DNA from: Candidatus Cloacimonadota bacterium
GTDB lineage: Bacteria; Cloacimonadota; Cloacimonadia; Cloacimonadales; TCS61
Direction: 5' to 3'
Length of the DNA stretch: 42,673 nt
Assembly (NCBI GenBank): GCA_021735645.1
Contig: JAIPGP010000023.1
Span: 1 to 42,673 of the forward strand
Each line of letters begins with the position of its first letter. Positions within the stretch are counted from its first letter, which is position 1. This document shows positions 1-42,673 of the stretch, one piece after another. The notes below the pieces were generated by a model that was given only the letters and a program-made list of their open reading frames with translations, was not told where the DNA came from and did no database searches. The translations under genes and the position numbers were made by a program.

Positions 1-126
1 CAGTCATATCTTGATGAATTCTGCTACAGGTTGAATAGGAGATTTCATGAGAATGAGTTATTAGACAGAGTAATTACGGCTTGTACAAATTCTTGCGGAA
101 TTACTTATGCGGAGCTATACGGATAG
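1..126 (+). CDS. IS1595/ISXO2-type transposase, C-terminal fragment (cut by window edge)
   Basis: The reading frame is open from base 1 to a TAG at 124-126. The 41 residues begin QSYLDEFCYRLNRRF, which matches the usual C-terminal end of ISXO2-like (IS1595 family) DDE transposases, where YLDEF-FRFNRR is conserved. The start and the catalytic residues lie outside the window, so it cannot be told whether the element is intact. It belongs to a mobile element next to a toxin-antitoxin pair. Family assignment rests on this short stretch only. Confidence 0.7.
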   Translation, partial: QSYLDEFCYRLNRRFHENELLDRVITACTNSCGITYAELYG

Positions 127-330
127 TCATTTTTTTTTTTGCAATTACCTATTTATTGTAGTGGTAATCGCACCCCATTTGAAAATACACGGACGTAGGC
201 ATTTAACTGCAATCCTGTTAACATTGTTGACTGCGTTAACTGAGTTCACAATTATTACAGGTGGGGGATGATTTATGCAGGTCTCCCCTATTGAAGCTAA
301 TAAGAAAATGATATTAGCAGTGAAACTGAA
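127..330. other. Intergenic region holding the probable right end of the insertion sequence
   Basis: No gene is seen. After a T10 run the sequence reads TAGTGGTAATCGCACCCC up to about 176. A GGGG-starting terminus read inward (GGGGTGCGATTACC on the minus strand) is the kind of end expected for an IS1595-type element, so the IS probably stops near 176. The left end and the target duplication are outside the window, so this is inference. Confidence 0.35.
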
Positions 331-612
331 TCAAAATGTAAAGCGGGGACAGTAAGCTGGAAGTGGAATATTAAATTTTTGGCAGAGAGTATTGATGATG
401 TGAGCCTGGCAGTTATCACCTTCTGCAAAATCTAATAACTCAGTTTCGCTGATCCCTGTTTCTACTGCCAGATCGGCATAGGACTTTCCAGTATTGAGAA
501 AAGTATCAACAATTTCCCAAACAGTCTGACAGATATTGCAGTTATCATTATAAGCCTGGCAAAACTCTTTATTTTTTAGTTTATCCTGGAGATATTTATC
601 AAATTGGCGCAT
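331..612 (-). CDS. HigA-like antitoxin with XRE-type helix-turn-helix
   Basis: This 93-residue protein has a helix-turn-helix around residues 43-75 (SYADLAVETGISETELL, then a third helix ending NTLCQKFNI), typical of XRE/HigA antitoxins that bind their own promoter and neutralise the toxin. It follows the toxin gene and overlaps it by 14 bases, the toxin-first order of higBA loci. The N-terminal part with three Cys residues (EFCQAYNDNCNICQ) is unusual. No terminator is obvious downstream. The pairing is supported by position and domain type; specificity is not known. Confidence 0.7.
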   Translation of the reverse strand: MRQFDKYLQDKLKNKEFCQAYNDNCNICQTVWEIVDTFLNTGKSYADLAVETGISETELLDFAEGDNCQAHIINTLCQKFNIPLPAYCPRFTF

Positions 613-988
613 TCAGGTTCTCCTTCAATTCATTTTTTGAATAATTTTCCAGAAAGTGGTTGCGGTATGAAACTGCCTGTTTCACCAGTCTATCAGGAGT
701 ACGGTCAGTATTTTTCTGGAAGCCGGATTGCAGGATAATAAAATCACCATAAACGAAGAAATAAAGAATACGTGCATAAATTTTACCAATCCGCAGTCGA
801 AGTTCATGAATGCCATCATAGAGAATATCACTATATGGTCTTCGCAGTGAGGGACCATTATCACTAAGTAACTCCAGGAATTTGAGAACTTTGATCTGTC
901 CATCAGTCGGCAAAGACTCCAGGAAATCTGTTATTGTGCAATATTTGTCATCCTGGTCACAGAAAAATATCTGCCAATGTTTTTTCAT
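599..988 (-). CDS. HigB/Gp49-like (RelE superfamily) toxin
   Basis: The protein has 129 residues from ATG 988, which sits 6 bases after a GAGGAG ribosome binding site. A longer frame to 1033 has no such site. The pattern LRRPYSDILYDGIHELR, then ARILYFF and a C-terminal SGFQKNTDRTP, is diagnostic of the phage-derived Gp49-like/HigB family of ribosome-dependent mRNA interferases. The antitoxin gene overlaps its 3' end. The insert-like stretch in the N-terminus and the long C-terminal tail make it slightly larger than classic HigB (about 90-115 residues). Activity is inferred from the family. Confidence 0.8.
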   Translation of the reverse strand: MKKHWQIFFCDQDDKYCTITDFLESLPTDGQIKVLKFLELLSDNGPSLRRPYSDILYDGIHELRLRIGKIYARILYFFVYGDFIILQSGFQKNTDRTPDRLVKQAVSYRNHFLENYSKNELKENLNAPI

Positions 989-1123
989 ATCTATCTCCTC
1001 AGGAAAAAATAAGAAATTCTGGTTTAGTGTCAAAGATTTAATAAGTTTTTAGGATCATCATGCTTTTTGCTTGACGAATGCGGGGTATAAAATGTGAGGA
1101 TAATTGAAAGGAGAAGTATAATA

Positions 1124-1687
1124 GTGAAAAGAATGAAAATAAATGAGATAATATTAATTTGTGTACTCTCGATAGCCTTAGGAGTTTTCTGGTGGGGATT
1201 TACCTTTATCTATGATATACTGGAGCCCTTTTTACAGCCCTTTGGATTTAAATATCTAATCTCTGGTTTCTGGTTGATGGGAGCGATGTTTTTTGGCTAT
1301 ATCATCCGCAAGCCGGGTAGTGCTTTATTAGGAGAGCTGATTCCGGCATTTATCCAGGCATTTATTGCGAGATGGGGCTTAACCTCCATTTTGTGGGGAG
1401 TAGTGCAGGGTTTACCGGTCGAGCTATTTTTTCTGGCACTGAGCTATAGAAGCTTAACAGCCGGTAGAATGGCAGTAGCGGGAGCATTAGCAGCGTTTTT
1501 CTCTTTCTTTTTCGATTATTTTTATTATAAATATTATCTACTGAACTGGCAATTCAATCTTATCCAATTGCTGGGCTTTCTGATCAGTGGAGCAATTCTG
1601 GGCGGATTTGTAGCAAAATATATTGCTGACCAGTTAAAAAATACCGGTGTATTGAACCAGTTTGAGATAACCAGACATATTATCTGA
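1124..1687 (+). CDS. ykoE: ECF transporter substrate-binding subunit, YkoE type
   Basis: Membrane protein of 187 residues with about five or six hydrophobic segments. The stretch FGYIIRKPGSALLGELIPA matches the RKPGAAL-GE signature of YkoE (PF09819), the S component proposed to bind hydroxymethylpyrimidine or thiamine. GTG 1124 is the preferred start because AAGGAG at 1108-1113 lies about 10 bases before it. GTG 1094 has no ribosome binding site, and ATG 1133 is a weaker alternative. The ATPase and transmembrane genes follow directly, giving a complete dedicated ECF module. I see no THI-box-like sequence upstream, so TPP riboswitch control is not supported. Substrate is inferred from the family. 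Confidence 0.8.
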   Translation: MKRMKINEIILICVLSIALGVFWWGFTFIYDILEPFLQPFGFKYLISGFWLMGAMFFGYIIRKPGSALLGELIPAFIQAFIARWGLTSILWGVVQGLPVELFFLALSYRSLTAGRMAVAGALAAFFSFFFDYFYYKYYLLNWQFNLIQLLGFLISGAILGGFVAKYIADQLKNTGVLNQFEITRHII

Positions 1688-1694
1688 GCAGGAA

Positions 1695-3035
1695 ATGGAA
1701 TATAACATCAATGATTTTCGGTTTACATATCCGGAAAGCAGGACTATAATTGCCTGGCGGGGCAGGCATGAGATATGTCGAGGAGAACGAATTTTGCTAT
1801 CCGGAGCCAGTGGTAGTGGCAAAAGCACTTTATTATATGGACTAATGGGCTTGATCCCGGAAAACGTGTATGGCAAAATTCAGGGTGATATACTTTACAG
1901 GGGAAAGTCAATAATTCATTATCCTGAGCAAATAAAAGGCAAAGCCGGCTTAATCCTGCAGAATCCGGCAGCTCAAATGCTTTGCCGGAGTGTGAAAGAA
2001 GAGCTTGCCTTTGGACTGGAGAATAAAAGATTCGCAGTAAATGAGATACGAAATCAAATCAGTGAATGGTCTCAAAGGCTTGGTATAGAGGAACTTCTTG
2101 AGCGTGAAACGAGTAGCTTAAGCGGAGGCGAAAAACAGAAAGTAACTTTGCTGTCAATATTGATGACACATCCTGATGTATTAATGCTTGATGAGCCGAC
2201 TGCTTTTCTGGATCCGGAATCAGCTTTGGAAATAATGTCAATTATCAAAGATTATCAGGCAGAAAAAACGCTAATCTTTGTGGAACATAACCTGAATTAT
2301 CTGCGAGATATTATCACCCGTAACCTGCATCTGGATACTCAAGGAGAAGTAATTGATCAAGCTGCTGAATCCATCAAGTGGCAATCACCTCTCCCCCACC
2401 TGAAAAGAACTACTACCGGAAAGATATTACTGAAATTAGATAACATCAGATTTTCTTTTTCGGATAAGGAATTATTAACAGGGATCAATCTGGAAATCCG
2501 GCAAGGTGAGATAATTGCAATCAGAGGTAGAAACGGGAGTGGAAAGAGCACCTTACTGCGGATAATATCCGGCTTGCAAAAAAAATATACCGGTGAGATA
2601 ATACTGCAGGGTGAAAAAATCACAACAAAAGGCAGCAGAATATTAAATAATGATATTGGAATGCTTTTTCAAAATCCTGAGAACCACTTTCTATATAATA
2701 ATATAGAGCAGGAACTGTCAGAAAACATTATTACCGGCCTGCAGGAAGAATTTCTGGGAAAGAAACAGCAAAGTCCATTCACACTTTCCGAAGGAGAGAA
2801 ACGAAGACTTTCCACCGCAATTGTATGTAATGTGGATAAACGGATATTACTTCTGGATGAGCCAACCTTTGGTCAGGATACTATAAATAAACAGAAATTG
2901 ATAAAATTATTAGGCAGTTTGAGGGATAAAGGATTGGGAATAATAATAGTCAGCCATGATAATGCCTTTTTACAGGCATTGAGTACTCGAACTTTCGAAT
3001 TGAAAGCTGGTAAATTGCAGCAGATAGCAGAATAA
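1695..3035 (+). CDS. ykoD: ECF transporter double ATPase, YkoD type
   Basis: A 446-residue protein with two fused ABC ATPase domains. The first has Walker A GASGSGKST near residues 36-44, signature LSGGEKQK near 141 and Walker B VLMLDEPTAFLD. The second has GRNGSGKST near 278, signature LSEGEKRR near 364 and Walker B ILLLDEPTFGQD. The duplicated layout is that of YkoD, which works with YkoE and YkoC rather than as separate A and A' subunits. It energises uptake across the inner membrane. The gene starts 7 bases after ykoE and its stop overlaps the next start by one base, so the three are one operon. Confidence 0.88.
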   Translation: MEYNINDFRFTYPESRTIIAWRGRHEICRGERILLSGASGSGKSTLLYGLMGLIPENVYGKIQGDILYRGKSIIHYPEQIKGKAGLILQNPAAQMLCRSVKEELAFGLENKRFAVNEIRNQISEWSQRLGIEELLERETSSLSGGEKQKVTLLSILMTHPDVLMLDEPTAFLDPESALEIMSIIKDYQAEKTLIFVEHNLNYLRDIITRNLHLDTQGEVIDQAAESIKWQSPLPHLKRTTTGKILLKLDNIRFSFSDKELLTGINLEIRQGEIIAIRGRNGSGKSTLLRIISGLQKKYTGEIILQGEKITTKGSRILNNDIGMLFQNPENHFLYNNIEQELSENIITGLQEEFLGKKQQSPFTLSEGEKRRLSTAIVCNVDKRILLLDEPTFGQDTINKQKLIKLLGSLRDKGLGIIIVSHDNAFLQALSTRTFELKAGKLQQIAE

Positions 3036-3751
3036 TGAAGCAGAAAGCGATTAGAATTAATGATCTGGTGTTATTTTTTCTGACCTTTGCCTACACAATC
3101 GCAGTACTGGCGGCATCTACCTGGCAGACGTGCATATTTTTGTTAGTATTGAGTTGGCTGCAATTGCAGATAACAGGCAGAATTCGCTGGAAATTTATCG
3201 GTTATTTTATACTCTTTCTGCTACTACCCAGTATATCGTTATTTATCACGAGTTATTTGCATCTGCGTGAAGGGATCAGCGGTTCTCAGGTAATGATACT
3301 GGGCAGAGCATTTGACAGTTACCGCTTGAATATGAGTTTGTATTTAACAGTACGGGCAGGGGTATTATCATTACTTTCATTCAGTTTTTTGACAGCACTG
3401 GAATATGATAAACTGGTCTATAGCCTGATTCAGAATCTGAGATTTCCGGTCAGCTGGGGTTATGCGTTATTAATAGCATTTAATTCCATTGGCAATATTC
3501 GGGCTGAGCATCAGCGGATTCAGGAAGCAGCTTTGATGCGGTATAATAGGAAGCCTTTATTTAATTTTTATATTATTCCTATATTGGTAAGTGCGACGAG
3601 ATATTCACAGCAGGCAGCAATGAGCATTCAAACACGGGGATTAAATGAAGAAAAGAGCTTTATAATCAAAGCGAAAATGCAAATTTGCGATATCTTATAC
3701 TTGACTGTCAATCTGACAGGTATCGTAATACTACAGATAATAATGTTTTAA
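3035..3751 (+). CDS. ykoC: ECF transporter transmembrane subunit (EcfT), YkoC type
   Basis: A 238-residue membrane protein with several hydrophobic helices. The C-terminal cytosolic part carries two short coupling motifs, ALMRYNRK near 169 and MSIQTRGLNEE near 194. They correspond to the Ala-Arg-Gly-type coupling helices of EcfT that contact the ATPases. Its ATG overlaps the ykoD stop by one base (TAATG), implying translational coupling. It completes the YkoEDC-like importer. Assignment to the thiamine-precursor subclass depends on the neighbouring YkoE. Confidence 0.82.
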   Translation: MKQKAIRINDLVLFFLTFAYTIAVLAASTWQTCIFLLVLSWLQLQITGRIRWKFIGYFILFLLLPSISLFITSYLHLREGISGSQVMILGRAFDSYRLNMSLYLTVRAGVLSLLSFSFLTALEYDKLVYSLIQNLRFPVSWGYALLIAFNSIGNIRAEHQRIQEAALMRYNRKPLFNFYIIPILVSATRYSQQAAMSIQTRGLNEEKSFIIKAKMQICDILYLTVNLTGIVILQIIMF

Positions 3752-3774
3752 AAAAGATGTGTAAGGAGGTATAT

Positions 3775-5184
3775 ATGCTCAAGAAATCTAAAATTGTGGC
3801 AACAATTGGACCTGCCAGTAACAGCAGTGAGATCATCAAACAGTTAATGGACTCAGGCATGAACGTGGCTCGTTTAAATTTTTCACATGGCAGTCATGAA
3901 GAACATCAGAAAGTGATAGAGATCATTCGAAAGCTTGACATCAATAATCAGATAGGAATATTACAGGATATTGCAGGACCTAAGATCAGGATCGGTGAAA
4001 TTGAAAATGATCAGGTGTTTTTGCGTCGTGGAGAAGAATTTTTCTTAACGGAGCAGCAAATATTGGGTAACGCCCGACAGGTAACAGTAAATCTGGCTGG
4101 ATTCAGCCGTTTTGTGCACGCTGGTGACCGGATACTGCTTAATGATGGGCTAGTAGAGCTAAAAGTAAGCCAGGTGGAAAGTGGAAATGTGAAATGCCGC
4201 ATAGAAAATGAAGGGTATATATCCAGCCGTAAAGGGATCAGTCTGCCTACATCCAGCTCTGGCCTTGAGTTATTAAGCGAAAAAGATAAAGCAGATATCA
4301 AATTCGGGATTGCAGCAGGAGTGGATTTTATGGCAATCTCCTTTGTTCGCAACGGCAGGGATATTCGGGAAGTAAAAGAATTTATTACCAGTCAGGGAGG
4401 CAATATTCCCCTAATAGCAAAAATTGAGAAGCCGGAAGCATTGGACAATATCGAAGACATTCTGGCGGAATCTGCCGGGATAATGATAGCTCGGGGTGAT
4501 TTAGGAGTAGAAGTAGCCTTTGAAAGGATACCAACAATTCAGAAGAATTTGATCAAGCTGGCGAATAAAGCCTGTAAACCGGTAATCACAGCTACTCAGA
4601 TGCTTGTTTCCATGGTAGAGAATCCGCGACCTACCAGAGCGGAAGTCACTGATGTGGCAAATGCTATCCTGGATGGCTCAGATGCCGTGATGCTCTCAGA
4701 AGAAACTGCAATAGGTAAAAATCCTGTTTTAGCGGTGAGTACTATGACCAGATTAGCAATTGAAGTAGAGAAAAACCTGAATCAGAACTATGATTTTAAT
4801 GCGCTTTCAGAAAATGAAACTCTTTCAGCTGACCTGAATGTGGCAGATAACGCCTGCCGGCTGGCTTATAGAACAAATTCAAGGGCTATTGTATGCTTCA
4901 CTATGAGTGGCTCCACTGCCAGAAAAGTTTGCAGATTTCGGCCCAGAGTAGAAGTAATTGCTCTCTCTCAGGTTGAGAAAACCTGCCGGGAACTTAGCCT
5001 TAGCTGGGGAATAAATCCTATCCAGATAGCAGCTGCAAACAGCCTGCTGGACGTGATAAAAATAGCGAAAGAAGAATTACTGGCAGCAAAAATAGCAGAA
5101 CCTAAGGAAAGATTTGTGGTTACATGCGGCATACCCTTTAATGTGATTGGAAATACTAACCTGTCAGGAGTTTTTGAAGTATAA
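3775..5184 (+). CDS. pyk: Pyruvate kinase
   Basis: A 469-residue enzyme that converts phosphoenolpyruvate and ADP to pyruvate and ATP, the last step of glycolysis. The N-terminus KSKIVATIGPAS, the metal/substrate segment MIARGDLGVE and the signature KPVITATQML are all present, followed by the C-terminal allosteric-type domain. ATG 3775 was chosen because TAAGGAGG lies just upstream. The open frame reaching back into ykoC is not needed. A strong terminator follows the stop directly. It may be cotranscribed with the ECF genes (23-base gap), but functionally it belongs with the phosphofructokinases further on. Confidence 0.95.
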   Translation: MLKKSKIVATIGPASNSSEIIKQLMDSGMNVARLNFSHGSHEEHQKVIEIIRKLDINNQIGILQDIAGPKIRIGEIENDQVFLRRGEEFFLTEQQILGNARQVTVNLAGFSRFVHAGDRILLNDGLVELKVSQVESGNVKCRIENEGYISSRKGISLPTSSSGLELLSEKDKADIKFGIAAGVDFMAISFVRNGRDIREVKEFITSQGGNIPLIAKIEKPEALDNIEDILAESAGIMIARGDLGVEVAFERIPTIQKNLIKLANKACKPVITATQMLVSMVENPRPTRAEVTDVANAILDGSDAVMLSEETAIGKNPVLAVSTMTRLAIEVEKNLNQNYDFNALSENETLSADLNVADNACRLAYRTNSRAIVCFTMSGSTARKVCRFRPRVEVIALSQVEKTCRELSLSWGINPIQIAAANSLLDVIKIAKEELLAAKIAEPKERFVVTCGIPFNVIGNTNLSGVFEV

Positions 5185-5188
5185 AAAA

Positions 5189-5214
5189 AAAAGTCGGGTA
5201 TTAACCCGACTTTT
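5189..5214. terminator. Bidirectional rho-independent terminator between pyk and the tRNA operon
   Basis: GTCGGGT (5193-5199) pairs with ACCCGAC (5204-5210) around an ATTA loop. The stem is extended by AAAA/TTTT on both sides, so a U-run follows it on either strand. It can end pyk on the plus strand and the Gly-Cys-Leu tRNA transcript on the minus strand. Confidence 0.85.
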
Positions 5215-5217
5215 ATA

Positions 5218-5305
5218 TGGTACCAGAGGCCGGACTTGAACCGGCACAAGCATGAAGCTCGAGGGATTTTAAGTCCCTTGTGTCTACCAATTCCACCACT
5301 CCGGC
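5218..5305 (-). tRNA. tRNA-Leu (anticodon UAA)
   Basis: On the minus strand the gene starts GCCGGAG and ends with an encoded CCA. The acceptor stem pairs with two G-U wobbles. The anticodon loop CTTAAAA between AGGGA and TCCCT gives anticodon UAA. A long variable arm follows, as expected of a class II leucine tRNA, and the T-arm has GGTTCAAGTCC. It is 88 bases long and is last in the tRNA operon. Confidence 0.95.
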
Positions 5306-5312
5306 AGGAATT

Positions 5313-5386
5313 TGGAGGCGACACCCGGATTCGAACCGGGGATGAAGATTTTGCAGACCTTTGCCTTACCACTTGGCGATGTCGCC
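5313..5386 (-). tRNA. tRNA-Cys (anticodon GCA)
   Basis: The minus strand reads GGCGACA at the 5' end and pairs with TGTCGCC, followed by discriminator U and an encoded CCA. The anticodon loop CTGCAAA gives GCA. The T-arm contains GGTTCGAATCC. Length is 74 bases. U73 is a known identity element for cysteine tRNA. Confidence 0.95.
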
Positions 5387-5401
5387 ATTATAAAAACAAA
5401 G

Positions 5402-5476
5402 TGGAGCGGGAAACGGGACTCGGACCCGCGACATCAACCTTGGCAAGGTTGCGCTCTACCACTGAGCTATTCCCGC
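5402..5476 (-). tRNA. tRNA-Gly (anticodon GCC)
   Basis: The minus strand begins GCGGGAATAGCTCAGTGGTA and has an acceptor stem pairing GCGGGAA with TTCCCGC, discriminator U and an encoded CCA. The anticodon loop is TTGCCAA, giving GCC. Length is 75 bases. It is the promoter-proximal gene of the three-tRNA operon. Confidence 0.95.
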
Positions 5477-5637
5477 TCGTTATGTGAAATCCTAAAAGCC
5501 TTCAGTAGTAAAAACTGTCAAGAACAAAATAAGAATTTTAGGCAAAAATATCTGGTTATAATGCGAGTAATGAAATATCTGGAGAAATAGCTTTACATTA
5601 GTTAATACTCCCAAAGATTGGGAAAGAGAGGTAATTA

Positions 5638-6414
5638 ATGGAAAAACAGGCATATAGTTTATTTGCCAGATATTATGATGAATATATGGCGCATGTGGAT
5701 TATGACAGTTGGGTAAACTTTGTTCTACAGCGATACAGGCGGAGCCATAAGCACAACCCTGAGCGGGTATTAGAATTAGCCTGCGGTACAGGAAACATAG
5801 CCAGTCGACTGGTACAGCGGGGTCTTGTCGTAGATGCCACAGATATTTCTGCAGCAATGCTGCAAATAGCCAGAACCAAACCTTTTGCAGCTAATTATCA
5901 TCAGGCTGACATGCTGGAGCCGTCGGGAATTAGTGAGTATGATATAATTCTGCTCCTATTTGACAGCCTGAATTATCTCAAGCATCCAGAGGATATCCCT
6001 AAATTGCTGACTAATGTATCTAACTCTTTGAAACCAGGAGGGATGTTTATTTTCGATATTTCCACGATCCGTAATTGTCAGGAGAATTTTGACGGATTCG
6101 TTAATATAGAAGATAATGAGCAGGGATATGTTATTCATGAAAGTGAATTTGATAGAGAGAAATTGCTGCAAAGTAATCACATAACTTTCTTTATACCAGA
6201 AGGTAATTTGTATCAAAGATATGATGAGCACCACATTCAGAAGATATATACAGTTGCAAATATCATAGAATATATAAAGGAAGCAGGATTAAAACTTCTG
6301 GGTGTTTATCGGTTAGCCGGTGAAAACAGTCACAAAGTTTTTCCGAAAGATTACGCCATTGCTGACGATGTGTATGAGAGGTTATTCTTCGTAGTGGAAA
6401 ATGATAATGCTTGA
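5638..6414 (+). CDS. Class I SAM-dependent methyltransferase
   Basis: A 258-residue protein with motif I VLELACGTGNIASRL near residues 43-57, an acidic strand-2 end at VVDATDIS, and DIILLLFDSLNYL as the post-motif region. This is the standard SAM-binding Rossmann fold of Methyltransf_25/11 families. Its substrate cannot be read from the sequence. A GAGAGG ribosome binding site precedes the ATG, and a small hairpin (TCCCAA/TTGGGA at 5609-5623) lies just before that site. The 3' end overlaps rnhB by 14 bases, so the two genes are probably co-translated. Confidence 0.8.
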   Translation: MEKQAYSLFARYYDEYMAHVDYDSWVNFVLQRYRRSHKHNPERVLELACGTGNIASRLVQRGLVVDATDISAAMLQIARTKPFAANYHQADMLEPSGISEYDIILLLFDSLNYLKHPEDIPKLLTNVSNSLKPGGMFIFDISTIRNCQENFDGFVNIEDNEQGYVIHESEFDREKLLQSNHITFFIPEGNLYQRYDEHHIQKIYTVANIIEYIKEAGLKLLGVYRLAGENSHKVFPKDYAIADDVYERLFFVVENDNA

Positions 6415-7018
6415 ACTTGATAACTATTATTTTGCGACTTATAATTTTATTACAGGAATAGATGAAGCAGGCAGGGGACCACTTGCGGGACCTTTAGTAG
6501 TTGCAGCAGTTACTATAAGTTCAAACTTCGAGATATCAGGGTTGGATGATTCCAAAAAATTAAGTGATAAGAAACGAAGAGAACTCTATCCTCTAATAAT
6601 GGAGGAAGTTATTGAATATAAGATAATCACTGTATCTGTAGAAGAAATTGAAGAATTAAATATTCTACACGCAACGATGAAAGGAATGCAGCAGGTATAT
6701 CAGGGATTACAGATGCAGGGCATGATCCTGGTAGATGGTAATCGTCTGCCTGCAAATCTGAAAGAGAGAGGTGCAGAAGCTATTGTGAAAGGTGATCAGA
6801 AGGTTTCTGCCATAGCTGCAGCATCTATTTTGGCAAAGGTATATAGAGATAATATTATGATTGAGCTGGATAAGTCTTTTCCGGAATATGGTTTTTGCAG
6901 GAATAAGGGATATGGTACCAGAGAGCATTTGCTGGCAATAGAACAACATGGGATTACACCCTGTCACCGGCAAAGCTTTGGACCAGTAGCTCAGCATACG
7001 TTGTACTTTGATATGTAA
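6401..7018 (+). CDS. rnhB: Ribonuclease HII
   Basis: A 205-residue enzyme that removes RNA from RNA-DNA hybrids and single ribonucleotides from DNA. The N-terminal signature GIDEAGRGPLAGP (catalytic Asp-Glu near 20-22), LDDSKKLSDKKR, ILVDGN (third acidic residue) and KGDQKVSAIAAASILAK are all present and in the usual order. Length fits the family. The start codon lies inside the methyltransferase gene. ATG 6401 and ATG 6407 are both possible, and neither has a strong ribosome binding site. Confidence 0.95.
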   Translation: MIMLELDNYYFATYNFITGIDEAGRGPLAGPLVVAAVTISSNFEISGLDDSKKLSDKKRRELYPLIMEEVIEYKIITVSVEEIEELNILHATMKGMQQVYQGLQMQGMILVDGNRLPANLKERGAEAIVKGDQKVSAIAAASILAKVYRDNIMIELDKSFPEYGFCRNKGYGTREHLLAIEQHGITPCHRQSFGPVAQHTLYFDM

Positions 7019-7032
7019 ACAAGGGGAAAATA

Positions 7033-8130
7033 ATGAAAAAGAAATGTTTGGTTGTGACCGGTGGAGGTGACTGTCCGGGATTAAATGCGGTGATTCGAGC
7101 CATAGTAAAACGGGCAGATATGGATAAAGATTGGGAAATCTGGGGTAGTTATAATGCTTTTAACGGACTTTTGGAAAGCCCGATCCGACTGATGAGACTT
7201 GATGATACAGCTGTAGCTGGAATCCATTTTAAAGGTGGAACCATAATCGGTACAACTAATAAAGGTGGTCCTTTTAATTGGCCTGTTCAGTTAGATGATG
7301 GCAACTGGCAAGCCTTTGATGTCTCAGACGAAATGATAAAGACAATGCAGAAACTGAATATTCAGGCAGTGATAAATATTGGTGGAGACGGTTCGCAAGC
7401 GATATCGCAAAAGCTTTATGAAAAGGGAGTCAATATAATTGGCGTGCCTAAGACAATCGATAATGATCTATCTTCCACAGATATGACATTTGGCTATCAG
7501 ACAGCGGTGGAAACTGCTACTCAAGCAGTAGATAAACTGGTGACAACTGCTGCCAGCCATCACCGGATATTCATTCTGGAAGTGATGGGTCGTGGAGCTG
7601 GCTGGATAGCTTTGAATGCTGCCATTGCCGGTGGTGCAGAAGCCTGCCTTATTCCAGAGATACCATACAGGATAGATAACCTGACAAAGCTGCTGAAAAC
7701 TCGCTCTGACGGCAAATCTGGTTTCGCAGTGATCGTGATATCAGAAGGTGCTAAACCAGTGGGAGGAGAACAGGCGGGTTATATAGCTAATGAGCCAGGT
7801 TATGAAAACTTCCGATTAAGTGGTGCTGGTCACCGGCTGGCGTATGAATTGCAGAAAACCGGTATCGCAGCAGATGTTAGAGTTTCTGTACTTGGTCATT
7901 TACAAAGAGGGGGTATTCCTATAGCTTTTGACCGCATACTGGCAACCAGCTTTGGAGTGAAAGCCTTCGAAATGGTGCTGAACCAGGAATTCGGTAAAAT
8001 GGTTTCCTATAAATATCCCGAGTTTGTGAGTGTACCTATTCTGGATGCCATAAAATACTATAACTATGTTAAGCTTGATTCCGCTCTGATTCATACTGCC
8101 CGTGGGATTGGAATGTGCCTGGGAGAATAA
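7033..8130 (+). CDS. pfkA: 6-phosphofructokinase, ATP-type signature with PPi-type lysine (group III-like)
   Basis: A 365-residue kinase for the committing step of glycolysis. It has GGGDCPGLNAVIRA at the N-terminus, GGDGS at residues 117-121 and PKTIDND at 139-145. In this family Gly in GGDGS (position 104 in E. coli numbering) allows ATP, whereas PPi enzymes have Asp. Lys in PKTIDND (position 124) is typical of PPi enzymes but also occurs in the G104/K124 'group III' ATP enzymes. The predicted donor is therefore ATP, with PPi not excluded. A paralogue with a different signature follows at 8216. A short AGGGG site precedes the ATG, 14 bases after rnhB. Confidence 0.88.
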   Translation: MKKKCLVVTGGGDCPGLNAVIRAIVKRADMDKDWEIWGSYNAFNGLLESPIRLMRLDDTAVAGIHFKGGTIIGTTNKGGPFNWPVQLDDGNWQAFDVSDEMIKTMQKLNIQAVINIGGDGSQAISQKLYEKGVNIIGVPKTIDNDLSSTDMTFGYQTAVETATQAVDKLVTTAASHHRIFILEVMGRGAGWIALNAAIAGGAEACLIPEIPYRIDNLTKLLKTRSDGKSGFAVIVISEGAKPVGGEQAGYIANEPGYENFRLSGAGHRLAYELQKTGIAADVRVSVLGHLQRGGIPIAFDRILATSFGVKAFEMVLNQEFGKMVSYKYPEFVSVPILDAIKYYNYVKLDSALIHTARGIGMCLGE

Positions 8131-8215
8131 GTGATATTCACAAGTATTGACAAAAAAATCAAGGTAAAAAATTTAACAACTGGGAAATTTATTGAATCGA
8201 AGTTTAGGAGGATTA

Positions 8216-9445
8216 GTGAATAAACCAAAGGTAGGAATTTTAACATCAGGAGGGCTGGCACCTTGCTTGTCATCTGCTGTAGGACGCCTGATCAGACAAT
8301 ATATCAAACTGGTTCCTGATATAGAAATCCTGGGATATAAATATGGTTATAGGGGTTTACTGACAAATGAGAAACTGGAACTGAGTAAATCGTTACCTCA
8401 TGTTGCTGAGATGCTTTATGGTTTTGGTGGCAGTTTATTAGGTAATAGCAGAGTTAAACTATCTAACGTAAAAGATTGCCTTAAGAAAGGTTACATAAAA
8501 CCAGGAGAGAATCCACTTGAAGTTGCTGCTTTGCGGTTAAAAGAAGATGGCATAACGATTTTGCATACGATAGGCGGAGATGATACGAATACTGCTGCTG
8601 CTGAACTGGCTGCTTATCTTGAACAAAATGACTATGAACTCACAGTAGTGGGAATCCCTAAAACTGTAGATAATGACGTCTTCCCCATCGCCCAGACTTT
8701 GGGTGCCTGGACTGCTGCTGAACAATCCGCTAATTTCTTTGCCAACATTGCCAATGAGAATACTACCAGCAGCCGCCACTTGATCATTCACGAAGTGATG
8801 GGCAGGCATTGCGGCTGGTTAACTGCATATTCAGCATTTCTCTACCGTCAGAAACTTGATCAGAGAACTTTTTTCCCTTTGATCACTAACCTCTCCAGGC
8901 AACGCTGGGATATTCATGCTATTTATATTCCAGAACTGCTGATTGATTTCGGTGACGAAGTTAAAAGACTGAAAGAAGTGATGGATGAGCATGATTGCGT
9001 AAATATATTTCTGGCAGAAGGAGCAGGAGAAGAAACTATTGTCACAGAACTGGAATCCATGGGACAGGAAGTGCCTCGCGATGCCTTCCATCACGTGAGA
9101 TTAGATGAAATTAATCCTGGTCAATGGTTTGCCAAACGACTGAAAAATGAATTAGATGCAGATAAAGTGCTGGTACAAAAGAGTGGTTATTTTGCCAGAT
9201 CCGCAGCTCCGAATAAAGCAGACCTTGAGTTAATAATGAAGACAGCAGATCAAGCCGTAACATTTGGATTAAATGGGCAAAGTGGTGTAGTAGGCATTGA
9301 TGAAGCAGATGGAAGTATGCGCTGCATAGAATTCGGCAGAATTCGTGGTGGTAAACCTTTTGATATTACTCAGAAATGGTTTATAGATATGCTAAAAGAA
9401 ATTGGTCAGTATGATGAATCAATTTATCAGAAAAGTCCGTATTAG
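8216..9445 (+). CDS. pfp: Diphosphate-dependent phosphofructokinase (PPi-PFK)
   Basis: A 409-residue protein from GTG 8216, which has AGGAGG four bases upstream. The TTG at 8192 has none, and translation from the GTG gives the expected N-terminus NKPKVGILTSGGLAPCLSSA. GGDDT (120-124) and PKTVDND (148-154) carry both the Asp and the Lys that mark pyrophosphate-dependent enzymes, and GLAPCLSSAVG is typical of one PPi-PFK clade. The enzyme would run the fructose-6-phosphate/fructose-1,6-bisphosphate step reversibly, so it could serve glycolysis and gluconeogenesis. TTGACA at 8147-8152 in the 85-base gap may be part of its own promoter, but no good -10 is seen. Confidence 0.88.
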   Translation: MNKPKVGILTSGGLAPCLSSAVGRLIRQYIKLVPDIEILGYKYGYRGLLTNEKLELSKSLPHVAEMLYGFGGSLLGNSRVKLSNVKDCLKKGYIKPGENPLEVAALRLKEDGITILHTIGGDDTNTAAAELAAYLEQNDYELTVVGIPKTVDNDVFPIAQTLGAWTAAEQSANFFANIANENTTSSRHLIIHEVMGRHCGWLTAYSAFLYRQKLDQRTFFPLITNLSRQRWDIHAIYIPELLIDFGDEVKRLKEVMDEHDCVNIFLAEGAGEETIVTELESMGQEVPRDAFHHVRLDEINPGQWFAKRLKNELDADKVLVQKSGYFARSAAPNKADLELIMKTADQAVTFGLNGQSGVVGIDEADGSMRCIEFGRIRGGKPFDITQKWFIDMLKEIGQYDESIYQKSPY

Positions 9446-9511
9446 AAATGACTGGACAAATGAAAATAACTACAGATTATTGGATTTGTGAATAAATTAA
9501 TTGAGGTTAAT

Positions 9512-9799
9512 ATGAAAATCAGATTTCGAGACGTTTCATCAGGCATAGTTGAAGCCAGAGCAGTGTTAGAGATTCAGGAAGGTATTTTAATCAATGAGAT
9601 CACCATTTTGAGTCGTAATGGGCAGATTGAAGTGGAGTTACCTCAGAAAAGCTTTAAAGGTAAAGATGGTAAAATGCACTTTATGGACGTGATCACCTTT
9701 GAAAGTGATGATCGGAAAACACTTTGGCTGATGGAGATCAAAGAAGAATATAATAATTGGCGACAGACAAATAAAAAAGTTCTGGTTTATGAAAATTAG
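9512..9799 (+). CDS. SpoVG-like protein
   Basis: A small 95-residue protein from ATG 9512, preceded by GAGG five bases upstream. The GTG at 9488 lacks a site. The order of beta-strands and the phrases ARAVLEIQEGILINEITIL, then VELPQKSFKGKDGK and FMDVITF, resemble SpoVG (short fold, V-I-NGLFVAMPS-R---G-F-DI), a nucleic-acid-binding regulator found in spirochaetes and Firmicutes. The match is by eye and partial, so the call is tentative. It sits between pfp and hflX. Confidence 0.5.
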   Translation: MKIRFRDVSSGIVEARAVLEIQEGILINEITILSRNGQIEVELPQKSFKGKDGKMHFMDVITFESDDRKTLWLMEIKEEYNNWRQTNKKVLVYEN

Positions 9800-9828
9800 A
9801 AAAAACAATATCATTTGAGGAGAAAGAT

Positions 9829-11130
9829 ACGATAAAAATAGAAACTCCAGTCATACGTGTCTTCATTATTGGTCTCTGGTACAAGGAAGAAAATGAGGAA
9901 CAATTTAATAAATCAATTGAAGAGCTTTTTAAGCTGGCGAGAACCGCAGATGTTGCCGTGAAAGGAAAATTTATTCAGCACCTGAGCAAGCCAGTTACTA
10001 CAACCTATGTTGGCTCAGGCAAATTGGAGGAGATTGCGAAGTCAGCCCGTGAGAAACAGGTGCAAACCTTGATATTTAACGAGGAACTAACTCCTTCGCA
10101 GGCGAGGAATATTGCAAATCGAACCAGATGTAATGTGGTAGATAGAACGGAATTGATCCTGGATATCTTTGCTTCGCATGCCAGAACAAAACAGGCAAAA
10201 CTGCAAGTGGAACTGGCGCAACTGGAATATAGTTTTTCACGCTTAAAGAATCGCTGGAAACATCTTTCCCGCATACAAGGTGGCATTGGATTCAGAGGTC
10301 CTGGAGAAAAGCAGATAGAAATTGACCGGCGAGAAATAAAAACCAGAATAAATACCCTGCAGAAACGATTGCAGGAAATCCGTATTACAGCCGAAACGAA
10401 ACGCAGAAACAGGGAAAAAGCTCTTAATATTTCATTAGTTGGCTATACAAATGCCGGAAAATCTTCGATTTTCAACCTTATAGCCAAAGCAAATATCTAT
10501 ACTGCCGATAAACTCTTTGCCACTCTTGATGCTAAATCAAGCAGAGTAGTACTACCAGATAATCAGGAATTTGTCATCTCAGATACCATTGGCTTCATCA
10601 GTAATCTGCCACACCATCTGATAGAATCGTTTAATTCCACGCTGCTTGATGTACAAAAGGCTGATCTGCTATTACATGTAGTGGATGTCACAATTGGCAG
10701 AATTGGAGAAATGATTAATTCCGTAGAAGAAGTCCTGCTGGAGCTTGGGGCAGATAAAAAGAATATTCTGATAATATTTAATAAGACAGACCTGGTTCAA
10801 GGAAGTTCCTATGCTTTTTTAAAGAAGCGGTTAAAAGCAGAATATCCAGACAGTATTTTCTTATCAACCTATACAAGATCAGGATTTGATAACCTGCTTG
10901 AGCAAATAAAATACTTTATTTCCAGGCAATCTAATACCAGGCAACTGCTTATTCCCGAGAAACTTGCTTCTCTTTTGAATTATGTGCGGGACAACAGCAC
11001 AATTCACCAGGAATGCTACGATGAAAAAAATAAACAGCATAAACTTGACGTAAAAATCAGTGATACACTTTATAAGGATGTGGTTTTGCAGCTTGAACGT
11101 CATAAAATGCTGGAATACATTAATAGTTAA
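9829..11130 (+). CDS. hflX: Ribosome-associated GTPase HflX, probable non-standard start codon
   Basis: HflX splits or rescues stalled ribosomes under stress. The GTPase domain has G1 GYTNAGKSS, G3 DTIGF and G4 NKTD, and the upstream part has GFRGPGEKQIEIDRR, typical of the family. The first standard start, GTG 9958, would cut off about 40 residues. Upstream codons in the same frame encode VIRVFIIGLWYKEE and further residues that align with the family N-terminal strand. From the TGA at 9790 to 9958 there is no ATG, GTG or TTG in frame. GAGGAG at 9817-9822 points to ACG 9829 or ATA 9832 as start. The coordinates use ACG 9829 (433 residues). A one-base sequence error is the alternative. Confidence 0.85.
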   Translation, partial: TIKIETPVIRVFIIGLWYKEENEEQFNKSIEELFKLARTADVAVKGKFIQHLSKPVTTTYVGSGKLEEIAKSAREKQVQTLIFNEELTPSQARNIANRTRCNVVDRTELILDIFASHARTKQAKLQVELAQLEYSFSRLKNRWKHLSRIQGGIGFRGPGEKQIEIDRREIKTRINTLQKRLQEIRITAETKRRNREKALNISLVGYTNAGKSSIFNLIAKANIYTADKLFATLDAKSSRVVLPDNQEFVISDTIGFISNLPHHLIESFNSTLLDVQKADLLLHVVDVTIGRIGEMINSVEEVLLELGADKKNILIIFNKTDLVQGSSYAFLKKRLKAEYPDSIFLSTYTRSGFDNLLEQIKYFISRQSNTRQLLIPEKLASLLNYVRDNSTIHQECYDEKNKQHKLDVKISDTLYKDVVLQLERHKMLEYINS

Positions 11131-11162
11131 AAAAAAATATAAAAAAGAACAAGGAGGATATC

Positions 11163-12377
11163 ATGATCAAGAATCTTGAATCCATGCTATCGACGAACAT
11201 TCTGGGGATGAAGCGTTCTGCAATACGCGAACTGCTTAAACTCACTCAGCGTCCTGAGATTATTTCTTTTGCTGGTGGATTACCATCTCCAGACACATTT
11301 CCCATTGAGCAATTAAAAGAGATCACTATGCAGGTTTTGGATGAAGATGGAGCTCAGGCTCTGCAATATGGAGCCACTGAAGGAGATATAGCTCTTCGGG
11401 AAGAACTGGTGAAGCTCTATAAAAAACAGAAATTTGATATTGATACGAGCAATCTGGTGATCACTACTGCCAGCCAACAGGGTCTTTACCTGCTGGCTAA
11501 GGTCTTTATTAATCGTGGAGACATTGTTATTTGCGGATTACCTTCCTACCTGGGAGGTTTAAGTGCTTTCAATTCTTATGGTGCTGAAATGATTGGAATC
11601 AAATTTGACGAACATGGTATGCGCTCAGACTTGTTACGGAAAGTAGTAGAAGACCTGGCAGCAAAGAACAAAAAACCGAAATTCGTTTACATTATCCCTG
11701 ATTTCCAGAACCCCGCAGGCGTAACAATGCCTGATTTCAGAAGAAAAGAAATCATCGCTATAGCTCATGAATATGATTTATTGATCATAGAAGACAGTCC
11801 TTATAAAGAGCTGCGTTTTGAAGGAGAGCATCAGACATCTCTTTACGTTCTTGATGGACAGGGACAGGTGATCACGATGGGTACATTCTCCAAGATATTC
11901 GTGCCTGGTTTCAGGATTGGCTGGTTAATTGGACATCCAGACATATTAGATAAATTTGTAGTTGCCAAGCAGGCAACAGACTTGTGCACGCCTGCTTTTG
12001 TTCAAAAAATCTCTGCCAGATTCCTGGCAAAAGGGTATTTTGAAGAAAACCTGAAAAAGACTATTGCCATGTATAGTGACAAAAAAGACCTGATGATGAA
12101 ATGCTTTGCTGAAGAGATGCCCAAGGAAGTTACCTGGACAAACCCTGAAGGTGGACTATTCCTCTTTATGTATCTGCCAGAAAAAATGGATGCTGCGAAA
12201 CTTTTCCAGCGTGCTATCAAAAATAATGTTGCCTTTGTTACCGGAGATGTGTTCCATTGTGATGGTTCAGGAAAAAATACTTTAAGAATTAATTTCTCAT
12301 ATTCTTCCAAAGATCAGATTTGCGAAGGCGTGAAACGTCTGGCAAAAGCTATCCGCGAAGAAATGGCGGAAATGTAA
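11163..12377 (+). CDS. PLP-dependent class I aminotransferase (2-aminoadipate/LysN-like)
   Basis: A 404-residue fold type I aminotransferase. It has the N-terminal phrase SFAGGLPSPDTFP shared by LysN/MocR-like aminotransferases, the PDFQNPAG cofactor segment, EDSPYKELRF, and the Schiff-base lysine in GTFSKIFVPGFRIGW. Members act on 2-aminoadipate, leucine, aromatic or other amino acids, so the substrate is open. AAGGAGG precedes the ATG at ideal distance. It lies upstream of asd and lysC, which suggests amino-acid metabolism, but a hairpin separates them. Confidence 0.85.
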   Translation: MIKNLESMLSTNILGMKRSAIRELLKLTQRPEIISFAGGLPSPDTFPIEQLKEITMQVLDEDGAQALQYGATEGDIALREELVKLYKKQKFDIDTSNLVITTASQQGLYLLAKVFINRGDIVICGLPSYLGGLSAFNSYGAEMIGIKFDEHGMRSDLLRKVVEDLAAKNKKPKFVYIIPDFQNPAGVTMPDFRRKEIIAIAHEYDLLIIEDSPYKELRFEGEHQTSLYVLDGQGQVITMGTFSKIFVPGFRIGWLIGHPDILDKFVVAKQATDLCTPAFVQKISARFLAKGYFEENLKKTIAMYSDKKDLMMKCFAEEMPKEVTWTNPEGGLFLFMYLPEKMDAAKLFQRAIKNNVAFVTGDVFHCDGSGKNTLRINFSYSSKDQICEGVKRLAKAIREEMAEM

Positions 12378-12385
12378 TCAACCTG

Positions 12386-12411
12386 TTGGGGCAGTCTACA
12401 AACTGCCCCAA
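12386..12411 (+). terminator. Hairpin after the aminotransferase gene, possible weak terminator
   Basis: TTGGGGCAG (12386-12394) pairs perfectly with CTGCCCCAA (12403-12411) around an 8-base loop, and is followed by ATTTTAT. The stem is strong but the U-run is short. It ends only seven bases before the next start codon, so it may also limit translation of the downstream membrane protein. Confidence 0.55.
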
Positions 12412-12418
12412 ATTTTAT

Positions 12419-12808
12419 ATGATTATGAATTGGATAAAAGTTATATTTAACGGACTGCTTGCCTGGCTTGCTCCCTTTATTTTCAATACTCTGATATTTC
12501 CCGATCTACCTTTAAGTATTAAGTATCTCCTCTATTTGCTGGTTGCCTGTTTTGCATTTGTAGATTATGCTAATAATGTAATGAGTGGCTATTTGCACAA
12601 AAGGAATAAAATAACGGTAGCAGTAGGAATTGCCGTGGGGATTTCCTGGTTAGTGATCAGTTTTGTAATGTCCACCCTTTATTATGTTGTCTATAAAGAT
12701 ATGGATCTATTGGAATTCTCCGTCAATCTGGGCAGCATCTACCTGATGTATCCCATACTTGGCACTCTCTTAGGCATATGTGAAGAAAAAAGAGGTAGAA
12801 GGAGATAG
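12419..12808 (+). CDS. Small integral membrane protein, function unknown
   Basis: A 129-residue protein from ATG 12419 (ATG 12425 also possible) with about four hydrophobic segments, for example WLAPFIFNTLIF, YLLYLLVACFAFVDY, VGISWLVISFVMS and IYLMYPILGTLLGIC, and a basic C-terminus EEKRGRRR. I do not recognise the family. No ribosome binding site is visible because the hairpin at 12386-12411 occupies that position. It is followed three bases later by asd, so it probably belongs to that operon. Confidence 0.6.
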   Translation: MIMNWIKVIFNGLLAWLAPFIFNTLIFPDLPLSIKYLLYLLVACFAFVDYANNVMSGYLHKRNKITVAVGIAVGISWLVISFVMSTLYYVVYKDMDLLEFSVNLGSIYLMYPILGTLLGICEEKRGRRR

Positions 12809-12811
12809 CTG

Positions 12812-13831
12812 ATGTCTGCTCGCAAAATTAATCTGGCAATCCTGGGTGCCACTGGTGCTGTAGGCCGTGAAATGCTGCAGATAGTACATCAACTCAACCT
12901 GCCATATAATAATTTAGTTCTGCTGGCAAGTCCCCGTTCTGCTGGTTCATATCTGGAATACTCTGGAAAAAAGTTCCCGGTTGAAGAAGTATCCGGAGAT
13001 TCTTTTTCTGATCTAGATATCTGCCTTGCCAATGCCGGATCAGATGTCAGCAAAGTATGGGCACCGGTTGCTCGTGATAAAGGCGTGATATTTATTGATA
13101 ACAGTAGTGCTTTCCGCCTGGATGAAGATGTTCCACTCGTGGTTCCGGAAGTTAATGCTGACTCTCTGCGTGATCATCATCATATTATTGGCAATCCTAA
13201 TTGCTCTACCATTCAGCTTGTGCAGGTGCTTTCACCGCTTCATAAGGCATTTCAGCTTAAAAGAGTGATTGTAAATACCTATCAGGCAGTTTCCGGTGCC
13301 GGCAAAAAAGGTCTGCAGGAATTAGAAAATCAGTTAAAAGCTCAAGCAGCTGGTTTACCTCTGGTATCTTCTAAGTTTGCCCGTCAGATAGCAGGAAATG
13401 TTATCCCGCAAATAGACAATTTCCTGGCTAATGGCTATACTGGAGAAGAGATGAAGATCATGTTGGAAACAAAAAAAATCCTCGCTATTAATGATCTGGC
13501 TATATCAGCTACAGCAGCCAGAGTTCCAGTAGAATATGGTCATTCTGAATCTGTGCAAATACAATTCTCACAGTTAGTCTCTGCCCATGATGTAAGAAAT
13601 GTTTTAGCTGATATAGAACATTTGGAAATTATCGATAATCCGGAAACAAACCTCTACCCCACTGCCCTGGATATAATCGGTAATGATAATACTCTGGTAG
13701 GACGCATCAGGCAGGATATGCTGGGAAAGGACTGGATAAGTCTCTGGATAGTGTCCAATAATTTGCGTAAAGGTGCTGCTCTCAATGCTGTGCAAATTGC
13801 AGATTACATTATTAAAAATAACCTTCTATGA
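12812..13831 (+). CDS. asd: Aspartate-semialdehyde dehydrogenase
   Basis: A 339-residue NADP-dependent enzyme that reduces aspartyl phosphate to aspartate semialdehyde, feeding lysine/diaminopimelate, threonine and methionine synthesis. It has the Rossmann motif LGATGAVG near 11-18, the catalytic Cys131 in GNPNCSTIQ and the conserved ARVPVEYGHSE segment near 235. AAGGAGA precedes the ATG. It overlaps lysC by four bases (ATGA), so the two consecutive enzymes of the pathway are translationally coupled. Confidence 0.95.
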   Translation: MSARKINLAILGATGAVGREMLQIVHQLNLPYNNLVLLASPRSAGSYLEYSGKKFPVEEVSGDSFSDLDICLANAGSDVSKVWAPVARDKGVIFIDNSSAFRLDEDVPLVVPEVNADSLRDHHHIIGNPNCSTIQLVQVLSPLHKAFQLKRVIVNTYQAVSGAGKKGLQELENQLKAQAAGLPLVSSKFARQIAGNVIPQIDNFLANGYTGEEMKIMLETKKILAINDLAISATAARVPVEYGHSESVQIQFSQLVSAHDVRNVLADIEHLEIIDNPETNLYPTALDIIGNDNTLVGRIRQDMLGKDWISLWIVSNNLRKGAALNAVQIADYIIKNNLL

Positions 13832-15006
13832 AAATTATCGTACTTAAATTCGGGGGAAATTCCCTGCGAACTTCAGAGCTGCGAAGCAAAGTTACCGATA
13901 TAATTGCTGATCGCATTCAAGCCGGATATTCACCTGTTGTTGTAGTTTCTGCTTTAGGTAGAGCCGGAGAACCTTATGCCACTGACTCTCTTCTGGATAT
14001 TCTACCGGAATGCTCTACAGACAGACATCGTTCCCTGATATCTTCCTGTGGAGAGATCATCTCTGCCACTCTTCTGGCAGAGGAATTAAATTATAAGAAT
14101 TTTCGGGCGATTGCTCTCACAGGCTGGCAGGCGGGAATTCTTACCGAAGATGCTTTCGCTCAGTCAAAAGTTATAAATATTGATATTTCAGCAGTCATGG
14201 CAGAATTAAAAGAAAATCATATTCCGGTAATATGCGGATTCCAGGGTATCTCTGCTTCAGGAGAGATCACCACATTAGGTAGAGGAGGCAGTGATACTTC
14301 TGCTGCTCTCCTAGCACGTGCCTTGAACGCTTCTCAGCTGGAACTTTTTAAAGATGTTGATGGAATATTTACTGCTGACCCTTATAAAGTCAAAAACGCC
14401 CGTATTATCAGTGAACTGGATTATCAGGAAATTGCCGAGCTCTCCGGGAATGGTGCCCGGATCGTGCATAATCCTGCTATCAGGCAGTTAGCTGATCAGA
14501 AGATTCCTTTGCTGCTTGGTAAAACCTGGACTGGTAAGCACGGTACCTGCATTCAACCTTGCCAGCATAACAGACATATCACGGCTGTTACTTCAAAATC
14601 CGGGCTTGCCAGACTCACACTCAGAATTAAGCAAAATATGCAGCTAAGTGCAGTATTTACGGCTTTCGCTGAAGCTGTTATTAGTATTGATTTTATAACA
14701 GTTAATCATGATATGGTCTCCTTTGTGTTTAATGAAGACAAAACCGAACTGGCAAATTCTCTGCTTAAGAGACTTTTTATTTATGGAGAAATCCTGTCAG
14801 GTTTTTGCAAAATTACTGTGATTGGCTCGGGCATGACAGGTCAGCCAGGCGTAATGGCGAAATTGTGTACAAGCCTGGAAGCAGTTAATATCAAGATTCT
14901 TATGGCAACTGATTCATATTCAACTATCTCATGCTTGATCGGTCAAGCAGAAGAGGTGAAAGCACTTAATACTATTCATAATGCTTTTAATTTACAGGAG
15001 GGATAA
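13828..15006 (+). CDS. lysC: Aspartate kinase
   Basis: A 392-residue kinase that phosphorylates aspartate, the step before Asd. It has KFGGNSL at residues 7-13 (commonly KFGGTSV; the Thr-to-Asn change is a little unusual), [10 protein letters not shown] near 150, and [10 protein letters not shown] near 185. The C-terminal 130 residues form two ACT domains, including [16 protein letters not shown], which usually bind lysine or threonine as feedback inhibitors. The gene overlaps asd upstream and galE downstream (one base). Confidence 0.93.
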
Positions 15007-16013
15007 TGAATGTTCTCATTACCGGTGGAGCCGGATATATTGGCAGTCACACTTCTCTGGAGTTTCTCCAGGCTGGCTACAACGTTACAGTTATTGATAA
15101 TCTCTGCAACAGCAAGCAGGAATCACTGATCAGAGTGCAGGAAATATGCGGTAAAGATATAACCTTTTATCAGAATGATCTGCTTGATAGCGCAGCTCTT
15201 GATAAAATTTTCAAACAAAATAGTTTCGATGCAGTCATCCATTTCGCCGGACTGAAAGCAGTAGGTGAATCAGTGGAAAAACCGCTCTTATACTACAATA
15301 ATAATCTCACAGGCACGCTAAACCTCTTAGAATGTATGCAACGGCATAATGTGAAAAAAATTGTCTTCTCCTCCTCTGCCACGGTATATGGAAATCCTCT
15401 AAAAGTGCCAATCACTGAAGAGTTGTCTACTCAGCCAACTAATCCTTATGGTAGAACAAAATTAATGATAGAAGATATACTCAAAGACCTGTATATCTCT
15501 GATCCTGATTGGGATATAGCTCTGCTGAGATATTTTAATCCCATTGGAGCCCATCATTCCGGCAAAATAGGCGAAGACCCTAATGGTATTCCCAATAATC
15601 TACTGCCTTATATTGCTCAGGTAGCTGTTGGTAAATTACCTCACCTGAATATTTTTGGCAATGATTATCCTACTATAGACGGCACTGGGGTCCGTGATTA
15701 TATTCACGTGGTTGACCTGGCAAAAGGTCATTTGAAAGCTCTTGAGAAACTGCTTACCAGCCCGGGAGTGGTTACTTACAATCTGGGAACTGGCAAGGGA
15801 TACAGTGTGATAGAAATTATTGAAGCTTTCCAGCAGGCTTCCGGTATTGAGATTCCCTATAAATTTACTCACCGCAGAGCTGGTGATGCTGCAGAAATAT
15901 ATGCTGATCCCACTCTGGCAAATACAGACCTGAAATGGACTGCTCAGAAGGACGTTCTCACTATGTGCAAAGATACCTGGAACTGGCAGTCTCATAATCC
16001 GCAAGGTTATTAA
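15006..16013 (+). CDS. galE: UDP-glucose 4-epimerase
   Basis: A 335-residue short-chain dehydrogenase-type epimerase that interconverts UDP-glucose and UDP-galactose. It has the NAD motif [10 protein letters not shown] at residues 6-15, the catalytic SSSATVYG and the YGRTK pair near 148-152, and the typical C-terminal [12 protein letters not shown]. Length fits GalE exactly. The start overlaps the lysC stop. GGAGG is placed within the end of lysC. Its link to the amino-acid genes is positional only. Confidence 0.93.
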
Positions 16014-16025
16014 AAAAGAGGAATT

Positions 16026-17261
16026 ATGAAAAGAGATTATAATAAAATTTATGACCGCAAAAAAACTGATTGCTTCAAGTGGGACTTAAATAAGGAAATC
16101 TATGGCAAGGATGATATCATCTCTATGTGGGTAGCTGATATGGATTTACCTGCTGACCCTATAGTAGAGCAAAGTATTATTGACCGTGCCAGACATCCGA
16201 TCTATGGCTACACTTTCCGTAATGATGCTTATTTTCAGGCTTTTATGGACTGGCAATATACTCGCAATCACTGGAAAATTAACCGCAACTGGCTGCTAAA
16301 CAGCACCAGCGTTGTTGTTTCCATCAATATGATCATCAGAGCACTCACACAGCCCGGAGATAAAATCCTCATTTGTACCCCGGTTTACAGTCAGTTCTTC
16401 GTTACTATCACTGATACTGGCAGACAAATAGTGACATCGTCTCTGATCAATGATAATGATGAATATAAACTTGATTTCGCTGATATTGAATCAAAACTTG
16501 CTGCTGGGGTGAAATTGCTTGTATTCTGCTCTCCTCACAATCCCGTCGGTAGAGTCTGGGGAAAAAAAGAATTGGAAGAACTCGCCCGACTTTGCATTAA
16601 GTATGACACGATAATTGTTTCAGATGAAATTCATTCTGATCTGGTATATTCTGAGGTTTCTCATACTCCACTGGCTTCCCTCTCCCCCACTATTTCGGCA
16701 AATACTATTACCTGCATGTCTCCGGGTAAGACCTTCAATATTTCTGGTCTGAGCATCGGCTTTATTATCATTGAAAATGAAGAACTGCGTGAATTGATCA
16801 GGCAAAAATTTCTTTCTTATCATCTAATGGCTGCCAATATATTCGGTATCACCGCCTGTCATACTGCTTATTCCTCAAGTGCTCCCTGGCTGGATAACAC
16901 AATTTCCTATCTTCAGGCTAATCGGGATTTCCTTTGCAACTATATCTCCGAAAACATTCCTCAAATTAAATTGCACAAACCACAGGGTACTTATCTTGTC
17001 TGGCTGGATTTCAGTTATTTCCAGCTTTCACAGAAGCAACTGCAATGCTTTCTGGTACATCTTGCCGCCTTGGGACTTGATAATGGTACAAAATATGGCG
17101 AAGAGGGAGAAGGATTTATGAGATTGAATTTTGCCTGCTCACGTCAGCTCCTGCAAAAAGCTCTTGATCAATTAAATGAGGCAGTTAAAAAACTGATGCA
17201 GGTGGAAGGTAAATTGGAAAAACTCATCGATAACTATAAAGAAATCGAAGATTGCGACTGA
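16026..17261 (+). CDS. PatB/MalY-type PLP enzyme (cystathionine beta-lyase-like)
   Basis: A 411-residue fold type I PLP enzyme. WVADMDLPADP near the N-terminus, FCSPHNPVGRVW, the Asp of SDEIHSDLVY and the lysine of SPGKTFNISGL are the hallmarks of the MalY/PatB group, which cleave C-S bonds in cystathionine or cysteine and can act as aminotransferases. AAAGAGGA lies 5 bases before the ATG. The C-terminal 20 residues run longer than usual. It may handle sulfur amino acids made from the asd/lysC pathway, but that is inference. Confidence 0.85.
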   Translation: MKRDYNKIYDRKKTDCFKWDLNKEIYGKDDIISMWVADMDLPADPIVEQSIIDRARHPIYGYTFRNDAYFQAFMDWQYTRNHWKINRNWLLNSTSVVVSINMIIRALTQPGDKILICTPVYSQFFVTITDTGRQIVTSSLINDNDEYKLDFADIESKLAAGVKLLVFCSPHNPVGRVWGKKELEELARLCIKYDTIIVSDEIHSDLVYSEVSHTPLASLSPTISANTITCMSPGKTFNISGLSIGFIIIENEELRELIRQKFLSYHLMAANIFGITACHTAYSSSAPWLDNTISYLQANRDFLCNYISENIPQIKLHKPQGTYLVWLDFSYFQLSQKQLQCFLVHLAALGLDNGTKYGEEGEGFMRLNFACSRQLLQKALDQLNEAVKKLMQVEGKLEKLIDNYKEIEDCD

Positions 17262-17275
17262 GATTAGAGGTAATT

Positions 17276-17848
17276 ATGATTAAGGATTTAATCAGGCAAA
17301 ACAGAAGCTATAGACGCTTTGATAATGAACACACTATCACCCGAAAAGAACTGGAACAGCTCATCGAGCTTGCCAGAATCTCCGCTTCTGCTTCCAATAG
17401 ACAGGCTTTACGCTTTTACATCACTTATTCTGACCCTGATAATGATAAGGTGTTCTCCTGCCTGAAATGGGCAGGATACCTCTCGGAATGGCAGGGACCC
17501 GCTCCAGTAGAAAGACCTACAGCCTACATCGTTATCCTCAAACCAGCAGATTTATCTGCCTATATCGGACATGATACTGGCATCGCCTGCCAAAGCATTC
17601 TCCTGGGTGCTGTGGAAATGGGTTTAGGAGGCTGCATGTTTGGTTCAGTTGATAAACCTCAATTGCAGACGCTGCTCAATTTACCTGCTGAATATTCTAT
17701 CGAACTTGTGATTGCACTAGGTAAACCCACAGAAATTGTCCAGATTGATACTGTAAAAAATAATGACATCAAGTATTGGCGCGACTCTGACCGGACACAT
17801 CACGTACCCAAACGAAAACTACAGGAACTGATCATTAACTCTGAATAA
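17276..17848 (+). CDS. Nitroreductase-family flavoprotein
   Basis: A 190-residue FMN-dependent oxidoreductase of the nitroreductase superfamily. The N-terminal RQNRSYRRF binds the flavin phosphate, ASASNRQALRFY is the usual next segment, and GAVEMGLGGCMFGSVD with LVIALGKPTE closes the fold. ATG 17276 follows GAGG with proper spacing. The frame from 17252 overlaps the preceding gene and has no site. The physiological substrate is unknown. It ends the plus-strand metabolic block. Confidence 0.85.
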   Translation: MIKDLIRQNRSYRRFDNEHTITRKELEQLIELARISASASNRQALRFYITYSDPDNDKVFSCLKWAGYLSEWQGPAPVERPTAYIVILKPADLSAYIGHDTGIACQSILLGAVEMGLGGCMFGSVDKPQLQTLLNLPAEYSIELVIALGKPTEIVQIDTVKNNDIKYWRDSDRTHHVPKRKLQELIINSE

Positions 17849-18136
17849 AACCATCCCCACGCACCCGTTAACCAGGTTAAAAAAATAAAAACCCGTAAAA
17901 AAACTCACAGTGATACACACTGACAACCCTCTGTGAACTCTCTGGGAGTAATCACCCGGAACAACAAAGCACTATCTAACATTTTTTTGTGAGATAGTGC
18001 TTTGTTGTTCTGGTATTTACTATCCTGATATGGGTCTGTATGCTTTCAAATGATTTCGGGAGTATTTCCTTGACTTTAAGAAGGGGGTTTTAAGGTTGAC
18101 ATTAAGAAATCATCTAAAGAAAAATTAAGGAGAAGT
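17849..18136 (+). promoter_or_regulatory. Hairpin-rich intergenic leader upstream of the COG2403 GTPase gene
   Basis: No ORF is convincing. A 19-bp perfect inverted repeat (GAACAACAAAGCACTATCT at 17959-17977, its complement at 17992-18010) surrounds a 14-base loop with T7, and CCG/TGG flanks add three more pairs in RNA. No U-run follows. Upstream, CAGTG/CACTG (17908-17922) competes with TCACAG/CTGTGA (17905-17910, 17931-17936). TTGACTTTAAGAA (18070-18082) and TTGACATTAAGAA (18096-18108) form a direct repeat 26 bases apart that may be promoter or operator elements. AGGAG precedes the gene start. Confidence 0.5.
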
Positions 18137-19459
18137 ATGATGAAGAAAAAGGTAATAATAATGGGCGCAGCCGGTAGAGATTTTCATAATTTCAATCTCT
18201 ATTACCGTGATAATGAGAATTATGACGTTGTTGCCTTCACAGCAACCCAGATTCCCGGAATCGATGACAAGAAATATCCCGCAGAATTAGCTGGAAAGCT
18301 ATATCCCGCAGGGATACCGATCAAACCCGAGAGTGAATTGCTTGCATTAATAAAAGACCATGATATCGATCAGGTTCTTTTTGCTTACAGTGATGTGCCT
18401 TATGAAAGAATAATGCACAATGCTTCCATGATCAATGCTGCTGGAGCAGATTTTATCTTAATGGGTACAAAGCTTAGCTGTGCCAAAACAACCAAGCCAC
18501 TGATCACAGTATGTGCTACCAGAACAGGTTGTGGCAAAAGTCAAACTACCCGTGAAGTAGTGAGAGTTCTCAAAGCAATGGGCAAGAAAGTTGTATCTAT
18601 TCGCCATCCAATGCCTTATGGTGATCTGGTTGCTCAGAAAGTACAGCGTTATGCTGAATTATCTGACCTTGTGAAACACAAATGCACCATTGAAGAGATG
18701 GAAGAATATGAACCACATATCGCCATGGGCTCAATTATTTATGCTGGCGTAGATTATGAAGCTATCGTGCGTGAAGCAGAAAAGGAAGCAGATGTGATAG
18801 TTTGGGATGGTGGCAATAATGACACTCCTTTCTACACATCAGATAAAGAACTGAAGATACTGGTAGCTGATCCTCATAGAGCCGGACATGAAATGAGTTA
18901 TTATCCTGGCGAAACAAATCTTCACCTGGCAGATGTAGTAGTTATCAATAAAATTGACTCTGCTGATCCTGAAGGGATTCAGATAGTTCGTGATAATATC
19001 AGAGAACAGAATCCTAAAGCAATCGTAGTAGATGCAGCCAGTCCACTTACAGTTGACAATCCAGAGCTTATCAGAGGCAAGAAAGTTCTCGTTGTGGAAG
19101 ACGGACCAACTCTCACCCATGGAGAGATGACTTATGGAGCTGGGATTGTGGCAGCCGAGAAATTTGGCGCAGAAGATTTAGTTGATCCACGCCCCTGGGC
19201 AGTTGGTGAAATCGCTGAGACATTTGCCAAGTATCCGGACATTGGAGTATTACTTCCAGCTATGGGCTATGGTGATCAGCAGATAAAAGACCTGGAAACA
19301 ACTATTAATAATACAGAGTGTGATCTGGTAGTGATAGGAACACCAATCGATCTCAGACGGATCATCAATATCAAGCATCCTGCTGTTCAGGTTGGATATG
19401 AACTTCAGGAAATTGGCAAGCCAACCCTGAAAGAACTCATTAAAGATTTTCTGAAATAA
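18137..19459 (+). CDS. COG2403 predicted GTPase (cyclic 2,3-diphosphoglycerate synthetase-like)
   Basis: A 440-residue protein. The N-terminal 120 residues look like a Rossmann domain (IIMGAAGRDFHNFN). A P-loop CATRTGCGKSQTTR spans about 126-139, followed by VIVWDGGNNDTPF and VVVINKIDSAD (NKxD-like guanine specificity). This matches COG2403, which includes the archaeal cyclic 2,3-diphosphoglycerate synthetase of Methanothermus. In bacteria the role is not established. The compound is made from 2,3-bisphosphoglycerate, a glycolytic side product, but there is no direct evidence for that activity here. AGGAGA precedes ATG 18137. The gene stands alone between a structured leader and a strong terminator. 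Confidence 0.8.
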   Translation: MMKKKVIIMGAAGRDFHNFNLYYRDNENYDVVAFTATQIPGIDDKKYPAELAGKLYPAGIPIKPESELLALIKDHDIDQVLFAYSDVPYERIMHNASMINAAGADFILMGTKLSCAKTTKPLITVCATRTGCGKSQTTREVVRVLKAMGKKVVSIRHPMPYGDLVAQKVQRYAELSDLVKHKCTIEEMEEYEPHIAMGSIIYAGVDYEAIVREAEKEADVIVWDGGNNDTPFYTSDKELKILVADPHRAGHEMSYYPGETNLHLADVVVINKIDSADPEGIQIVRDNIREQNPKAIVVDAASPLTVDNPELIRGKKVLVVEDGPTLTHGEMTYGAGIVAAEKFGAEDLVDPRPWAVGEIAETFAKYPDIGVLLPAMGYGDQQIKDLETTINNTECDLVVIGTPIDLRRIINIKHPAVQVGYELQEIGKPTLKELIKDFLK

Positions 19460-19488
19460 TTACAGTTAACTGAGAATATTCATAATAT

Positions 19489-19520
19489 AAAAGAAGAGTC
19501 CGCTGACGGACTCTTCTTTT
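19489..19520. terminator. Bidirectional terminator between the COG2403 gene and metG
   Basis: AAAAGAAGAGTCCG (19489-19502) pairs perfectly with CGGACTCTTCTTTT (19507-19520) around CTGA. T-runs at both ends allow termination of the convergent genes on each strand. Confidence 0.9.
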
Positions 19521-19540
19521 ATTATTTTGCTGAAGGTAAT

Positions 19541-21556
19541 TTAGCTCACTTCTGAGCCGTCATCAATATCCTGCATAGGTGTGATAAGACTTAGATTATT
19601 ATCCTTATCAGCAGCAGCCAGTATCATACCCTGAGAAGTGATTCCCATGATCTGGCGGGGTTTCAGGTTGATCAGCATAACCACCTTTTTTCCTATTAGG
19701 TCTTCAGGTGAATAACTCAGCGAAATGCCAGATACTATCTCACGAGTTTCAGAACCAATCTTCACCATAAGTTTTAGTAGTTTTTTAGACTTTTTCACTT
19801 TTTCCGCCTGGAGTACTTTAACAATACGAAGTTCCATCTTCATAAAATCATCATACTCAATTTCGGGTTTATGCACCAGAGGCGCAGTTTCCGGCTGGAC
19901 TTTTTCTAAAAGTTGAATTTGCTCATCAATCTGTTCATCAGTAATTTTAGTGAACAATGTCTCAATATTAGAAATATAATAAACAGTTTTATCTCTTGGA
20001 ATATATTTCCATGACATCTCATCATCAAGATTCATCATTTTACGCAATTGCAGCATTTTAACCGGCAGTATCGGAGACATTACTATAGATAACATTCTCA
20101 GAAGCTCCAGACAGAGATAAAGTGTTTCGGAAGCATGAGATTTATCAGTTTTCACTGCTTTCCAGGGTGCTCTTTCATCAAAATAACGATTGCCGATCCG
20201 TGCTATATCCATAATCAGCGAAGTCGTTTTCCGAACTCGGTAATTCCTGTAACAGGCTTCTATCTCAGTAATGATCGCCTGTGCTTCAGACAGAGCAGTT
20301 TGTGTGGCAACTGAAAGGCTAAGTGGCTTAGTAATTTCACCGGCAAAAAACTTTATAGAAAAAGTGAAAACGCGATTTGCCAGATTCCCCAGAATATTTG
20401 CCAGTTCATTATTGATGCGTACCTGGAAATCCTGCCAGGTGAAATCTGCATCTCTGGTTTCAGGGGCATTTGCTGCCAGCACATAGCGCAGCAATTCACC
20501 ATTAAAGTATTTCAGGTATTCATCTACCCAGATAGCATAGTTGCGACTAGTGGATACTTTGCTGCCTTCAATATTCAGATATTCATTAGCCGGTATATCA
20601 TAGGGCAGGATATAGGGATCATTCTGTTCCATAAGCACTGCGGGCCAGATCATGGCATGAAAGGGGATATTATCTTTACCTATGAAATGAATCAGCTTGC
20701 AATCAGGATCAAACCAGTAATCTTTCCATTTTTCAGGCTCACCGATTTTGTCTGCCCATTCCACAGTGGAAGATATATAACCAATCGGAGCATCAAACCA
20801 GACGTAAAGCACTTTTCCTTCTGTATCAGGTAAAGGCAGCGGAATTCCCCAGTCTATATCCCGTGTAATAGCTCTTTCGATAAGTCCGTCATTAAGCCAG
20901 CCCATGATAAAATTTATCACATTATCTTTCCAGTAGCTCTTAGTAGTGAGCCATTCTTTCAGCATATTCTCAAATTTTGGCAGTTCCAGATACCAATGAC
21001 TGGTTTCCTTGATAATGGGCGTCTTACCGCAAATTTTGCATTTAGGTTCTTTAAGCTCTATTGAATTGATCAATTTACCGCAACTGTCACATTGGTCTCC
21101 TCTGGCACCATCGGCTGAGCAAAATGGGCATACACCTTCCACATACCGGTCAGCCAGAAATCTCTGGTCATGCTCACAGTAGAACTGCTGTCCTGATTTC
21201 TGAACAACAAAATCTTTGTCTAATAGAGCCTTAAAGAATTTCTGAGATATTTTGTGATGGTATGGCCTGGCAGTGCCCGAGAAATTGTCAAAACTTATGT
21301 TCAGCCCGGCAAAACTCTTGTCGATCTGATCATGATAAAAATTTACCAGTTCACGGGGAGTTTTTCCTTCCTTTTCTGCCTTTATTGATACTGGAGCACC
21401 ATGTTCGTCAGTACCTGAAACAAAGATAATATCTGAGCCGAGCAGGCGATGAAAGCGTACAAAGATATCTGCCGGTAGATAGGCTCCTGCCACATGACCT
21501 ATATGTACTGGTCCATTTGCATATATCAAAGCACTGGTTACTAATATTTTATCCAA
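19541..21556 (-). CDS. metG: Methionyl-tRNA synthetase
   Basis: A 671-residue class I synthetase that charges tRNA-Met. It shows the HIGH motif in NGPVHIGHVAGAYLP, a double-knuckle zinc region with CPFCSADGARGDQCDSCG and CKICG, the WFDAPIGY substrate segment and a KVSTSRN version of KMSKS as seen in Bacteroidetes-type MetRS. The C-terminal 110 residues (DDFMKMELRIVKVLQAEK) are the EMAP/Trbp111-like tRNA-binding domain. The start is TTG, preceded by AAGGAG six bases upstream. It converges on the COG2403 gene. Confidence 0.95.
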   Translation of the reverse strand: MDKILVTSALIYANGPVHIGHVAGAYLPADIFVRFHRLLGSDIIFVSGTDEHGAPVSIKAEKEGKTPRELVNFYHDQIDKSFAGLNISFDNFSGTARPYHHKISQKFFKALLDKDFVVQKSGQQFYCEHDQRFLADRYVEGVCPFCSADGARGDQCDSCGKLINSIELKEPKCKICGKTPIIKETSHWYLELPKFENMLKEWLTTKSYWKDNVINFIMGWLNDGLIERAITRDIDWGIPLPLPDTEGKVLYVWFDAPIGYISSTVEWADKIGEPEKWKDYWFDPDCKLIHFIGKDNIPFHAMIWPAVLMEQNDPYILPYDIPANEYLNIEGSKVSTSRNYAIWVDEYLKYFNGELLRYVLAANAPETRDADFTWQDFQVRINNELANILGNLANRVFTFSIKFFAGEITKPLSLSVATQTALSEAQAIITEIEACYRNYRVRKTTSLIMDIARIGNRYFDERAPWKAVKTDKSHASETLYLCLELLRMLSIVMSPILPVKMLQLRKMMNLDDEMSWKYIPRDKTVYYISNIETLFTKITDEQIDEQIQLLEKVQPETAPLVHKPEIEYDDFMKMELRIVKVLQAEKVKKSKKLLKLMVKIGSETREIVSGISLSYSPEDLIGKKVVMLINLKPRQIMGITSQGMILAAADKDNNLSLITPMQDIDDGSEVS

Positions 21557-21642
21557 TCTAAACTCCTTTCTTACAGATTGAGCAAATTTATTTTTAAAGC
21601 GGGATTATACGTCAAGTAATAAGGCAAATCGCTTAATATTTT

Positions 21643-22857
21643 TCAGGCATGAGAGCCAGCCATGAATCCTGTAGAGAAGGCAATTTGCAGATTATATCCT
21701 CCAGTATAGGCATCTACATCAATAATCTCACCGGCAAAGAATAAGCCTTCTATCAGGCGGGACTGCATGGTGTGTGGGTCTATCTCATTTACGCAAATAC
21801 CACCGGAAGTGATAATTGCTTCCGCAAGCGGTCTGAAACCGGTGATTGTGATAGTTAGCTCTTTAAGAATCCTGATCAATTTCTTTCTTTCATCTTTTTT
21901 TATACTGTGAGCTGGACGATCAGGTTCAATGCCGGAAAGATTAACGATAACATCTATCATTTTCTGGGGAAGCAAAGATTTCAGCAGGTTATGATAGTGT
22001 TTGCCGTGATTCTGCTCTATTTCCCGCAGCAGGCGATTGTCCAAAGCTTTTTCATCTAAAGCCGGTTTAAGATCAATTACCAGTTTTACCTCCCGGGAAT
22101 CCTTAAAATGAGAAGAAGCTGAGAGAATAACCGGACCACTAACCCCGAAATGCGTAAACAGCATCTCACCAAACTCTTTGTAAATTATCTTATTATTGGG
22201 ATTAAGCAGTTTTATTTCAATATTTTTAAGAGAAAGTCCCTGCAAATCTTTTACCCAGCTTTCAGCAGTTTCAAATGGTACCAGAGCTGGTTTGAGCAAG
22301 TTTATCTGATGACCAAGTTTTTCTGCAAAGCGATAGCCATCACCAGAAGAACCCGTTTGCGGGTAGCTTTTGCCACCAGTGGCAATTATCAGAGACGCTG
22401 CTTTATACACTTCTCCGCTGAGTGTAATTACCCTGAATTCCTGATCGATTTTTGCCAGATTGGTAACTTTATCATAAATGATCTGAACCTGATTAACTGT
22501 CAGGTATTTTTGCAGAGCACTTACGATGTCTTCGGCTTTATCACTTTCCGGGAAAACCCGGTTACCTCTTTCAATTTTGGTTGTAACACCTAAATCCTGA
22601 AAGAATAAGATAGTATCATCTGGTGTAAACTGATAGAGGGCATTCGTGATGAACCTGCCGTTTTTGGGGCAATTTTTGATATGATTCTGGACGTCCGAAG
22701 CATTTGTGAGGTTACAGCGTCCTTTGCCGGTTATCTGCAGTTTTTTACCTAACCGGTTATTTTTTTCCAGGAGCAGGACTTTTTTTCCCAGATGTGCGGC
22801 TCTGCCAGCCGCAATACATCCGGCAGCACCTCCACCAATTACTATTACATCATACAT
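21643..22857 (-). CDS. YhiN/HI0933-family FAD-dependent oxidoreductase
   Basis: A 404-residue flavoprotein with an N-terminal dinucleotide motif VIGGGAAGCIAAGRAA, then LLEKNNRLGKKLQITGKGRCNLTN, the signature of the HI0933/YhiN family, and a C-terminal GGYNLQIAFSTGFMAG that closes the FAD site. Biochemical function in the family is poorly known. The start codon overlaps the end of the sensor kinase gene by 13 bases, which implies cotranslation although no functional link is obvious. Confidence 0.9.
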   Translation of the reverse strand: MYDVIVIGGGAAGCIAAGRAAHLGKKVLLLEKNNRLGKKLQITGKGRCNLTNASDVQNHIKNCPKNGRFITNALYQFTPDDTILFFQDLGVTTKIERGNRVFPESDKAEDIVSALQKYLTVNQVQIIYDKVTNLAKIDQEFRVITLSGEVYKAASLIIATGGKSYPQTGSSGDGYRFAEKLGHQINLLKPALVPFETAESWVKDLQGLSLKNIEIKLLNPNNKIIYKEFGEMLFTHFGVSGPVILSASSHFKDSREVKLVIDLKPALDEKALDNRLLREIEQNHGKHYHNLLKSLLPQKMIDVIVNLSGIEPDRPAHSIKKDERKKLIRILKELTITITGFRPLAEAIITSGGICVNEIDPHTMQSRLIEGLFFAGEIIDVDAYTGGYNLQIAFSTGFMAGSHA

Positions 22858-25499
22858 TTCTTAGTTACAATGATAAACTCTGAACCATTGCCAGATTTAT
22901 TTATCATTATTCTTCCTTTATATTTATTTTCAATAATTTCTTTGCAGATATATAATCCCAGCCCGGAATCAGCTTTGTTTAATTTTGTTGTGAAAGAAGC
23001 AGAAAATATTTTATCCAGATACTCCTCAGGAATACCACCCGCATTATCTTTTATTCTTAAAGTGCAGTTATCAATGTCACTGGTCAATTCTAACATGATA
23101 TGGCATTGAGATATCTCATTAATTAGAAAGGCGTCTTGTGAGTTGCTGAGAATATTCAGTATCACCAGAGCATACTCATTGGGCAATCCCTGACAGAAGC
23201 AATTCTTCTGAAGTCTGTGTTCAATGCTGATTTCAGCTGATTGCAGGATACTTGAGAAGAAATTAAGTGAATTTTCTGCCAGTTCTGCCAGGTCAAATTC
23301 CTTTTTTCCATCAGGTTGATTAAAGAGATAGTCAAATAATGAAAGTGACTCTGACGTATTTCTTACCAGTTCAAAAACTGGTTCATACTTGTGATCAGCA
23401 TTTTGAGACGTTTCGCATTCCTGAACAAAATATTTTAGCAGAGTGAGTGAATGAAGCCATCTGCTGGATACTTTTCCTAAAATTTTACCGAGGTAGGCAG
23501 ACTGAGCCTGATTGATCAAGAGCTGCTGATTGCGCGAAAGTTTATCATTTATAGTAATGTTATCCTTCATTAGGGATTTATATTTCTCTGTGATTTTTGA
23601 GGTTTTATCAACTGCTTCAGCCAGTTTGTTTTTCAAAGGATTTATATTAACAATATTGAGTAATATTTCATTGTTATCAATTTTGTATACCGAAATATTC
23701 AGCCATTTTTCACAGTCTGAAATATAAACTGGAGAAAAATCCTGGGAATGATTTATGAGCAGTTCCATTATTTCTTTTGCTAAGGCTGGTGCAAGTGAAG
23801 CTAATGGAGTGGATTCAAAATTACTCTCATTAAGATTCAGTATTTCTTTGAAAGCCGCATTAAACACTTTAACTTTGAAGTCCAGGTAATCATTATTGAG
23901 ATCAATTTCTGGTTTCAGCAGCGCAATACCGAAAGTAGTATAGTTACATATTTGATTATATAGCAAGTATTTATTGTATATATCATCATAATTATCTTTA
24001 ATACTGCTAACATCAATAATAATGCCATGATATTTTTCAATTTCGTCATTTTTGAAAATCGGGAAATATTGTACCAGACAATAATAATTTTCCTCAGTAT
24101 AGGGGTTTTCAACTGAGTATTCAATCCGAAATTTATCAAATTCAGATACAGGTAACTTGATTGCCTGTTCATCTGCCAGGCAATGTGCTTCACAAAATCC
24201 AGCTTCTCGTGACGTTTTTCCTATAACCTGATCTGTGTCTATGCCAAATATACCTGTTACTTGAGAATTTATATAAGTATATTTCCCGGCTTTATCCATC
24301 TGGAAAATAATCACAGGCTTGAATTCCATCATGGCAGTTAGATCAATATTCTTATTTTTTATTTCTCGGGAATTTAGCTTTTCCATAATAAGAAGAACAA
24401 TCAGAAGAACTGCAATGATACTTGTAATCAGAATAATCAGTGAAAAATCCCGGACTTTACGTTTGGCGCTTCTTTTCACAAGTTCATCAATATCATTGAT
24501 TTTAGCTTGGGTTGGTAGAATTTTTGCCGGTATGGAATATTGCTCAAGATATTTATGGTTAAAAATTGCCGGAAACAATTTATCTGAAACATAATCTAAC
24601 TCATTGATTTCAGTTAGAGCTATTCCCCGAAGATAATCCACCATCATAATTGTAGCCGCATTAGCATGGGCTCTGGGGTCTGTAACATACCCTCCTATTA
24701 CATTAAGATCCAAATAGATTTTATTAATTGTGAACACGGGGCGATTACACCTTCTCAACAATCTTCTGGCAACAGGTACATGTGGGATGTATTCGCCATT
24801 TTTATCAACCAGATAAGAAAAATATAAAACCACTGTCTTCTCTGATAAAGAAGCAAGATGCTCCTCAAGTTCATTAAATGTAGTATTTTCACTCATCTGG
24901 ATATTGATATCAGGGTGATATTCCTGTATATAGTCAGTAATTCTCTGGCGATAGATTTTGTTTGTCTTGGTATTTGGGTCAACTACCGCATAGATAGTAT
25001 CGGTTTCCGGTAATAGCTGTTTGATCAACTCAAAATTCTGGTCTAGAGGATTTTTTTCAAATATACCTTTTATATCTGGAATATTTTGATAATTCTGCGA
25101 AGTGAAGTTATTTACTCCGCAAAAGAAAACCGGAATCCCTGGAAAACAAATATCTCGATATTTTATCAAAAAGTCAATAGCATGATCATCACAACTGATA
25201 ATAGCATCAAATTTTTGATTTTCATATTTGAATTTAAGGGCTTGTGCAGTATGAAGAAAATACATCTCACTATTAAACCGCTTGGCATCCAGAAACTCAA
25301 TTGTAGTTTGAATATCCAGACTAAATTCGGCATCAATGACTTCTTTAATTCCCAGATTCATTTCTTCTACCCAGGTCATGGAAGGAGAATAGGAGTGCAA
25401 TACCAGCACATTTTTGGAGTTAACATGGTAATCACTGAAAATGGGCAAGGCAAGAATCAGTATCAATATAATAAATATTACTTTCAGATTATTATTCAT
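22845..25499 (-). CDS. Sensor histidine kinase with ABC-substrate-binding-like input and PAS domain; H-box lacks the usual His
   Basis: An 884-residue protein from ATG 25499, which follows GGAGG; the TTG at 25511 overlaps that site. Layout: signal anchor (IFIILILILALPIF), a periplasmic region of about 310 residues like ABC substrate-binding (PF04392-type) sensors, a membrane helix near 353-372, a PAS domain near 390-500, a second PAS-like region near 515-625, then a kinase core. The ATPase part is intact: N-box NILSNSQDAF, G1 DNAGGIPEEY, F-box FSASFTTK and G2 DSGLGLY. The dimerisation helix reads LGKVSSRWLHSL where related kinases have HQWRQPL, so the phosphoacceptor His two places before Trp is Ser. 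His683 nearby could substitute. No response regulator gene is adjacent. Confidence 0.82.
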   Translation of the reverse strand: MNNNLKVIFIILILILALPIFSDYHVNSKNVLVLHSYSPSMTWVEEMNLGIKEVIDAEFSLDIQTTIEFLDAKRFNSEMYFLHTAQALKFKYENQKFDAIISCDDHAIDFLIKYRDICFPGIPVFFCGVNNFTSQNYQNIPDIKGIFEKNPLDQNFELIKQLLPETDTIYAVVDPNTKTNKIYRQRITDYIQEYHPDINIQMSENTTFNELEEHLASLSEKTVVLYFSYLVDKNGEYIPHVPVARRLLRRCNRPVFTINKIYLDLNVIGGYVTDPRAHANAATIMMVDYLRGIALTEINELDYVSDKLFPAIFNHKYLEQYSIPAKILPTQAKINDIDELVKRSAKRKVRDFSLIILITSIIAVLLIVLLIMEKLNSREIKNKNIDLTAMMEFKPVIIFQMDKAGKYTYINSQVTGIFGIDTDQVIGKTSREAGFCEAHCLADEQAIKLPVSEFDKFRIEYSVENPYTEENYYCLVQYFPIFKNDEIEKYHGIIIDVSSIKDNYDDIYNKYLLYNQICNYTTFGIALLKPEIDLNNDYLDFKVKVFNAAFKEILNLNESNFESTPLASLAPALAKEIMELLINHSQDFSPVYISDCEKWLNISVYKIDNNEILLNIVNINPLKNKLAEAVDKTSKITEKYKSLMKDNITINDKLSRNQQLLINQAQSAYLGKILGKVSSRWLHSLTLLKYFVQECETSQNADHKYEPVFELVRNTSESLSLFDYLFNQPDGKKEFDLAELAENSLNFFSSILQSAEISIEHRLQKNCFCQGLPNEYALVILNILSNSQDAFLINEISQCHIMLELTSDIDNCTLRIKDNAGGIPEEYLDKIFSASFTTKLNKADSGLGLYICKEIIENKYKGRIMINKSGNGSEFIIVTKKCMM

Positions 25500-25632
25500 T
25501 ATTACCTCCAAAGCTATATTTTATCAGGATTGATTATCTGTAAATAAATATTTTCGTTGACTGATGTTATAAAAAGTAATTCTCTTGTTTAATAAAAATG
25601 AAACATTAAATGTTAAAAATGAGGGATCATTT

Positions 25633-25866
25633 ATGCATGAAGAAACACGGGAATTTTACTATTATCGAGATATTGTGCTTTGTCTGGGTGAAATCAAAGG
25701 TTTACTGGTTAGGCACCATCAGGCTGACTGGTTTTTGGAAGTTATCTATACAAATGGTTCTATAATGAGTTATGAATGTAACCATAAAGACGAGGCTCAG
25801 ATGTTGTTTAAAGAATTACGGATAATGCTGGGAGCTAAACAGATTGAACTGAAGGATAAATTCTAA
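25633..25866 (+). CDS. Small conserved-looking protein, function unknown
   Basis: A 77-residue protein from ATG 25633, preceded by GAGG eight bases upstream. A longer frame to 25585 has no site. It alternates short predicted beta-strands (EFYYYRDIVLCLGEIKGLLV, WFLEVIYTNGSIMSYEC) with a C-terminal helix (EAQMLFKELRIML). I do not recognise the family. It is the only plus-strand gene between two minus-strand blocks and converges on birA with one base between the stops. The composition is coding-like, so it is probably real. Confidence 0.6.
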   Translation: MHEETREFYYYRDIVLCLGEIKGLLVRHHQADWFLEVIYTNGSIMSYECNHKDEAQMLFKELRIMLGAKQIELKDKF

Positions 25867-25867
25867 T

Positions 25868-26611
25868 TCAGGAAATTATCTGTATTTCGCCAGCATAAAA
25901 AGGCTGAATAGCACCATTAGAAAGTTTTAGCTGGATAGCACCCGCTGGTGATATGCCATGATATAAACCGGAGAATTCGGCAAATTCTGTCTTGATCATT
26001 ATTGTCTGGTTTTTCAAGAGATCATGCTCTGCATAATATTCTTCATCAAGTTTATATCCGGAAAGATAATCGGGTAGATTATTTGCGAGATTATCCATAA
26101 TGCCAGTGAGTAGCAACTGGTTAGATATTGAAGTACCTGTCTCCAGCTTTAAGGAAGTTGCTGTGTTTTGCAGCTCTTCGGGGAATATTTCCAGATTAGT
26201 ATTAATCCCAATTCCCACTATATAATAATTTCTGCCAGACAGGTTCTTTACGATAATTCCAGCAGCCTTTTTACCTTTCAAATAGATATCATTAGGCCAC
26301 TTGATTTTGCTGGCTATATTTTTTCCTGCTATGATTGTATCTATTGCTTTCAAAATTTGTATTCCGCAGAATAGTGTGAAATTTGCTCCAAAGCAAAAAC
26401 CGTAAATCCCTATCGAAAACCAAAGTCCGCCTGCTGGAGAATACCAGTTATTTCCTCTCCGTCCCACTCCTCTACCTTGCTTATCAGATATTATCAAAAA
26501 GTTACCGGTTATTTTGTTCTCTTCTATCAGTTCTTCTGCCTTTTCCATCGTACTTGTCAGGTAATCTACCTGGATTATCTGATCTAAAAAGGAATGCTGA
26601 AAATTCTTCAT
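25868..26611 (-). CDS. birA: Biotin-[acetyl-CoA-carboxylase] ligase
   Basis: A 247-residue enzyme that attaches biotin to carrier proteins through biotinyl-AMP. GRGVGRRGNNWYSPAGGLWFS is the GRGRRGR-type adenylate loop, and KIKWPNDIYLKGKKAAGI contains the catalytic Lys-Trp-Pro-Asn motif. A short SH3-like C-terminal domain follows. There is no N-terminal helix-turn-helix, so this is a class I (non-repressor) ligase. It starts one base after the queA stop and is in the same operon. Confidence 0.92.
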   Translation of the reverse strand: MKNFQHSFLDQIIQVDYLTSTMEKAEELIEENKITGNFLIISDKQGRGVGRRGNNWYSPAGGLWFSIGIYGFCFGANFTLFCGIQILKAIDTIIAGKNIASKIKWPNDIYLKGKKAAGIIVKNLSGRNYYIVGIGINTNLEIFPEELQNTATSLKLETGTSISNQLLLTGIMDNLANNLPDYLSGYKLDEEYYAEHDLLKNQTIMIKTEFAEFSGLYHGISPAGAIQLKLSNGAIQPFYAGEIQIIS

Positions 26612-26612
26612 T

Positions 26613-27653
26613 TCAGAGTATCAGCATAGCGTCACCGTAACTGAAGAAACGGTAATTGTTTTTAATTGCTTCCTGATAAGCTTGCATGGTATTCTGATAA
26701 CCCGCAAAAGCACTCACAAGCATCAAGAGAGTTGATTCCGGTAAATGAAAATTGGTGAGTAATCCATCTATGATTTGAATTTCTCTGCTTCCGGGATAAA
26801 TAAATATATCTGTAAAATGTGATCCACTTTTCACTTTCCCTTGTTCAGCAAAGCTCTCCATGGTTCTGGTTGAAGTGGTGCCTACGCTTATTACCCGCCG
26901 GTTTTCGGCTTTTGCCTGGTTGATTATGGCAGCGGTTTCACTACTGATACTGCAAAATTCACGGTGCATCACATGATCACTGATATTATCATTTTTTACG
27001 GGGCGAAATGTTCCTAAACCTACATTTAAATCCACTTCCGTGATTATTACACCTTTACCGGTCAGCTTATCAAGTAAATCCCTGGTGAAATGCAAACCCG
27101 CTGTGGGAGCCGCCACAGAACCCGGAGACTGAGCATAAACCGTTTGATAGGTCTGCTTATCCTTTTCCGTGGCTGGACGATTTATATAAGGCGGTAAGGG
27201 AATTTTCCCTACTTTCTGCAATAGAGCAAAAAAATCACCTTCAAACTTAAATTTTACTATCCTGGAACCATCCTCACCATAAGAAAGTACTTCCGCCTCC
27301 AGGGATTCTGTAATCGTTACTCTGCTGCCCGGCTTCAGTTTTTTACCAGGCCGCACCAGGCATTCCCAGTCTTGAGCATTTTTCTGGTTGAGCAATAATA
27401 TTTCTACATTTGCTCCACTATCTTTCTTACCATGTAGCCGGGCAGGGATAACTCTGGTATTATTAACTACCAGCACATCTCCTTTAGCTAAATATTGCTC
27501 AATCTCATGAAAAATATGATGCTCAACTTTACCGCTGGATTTTTCCAGAACCAGTAAACGAGATTCACTTCTCACTTCCAGAGGATGCTGGGCTATCAGG
27601 TTCGCCGGCAGGTCATAATAATATGAGCTTTTTTTACTTAGGTCTTTATTCAT
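26613..27653 (-). CDS. queA: tRNA preQ1(34) S-adenosylmethionine ribosyltransferase-isomerase
   Basis: A 346-residue enzyme of queuosine synthesis that transfers the ribosyl part of SAM to preQ1 at the wobble base of tRNA. The N-terminal YDLPANLIAQHPLEVR, DVLVVNNTRVIPARLHG, the central AAPTAGLHFTRDLL and the C-terminal TNFHLPESTLLMLVSAF are all family hallmarks. Length is normal. A terminator separates it from leuS upstream, so the queA-birA pair has its own promoter, which I could not identify. Confidence 0.95.
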   Translation of the reverse strand: MNKDLSKKSSYYYDLPANLIAQHPLEVRSESRLLVLEKSSGKVEHHIFHEIEQYLAKGDVLVVNNTRVIPARLHGKKDSGANVEILLLNQKNAQDWECLVRPGKKLKPGSRVTITESLEAEVLSYGEDGSRIVKFKFEGDFFALLQKVGKIPLPPYINRPATEKDKQTYQTVYAQSPGSVAAPTAGLHFTRDLLDKLTGKGVIITEVDLNVGLGTFRPVKNDNISDHVMHREFCSISSETAAIINQAKAENRRVISVGTTSTRTMESFAEQGKVKSGSHFTDIFIYPGSREIQIIDGLLTNFHLPESTLLMLVSAFAGYQNTMQAYQEAIKNNYRFFSYGDAMLIL

Positions 27654-27669
27654 TATTAGTTATTTAAAA

Positions 27670-27698
27670 GAAAAGCCCTGTCTAATGACAAGGCTTTC
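27670..27698 (-). terminator. Terminator of leuS
   Basis: On the minus strand AAAGCCTTGTC pairs with GACAGGGCTTT around ATTA (one U-G wobble), followed by TCTTTTAAAT. It lies 10 bases after the leuS stop. Confidence 0.8.
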
Positions 27699-27707
27699 CA
27701 GATAGAT

Positions 27708-30185
27708 TTATTTTGCCACAATAGATACCAGTTTATTAGGCACTACAATAATTTTTTTCACAGTTTTGCCTTCCAGATGTTTCTGGACATTCTCATTTTT
27801 CAAAGCTTCGGCTTTTATCTCTTCGATACCGGTATTTAACGGCACCTCGATCTTTCCACGCACCTTACCCATGATCTGGATTACATAGGTGATTTCATCT
27901 TTAACCAGATATTTTGCTTCAAATACCGGTAAGCCGGCTTCATGAAGTAATTCACTATTTCCGGTCAACTGCCAGAGCTCTTCACTGATATGCGGGGCAA
28001 AACAATACAATGCCTGAGGTATCTTACGGCAGGATTCTGCATATACACTTTGTTCATCCTGATTAAGTTTGCCTGCATCACCGATTCCATATATATTATT
28101 CAAATGCTCCATGATAGCAGCAATAGCAGTATTGAATTGTAATCTGTCCTCAATATCATGCAATACCTTCCAAACAGTAAAATGTGTACTGTATCGCAGC
28201 TGCTTCACTTTCTCAGATAGATTGGCTTCATTATATTCATCAGCCGCATCTCTGATTAATTCCAGATTATCATCAAATATACGCCAGACCCTGTTTAAAA
28301 ACCGAAATGCGCCTTTCACCCCGGTATCACTCCATTCCGAGTCCTTCTCCGGTGGTGAACCAAATAGCATAAATAACCTCACTGTATCAGAACCAAATCG
28401 ATCTATTATATATTGCGGATCTACCACATTACCCTTACTCTTAGACATCTTAGCTCCGTCTTTAGTAACCATTCCCTGCGTCAGCAACCGGGCAAAAGGC
28501 TCATCACAACTCACCATTCCTATATCACGCATGAATTTATGAAAAAACCTGGCATATAGCAGGTGCATGCAGGCATGCTCTATTCCACCTATATACTGGT
28601 CAACCGGCAGCCATTGGTCTGCTGCGGCTTTGCTGAACGGTTCTTCCGTATTAGCTGTGTCCGTGTAACGCGCATAATACCAGGAGCTGTCCACAAAGGT
28701 ATCCATTGTATCGGTTTCCCGTCTGGCTTCTCCCCCACATTTCGGGCAGGTTGTATGCACCCACTCTTCTACGCTTAGTAAAGGATTACTGGTGGTTTTG
28801 CCTAATTGCACATTATCTGGTAATAATACCGGCAAATCCTCATCAGGCACCAGCACTTCCCCACACTTCTGGCAATAGATCACCGGTATGGGATTTCCCC
28901 AGTAACGCTGACGGCTTACGCCCCAGTCGCGCAGACGATAGGTGACTGTGCTTTCTCCCATATTATTTTTAGACATCCAGGCTGATATGGCAGATTTGCT
29001 TTCCACACTATCCATTTCGTCAAACTGTGACGAATTTACTAATATTCCTGGCTCAACGTAGGCTTCTGTCATCTCAGCTAAAACCAGGTTCTGTTCCTCA
29101 TTCTGAATTACGATCTTCATCGGTATATTATATTTACGGGCAAATTCAAAATCTCGCTGATCATGGGCTGGCACTGCCATCACTGCCCCGGTTCCATAAT
29201 CCATCAGTACATAATTTGTGATCCAGATTTGTACTTTTGCTCCATTAACTGGATTCAGGCAGTCTCTGCCACTGTATATTCCCTTCTTGGTCGTATCTTC
29301 TGCTGTCCGCATAATTTTATCTTCATTCATCACTTCTTCACAGAATTCCTGCATCTCTCTTGATACATCAGATTCTTTTAACCATCTGGATACAAGCGGA
29401 TGCTCCGGTGGTATCGCCATAAATGTACAGCCAAATATTGTATCCGGTCTGGTAGTGAATACTGATAAAATCTCGCCATTTTCTATTAACTTGAAATCTA
29501 TGCGAGTGCCTTCACTTCTGCCTATCCAGTTCTTCTGCATCGTGATAACGCGTTCGGGCCAGTCTTTCACTCCACTGAAATCTAAAAGTTGCTCAGCATA
29601 ATCTGTAATCTTAAAAAACCACTGCTCCAGTTCCTTCTGCCTTACTACTTTACCACAACGCCAGCAATTCCCCTCTTCTACCTGCTCATTTGCCAGCACT
29701 GTCTGGCAGTCTTCACACCAGTTCACAAATGATTTTCTCTTGTAAGCCAGTCCTTCTTCATATAACCGCTTAAAAAACCACTGTCCCCAGCGGTAATAGT
29801 CCGGTCGGCAGGTGCTTACTTCTCTATCCCAGTTAAGTCCAAATCCCATGGAATTAAATTGTCCCCGCATAATTTCTATGTTTTCTTCGGTTGTGATTTT
29901 GGGGTGTGAATTATGCTTTATGGCATAATTCTCTGCCGGCATGCCAAAGGCATCATAACCCATGGGCTGCATCACATTATAACCCTGCATCTTTTTATAG
30001 CGGGTGATGGCATCACCAATGGAATAATTGCTCACATGACCCATGTGCAATGCCCCACTGGGATAAGGAAACATACTCAATACGTAATAAGTCTCCTTTT
30101 CGCTGTCAGTTATGGTTTTAAAAACCTCTTTTTCCTGCCAGATTTTCTGCCATTTCTGCTCTATTTGTATAAAAGGATATTCCAT
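27708..30185 (-). CDS. leuS: Leucyl-tRNA synthetase
   Basis: An 825-residue class I synthetase. The HIGH motif appears in FPYPSGALHMGHVSNYSIGD near 35-54, a zinc-type CEDCQ/CWRC pair near 160-178, the editing-domain TTRPDTIFG and GTGAVMAVPAHDQRD, and KMSKSKGNVVDP near 580. The C-terminal anticodon domain ends normally. AGGAG precedes the ATG by 8 bases. A leucine-rich leader ORF lies 55 bases upstream (30241-30309) and may control expression. Confidence 0.97.
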   Translation of the reverse strand: MEYPFIQIEQKWQKIWQEKEVFKTITDSEKETYYVLSMFPYPSGALHMGHVSNYSIGDAITRYKKMQGYNVMQPMGYDAFGMPAENYAIKHNSHPKITTEENIEIMRGQFNSMGFGLNWDREVSTCRPDYYRWGQWFFKRLYEEGLAYKRKSFVNWCEDCQTVLANEQVEEGNCWRCGKVVRQKELEQWFFKITDYAEQLLDFSGVKDWPERVITMQKNWIGRSEGTRIDFKLIENGEILSVFTTRPDTIFGCTFMAIPPEHPLVSRWLKESDVSREMQEFCEEVMNEDKIMRTAEDTTKKGIYSGRDCLNPVNGAKVQIWITNYVLMDYGTGAVMAVPAHDQRDFEFARKYNIPMKIVIQNEEQNLVLAEMTEAYVEPGILVNSSQFDEMDSVESKSAISAWMSKNNMGESTVTYRLRDWGVSRQRYWGNPIPVIYCQKCGEVLVPDEDLPVLLPDNVQLGKTTSNPLLSVEEWVHTTCPKCGGEARRETDTMDTFVDSSWYYARYTDTANTEEPFSKAAADQWLPVDQYIGGIEHACMHLLYARFFHKFMRDIGMVSCDEPFARLLTQGMVTKDGAKMSKSKGNVVDPQYIIDRFGSDTVRLFMLFGSPPEKDSEWSDTGVKGAFRFLNRVWRIFDDNLELIRDAADEYNEANLSEKVKQLRYSTHFTVWKVLHDIEDRLQFNTAIAAIMEHLNNIYGIGDAGKLNQDEQSVYAESCRKIPQALYCFAPHISEELWQLTGNSELLHEAGLPVFEAKYLVKDEITYVIQIMGKVRGKIEVPLNTGIEEIKAEALKNENVQKHLEGKTVKKIIVVPNKLVSIVAK

Positions 30186-30240
30186 CTATATTTCTCCTGT
30201 ATATTTTATTTTTTGTCTTTGATGATTTGTGTTATCCCCC

Positions 30241-30309
30241 TCAGGGGAGTAAAAGCAGCAGGATTCTGGCTATAATTATTCTCTCAGCTCTAAACATCTT
30301 TTTCTTCAT
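30241..30309 (-). CDS. Putative leucine-rich leader peptide of leuS
   Basis: A 22-codon ORF on the minus strand: ATG at 30309, TGA at 30243-30241, preceded by GGAG with a 7-base spacer. It encodes MKKKMFRAERIIIARI, then five consecutive Leu codons (CTG CTG CTT TTA CTC), then Pro and stop. It lies 55 bases upstream of leuS in the same direction. The stop codon is inside a small hairpin CCCC-TGA-GGGG. GCAGGA of its own ribosome site can pair with TCCTGC just before the Leu run, and CTCC/CCTG near the stop can pair with the CAGGAG of leuS. The layout fits leader-peptide attenuation by leucyl-tRNA supply. No U-run follows the hairpin, so any control may be translational. A chance ORF is possible at this length. 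Confidence 0.6.
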   Translation of the reverse strand: MKKKMFRAERIIIARILLLLLP

Positions 30310-30549
30310 AATACATCTCCTGCATAATTTGTGTACAAAACTCTAAATCCAATCAGATCGGTCAAATACTTTTATTTATGTACTAAGTCAAATGTGCACC
30401 GCCGGGTATTTTCAGGGACGCAGATGACGACCATTAACCACTAAATTCCGGTACATATTATTTTCTCAGGACGAATTTTAGAATAAGTCAAATTATTGGT
30501 CGTAGTTCTCGCACCACTTCCAGAGTACTGTTAGCGGGGCAAGTCCTAC
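30310..30549 (-). promoter_or_regulatory. Gene-free region upstream of the leuS leader
   Basis: About 240 bases between the lipoprotein stop and the leuS leader. It must hold the leuS promoter. TTGGAT and AATTAT 17 bases apart on the minus strand (about 30321-30350) are a weak candidate ending close to the leader ribosome site. I see no further ORF, repeat or strong hairpin. Confidence 0.3.
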
Positions 30550-31989
30550 TTAACTACTAACCACTTCAAATCCGATAACCTTACCGGTATATTTGATCTC
30601 TGCTCCATCAGTTTTATAATCAATGAACTCATTGAACTTCTCTTTTGTGCCGGGATATAATTCTCCGATTATTACTGTCTTATCTATCCGGTTTGTCCCT
30701 TTCTTACCTGACAAGGTTAATTGAATAGAGATATTTTTATAAATCTTTCTGGTGGGATTTGAGATCACTCCTTCAATAGTGACGCTGCCATTCCCCTGCA
30801 CCAGGTTCAATTCAGATAATTCCAGTTTACTAAGATCATACTCAAATTTCCTCAAATTCATTTTTTTTAAATCCGCATTGCTTAAACTTCCCTTCAGCTC
30901 ATTAAATACCGCATTAGCTTCCAGTTCATTATCCATCTCCAGATAAGATTCCCATAATTGCTTTTTGCTGGAAAGAGAAAGATCTTCTATTTGCCGTAAA
31001 CTGCTGATCGCCACTCCAAAACGTTTATTTTTGTACGCTAGTTTTCCCAGTTCCAGATTTAATTTATCCCGCTCATATTTGTCCTGCTCCTGATTTACTA
31101 TTTTACTCATTGCTGCCAGTCCACTATCCACATCACCTTCTCTTATTGCCAGCCTTGACAGCATCAGAAGTATATGCCTGTTTACCGTAACACTGATATT
31201 CCTGGCTAATAGCTGGTTCAAAGCGGCTTCATTATACTCTTTAATATGAGTATCCAACGACCTGTAGATAAAGATACTATCCGCATAAAGACTAAACTCC
31301 GGGTACTTTGCCTTAAATTCACCCAGACGGTCTATTTGCAACTCGATATTCCCACTAACTCCTGCCTTCCCAGTGAATACCTGCTGCAGAACTTTCAATC
31401 CGGCTAATTCTGTTTCGGGATATTTCAAGAGCAGTGAATTGAGTTTGTTTAAATCAAGATCAATACAATAATTATTTTCAGCATAAATATTCCAGAACTC
31501 GGCATTATCTGCCAATTCTCCTGCTCCATTACGAACTATGTTAATTATTTTTGGCAGATCTGCTGCTGCGGCACTATCATCCTGATATTTCATCCGATAA
31601 AATTCATAAGTAAGAAGAAAGTAATATTCTCTCTCTATATCCGCATTCCAGACTCCTTTTTTCCCCAATTTCTCTAATATCTCCTGATATTGCCGGAATT
31701 CAGTCATGGCGTTAACGGGAAACAAATTCCATTCAGCTTCCAGTGGTGATCGATATTTTCTCACATCCCAGGTAGGATAATACTCCTTTCTAAATGACAA
31801 TGCCAAAAGAACATTGCTCTCACTGTCCTGGGCATTATCTGCCAGCTTAGCGTTCAATAATTTCCGCGCTTTCGCAAATTCTCCTTTATCTATTAATCCT
31901 TTTATATCGTTACCTTTAGATATATCGCATCCCATAATGATCAATATCACGATCACTGAAAGCAATACAATTCTTCTGATACCCTGCAT
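30550..31989 (-). CDS. TPR-like lipoprotein, function unknown
   Basis: A 479-residue protein with a lipoprotein signal: a basic start, a hydrophobic helix and the lipobox IIMGC with Cys21. The mature part begins with helical pairs (LIDKGEFAKARKLLNAKLADNAQDSESNVLLALSF) like tetratricopeptide repeats. Further helical repeats run to about residue 380, and the C-terminal 100 residues are beta-rich, VTIEGVISNPTRKIYKNISIQLTL, resembling a FxLYD-type domain. It is expected to sit in the cell envelope and bind proteins. AAGGAG precedes the ATG. It is monocistronic on present evidence. Confidence 0.75.
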   Translation of the reverse strand: MQGIRRIVLLSVIVILIIMGCDISKGNDIKGLIDKGEFAKARKLLNAKLADNAQDSESNVLLALSFRKEYYPTWDVRKYRSPLEAEWNLFPVNAMTEFRQYQEILEKLGKKGVWNADIEREYYFLLTYEFYRMKYQDDSAAAADLPKIINIVRNGAGELADNAEFWNIYAENNYCIDLDLNKLNSLLLKYPETELAGLKVLQQVFTGKAGVSGNIELQIDRLGEFKAKYPEFSLYADSIFIYRSLDTHIKEYNEAALNQLLARNISVTVNRHILLMLSRLAIREGDVDSGLAAMSKIVNQEQDKYERDKLNLELGKLAYKNKRFGVAISSLRQIEDLSLSSKKQLWESYLEMDNELEANAVFNELKGSLSNADLKKMNLRKFEYDLSKLELSELNLVQGNGSVTIEGVISNPTRKIYKNISIQLTLSGKKGTNRIDKTVIIGELYPGTKEKFNEFIDYKTDGAEIKYTGKVIGFEVVSS

Positions 31990-32055
31990 TATAACTCCTT
32001 CTATTCTCTATTCATACTGATTTCTTTATTTAATTATACATCTCCCTGTCAAATA

Positions 32056-32082
32056 CTTCCTGTTTTTAGTGGCTAGCCCCCT
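32056..32082. repeat. 27-bp direct repeat, copy 1
   Basis: CTTCCTGTTTTTAGTGGCTA followed by GCCCCCT. An identical 27-base copy lies at 32391-32417. The two copies bracket the palindrome cluster, which suggests a mobile or recombining unit. Confidence 0.8.
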
Positions 32083-32110
32083 GAAATTAAAAGGAAAACG
32101 GGTTTCAAAT

Positions 32111-32301
32111 TGCCCTGAAGGGGCAGTACCATAATAGCCATGGGTGAAACCCATGGTTCATATTATAACCAAACTCAGCCCTGAAGGGGCTGCACCACGC
32201 AAGTGTAACCCCATTCGGGGTTGTTTTTATGGTGAGATCATTACCACGGGTTTAAACCCGTGGCTATTAGGCTTCGCAGTAGTTCAACCCCATTCGGGGT
32301 T
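32111..32301. repeat. Cluster of six short palindromes (REP-like)
   Basis: Hairpins are seen at 32111-32125 (TGCCC/GGGCA), 32138-32156 (CCATGGGT/ACCCATGG), 32176-32192 (CAGCCC/GGGCTG), 32207-32222 (AACCCC/GGGGTT), 32244-32263 (CCACGGGTTTAAACCCGTGG, a perfect 20-base palindrome) and 32286-32301 (AACCCC/GGGGTT). The CCCTGAAGGGG and CCCCATTCGGGG types each occur twice. This is the arrangement of repetitive extragenic palindromic sequences in a gene-free stretch. Confidence 0.8.
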
Positions 32302-32390
32302 CAATTTAATTTGATAACAATATCATTTTTAATTCACATAATATCAATTAGTTATGTCAAGTTTCAGGAAATATAACAGGGGGATGCCAG

Positions 32391-32417
32391 CTTCCTGTTT
32401 TTAGTGGCTAGCCCCCT
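32391..32417. repeat. 27-bp direct repeat, copy 2
   Basis: Identical to 32056-32082. It directly follows ACAGGGGGATGCCAG. Together the two copies define a segment of about 335 bases that contains the palindrome cluster. Confidence 0.8.
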
Positions 32418-32477
32418 CGCTCTCAAATTTCTCCGCACAGCCTAAAGTACAATGTTGTTAAGAGAAGAAAATGCCAG

Positions 32478-32512
32478 AAAAAATATGCACCGCTGGATAT
32501 ACCAGCGGTGCA
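32478..32512 (-). terminator. Terminator of the 162-residue hypothetical gene
   Basis: Read on the minus strand, TGCACCGCTGG pairs perfectly with CCAGCGGTGCA (11 bp, loop TATAT), followed by TATTTTTTC. It lies about 20 bases after the stop of the minus-strand gene at 32534. Confidence 0.85.
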
Positions 32513-32533
32513 AATCCAGTTTACTGGTTTAAA

Positions 32534-33022
32534 TCAAACAGTCTCTATAGAGTTGTTCAAAGTCGAAAGATCAAGACCGCAGGCTGGCATGCCGGCGGCT
32601 ATGATCAGATTTCCCACATTAGGATCAGCAGTGCCCAAAAGGTCACCTGCTTCTCCACCAAAATTATCGACAGTTAAGGTTGATAGATCAAATTCAGTAA
32701 GATCTGCTACTGCAAAGCATGCTGCCATAAATAGAGCGTAATCACAGACATCACGAGATTCAAGCTTACCTACATGCTGAGTATTATTCCAGGCTACTTC
32801 ATAAGTTGCCATATCTTGCTGAAAACCTTCTGAGGCATCAGTCCACGTGCCGGCTACTGCCTTACACTGAGCTCCAAATATGGCATTCTGATCCGTTAAT
32901 TCTTCGGGATACTTGTACTTTTTCAAAGAATTGATGCCAAAACGGTCTTTATAGGGTGAAAAAACCATTCCGTCAACATATCCGGAAAAGTACTGGTACA
33001 ATACACTTGGTCGTACTCTCAT
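32534..33022 (-). CDS. Hypothetical protein, possibly phage-structural-like
   Basis: A 162-residue protein with AAGGAG before its ATG and a strong terminator after its stop, so it is very likely a real single-gene unit. The segment SGYVDGMVFSPYKDRFGI, then TDQNAIFGAQCKAVAGTWTDA and ATYEVAWN, recalls small phage-associated or secreted proteins with a G-x-V-x-x-K-R-G...Q...F....W..L....AWN pattern. That resemblance is weak and by eye. No signal peptide or membrane helix is seen. Function is unknown. Confidence 0.7.
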   Translation of the reverse strand: MRVRPSVLYQYFSGYVDGMVFSPYKDRFGINSLKKYKYPEELTDQNAIFGAQCKAVAGTWTDASEGFQQDMATYEVAWNNTQHVGKLESRDVCDYALFMAACFAVADLTEFDLSTLTVDNFGGEAGDLLGTADPNVGNLIIAAGMPACGLDLSTLNNSIETV

Positions 33023-33480
33023 TGTTTCTCCTTAGTTTAAGGTAATGAATGGGAATCAGCGCTGAGTATTACCCATAAACATCACTTTTTTTACACATTA
33101 TAAAGTCCGACGTCAAGACTACCAAAACTCACTGAACAACATACAGTCATCATCAATATTATGTCAATATATATATTTAACAGTAACTTACACCATGTAA
33201 TAATTGTCATCTTATATCCTCTTATGTGTTCTTATGTCCATTTATGTCCTAATAATATTTTTTTATTTTCATTTGTGTATAACCAATATCTTAATAGATA
33301 ATATCACTCAATATTTCAGGCATAACAATGGTATATCATTATTTACCTTGACGAATTCTAACAAAATATATTTAGTTGGCAAGCGTTAAAATAATTATGA
33401 GCAATTGCTTGTGAAAAGGCAATATATATTGGATATATTAATGACTATTTACAGGCAAAATTCAAAAAGGAGGAAATTAA
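33023..33480. promoter_or_regulatory. Divergent intergenic region with 10-bp tandem repeats
   Basis: 458 bases between divergent genes. Four adjacent 10-base units (CTTATATCCT, CTTATGTGTT, CTTATGTCCA, TTTATGTCCT) fill 33211-33250. A 10-base palindrome TCAGCGCTGA lies at 33056-33065. CTTGACG occurs on the minus strand near 33113 with TATAAT eight bases on, and on the plus strand near 33347. The tandem units look like binding sites for a regulator, perhaps the helix-turn-helix protein encoded at 33481. No ORF is convincing. Confidence 0.5.
33211..33250. repeat. Four tandem 10-bp units (consensus YTTATGTCCT)
   Basis: Exactly head-to-tail, one helical turn each, with three or fewer differences from the consensus per unit. 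Sites on the same face of the helix are typical of cooperative protein binding (operator or iteron-like). Confidence 0.75.
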
Positions 33481-33747
33481 ATGGAATACCCAAACTACCT
33501 GACAGTGGATGAAGTCGCAAGAATTCTTAAAGTTGATCCAAAAACTGTTTACAGATATTGCCATAAAGGCTATCTGATCTACACACAACCAACCAAAAGA
33601 AAAATGTACATTACAGTACAAAGTCTGAATGACTTCCTGAAATTCGGAAAACAAATAATTTACCTCAGACAAAACTTAACCCAAAGTGAAGGTGACCAAA
33701 CTCATCTGATCCCTGAACATTATAACATGGGAGGAAAAACTGAATAA
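33481..33747 (+). CDS. Excisionase/MerR-type helix-turn-helix DNA-binding protein
   Basis: An 88-residue protein with YLTVDEVARILKVDPKTVYRYCHKGYL at residues 6-32. This is the HTH_17 fold used by excisionases and MerR-like regulators. The winged part GYLIYTQPTKRKMYITVQSL follows, and the C-terminal 35 residues are polar. AAAGGAGG precedes the ATG and a terminator follows, so it is monocistronic. The 10-bp tandem repeats 230 bases upstream may be its binding sites. Its position before the accessory block suggests a link with mobile DNA, but there is no integrase in view. Confidence 0.8.
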   Translation: MEYPNYLTVDEVARILKVDPKTVYRYCHKGYLIYTQPTKRKMYITVQSLNDFLKFGKQIIYLRQNLTQSEGDQTHLIPEHYNMGGKTE

Positions 33748-33787
33748 TTGCGCGCCTAAAAAATGAAAAGGGATATTATATAAAAAC

Positions 33788-33826
33788 AACTCGCCAGATC
33801 ATTTCACTGACCTGGCGAGTTTTTTA
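33788..33826 (+). terminator. Terminator after the helix-turn-helix gene
   Basis: ACTCGCCAG (33789-33797) pairs with CTGGCGAGT (33812-33820), then TTTTTATT. The inner bases TCA/TGA add pairs. Confidence 0.9.
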
Positions 33827-33840
33827 TTATGTAGTCAAAT

Positions 33841-34212
33841 CATCCCTGATTTGATTTTTGCGTACCCATAGCTTCCAGCTCTGGATTACATTAAATTAAA
33901 TCAAACCCTCAAACCCTCAAACTTTCTAACCTTCAATTCCTGTTTCCCCCTTCACCCTTTACTCATCACCCTTCCCCCAATCTCTTAATTTTCAATTTTC
34001 AATTTTCCATTTTCAATTTGAATATCCCCATCCCTGGTCTTAGATTATATTTCATATTTCATATTTAATTTTCAATTTTCAATTTTCAATTTTCAATTTG
34101 TAATTCCCCTTCCCCCAATCTCTTAATTTTCAATTTTCAATTTTCAATTTGTATATCCCCATCCCTGATTTGATCTTTGCGTACCCATAGCTTCCAGCTC
34201 TGGATTACATTA
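33841..34212. repeat. Duplicated 53-bp blocks flanking 7-bp TTTTCAA tandem repeats
   Basis: A 53-base block (CATCCCTGATTTGAT...GGATTACATTA) occurs at 33841-33893 and again at 34160-34212 with one mismatch. Between them, three runs of the heptamer TTTTCAA occur (about 33988-34019, 34068-34099 and 34125-34150). CTTCCCCCAATCTCTTAATT is repeated at 33971 and 34109, a 138-base period. There is no coding potential. The block lies between the helix-turn-helix gene and radC, at the edge of the A+T-rich accessory region. Confidence 0.85.
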
Positions 34213-34234
34213 CATTCTAATTAAACATCTTCCC

Positions 34235-34882
34235 CTATACTTCAATAGATTTAAATCCTTTCTCATTAAATACAAGATGATCGAGCACCTTGATGCCCAA
34301 TATCTTTCCCGCTTCAATGAGTCGTCTCGTCACTTCAATATCATCTTCACTAGGTGTTAAATTTGTGCTTGTATGGTTATGTGCCAGTATCACTGCTGCA
34401 GCCCGATCAGCAATCGCTTCTGCGAAAACTTCCCGGGGATGCACCTGGGTTCTATTCAATAGACCTTTTGTAATAACCCTCACATTGATAACTTCATTTG
34501 CCCCATTCAAAGAAACCACAATAAAATGTTCCTGCCTTCTATCTGCATAGTGCCGTACCAGTGGCAAAACATCTTCCGGTTTCTCTATCTTCAAACCTTC
34601 CGGTTTGATCCTACGGCGCACAAATTCAAATGCCGCTGCAATCAAAGCTGTTTTCGCTTTACCGATCCCTTCTATTTCCAGAAGATCATCGATTTTTAAA
34701 TCTAATCCTCTATCATCTATGATCGCAACAATCTTCTTTGCTAATGCCAGAACATCACATTTCTTTGTTCCTTTCCCGAGAATAACCGCTAAAAGCTCTT
34801 CATCGCTTAAGAATTTTGACCCTTTATCAAGAAGCTTTTCACGAGGTCTTTCATTTTCTGGTAAATCCTTAATTTTCGTCAT
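34235..34882 (-). CDS. radC: RadC family JAMM-domain protein
   Basis: A 215-residue protein. The N-terminal part has a helix-hairpin-helix-like EIEGIGKAKTALIAAAFE near 69-86, and the C-terminal MPN/JAMM domain has His168-x-His170, seven residues, Ser178 and Asp181 as metal ligands. RadC proteins were named for DNA repair, but that role was withdrawn for E. coli. Many occur on mobile elements and beside restriction systems. AAGGAAG lies upstream of the ATG. It is separated by 108 bases from the HEPN gene, so cotranscription is possible but not shown. Confidence 0.92.
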   Translation of the reverse strand: MTKIKDLPENERPREKLLDKGSKFLSDEELLAVILGKGTKKCDVLALAKKIVAIIDDRGLDLKIDDLLEIEGIGKAKTALIAAAFEFVRRRIKPEGLKIEKPEDVLPLVRHYADRRQEHFIVVSLNGANEVINVRVITKGLLNRTQVHPREVFAEAIADRAAAVILAHNHTSTNLTPSEDDIEVTRRLIEAGKILGIKVLDHLVFNEKGFKSIEV

Positions 34883-34990
34883 AGATGCTTCCTTCTTTTC
34901 TTGACTACTATCGATATATCCTATAGACCCTTATATATAATTTGATCATCTTAGTAAGGAGTACCTCATATAAGACAAGATGTCAAACTA

Positions 34991-35664
34991 TTACTCCTTT
35001 TTATATTCAATCAAATTATCTTCTATTATACTTTTTGATTTTATATCTTTACTCTCGTTAAATATTGTATCTTGCCTATCCAGAACATTTTCAAACTTAT
35101 CCTTAGTCATCAACTTAATGATAATAGGAAATATATTGAAAAATTCTACTTTGAATTCATTGAATGATACACAAACATTGAATTCATGCGTAATCTTATT
35201 ACGTTTTATTCTAAATTTATGTAGTTGTTTTTTCTCTTTTTTAGTAATTAACTTTTTTTTAAAAGCAAAATCTATATTGTCAACTAATTTTTTTTTCCTT
35301 TATCAATGCATAAATGTAGGATTAATAAGTGCTCTATAAGTTTGCACAATTCTTCTATTGCCTTTTCATAGTCAGTTATTACAAGACGATTTTTAAAACT
35401 ATTAAAAACAAGCCTATCTTTATCTGGTAGTTGATTAATTACTACTTCCATTGTTAATATGAGTTCAATATAATCATTTACATCTTCATTTTCTGCAAAC
35501 TTGATTATTGAGTCTTTGTATTTAATAATTTTCTTTCGAGGAGTTAAATAGTATAATAATCTAAAAAAAGCAACGCTGGCAATAAAACAAGAAATTACTC
35601 TTCCTTTTTCGAAATTTTCCAGTAACTTTTTTCCGTCTGAATATTTCATCCTATTTCTTTGCAT
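34991..35664 (-). CDS. HEPN-domain protein (putative RNase/toxin) with a frameshift at an A9 tract
   Basis: Frame 1 runs from ATG 35664 (or 35649) to a TAG at 35286-35284. Just before that stop the coding strand has nine A (35296-35288), giving A-AAA-AAA in frame. One base back, the second frame stays open to TAA at 34993-34991. The joined protein of about 220-225 residues has an N-terminal helical part, then ITDYEKAIEELCKLIEHLLIL and LHKFRIKRNKITHEF. RNKITH (35203-35186) is the RNxxxH motif of HEPN RNases and comes only in the second frame. So the motif is made only by -1 slippage, by transcript slippage, or if the true sequence has ten A. It starts next to the FRG gene stop and is probably cotranslated with it. 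Confidence 0.7.
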
Positions 35665-37612
35665 GTTCACCATCAAAGTCAATTTGATCTAAAATATTTT
35701 TTCTTTCCTTAAATGTTAATCTTAATTTATTTTTTAAAATTCTATTCAAATAAACTCGACTATTTTTTATCTCAAATTCATCTGCATATAATTTTAAAAA
35801 TTCTTCGATGTCAACTGGTGAAAGTCCATTTTTATTTAGGAGTTTTTCAATATCCTCATTACTTTTTAGAATTGATGTTTCTTCATTAACCCTATCGCCT
35901 TCTCTTAAAGGTTCTTTATCATCAGTCTTAACTATTTGACCATTATTACTTAATTCAGTATTAGCTGATTTGTTTTCGTCAACACCACCTCCTGCACGAT
36001 TATAAAACTTTAATTCTTCTGTACTAACAGGTTCTTTCTCATTTACATAGTGGGTTGGTATTCTTAATTCTACTTTACTAACAGGTTCTTTCTCATTTAC
36101 ATAGTGGGTTGGTATTCTTGGAAAATATTCTGATAAATCCATAAGATCACCACTAGAATATTCAATCTTGAGATATTTTGTCATATTAGTAAGATCGGGA
36201 TAAACAACTCCTCCATGAATATTCATTAGCTTTAGATCTTCTAATAGGTCTCTCTTGGCTTCTTTATCAATGATTAGTATTTTTTCTATTTTAATTTTTT
36301 TAGTTCCAAAGTCTTTTGATTTATTAGCAATATTTATACCTACAAAAATGAAATCTCCGCTTTGGTTATTTATCCTGGGATTTCGAGCTACTCCTTTGAC
36401 AATATAGCAATTCTCCAAAATGTCACTCCTTTTCGACACATTCCCTTCAACAGTTTTTGAACATTCATCATATTCACTACAATTATTACAAATTTCATCA
36501 GGTGGTTTTTTTACCATCTCAGTGAGACATTTAATCCTTTTATCTTCAAAATTAACAATCTTTTCTTTATTTTCCTTTATTATAAATAGGGCACCATCTT
36601 TATTAAAATGGTAGTTACATGCGAAATACAAAGAAATTAATGGATTTCTTGTCAAGTCAAGTAGTCGAGTCGGAAGTCCAAAATGCTGCATAGTTATTAA
36701 TTTTTCATAATCCGACGCATCTTTGTTAAAATCATTTGGCTTTAATGAAAGTATCTCATAGAAAAGATTGTGCTCATTAAGCAGTAAATTTGGATTTCTG
36801 GAAATGCTTGTTTTTATCGGCCAGTCTGAATCTGATTGACCTCTATAAAAAACTGAATCTTTTTTTGAGTCTGACTCTGCTGCAAATTCTAAAACCTTTT
36901 TTAAGGGTTCTTTAGACGTATTTTTTGTAGGATATATGAATTCTAATTTACCCTCAAAATCATCTCTTATGTATAGATCACTTTTTTTCTTTTTTGCATT
37001 ATCTGTAATATTTAAATCCTCATCTTGATAAATCTCAGATTTATTAGACCACCTTCTCTTCTCATTTTCATTAAGTTTATCTTGTTTCCCAATATATTGT
37101 TTTTCTAATTTATGGAATCCTTTTACTTTCAATTTATTAAGGTGATCCATATTTACATAGTTCTTATTATCAGTACTTTTTTTAAAGCAATATTTAAAGT
37201 ATTCAGATAAGAAATTGTTTCTTTGAATTTCAATAAGATCAGTATCATAATCAAAAATTGATTTGATCAAATCATAAAGTATGAACTCCTTTAAATAATC
37301 ATATCTACTCTGCTGTCCCTTTTCTCCTTTCTCAAACAAGAAATTTAAATTAGTCGTAATAATCTCAATTCTTGATGATCCCTTGATTTCAAAATTGATC
37401 CTGTCATCATTGAAGTACCTTGAGGCTTCATTATTGATTTTTAATACATCTTCTTCACCTAATTCACAGTACTTGAATTTAACTCCCAGATAATTCTCAA
37501 AATAATCATGATTAAGATAATAATATTTCTTTTTTGTTAAAATTTGCTCAATTAAGAATTCAAGCAATAATCCCTGAATTCTTTCTTCAATTTTCTGTAA
37601 ATCCATACTCAC
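35651..37612 (-). CDS. FRG-domain protein associated with a type I restriction-modification locus
   Basis: A 653-residue protein. Residues about 235-345 form the FRG domain (PF08867): VFYRGQSDSDWPI, the motif that names it, and MQHFGLPTRLLDLTRNPLISL with YFAC. The N-terminal 230 residues are charged and unlike anything I know. Cys375-x-x-Cys378 and Cys384 may bind a metal. Residues 499-512 and 517-530 (RIPTHYVNEKEPVS) are an exact repeat from a 43-base duplication at 36023-36119, period 54 bases. FRG domains occur in defence and toxin contexts but their activity is not established. GTG 37612 follows the hsdS stop with no gap, and ATG 37606 is the alternative. The HEPN gene starts at its stop. 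Confidence 0.8.
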   Translation of the reverse strand: MSMDLQKIEERIQGLLLEFLIEQILTKKKYYYLNHDYFENYLGVKFKYCELGEEDVLKINNEASRYFNDDRINFEIKGSSRIEIITTNLNFLFEKGEKGQQSRYDYLKEFILYDLIKSIFDYDTDLIEIQRNNFLSEYFKYCFKKSTDNKNYVNMDHLNKLKVKGFHKLEKQYIGKQDKLNENEKRRWSNKSEIYQDEDLNITDNAKKKKSDLYIRDDFEGKLEFIYPTKNTSKEPLKKVLEFAAESDSKKDSVFYRGQSDSDWPIKTSISRNPNLLLNEHNLFYEILSLKPNDFNKDASDYEKLITMQHFGLPTRLLDLTRNPLISLYFACNYHFNKDGALFIIKENKEKIVNFEDKRIKCLTEMVKKPPDEICNNCSEYDECSKTVEGNVSKRSDILENCYIVKGVARNPRINNQSGDFIFVGINIANKSKDFGTKKIKIEKILIIDKEAKRDLLEDLKLMNIHGGVVYPDLTNMTKYLKIEYSSGDLMDLSEYFPRIPTHYVNEKEPVSKVELRIPTHYVNEKEPVSTEELKFYNRAGGGVDENKSANTELSNNGQIVKTDDKEPLREGDRVNEETSILKSNEDIEKLLNKNGLSPVDIEEFLKLYADEFEIKNSRVYLNRILKNKLRLTFKERKNILDQIDFDGEHAKK

Positions 37613-38827
37613 CTATACAAACATCTTCTGCAGAAGACCCTTTTTCCACTTCTTCATCAGTTCTAATTTTTGACTAATTTTATCTATCTTATCATCAATT
37701 GATATTAAGAAATCTGCAATTTTAATTTGCTCTTCTAAAACAGGAATGCTGACTTTCAATTTTAAGAAATCTTTTTTGCACATTACCCTATTCCTTCCTG
37801 CTCCTCCCGGTGATATTACTCCAAGCTGATATTTAAATCGTTTCCTTTTTACAAAATACTCAAGAAAATTAATATCATTATTATCCTTTATCAAATAAGT
37901 AGGAAATCTGTGAGATACAAGTCTGCAGTTATCTTGTTTCTTACATACTGCTATTGCATGCTCCCAGGCAAAGGTTATGTTTACAATTAGATCTCCTTCT
38001 CGAACTTTAAATAATTTTGTCATAGATATATTGTCAGGGTTATCTATAAATTTGTGGAAAGTCCCTTTTGCATGAGAACGTATCCCCAAAGTCTCATAAG
38101 GCTTGTTAGGTTTATCCACACTCCTGATAATCGGCTTAATTATTTGCCCAAGTTTCTTTTCTTCCCAGTTAGGAAAATTATTCCCATTATCATTTTTAAA
38201 TCTGATCTTTTGTGAAAATATCTTTTGAATTACTCCTTTCTTGTATTCTTCCAATAGTTCTTTTTCACTGGAAATTTGTTCTATCTTTTCATCTACTGAT
38301 GTTATGAAATTTGAGATTTTAGTTTGCTCAATTGTTTTAGGTAGTCTTAATTTAAGAGTTTTTAGATGACTTGGATACAAATGGACAATAGAATTACCTT
38401 GGGCTAGTCTTGCAATACTATATCTCATTTTATTATTTAAGTAATATGATAAAAAAACACCATTAATTGATGATCTGATAATATTTATATCTCCTCCAAT
38501 TGCAATTCCTGATTTTGTTATACATGAAGCCGTTGCAATATCTAAATTGGTTTCACCAGAAGCAGGTATAATTACATCATTTTCCTCGCTCAATACTAAC
38601 ACTCTAATATCCAAATTTGTATTAGAATAAACCGAACTTATTATCTCATTATAAGTTGTATATAATTCTCCATATCTTATACAATTAATTTCACCTTCAG
38701 GATGAATATCGGTTTTGGAAATTCCTTTACCTTTGTAGAATGATGCTTTTTCTCCTAAAATAGATAATTCCCACATTTCATTAAACTCAGGAAATCTCAA
38801 TTCAGGTGATATTCTTATTACATTCAT
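37613..38827 (-). CDS. hsdS: Type I restriction-modification specificity subunit
   Basis: A 404-residue protein with two target-recognition domains, each followed by a conserved helical spacer: EQTKISNFITSVDEKIEQIS near 165 and EEQIKIADFLISIDDKIDKIS near 368. The second half starts GNNFPNWEEKKLGQII, mirroring the N-terminal RFPEFNEMWELSILGEK. This internal symmetry is typical of HsdS, which reads a split DNA target and bridges two HsdM subunits. Its ATG overlaps the hsdM stop by four bases. The recognition site cannot be predicted from sequence alone. Confidence 0.92.
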   Translation of the reverse strand: MNVIRISPELRFPEFNEMWELSILGEKASFYKGKGISKTDIHPEGEINCIRYGELYTTYNEIISSVYSNTNLDIRVLVLSEENDVIIPASGETNLDIATASCITKSGIAIGGDINIIRSSINGVFLSYYLNNKMRYSIARLAQGNSIVHLYPSHLKTLKLRLPKTIEQTKISNFITSVDEKIEQISSEKELLEEYKKGVIQKIFSQKIRFKNDNGNNFPNWEEKKLGQIIKPIIRSVDKPNKPYETLGIRSHAKGTFHKFIDNPDNISMTKLFKVREGDLIVNITFAWEHAIAVCKKQDNCRLVSHRFPTYLIKDNNDINFLEYFVKRKRFKYQLGVISPGGAGRNRVMCKKDFLKLKVSIPVLEEQIKIADFLISIDDKIDKISQKLELMKKWKKGLLQKMFV

Positions 38828-40401
38828 CTATCTTCCTCAAATACCGGAGCTTCAATTCCAAGTTCTTCACAATAGAGCTTTAACTTTTGATCAGTATCTT
38901 TCATTTCTGTTTCAATATCTGACAGTTGTGAGATAATTTCATCAAGATCAACAGGTTCTTCTTCTTCAAATGTATCTACGTATCTTGGGATATTCAAATT
39001 ATAATCATTTTCTTTTATATCTTTCAATGAAGCTTTGTATGAGTATTTATCAATCACAACTCTATTTTTATAAGTTGAAAAAATTCTTTCAATATCTTCT
39101 TGGCGTAGTATATTTTGATTAGTTTCTTTTTCAAAATCACTACTTGCATCAATAAATAGTATATCTGTGATCTCCCGACATTTCTTAAAGACGAGAACTA
39201 CAGCAGGTATTGAAGTCCCATAAAAAATATTTGCCGGTAAACCTATCACTGCATCAAGCCAGTTCTTATCCTTGATCAAATACTTCCTTATCACACCTTC
39301 TGCAGCCCCTCTAAACAAAACGCCATGAGGCAATACAATTGTCATCGTTCCATCTTCTGATAAACGGGATAGCATGTGTAAAACAAAAGCATAATCTGCC
39401 TTAGATTTAGGAGCAAGTTTTCCTGCAGCACTAAATCTGCTATCACTTAGAAAAGTCTGCCTTGCCAACCAATGCGCTGAGAAAGGTGGATTAGCAACTA
39501 CAGCTTCAAACTTAATATCCTCTTTATGGCGTGGTTCTTCTAGTGTATCTCCCTGTTGTATATCAAAAGAATTGTATTTTACTCCATGCAGGATCATATT
39601 CATTCTCGCCAGGTTATATGTTGTTGTATTCAATTCCTGACCGTAATAATCTGCTACTTTGCATTCTTTACCAACTCTTAAAAGTAAGGAACCCGAACCG
39701 CAGGTCGGATCATAAACAGAGCTAATTCTATCTTTACCTAATGTTACAATTTTTGCCATCAATTTTGATACCTGTTGCGGTGTATAGAATTCTCCTGCTT
39801 TTTTTCCTGCTCCGCTGGCAAATTTTCCAATAAGATATTCATATGCATCACCCAGAATATCGGAATCCGTGTCTGCAAATTTGAAATTAATATCATCATA
39901 TAGATGCTTTATGACAGCAGAGATAAGCTTATTTTTTTGTTCCACAGTCCTGCCTAGTTTAGATGAAGAAAGGTCAACATCTTCAAATAGACCGGAAAAT
40001 TCTTCTTCACTTTCATGCCCAAGAGTTGCTTCTTCAATTGATTTTAGCGCTTTTGCCAGGTCTTCTATTATGAATTCTCCATTCTTCGCTCTAGATGCAA
40101 TGTTATGAAATAAATCCTTTGGCTCAATGAAATAACCTAAAGTTTCAATGCACTCTTCTTTCAAGCTTTCAGCTAAGTCTTTATCATTCATGGCTTCTGA
40201 AAAAGTTTTATTATCTACTTTCAATTCTGAAGTTACGTGTGCCTCAATGTTTTCCGAAAGAAATTTATAAAATATAAATCCCAGAATATAATCCCTGAAT
40301 TCATCTGCTCCCATGTTTCCGCGCAAGGTATTTGCTATATCCCATAATTTCTGTTCTAATTTCCTCTTATTATCACTCATCTTTTTTTTATCCTCTACCA
40401 T
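38824..40401 (-). CDS. hsdM: Type I restriction-modification DNA methyltransferase subunit
   Basis: A 525-residue adenine-N6 methyltransferase. The N-terminal HsdM_N helical domain (LEQKLWDIANTLRGNMGADEFRDYILGFIF) is followed by GEFYTPQQVSKLM near 203, SAM motif DPTCGSGSLL at 231-240 and catalytic NPPF at 304-307. The C-terminal part has LNIPRYVDTF and ends in a helical S-binding region. ATG 40401 overlaps the hsdR stop by seven bases. ATG 40380 is an alternative, better placed after GAGG. The methylase looks intact. Confidence 0.95.
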   Translation of the reverse strand: MVEDKKKMSDNKRKLEQKLWDIANTLRGNMGADEFRDYILGFIFYKFLSENIEAHVTSELKVDNKTFSEAMNDKDLAESLKEECIETLGYFIEPKDLFHNIASRAKNGEFIIEDLAKALKSIEEATLGHESEEEFSGLFEDVDLSSSKLGRTVEQKNKLISAVIKHLYDDINFKFADTDSDILGDAYEYLIGKFASGAGKKAGEFYTPQQVSKLMAKIVTLGKDRISSVYDPTCGSGSLLLRVGKECKVADYYGQELNTTTYNLARMNMILHGVKYNSFDIQQGDTLEEPRHKEDIKFEAVVANPPFSAHWLARQTFLSDSRFSAAGKLAPKSKADYAFVLHMLSRLSEDGTMTIVLPHGVLFRGAAEGVIRKYLIKDKNWLDAVIGLPANIFYGTSIPAVVLVFKKCREITDILFIDASSDFEKETNQNILRQEDIERIFSTYKNRVVIDKYSYKASLKDIKENDYNLNIPRYVDTFEEEEPVDLDEIISQLSDIETEMKDTDQKLKLYCEELGIEAPVFEEDR

Positions 40402-42599
40402 CTATATTTGTTTACAATCTCTATTATTTTTTGTTTGATATTTTTCATCTTCTTCCTTCTGTCAATAAATCTATAAATTGATATGAAAGTTTCTGTTATT
40501 CTATCTCCGAATATCTTATTGGAAAATTCATAATCTTCAATTAAATTATAAAGTCTTTCCTTATCAAGATTTTCAGTTTCTGCCAAATAGTCTATCTCTT
40601 TTGATCTTTCTCTATCTAAATATTCATCAAAACTTTCTTCAAAATCAGCATCTTTTGGTAATTCCGGAAGATTTTTGTTAATAAAGTTTTCAACTAATTC
40701 TCGTTTATCTCTTAATTGCTCAGAACCTGCCATTGTTTTAAGAATGAATTCTACATCTGCAGGATAACCTGGAGATTCTGTATCAAGGTCTTTTAACAGC
40801 TTCATAATATAAGCGACATTAATATTATCTCGCCAGATCAATTCTACTTCAAAATCAAGATCATCCATAATAGATTCTTTTTCTACTCTTGCGTTCCGGA
40901 TTAAATCAAATAGATCCAGGTACTTACTACGATAATCTTCAAACTGCTGCTTGGTCATCGATAAATCAGCAAAAGTAAATTCAGTAAATGTTGTTAAAAT
41001 ATTCATGATTCGCAGAAGGATTCTGAAGGCTTTAATAAAAGCTGCTTTCTGTTCTTCGCCTTCCAATTCATCTACTGGTTTAATGCTTGGAGTAATAATT
41101 AATAACTCGATAACATTTTTATTAAATTCATTAACGTATTCCTGATAGGGCTTCATTAAAACTGTCTCAAGTGCTTCTACATTGGAAAATAGTTTTATTG
41201 CTTCATCAGTTCTTCTTTTAAGATTTCGAAATGCTACAATATTACCGTACCGCTTTCTTTCCCCAAATATTCTGTTTGTTCTCGAATATGCCTGAATCAA
41301 ACCGTGATATCTTAAATTCTTATCTATATATAAAGTATTCAGATATTTACTGTCAAAGCCTGTCAGGAACATATCTACAACAAGTAAAATATCTATTTTT
41401 CTTTCTTTCACTTTTTTAGAAATATCAACATTATATGCATTGAACCCATTTGCGTTATTCAAATCAAAGTTAGTGTTGTACATCTTATTATAGTCACCTA
41501 CAATAACATCGAGATTCTCCCTTGAATGAGTATATTGCTTTGAATAATCTGGCTTATATTCAATCACAGGTTCTGCAACTTGATCTAATTCCTCATATTC
41601 ATAATTTCCATCAATATCAGTCATACTCTGATTTTCTTGATATGAAAATATAGCTGCTATTTTTAAATCATGATCTATGCTCTTGAAAATTTCGTAGTAT
41701 TTCAAAAGATTAGGTATTGAACTTATAGCAAAAATCGCATTGAAGTCTTTACTATAGGTTTTTGTATTATGATTCTTAACTATGAAGTTGACTATTTTCT
41801 TTAGTCTTTTGTCTGAATCAAAAACTTCCTTTGTATTTATATCCTTAACTTTTATATCATCCACATCTAGATCACTTCCATCTTGGTTCAATAGTTTTCT
41901 CGAACTAAACGTTGAGTAATATTCCACTGAAAAACCTAAAACATTATCATCATCTATCGCATCTTTAATTACATATCTATGTAAACACTCATCAAACAAG
42001 TCTTTAGTTGTAGAGAAATTGATCTTATTGTCATTGAATATTGGAGTTCCTGTAAAACCAAAAAAAGTCTTGTTAGTAAAAAATTTACTTATTCTTTTGT
42101 GTGTATCCCCAAATTGACTGCGATGGCATTCATCAAAAATAAATATAATTCTTTTGTCTCTGGATACTTCCATTTTTGTCTGGTAATATCTCTTGCTAAT
42201 AGCACTGTTCAATTTCTGAATTGTTGTGATTATTAACTTAGTTTTGTTATCGGTTACCTGTTTTATTAAAACCTTTGTGTTCTCTGTGCCATCTACTGAA
42301 CCTTTAGAATAAGAATTAAATTCTGTCATTGTATGATAATCAAGGTCTTTTCTATCAACAACAAAAATTACTTTATCAACATCATTATCCATTGTAAGAA
42401 TTTGACTTGCTTTAAATGAGGTAAGTGTTTTTCCACTTCCTGTTGTATGCCATATATATCCGTTTTTTTGAACTTTATTTTCAACTCTGTTTACTATCTT
42501 CTCAACTGCATAATACTGATATGGTCTAAGAACCATTAATCCTGCATTCCCGCTAATAATAACGAGGAAAAATTTATAACTACAATAAAAATATGACAA
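40395..42599 (-). CDS. hsdR: Type I restriction subunit HsdR, motor part only (nuclease domain missing)
   Basis: An SF2 translocase with Walker A WHTTGSGKT near 50-58, FDECHRSQFGD near 155, GFTGTP near 180 and motif VI-like LIQAYSRTNR, then the C-terminal helical domain that contacts the methylase. Typical HsdR has about 1000 residues and begins with a PD-(D/E)xK nuclease domain of about 250. Here similarity starts at LRPYQYYAVEKI, some 25 residues in. The start is TTG 42599 with no ribosome site. ATG 42536 after AGGA would give a clean 713-residue motor. Only 74 bases remain upstream in the window, and these include a divergent start, so the nuclease domain is absent from this reading frame. 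Confidence 0.85.
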   Translation of the reverse strand: MSYFYCSYKFFLVIISGNAGLMVLRPYQYYAVEKIVNRVENKVQKNGYIWHTTGSGKTLTSFKASQILTMDNDVDKVIFVVDRKDLDYHTMTEFNSYSKGSVDGTENTKVLIKQVTDNKTKLIITTIQKLNSAISKRYYQTKMEVSRDKRIIFIFDECHRSQFGDTHKRISKFFTNKTFFGFTGTPIFNDNKINFSTTKDLFDECLHRYVIKDAIDDDNVLGFSVEYYSTFSSRKLLNQDGSDLDVDDIKVKDINTKEVFDSDKRLKKIVNFIVKNHNTKTYSKDFNAIFAISSIPNLLKYYEIFKSIDHDLKIAAIFSYQENQSMTDIDGNYEYEELDQVAEPVIEYKPDYSKQYTHSRENLDVIVGDYNKMYNTNFDLNNANGFNAYNVDISKKVKERKIDILLVVDMFLTGFDSKYLNTLYIDKNLRYHGLIQAYSRTNRIFGERKRYGNIVAFRNLKRRTDEAIKLFSNVEALETVLMKPYQEYVNEFNKNVIELLIITPSIKPVDELEGEEQKAAFIKAFRILLRIMNILTTFTEFTFADLSMTKQQFEDYRSKYLDLFDLIRNARVEKESIMDDLDFEVELIWRDNINVAYIMKLLKDLDTESPGYPADVEFILKTMAGSEQLRDKRELVENFINKNLPELPKDADFEESFDEYLDRERSKEIDYLAETENLDKERLYNLIEDYEFSNKIFGDRITETFISIYRFIDRRKKMKNIKQKIIEIVNKYRW

Positions 42600-42673
42600 A
42601 ATGCATATTTTTTTTGCTTTTCTTCTCGTTACTATTATATTATTAGTAACGATGTTTAAAGGAGTGGAATATG
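42600..42673 (+). promoter_or_regulatory. Operator-like inverted repeat and start of a divergent gene at the window edge
   Basis: TCGTTACTA (42626-42634) and TAGTAACGA (42644-42652) form a 9-bp perfect inverted repeat with a 9-base spacer. AAAGGAG follows at 42658-42664 and ATG at 42671-42673, the last base of the window. This looks like the operator and start of a plus-strand gene, perhaps a self-regulating repressor. Only the start codon is inside the window, so the gene cannot be identified. Confidence 0.5.

Follow-up and report, generated by a model that had tools for sequence, protein, structure and literature searches.

The enterobacterial attenuators pheM-pheST and leuL/ilvL combine leader peptides rich in the cognate amino acid with transcription terminators, and in translational attenuation of the ermC type, an antibiotic stalls the ribosome on the leader, which exposes the Shine-Dalgarno (SD) sequence of the next gene. 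For leuS, the gene for leucyl-tRNA synthetase, upstream leader attenuators have been predicted in Streptomyces (PMC1262725), where the LeuL2 peptide reads MRAVRLLLSEPR (PMC8079986). For the LEU element of actinobacterial leuA, a Leu run has been proposed to pair with the leuA SD, although codon mutants of this element departed from what classical attenuation demands (PMC1262725). The ilv-leu attenuator peptide of Staphylococcus aureus displays an Ile run followed by Leu codons in a short leader (PMC5794164). Here, we explore a leader preceding leuS in the bacterial phylum Cloacimonadota, which apparently is an undescribed, terminator-less variant of known leader-peptide control. Our literature search found no paper linking Cloacimonadota with leader peptides; leuS leader attenuators as such are published for Streptomyces, but we found none for this phylum. 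The locus would provide a case of a synthetase gene controlled by a leader peptide in a phylum for which we found none described before.

Like the Streptomyces leuS attenuators and LeuL2, the Cloacimonadota leader places a short ORF containing a Leu run immediately ahead of leuS. However, the Streptomyces systems employ a terminator hairpin together with an antiterminator hairpin, and their leader transcript is itself leaderless, whereas the ORF in this different phylum is SD-led, terminator-less and accompanied by a conserved UCCCC/GGGGA hairpin at its stop codon. With the LEU element it shares the lack of a terminator and the proposed pairing of the Leu run with the SD of the regulated gene, but the LEU element lies upstream of leuA and contains a conserved pseudoknot, in contrast to leuS, a simple hairpin and a predicted competition with the leader SD in Cloacimonadota. 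The caution raised by the LEU codon mutants applies to the Cloacimonadota leader too. The enterobacterial leaders are similarly rich in the cognate amino acid but, unlike those described here, rely on transcription terminators. The S. aureus peptide looks similar to the IIIARILLLLL end of the leader analysed here, but belongs to a biosynthetic operon with a terminator, and the Ile run is not conserved in relatives of our genome. Finally, leader stalling that frees a downstream SD, as suggested here by constrained folding, is reminiscent of ermC, with hungry Leu codons presumably taking the place of the antibiotic.

The window, i.e., the entire 42,673-nt stretch of DNA analysed, belongs to a Candidatus Stygibacter-like Cloacimonadota genome, its closest named relative being Candidatus Stygibacter frigidus (85% LeuS identity). 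Its leuS encodes a full bacterial LeuS, with the Pfam LeuS domains and a TIGR00396 score of 1060 bits, above the cut-off, and is followed on the same strand by queA and a biotin ligase gene (Table 1). Translation of the leader interval confirmed the annotated 22-codon ORF, which ends with five Leu residues specified by four different codons, Pro and TGA, 55 bases from leuS, and a good ribosome binding site, also as annotated, lies ahead of it. Further upstream of leuS (30550-31989, minus strand), the window encodes a 479-aa protein with only a weak TPR match.

Table 1. Features of the leuS leader region (positions in the window)
Feature	Position	Strand	Details
Predicted promoter	30335..30365	minus	TTGACC 30365-30360 and TTTTGT-like element ~30340-30335, Bacteroidota-like spacing
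Leader SD, AGGAG	30321-30317	minus	also predicted to pair with Leu codons (GCAGGA/UCCUGC)
Leader peptide ORF	30309..30241	minus	22 aa, MKKKMFRAERIIIARILLLLLP*; stop 55 nt before leuS start
UCCUG(C), complementary to both SDs	30263-30258	minus	formed by Leu codons and preceding ATC
Five Leu codons, CTG CTG CTT TTA CTC	30247..30261	minus	proposed sensor and anti-SD
Hairpin UCCCC-UGAG-GGGGA	30235..30248	minus	holds leader stop codon; conserved in 31/32
leuS SD, AGGAG	30194..30198	minus	from sequence and alignment
leuS, leucyl-tRNA synthetase	27708..30185	minus	825 aa; first gene of leuS-queA-birA-like string

We located leuS in 104 of 125 Cloacimonadota genomes and read the DNA upstream. Of the genomes analysed, 32 carry the leader ahead of leuS: 30 belong to family f1, one to f5 and one to f7, so that the leader spans 15 genera of the window's family and one genome of each of two other families; a partial locus (L248, genome G018) represents a 33rd leader-bearing genome. 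It is absent from two f1 genomes (G009 and G029) and, in the other families, from about 60 leuS genes. On the LeuS tree, leader presence is strongly clustered (7 label changes against a shuffled mean of 13.8). Three labels scored as leaderless (G030, G031 and G035) are leuS genes cut at the 5′ end; in G030 and G031, the leader is present on another contig. The distribution is as expected for vertical inheritance with losses.

The element shared by the 32 genomes consists of an SD-led short ORF leading into [Leu]n-TTR-CTC-CCC, a loop and GGGGA, with CTG replacing TTR once and CCT replacing CCC once. Alignment of the upstream regions recovered the short ORF and its Leu-Leu-Pro end in 32/32, as well as the hairpin, but neither the five-Leu run nor the register of SD pairing as conserved traits. 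The TTRCTCCCC-N2-6-GGGG pattern occurs at leuS and elsewhere mostly within palindromic repeats in a few genomes; apart from these repeats and a few single matches, the element was not found at other genes, so that it is practically leuS-specific. The palindromic repeats themselves, CTCCCC-N5-GGGGAG (e.g., L209, L210 and L252), are dispersed, G005 carrying about 20 copies, G006 45 and G023 9, are rare in most relatives, and appear unrelated to the leuS leader. Within the genus, no analogous leaders were seen ahead of valS, ileS and pheS, which sit closely behind other genes. One genome, G001, carries pheS twice (contigs C191 and C213), reflecting either a duplicate or an assembly or strain mixture. 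In other phyla, Leu-run ORFs near leuS are merely scattered and unconvincing.

Several features argue that the ORF is translated. Frame 0 is open over 18 codons in all 32 leaders, compared with 13 and 9 for the other frames, and the 30 leaders with an SD and ATG all start in the frame of CTC CCC and span 18-27 codons, their lengths differing by whole codons; the remaining two apparently start with TTG or GTG. The body of the peptide varies freely even between close pairs of genomes, so that the peptide product itself is unlikely to matter. Conversely, Leu is invariant at codon -1 (TTA, TTG or CTG) and frequent at codons -2 (25/32), -3 (17/32, via CTT, CTC, CTG or CTA) and -4 (14/32), against a share of 6% in the leader body. 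At least two tandem Leu codons are found in all 32 leaders. The run comprises 2, 3, 4 and 5 Leu in 7, 9, 9 and 7 sequences, respectively; the two nearest genomes, of the same genus, have a run of only two (PVLLP). Among Leu codons, CTC is used least in the long ORFs of the window (7.4 per thousand versus 26.9 for CTG), and both the hairpin and coding place constraints on the CTC CCC pair. Taken together, the conserved frame, SD, Leu-Leu-Pro end, hairpin and position, along with the promoter-like motif upstream, make a genuine leader peptide, as initially proposed, well supported by comparison, the five-Leu run of the window being one state of a run of 2-5.

The UCCCC/GGGGA stem is retained in 31 of the 32 leaders, the exception, L130, having UCCC-UUCG-GGGA, and in the window has an energy of about -8 kcal/mol. 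In relatives, the position of the stop codon ranges from the hairpin loop, through the beginning of the 3′ arm, to immediately beyond this arm. Covariation cannot prove the stem because it hardly varies, and consensus folding of the whole leader, which covered nested structures only, recovered this hairpin alone. The overall folding energy of the window leader is ordinary (z 0.07). Among the small hairpins annotated initially, that at the stop codon stands; the leader SD is paired, with the Leu codons, in the predicted fold; the leuS SD hairpin is not favoured in free RNA, this SD being already open in the naked window RNA (0.84-0.86 unpaired). No intrinsic terminator (a hairpin with a U tract) was detected in the window or any of the 32 leaders, and no credible Rfam or T-box match in the window region or six relatives.

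Constrained folding of 28 leaders, with a crude model of the ribosome footprint, points to competition between the two SDs for the Leu run. In naked RNA, the run is predicted to pair with the leader SD (mean 0.59). With the leader SD and start occupied, the leuS SD is computed to be free at 0.17 and paired with the Leu run at 0.55, whereas a ribosome parked on the Leu codons raises the free fraction to 0.57. In the window, where the CAGGA of the leuS SD can pair with the same UCCUG as the leader SD, the corresponding free values are 0.84 for naked RNA, 0.08 with the leader start occupied and 0.93 with stalling on Leu. The 0.55 pairing exceeds that of shuffled Leu runs (0.29, p=3e-4) and of runs swapped between species (0.40, p=0.03), p-values to be read as support rather than proof because they assume independence of the species and because the condition was selected once weaker tests had been run. 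The first comparison of own and swapped SD/Leu-run duplexes was weak (p 0.03-0.11), occlusion of the leuS SD in naked RNA is no greater than in dinucleotide-shuffled leaders (0.31 vs 0.30), and unless occupation of the leader SD is assumed, the switch does not appear. Some pairing with SDs comes with any Leu run because of its pyrimidine richness; the pairing register is not constant across species; and several relatives (L112, L130, L133, L135 and L136) show no clear switch. Pairing of CUCCCC with the leuS SD was considered and rejected (~0.04) because the local hairpin wins.

We propose that the translated leader acts as a sensor of charged Leu-tRNA through which leuS is controlled, translation initiation being the most likely step, a reading that we favour while holding its chances to be evenly balanced. 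Transcription would start about 20 nt upstream of the leader, and the Leu-codon run would act both as sensor and as anti-SD. When Leu-tRNA is plentiful, the run would be mostly free behind each passing ribosome and pair with the leuS SD, so that leuS is held down; when Leu-tRNA is short, ribosomes would stall on the Leu codons and cover the anti-SD, leaving the leuS SD exposed. The UCCCC/GGGGA hairpin beside the run would keep the adjacent CUCCCC off the leuS SD and mark the end point of the leader ribosome. The competition between SDs is a computed feature of this scheme, and it is by inference that ribosomes stall and that leuS responds to leucine in the stated direction. Somewhat more tentatively, the leaders of this uncultured phylum could constitute a leader-RNA family not described before, namely, a terminator-less, translation-level Leu-tRNA sensor in which one Leu run switches between the leader SD and the leuS SD next to a conserved insulating hairpin. 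If the switch holds, the same codons perform amino-acid sensing and SD masking, a very economical design; if true, it could recur wherever Leu codons, which are natural anti-SDs, precede a gene, and searches based on terminators would miss such leaders.

Alternatively, and with clearly lower probability, the target of leader-peptide control could be transcription or the stability of the mRNA instead of the leuS SD, with the leader ribosome setting Rho-dependent termination or RNase access. Such control would fit the conservation of the leader but not of the pairing register, is compatible with the failure to find an intrinsic terminator, and could involve the C/U-rich stretch at the end of the leader ORF, a counterpart of which adjoins the stop codon of tnaC. 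However, the 40-106 nt that separate leuS from the leader stop are rich in A and poor in C and do not resemble a rut site, and the computed SD switch exceeds its controls. Slightly less probable still is that LeuS or another protein binds the conserved core as an RNA hairpin, with the ORF incidental or merely delivering ribosomes: TTACTCCCC and the hairpin are indeed conserved at the nucleotide level, synonymous sites included, and the Leu run varies in length, but all 32 leaders preserve the frame together with SD and start despite drift of the body sequence, and Leu is retained via different codons. The initial annotation invoked the logic of amino-acid leader attenuation known from leu and ilv operons and pheST. 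For classical transcription attenuation by terminator and antiterminator, as in leuABCD, ilv, pheST or Streptomyces leuS, speaks that a leader with cognate codons precedes a synthetase gene; nevertheless, with a terminator-like hairpin and U tract in neither the window nor any of the 32 leaders, it is very improbable, and a translation-level mechanism appears to fit better. A chance ORF, compatible with the unconserved peptide body, is refuted by the 30/30 in-frame starts, the 32/32 open frames and a leuS-specific element in 15 genera of the family and two further families, and retains a negligible probability.

A leuA gene (TIGR00973) was not found in 122 of 123 Cloacimonadota genomes searched, nor in the window's genus; only G026 has one, with no obvious leader seen. 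With leuA in 1/123 genomes, leucine is presumably imported and leuS would be an obvious target for the proposed sensing of Leu-tRNA, and the pattern suggests phylum-wide dependence on imported leucine. The leader probably lets the cell make more LeuS when charged leucine-tRNA runs short. A specific tie of the leader to the lack of leuA was rejected, leuA being missing phylum-wide.

The upstream motif places the expected transcription start near 30330. TTGACC is present in 31 of the 32 leader-bearing genomes, and TTGAC followed by TTTGC at 25-26 nt is likewise present ahead of leuS genes that lack the leader, in these cases mostly at a distance of 53-97 nt from leuS. More generally, the TTGAC(A/C)-N20-TTTGC motif shared by leuS upstream regions throughout the phylum is similar to the -33/-7 promoter of Bacteroidota, of the TTTG/TAnnTTTG type also employed in published work, and may serve to predict transcription starts in Cloacimonadota.
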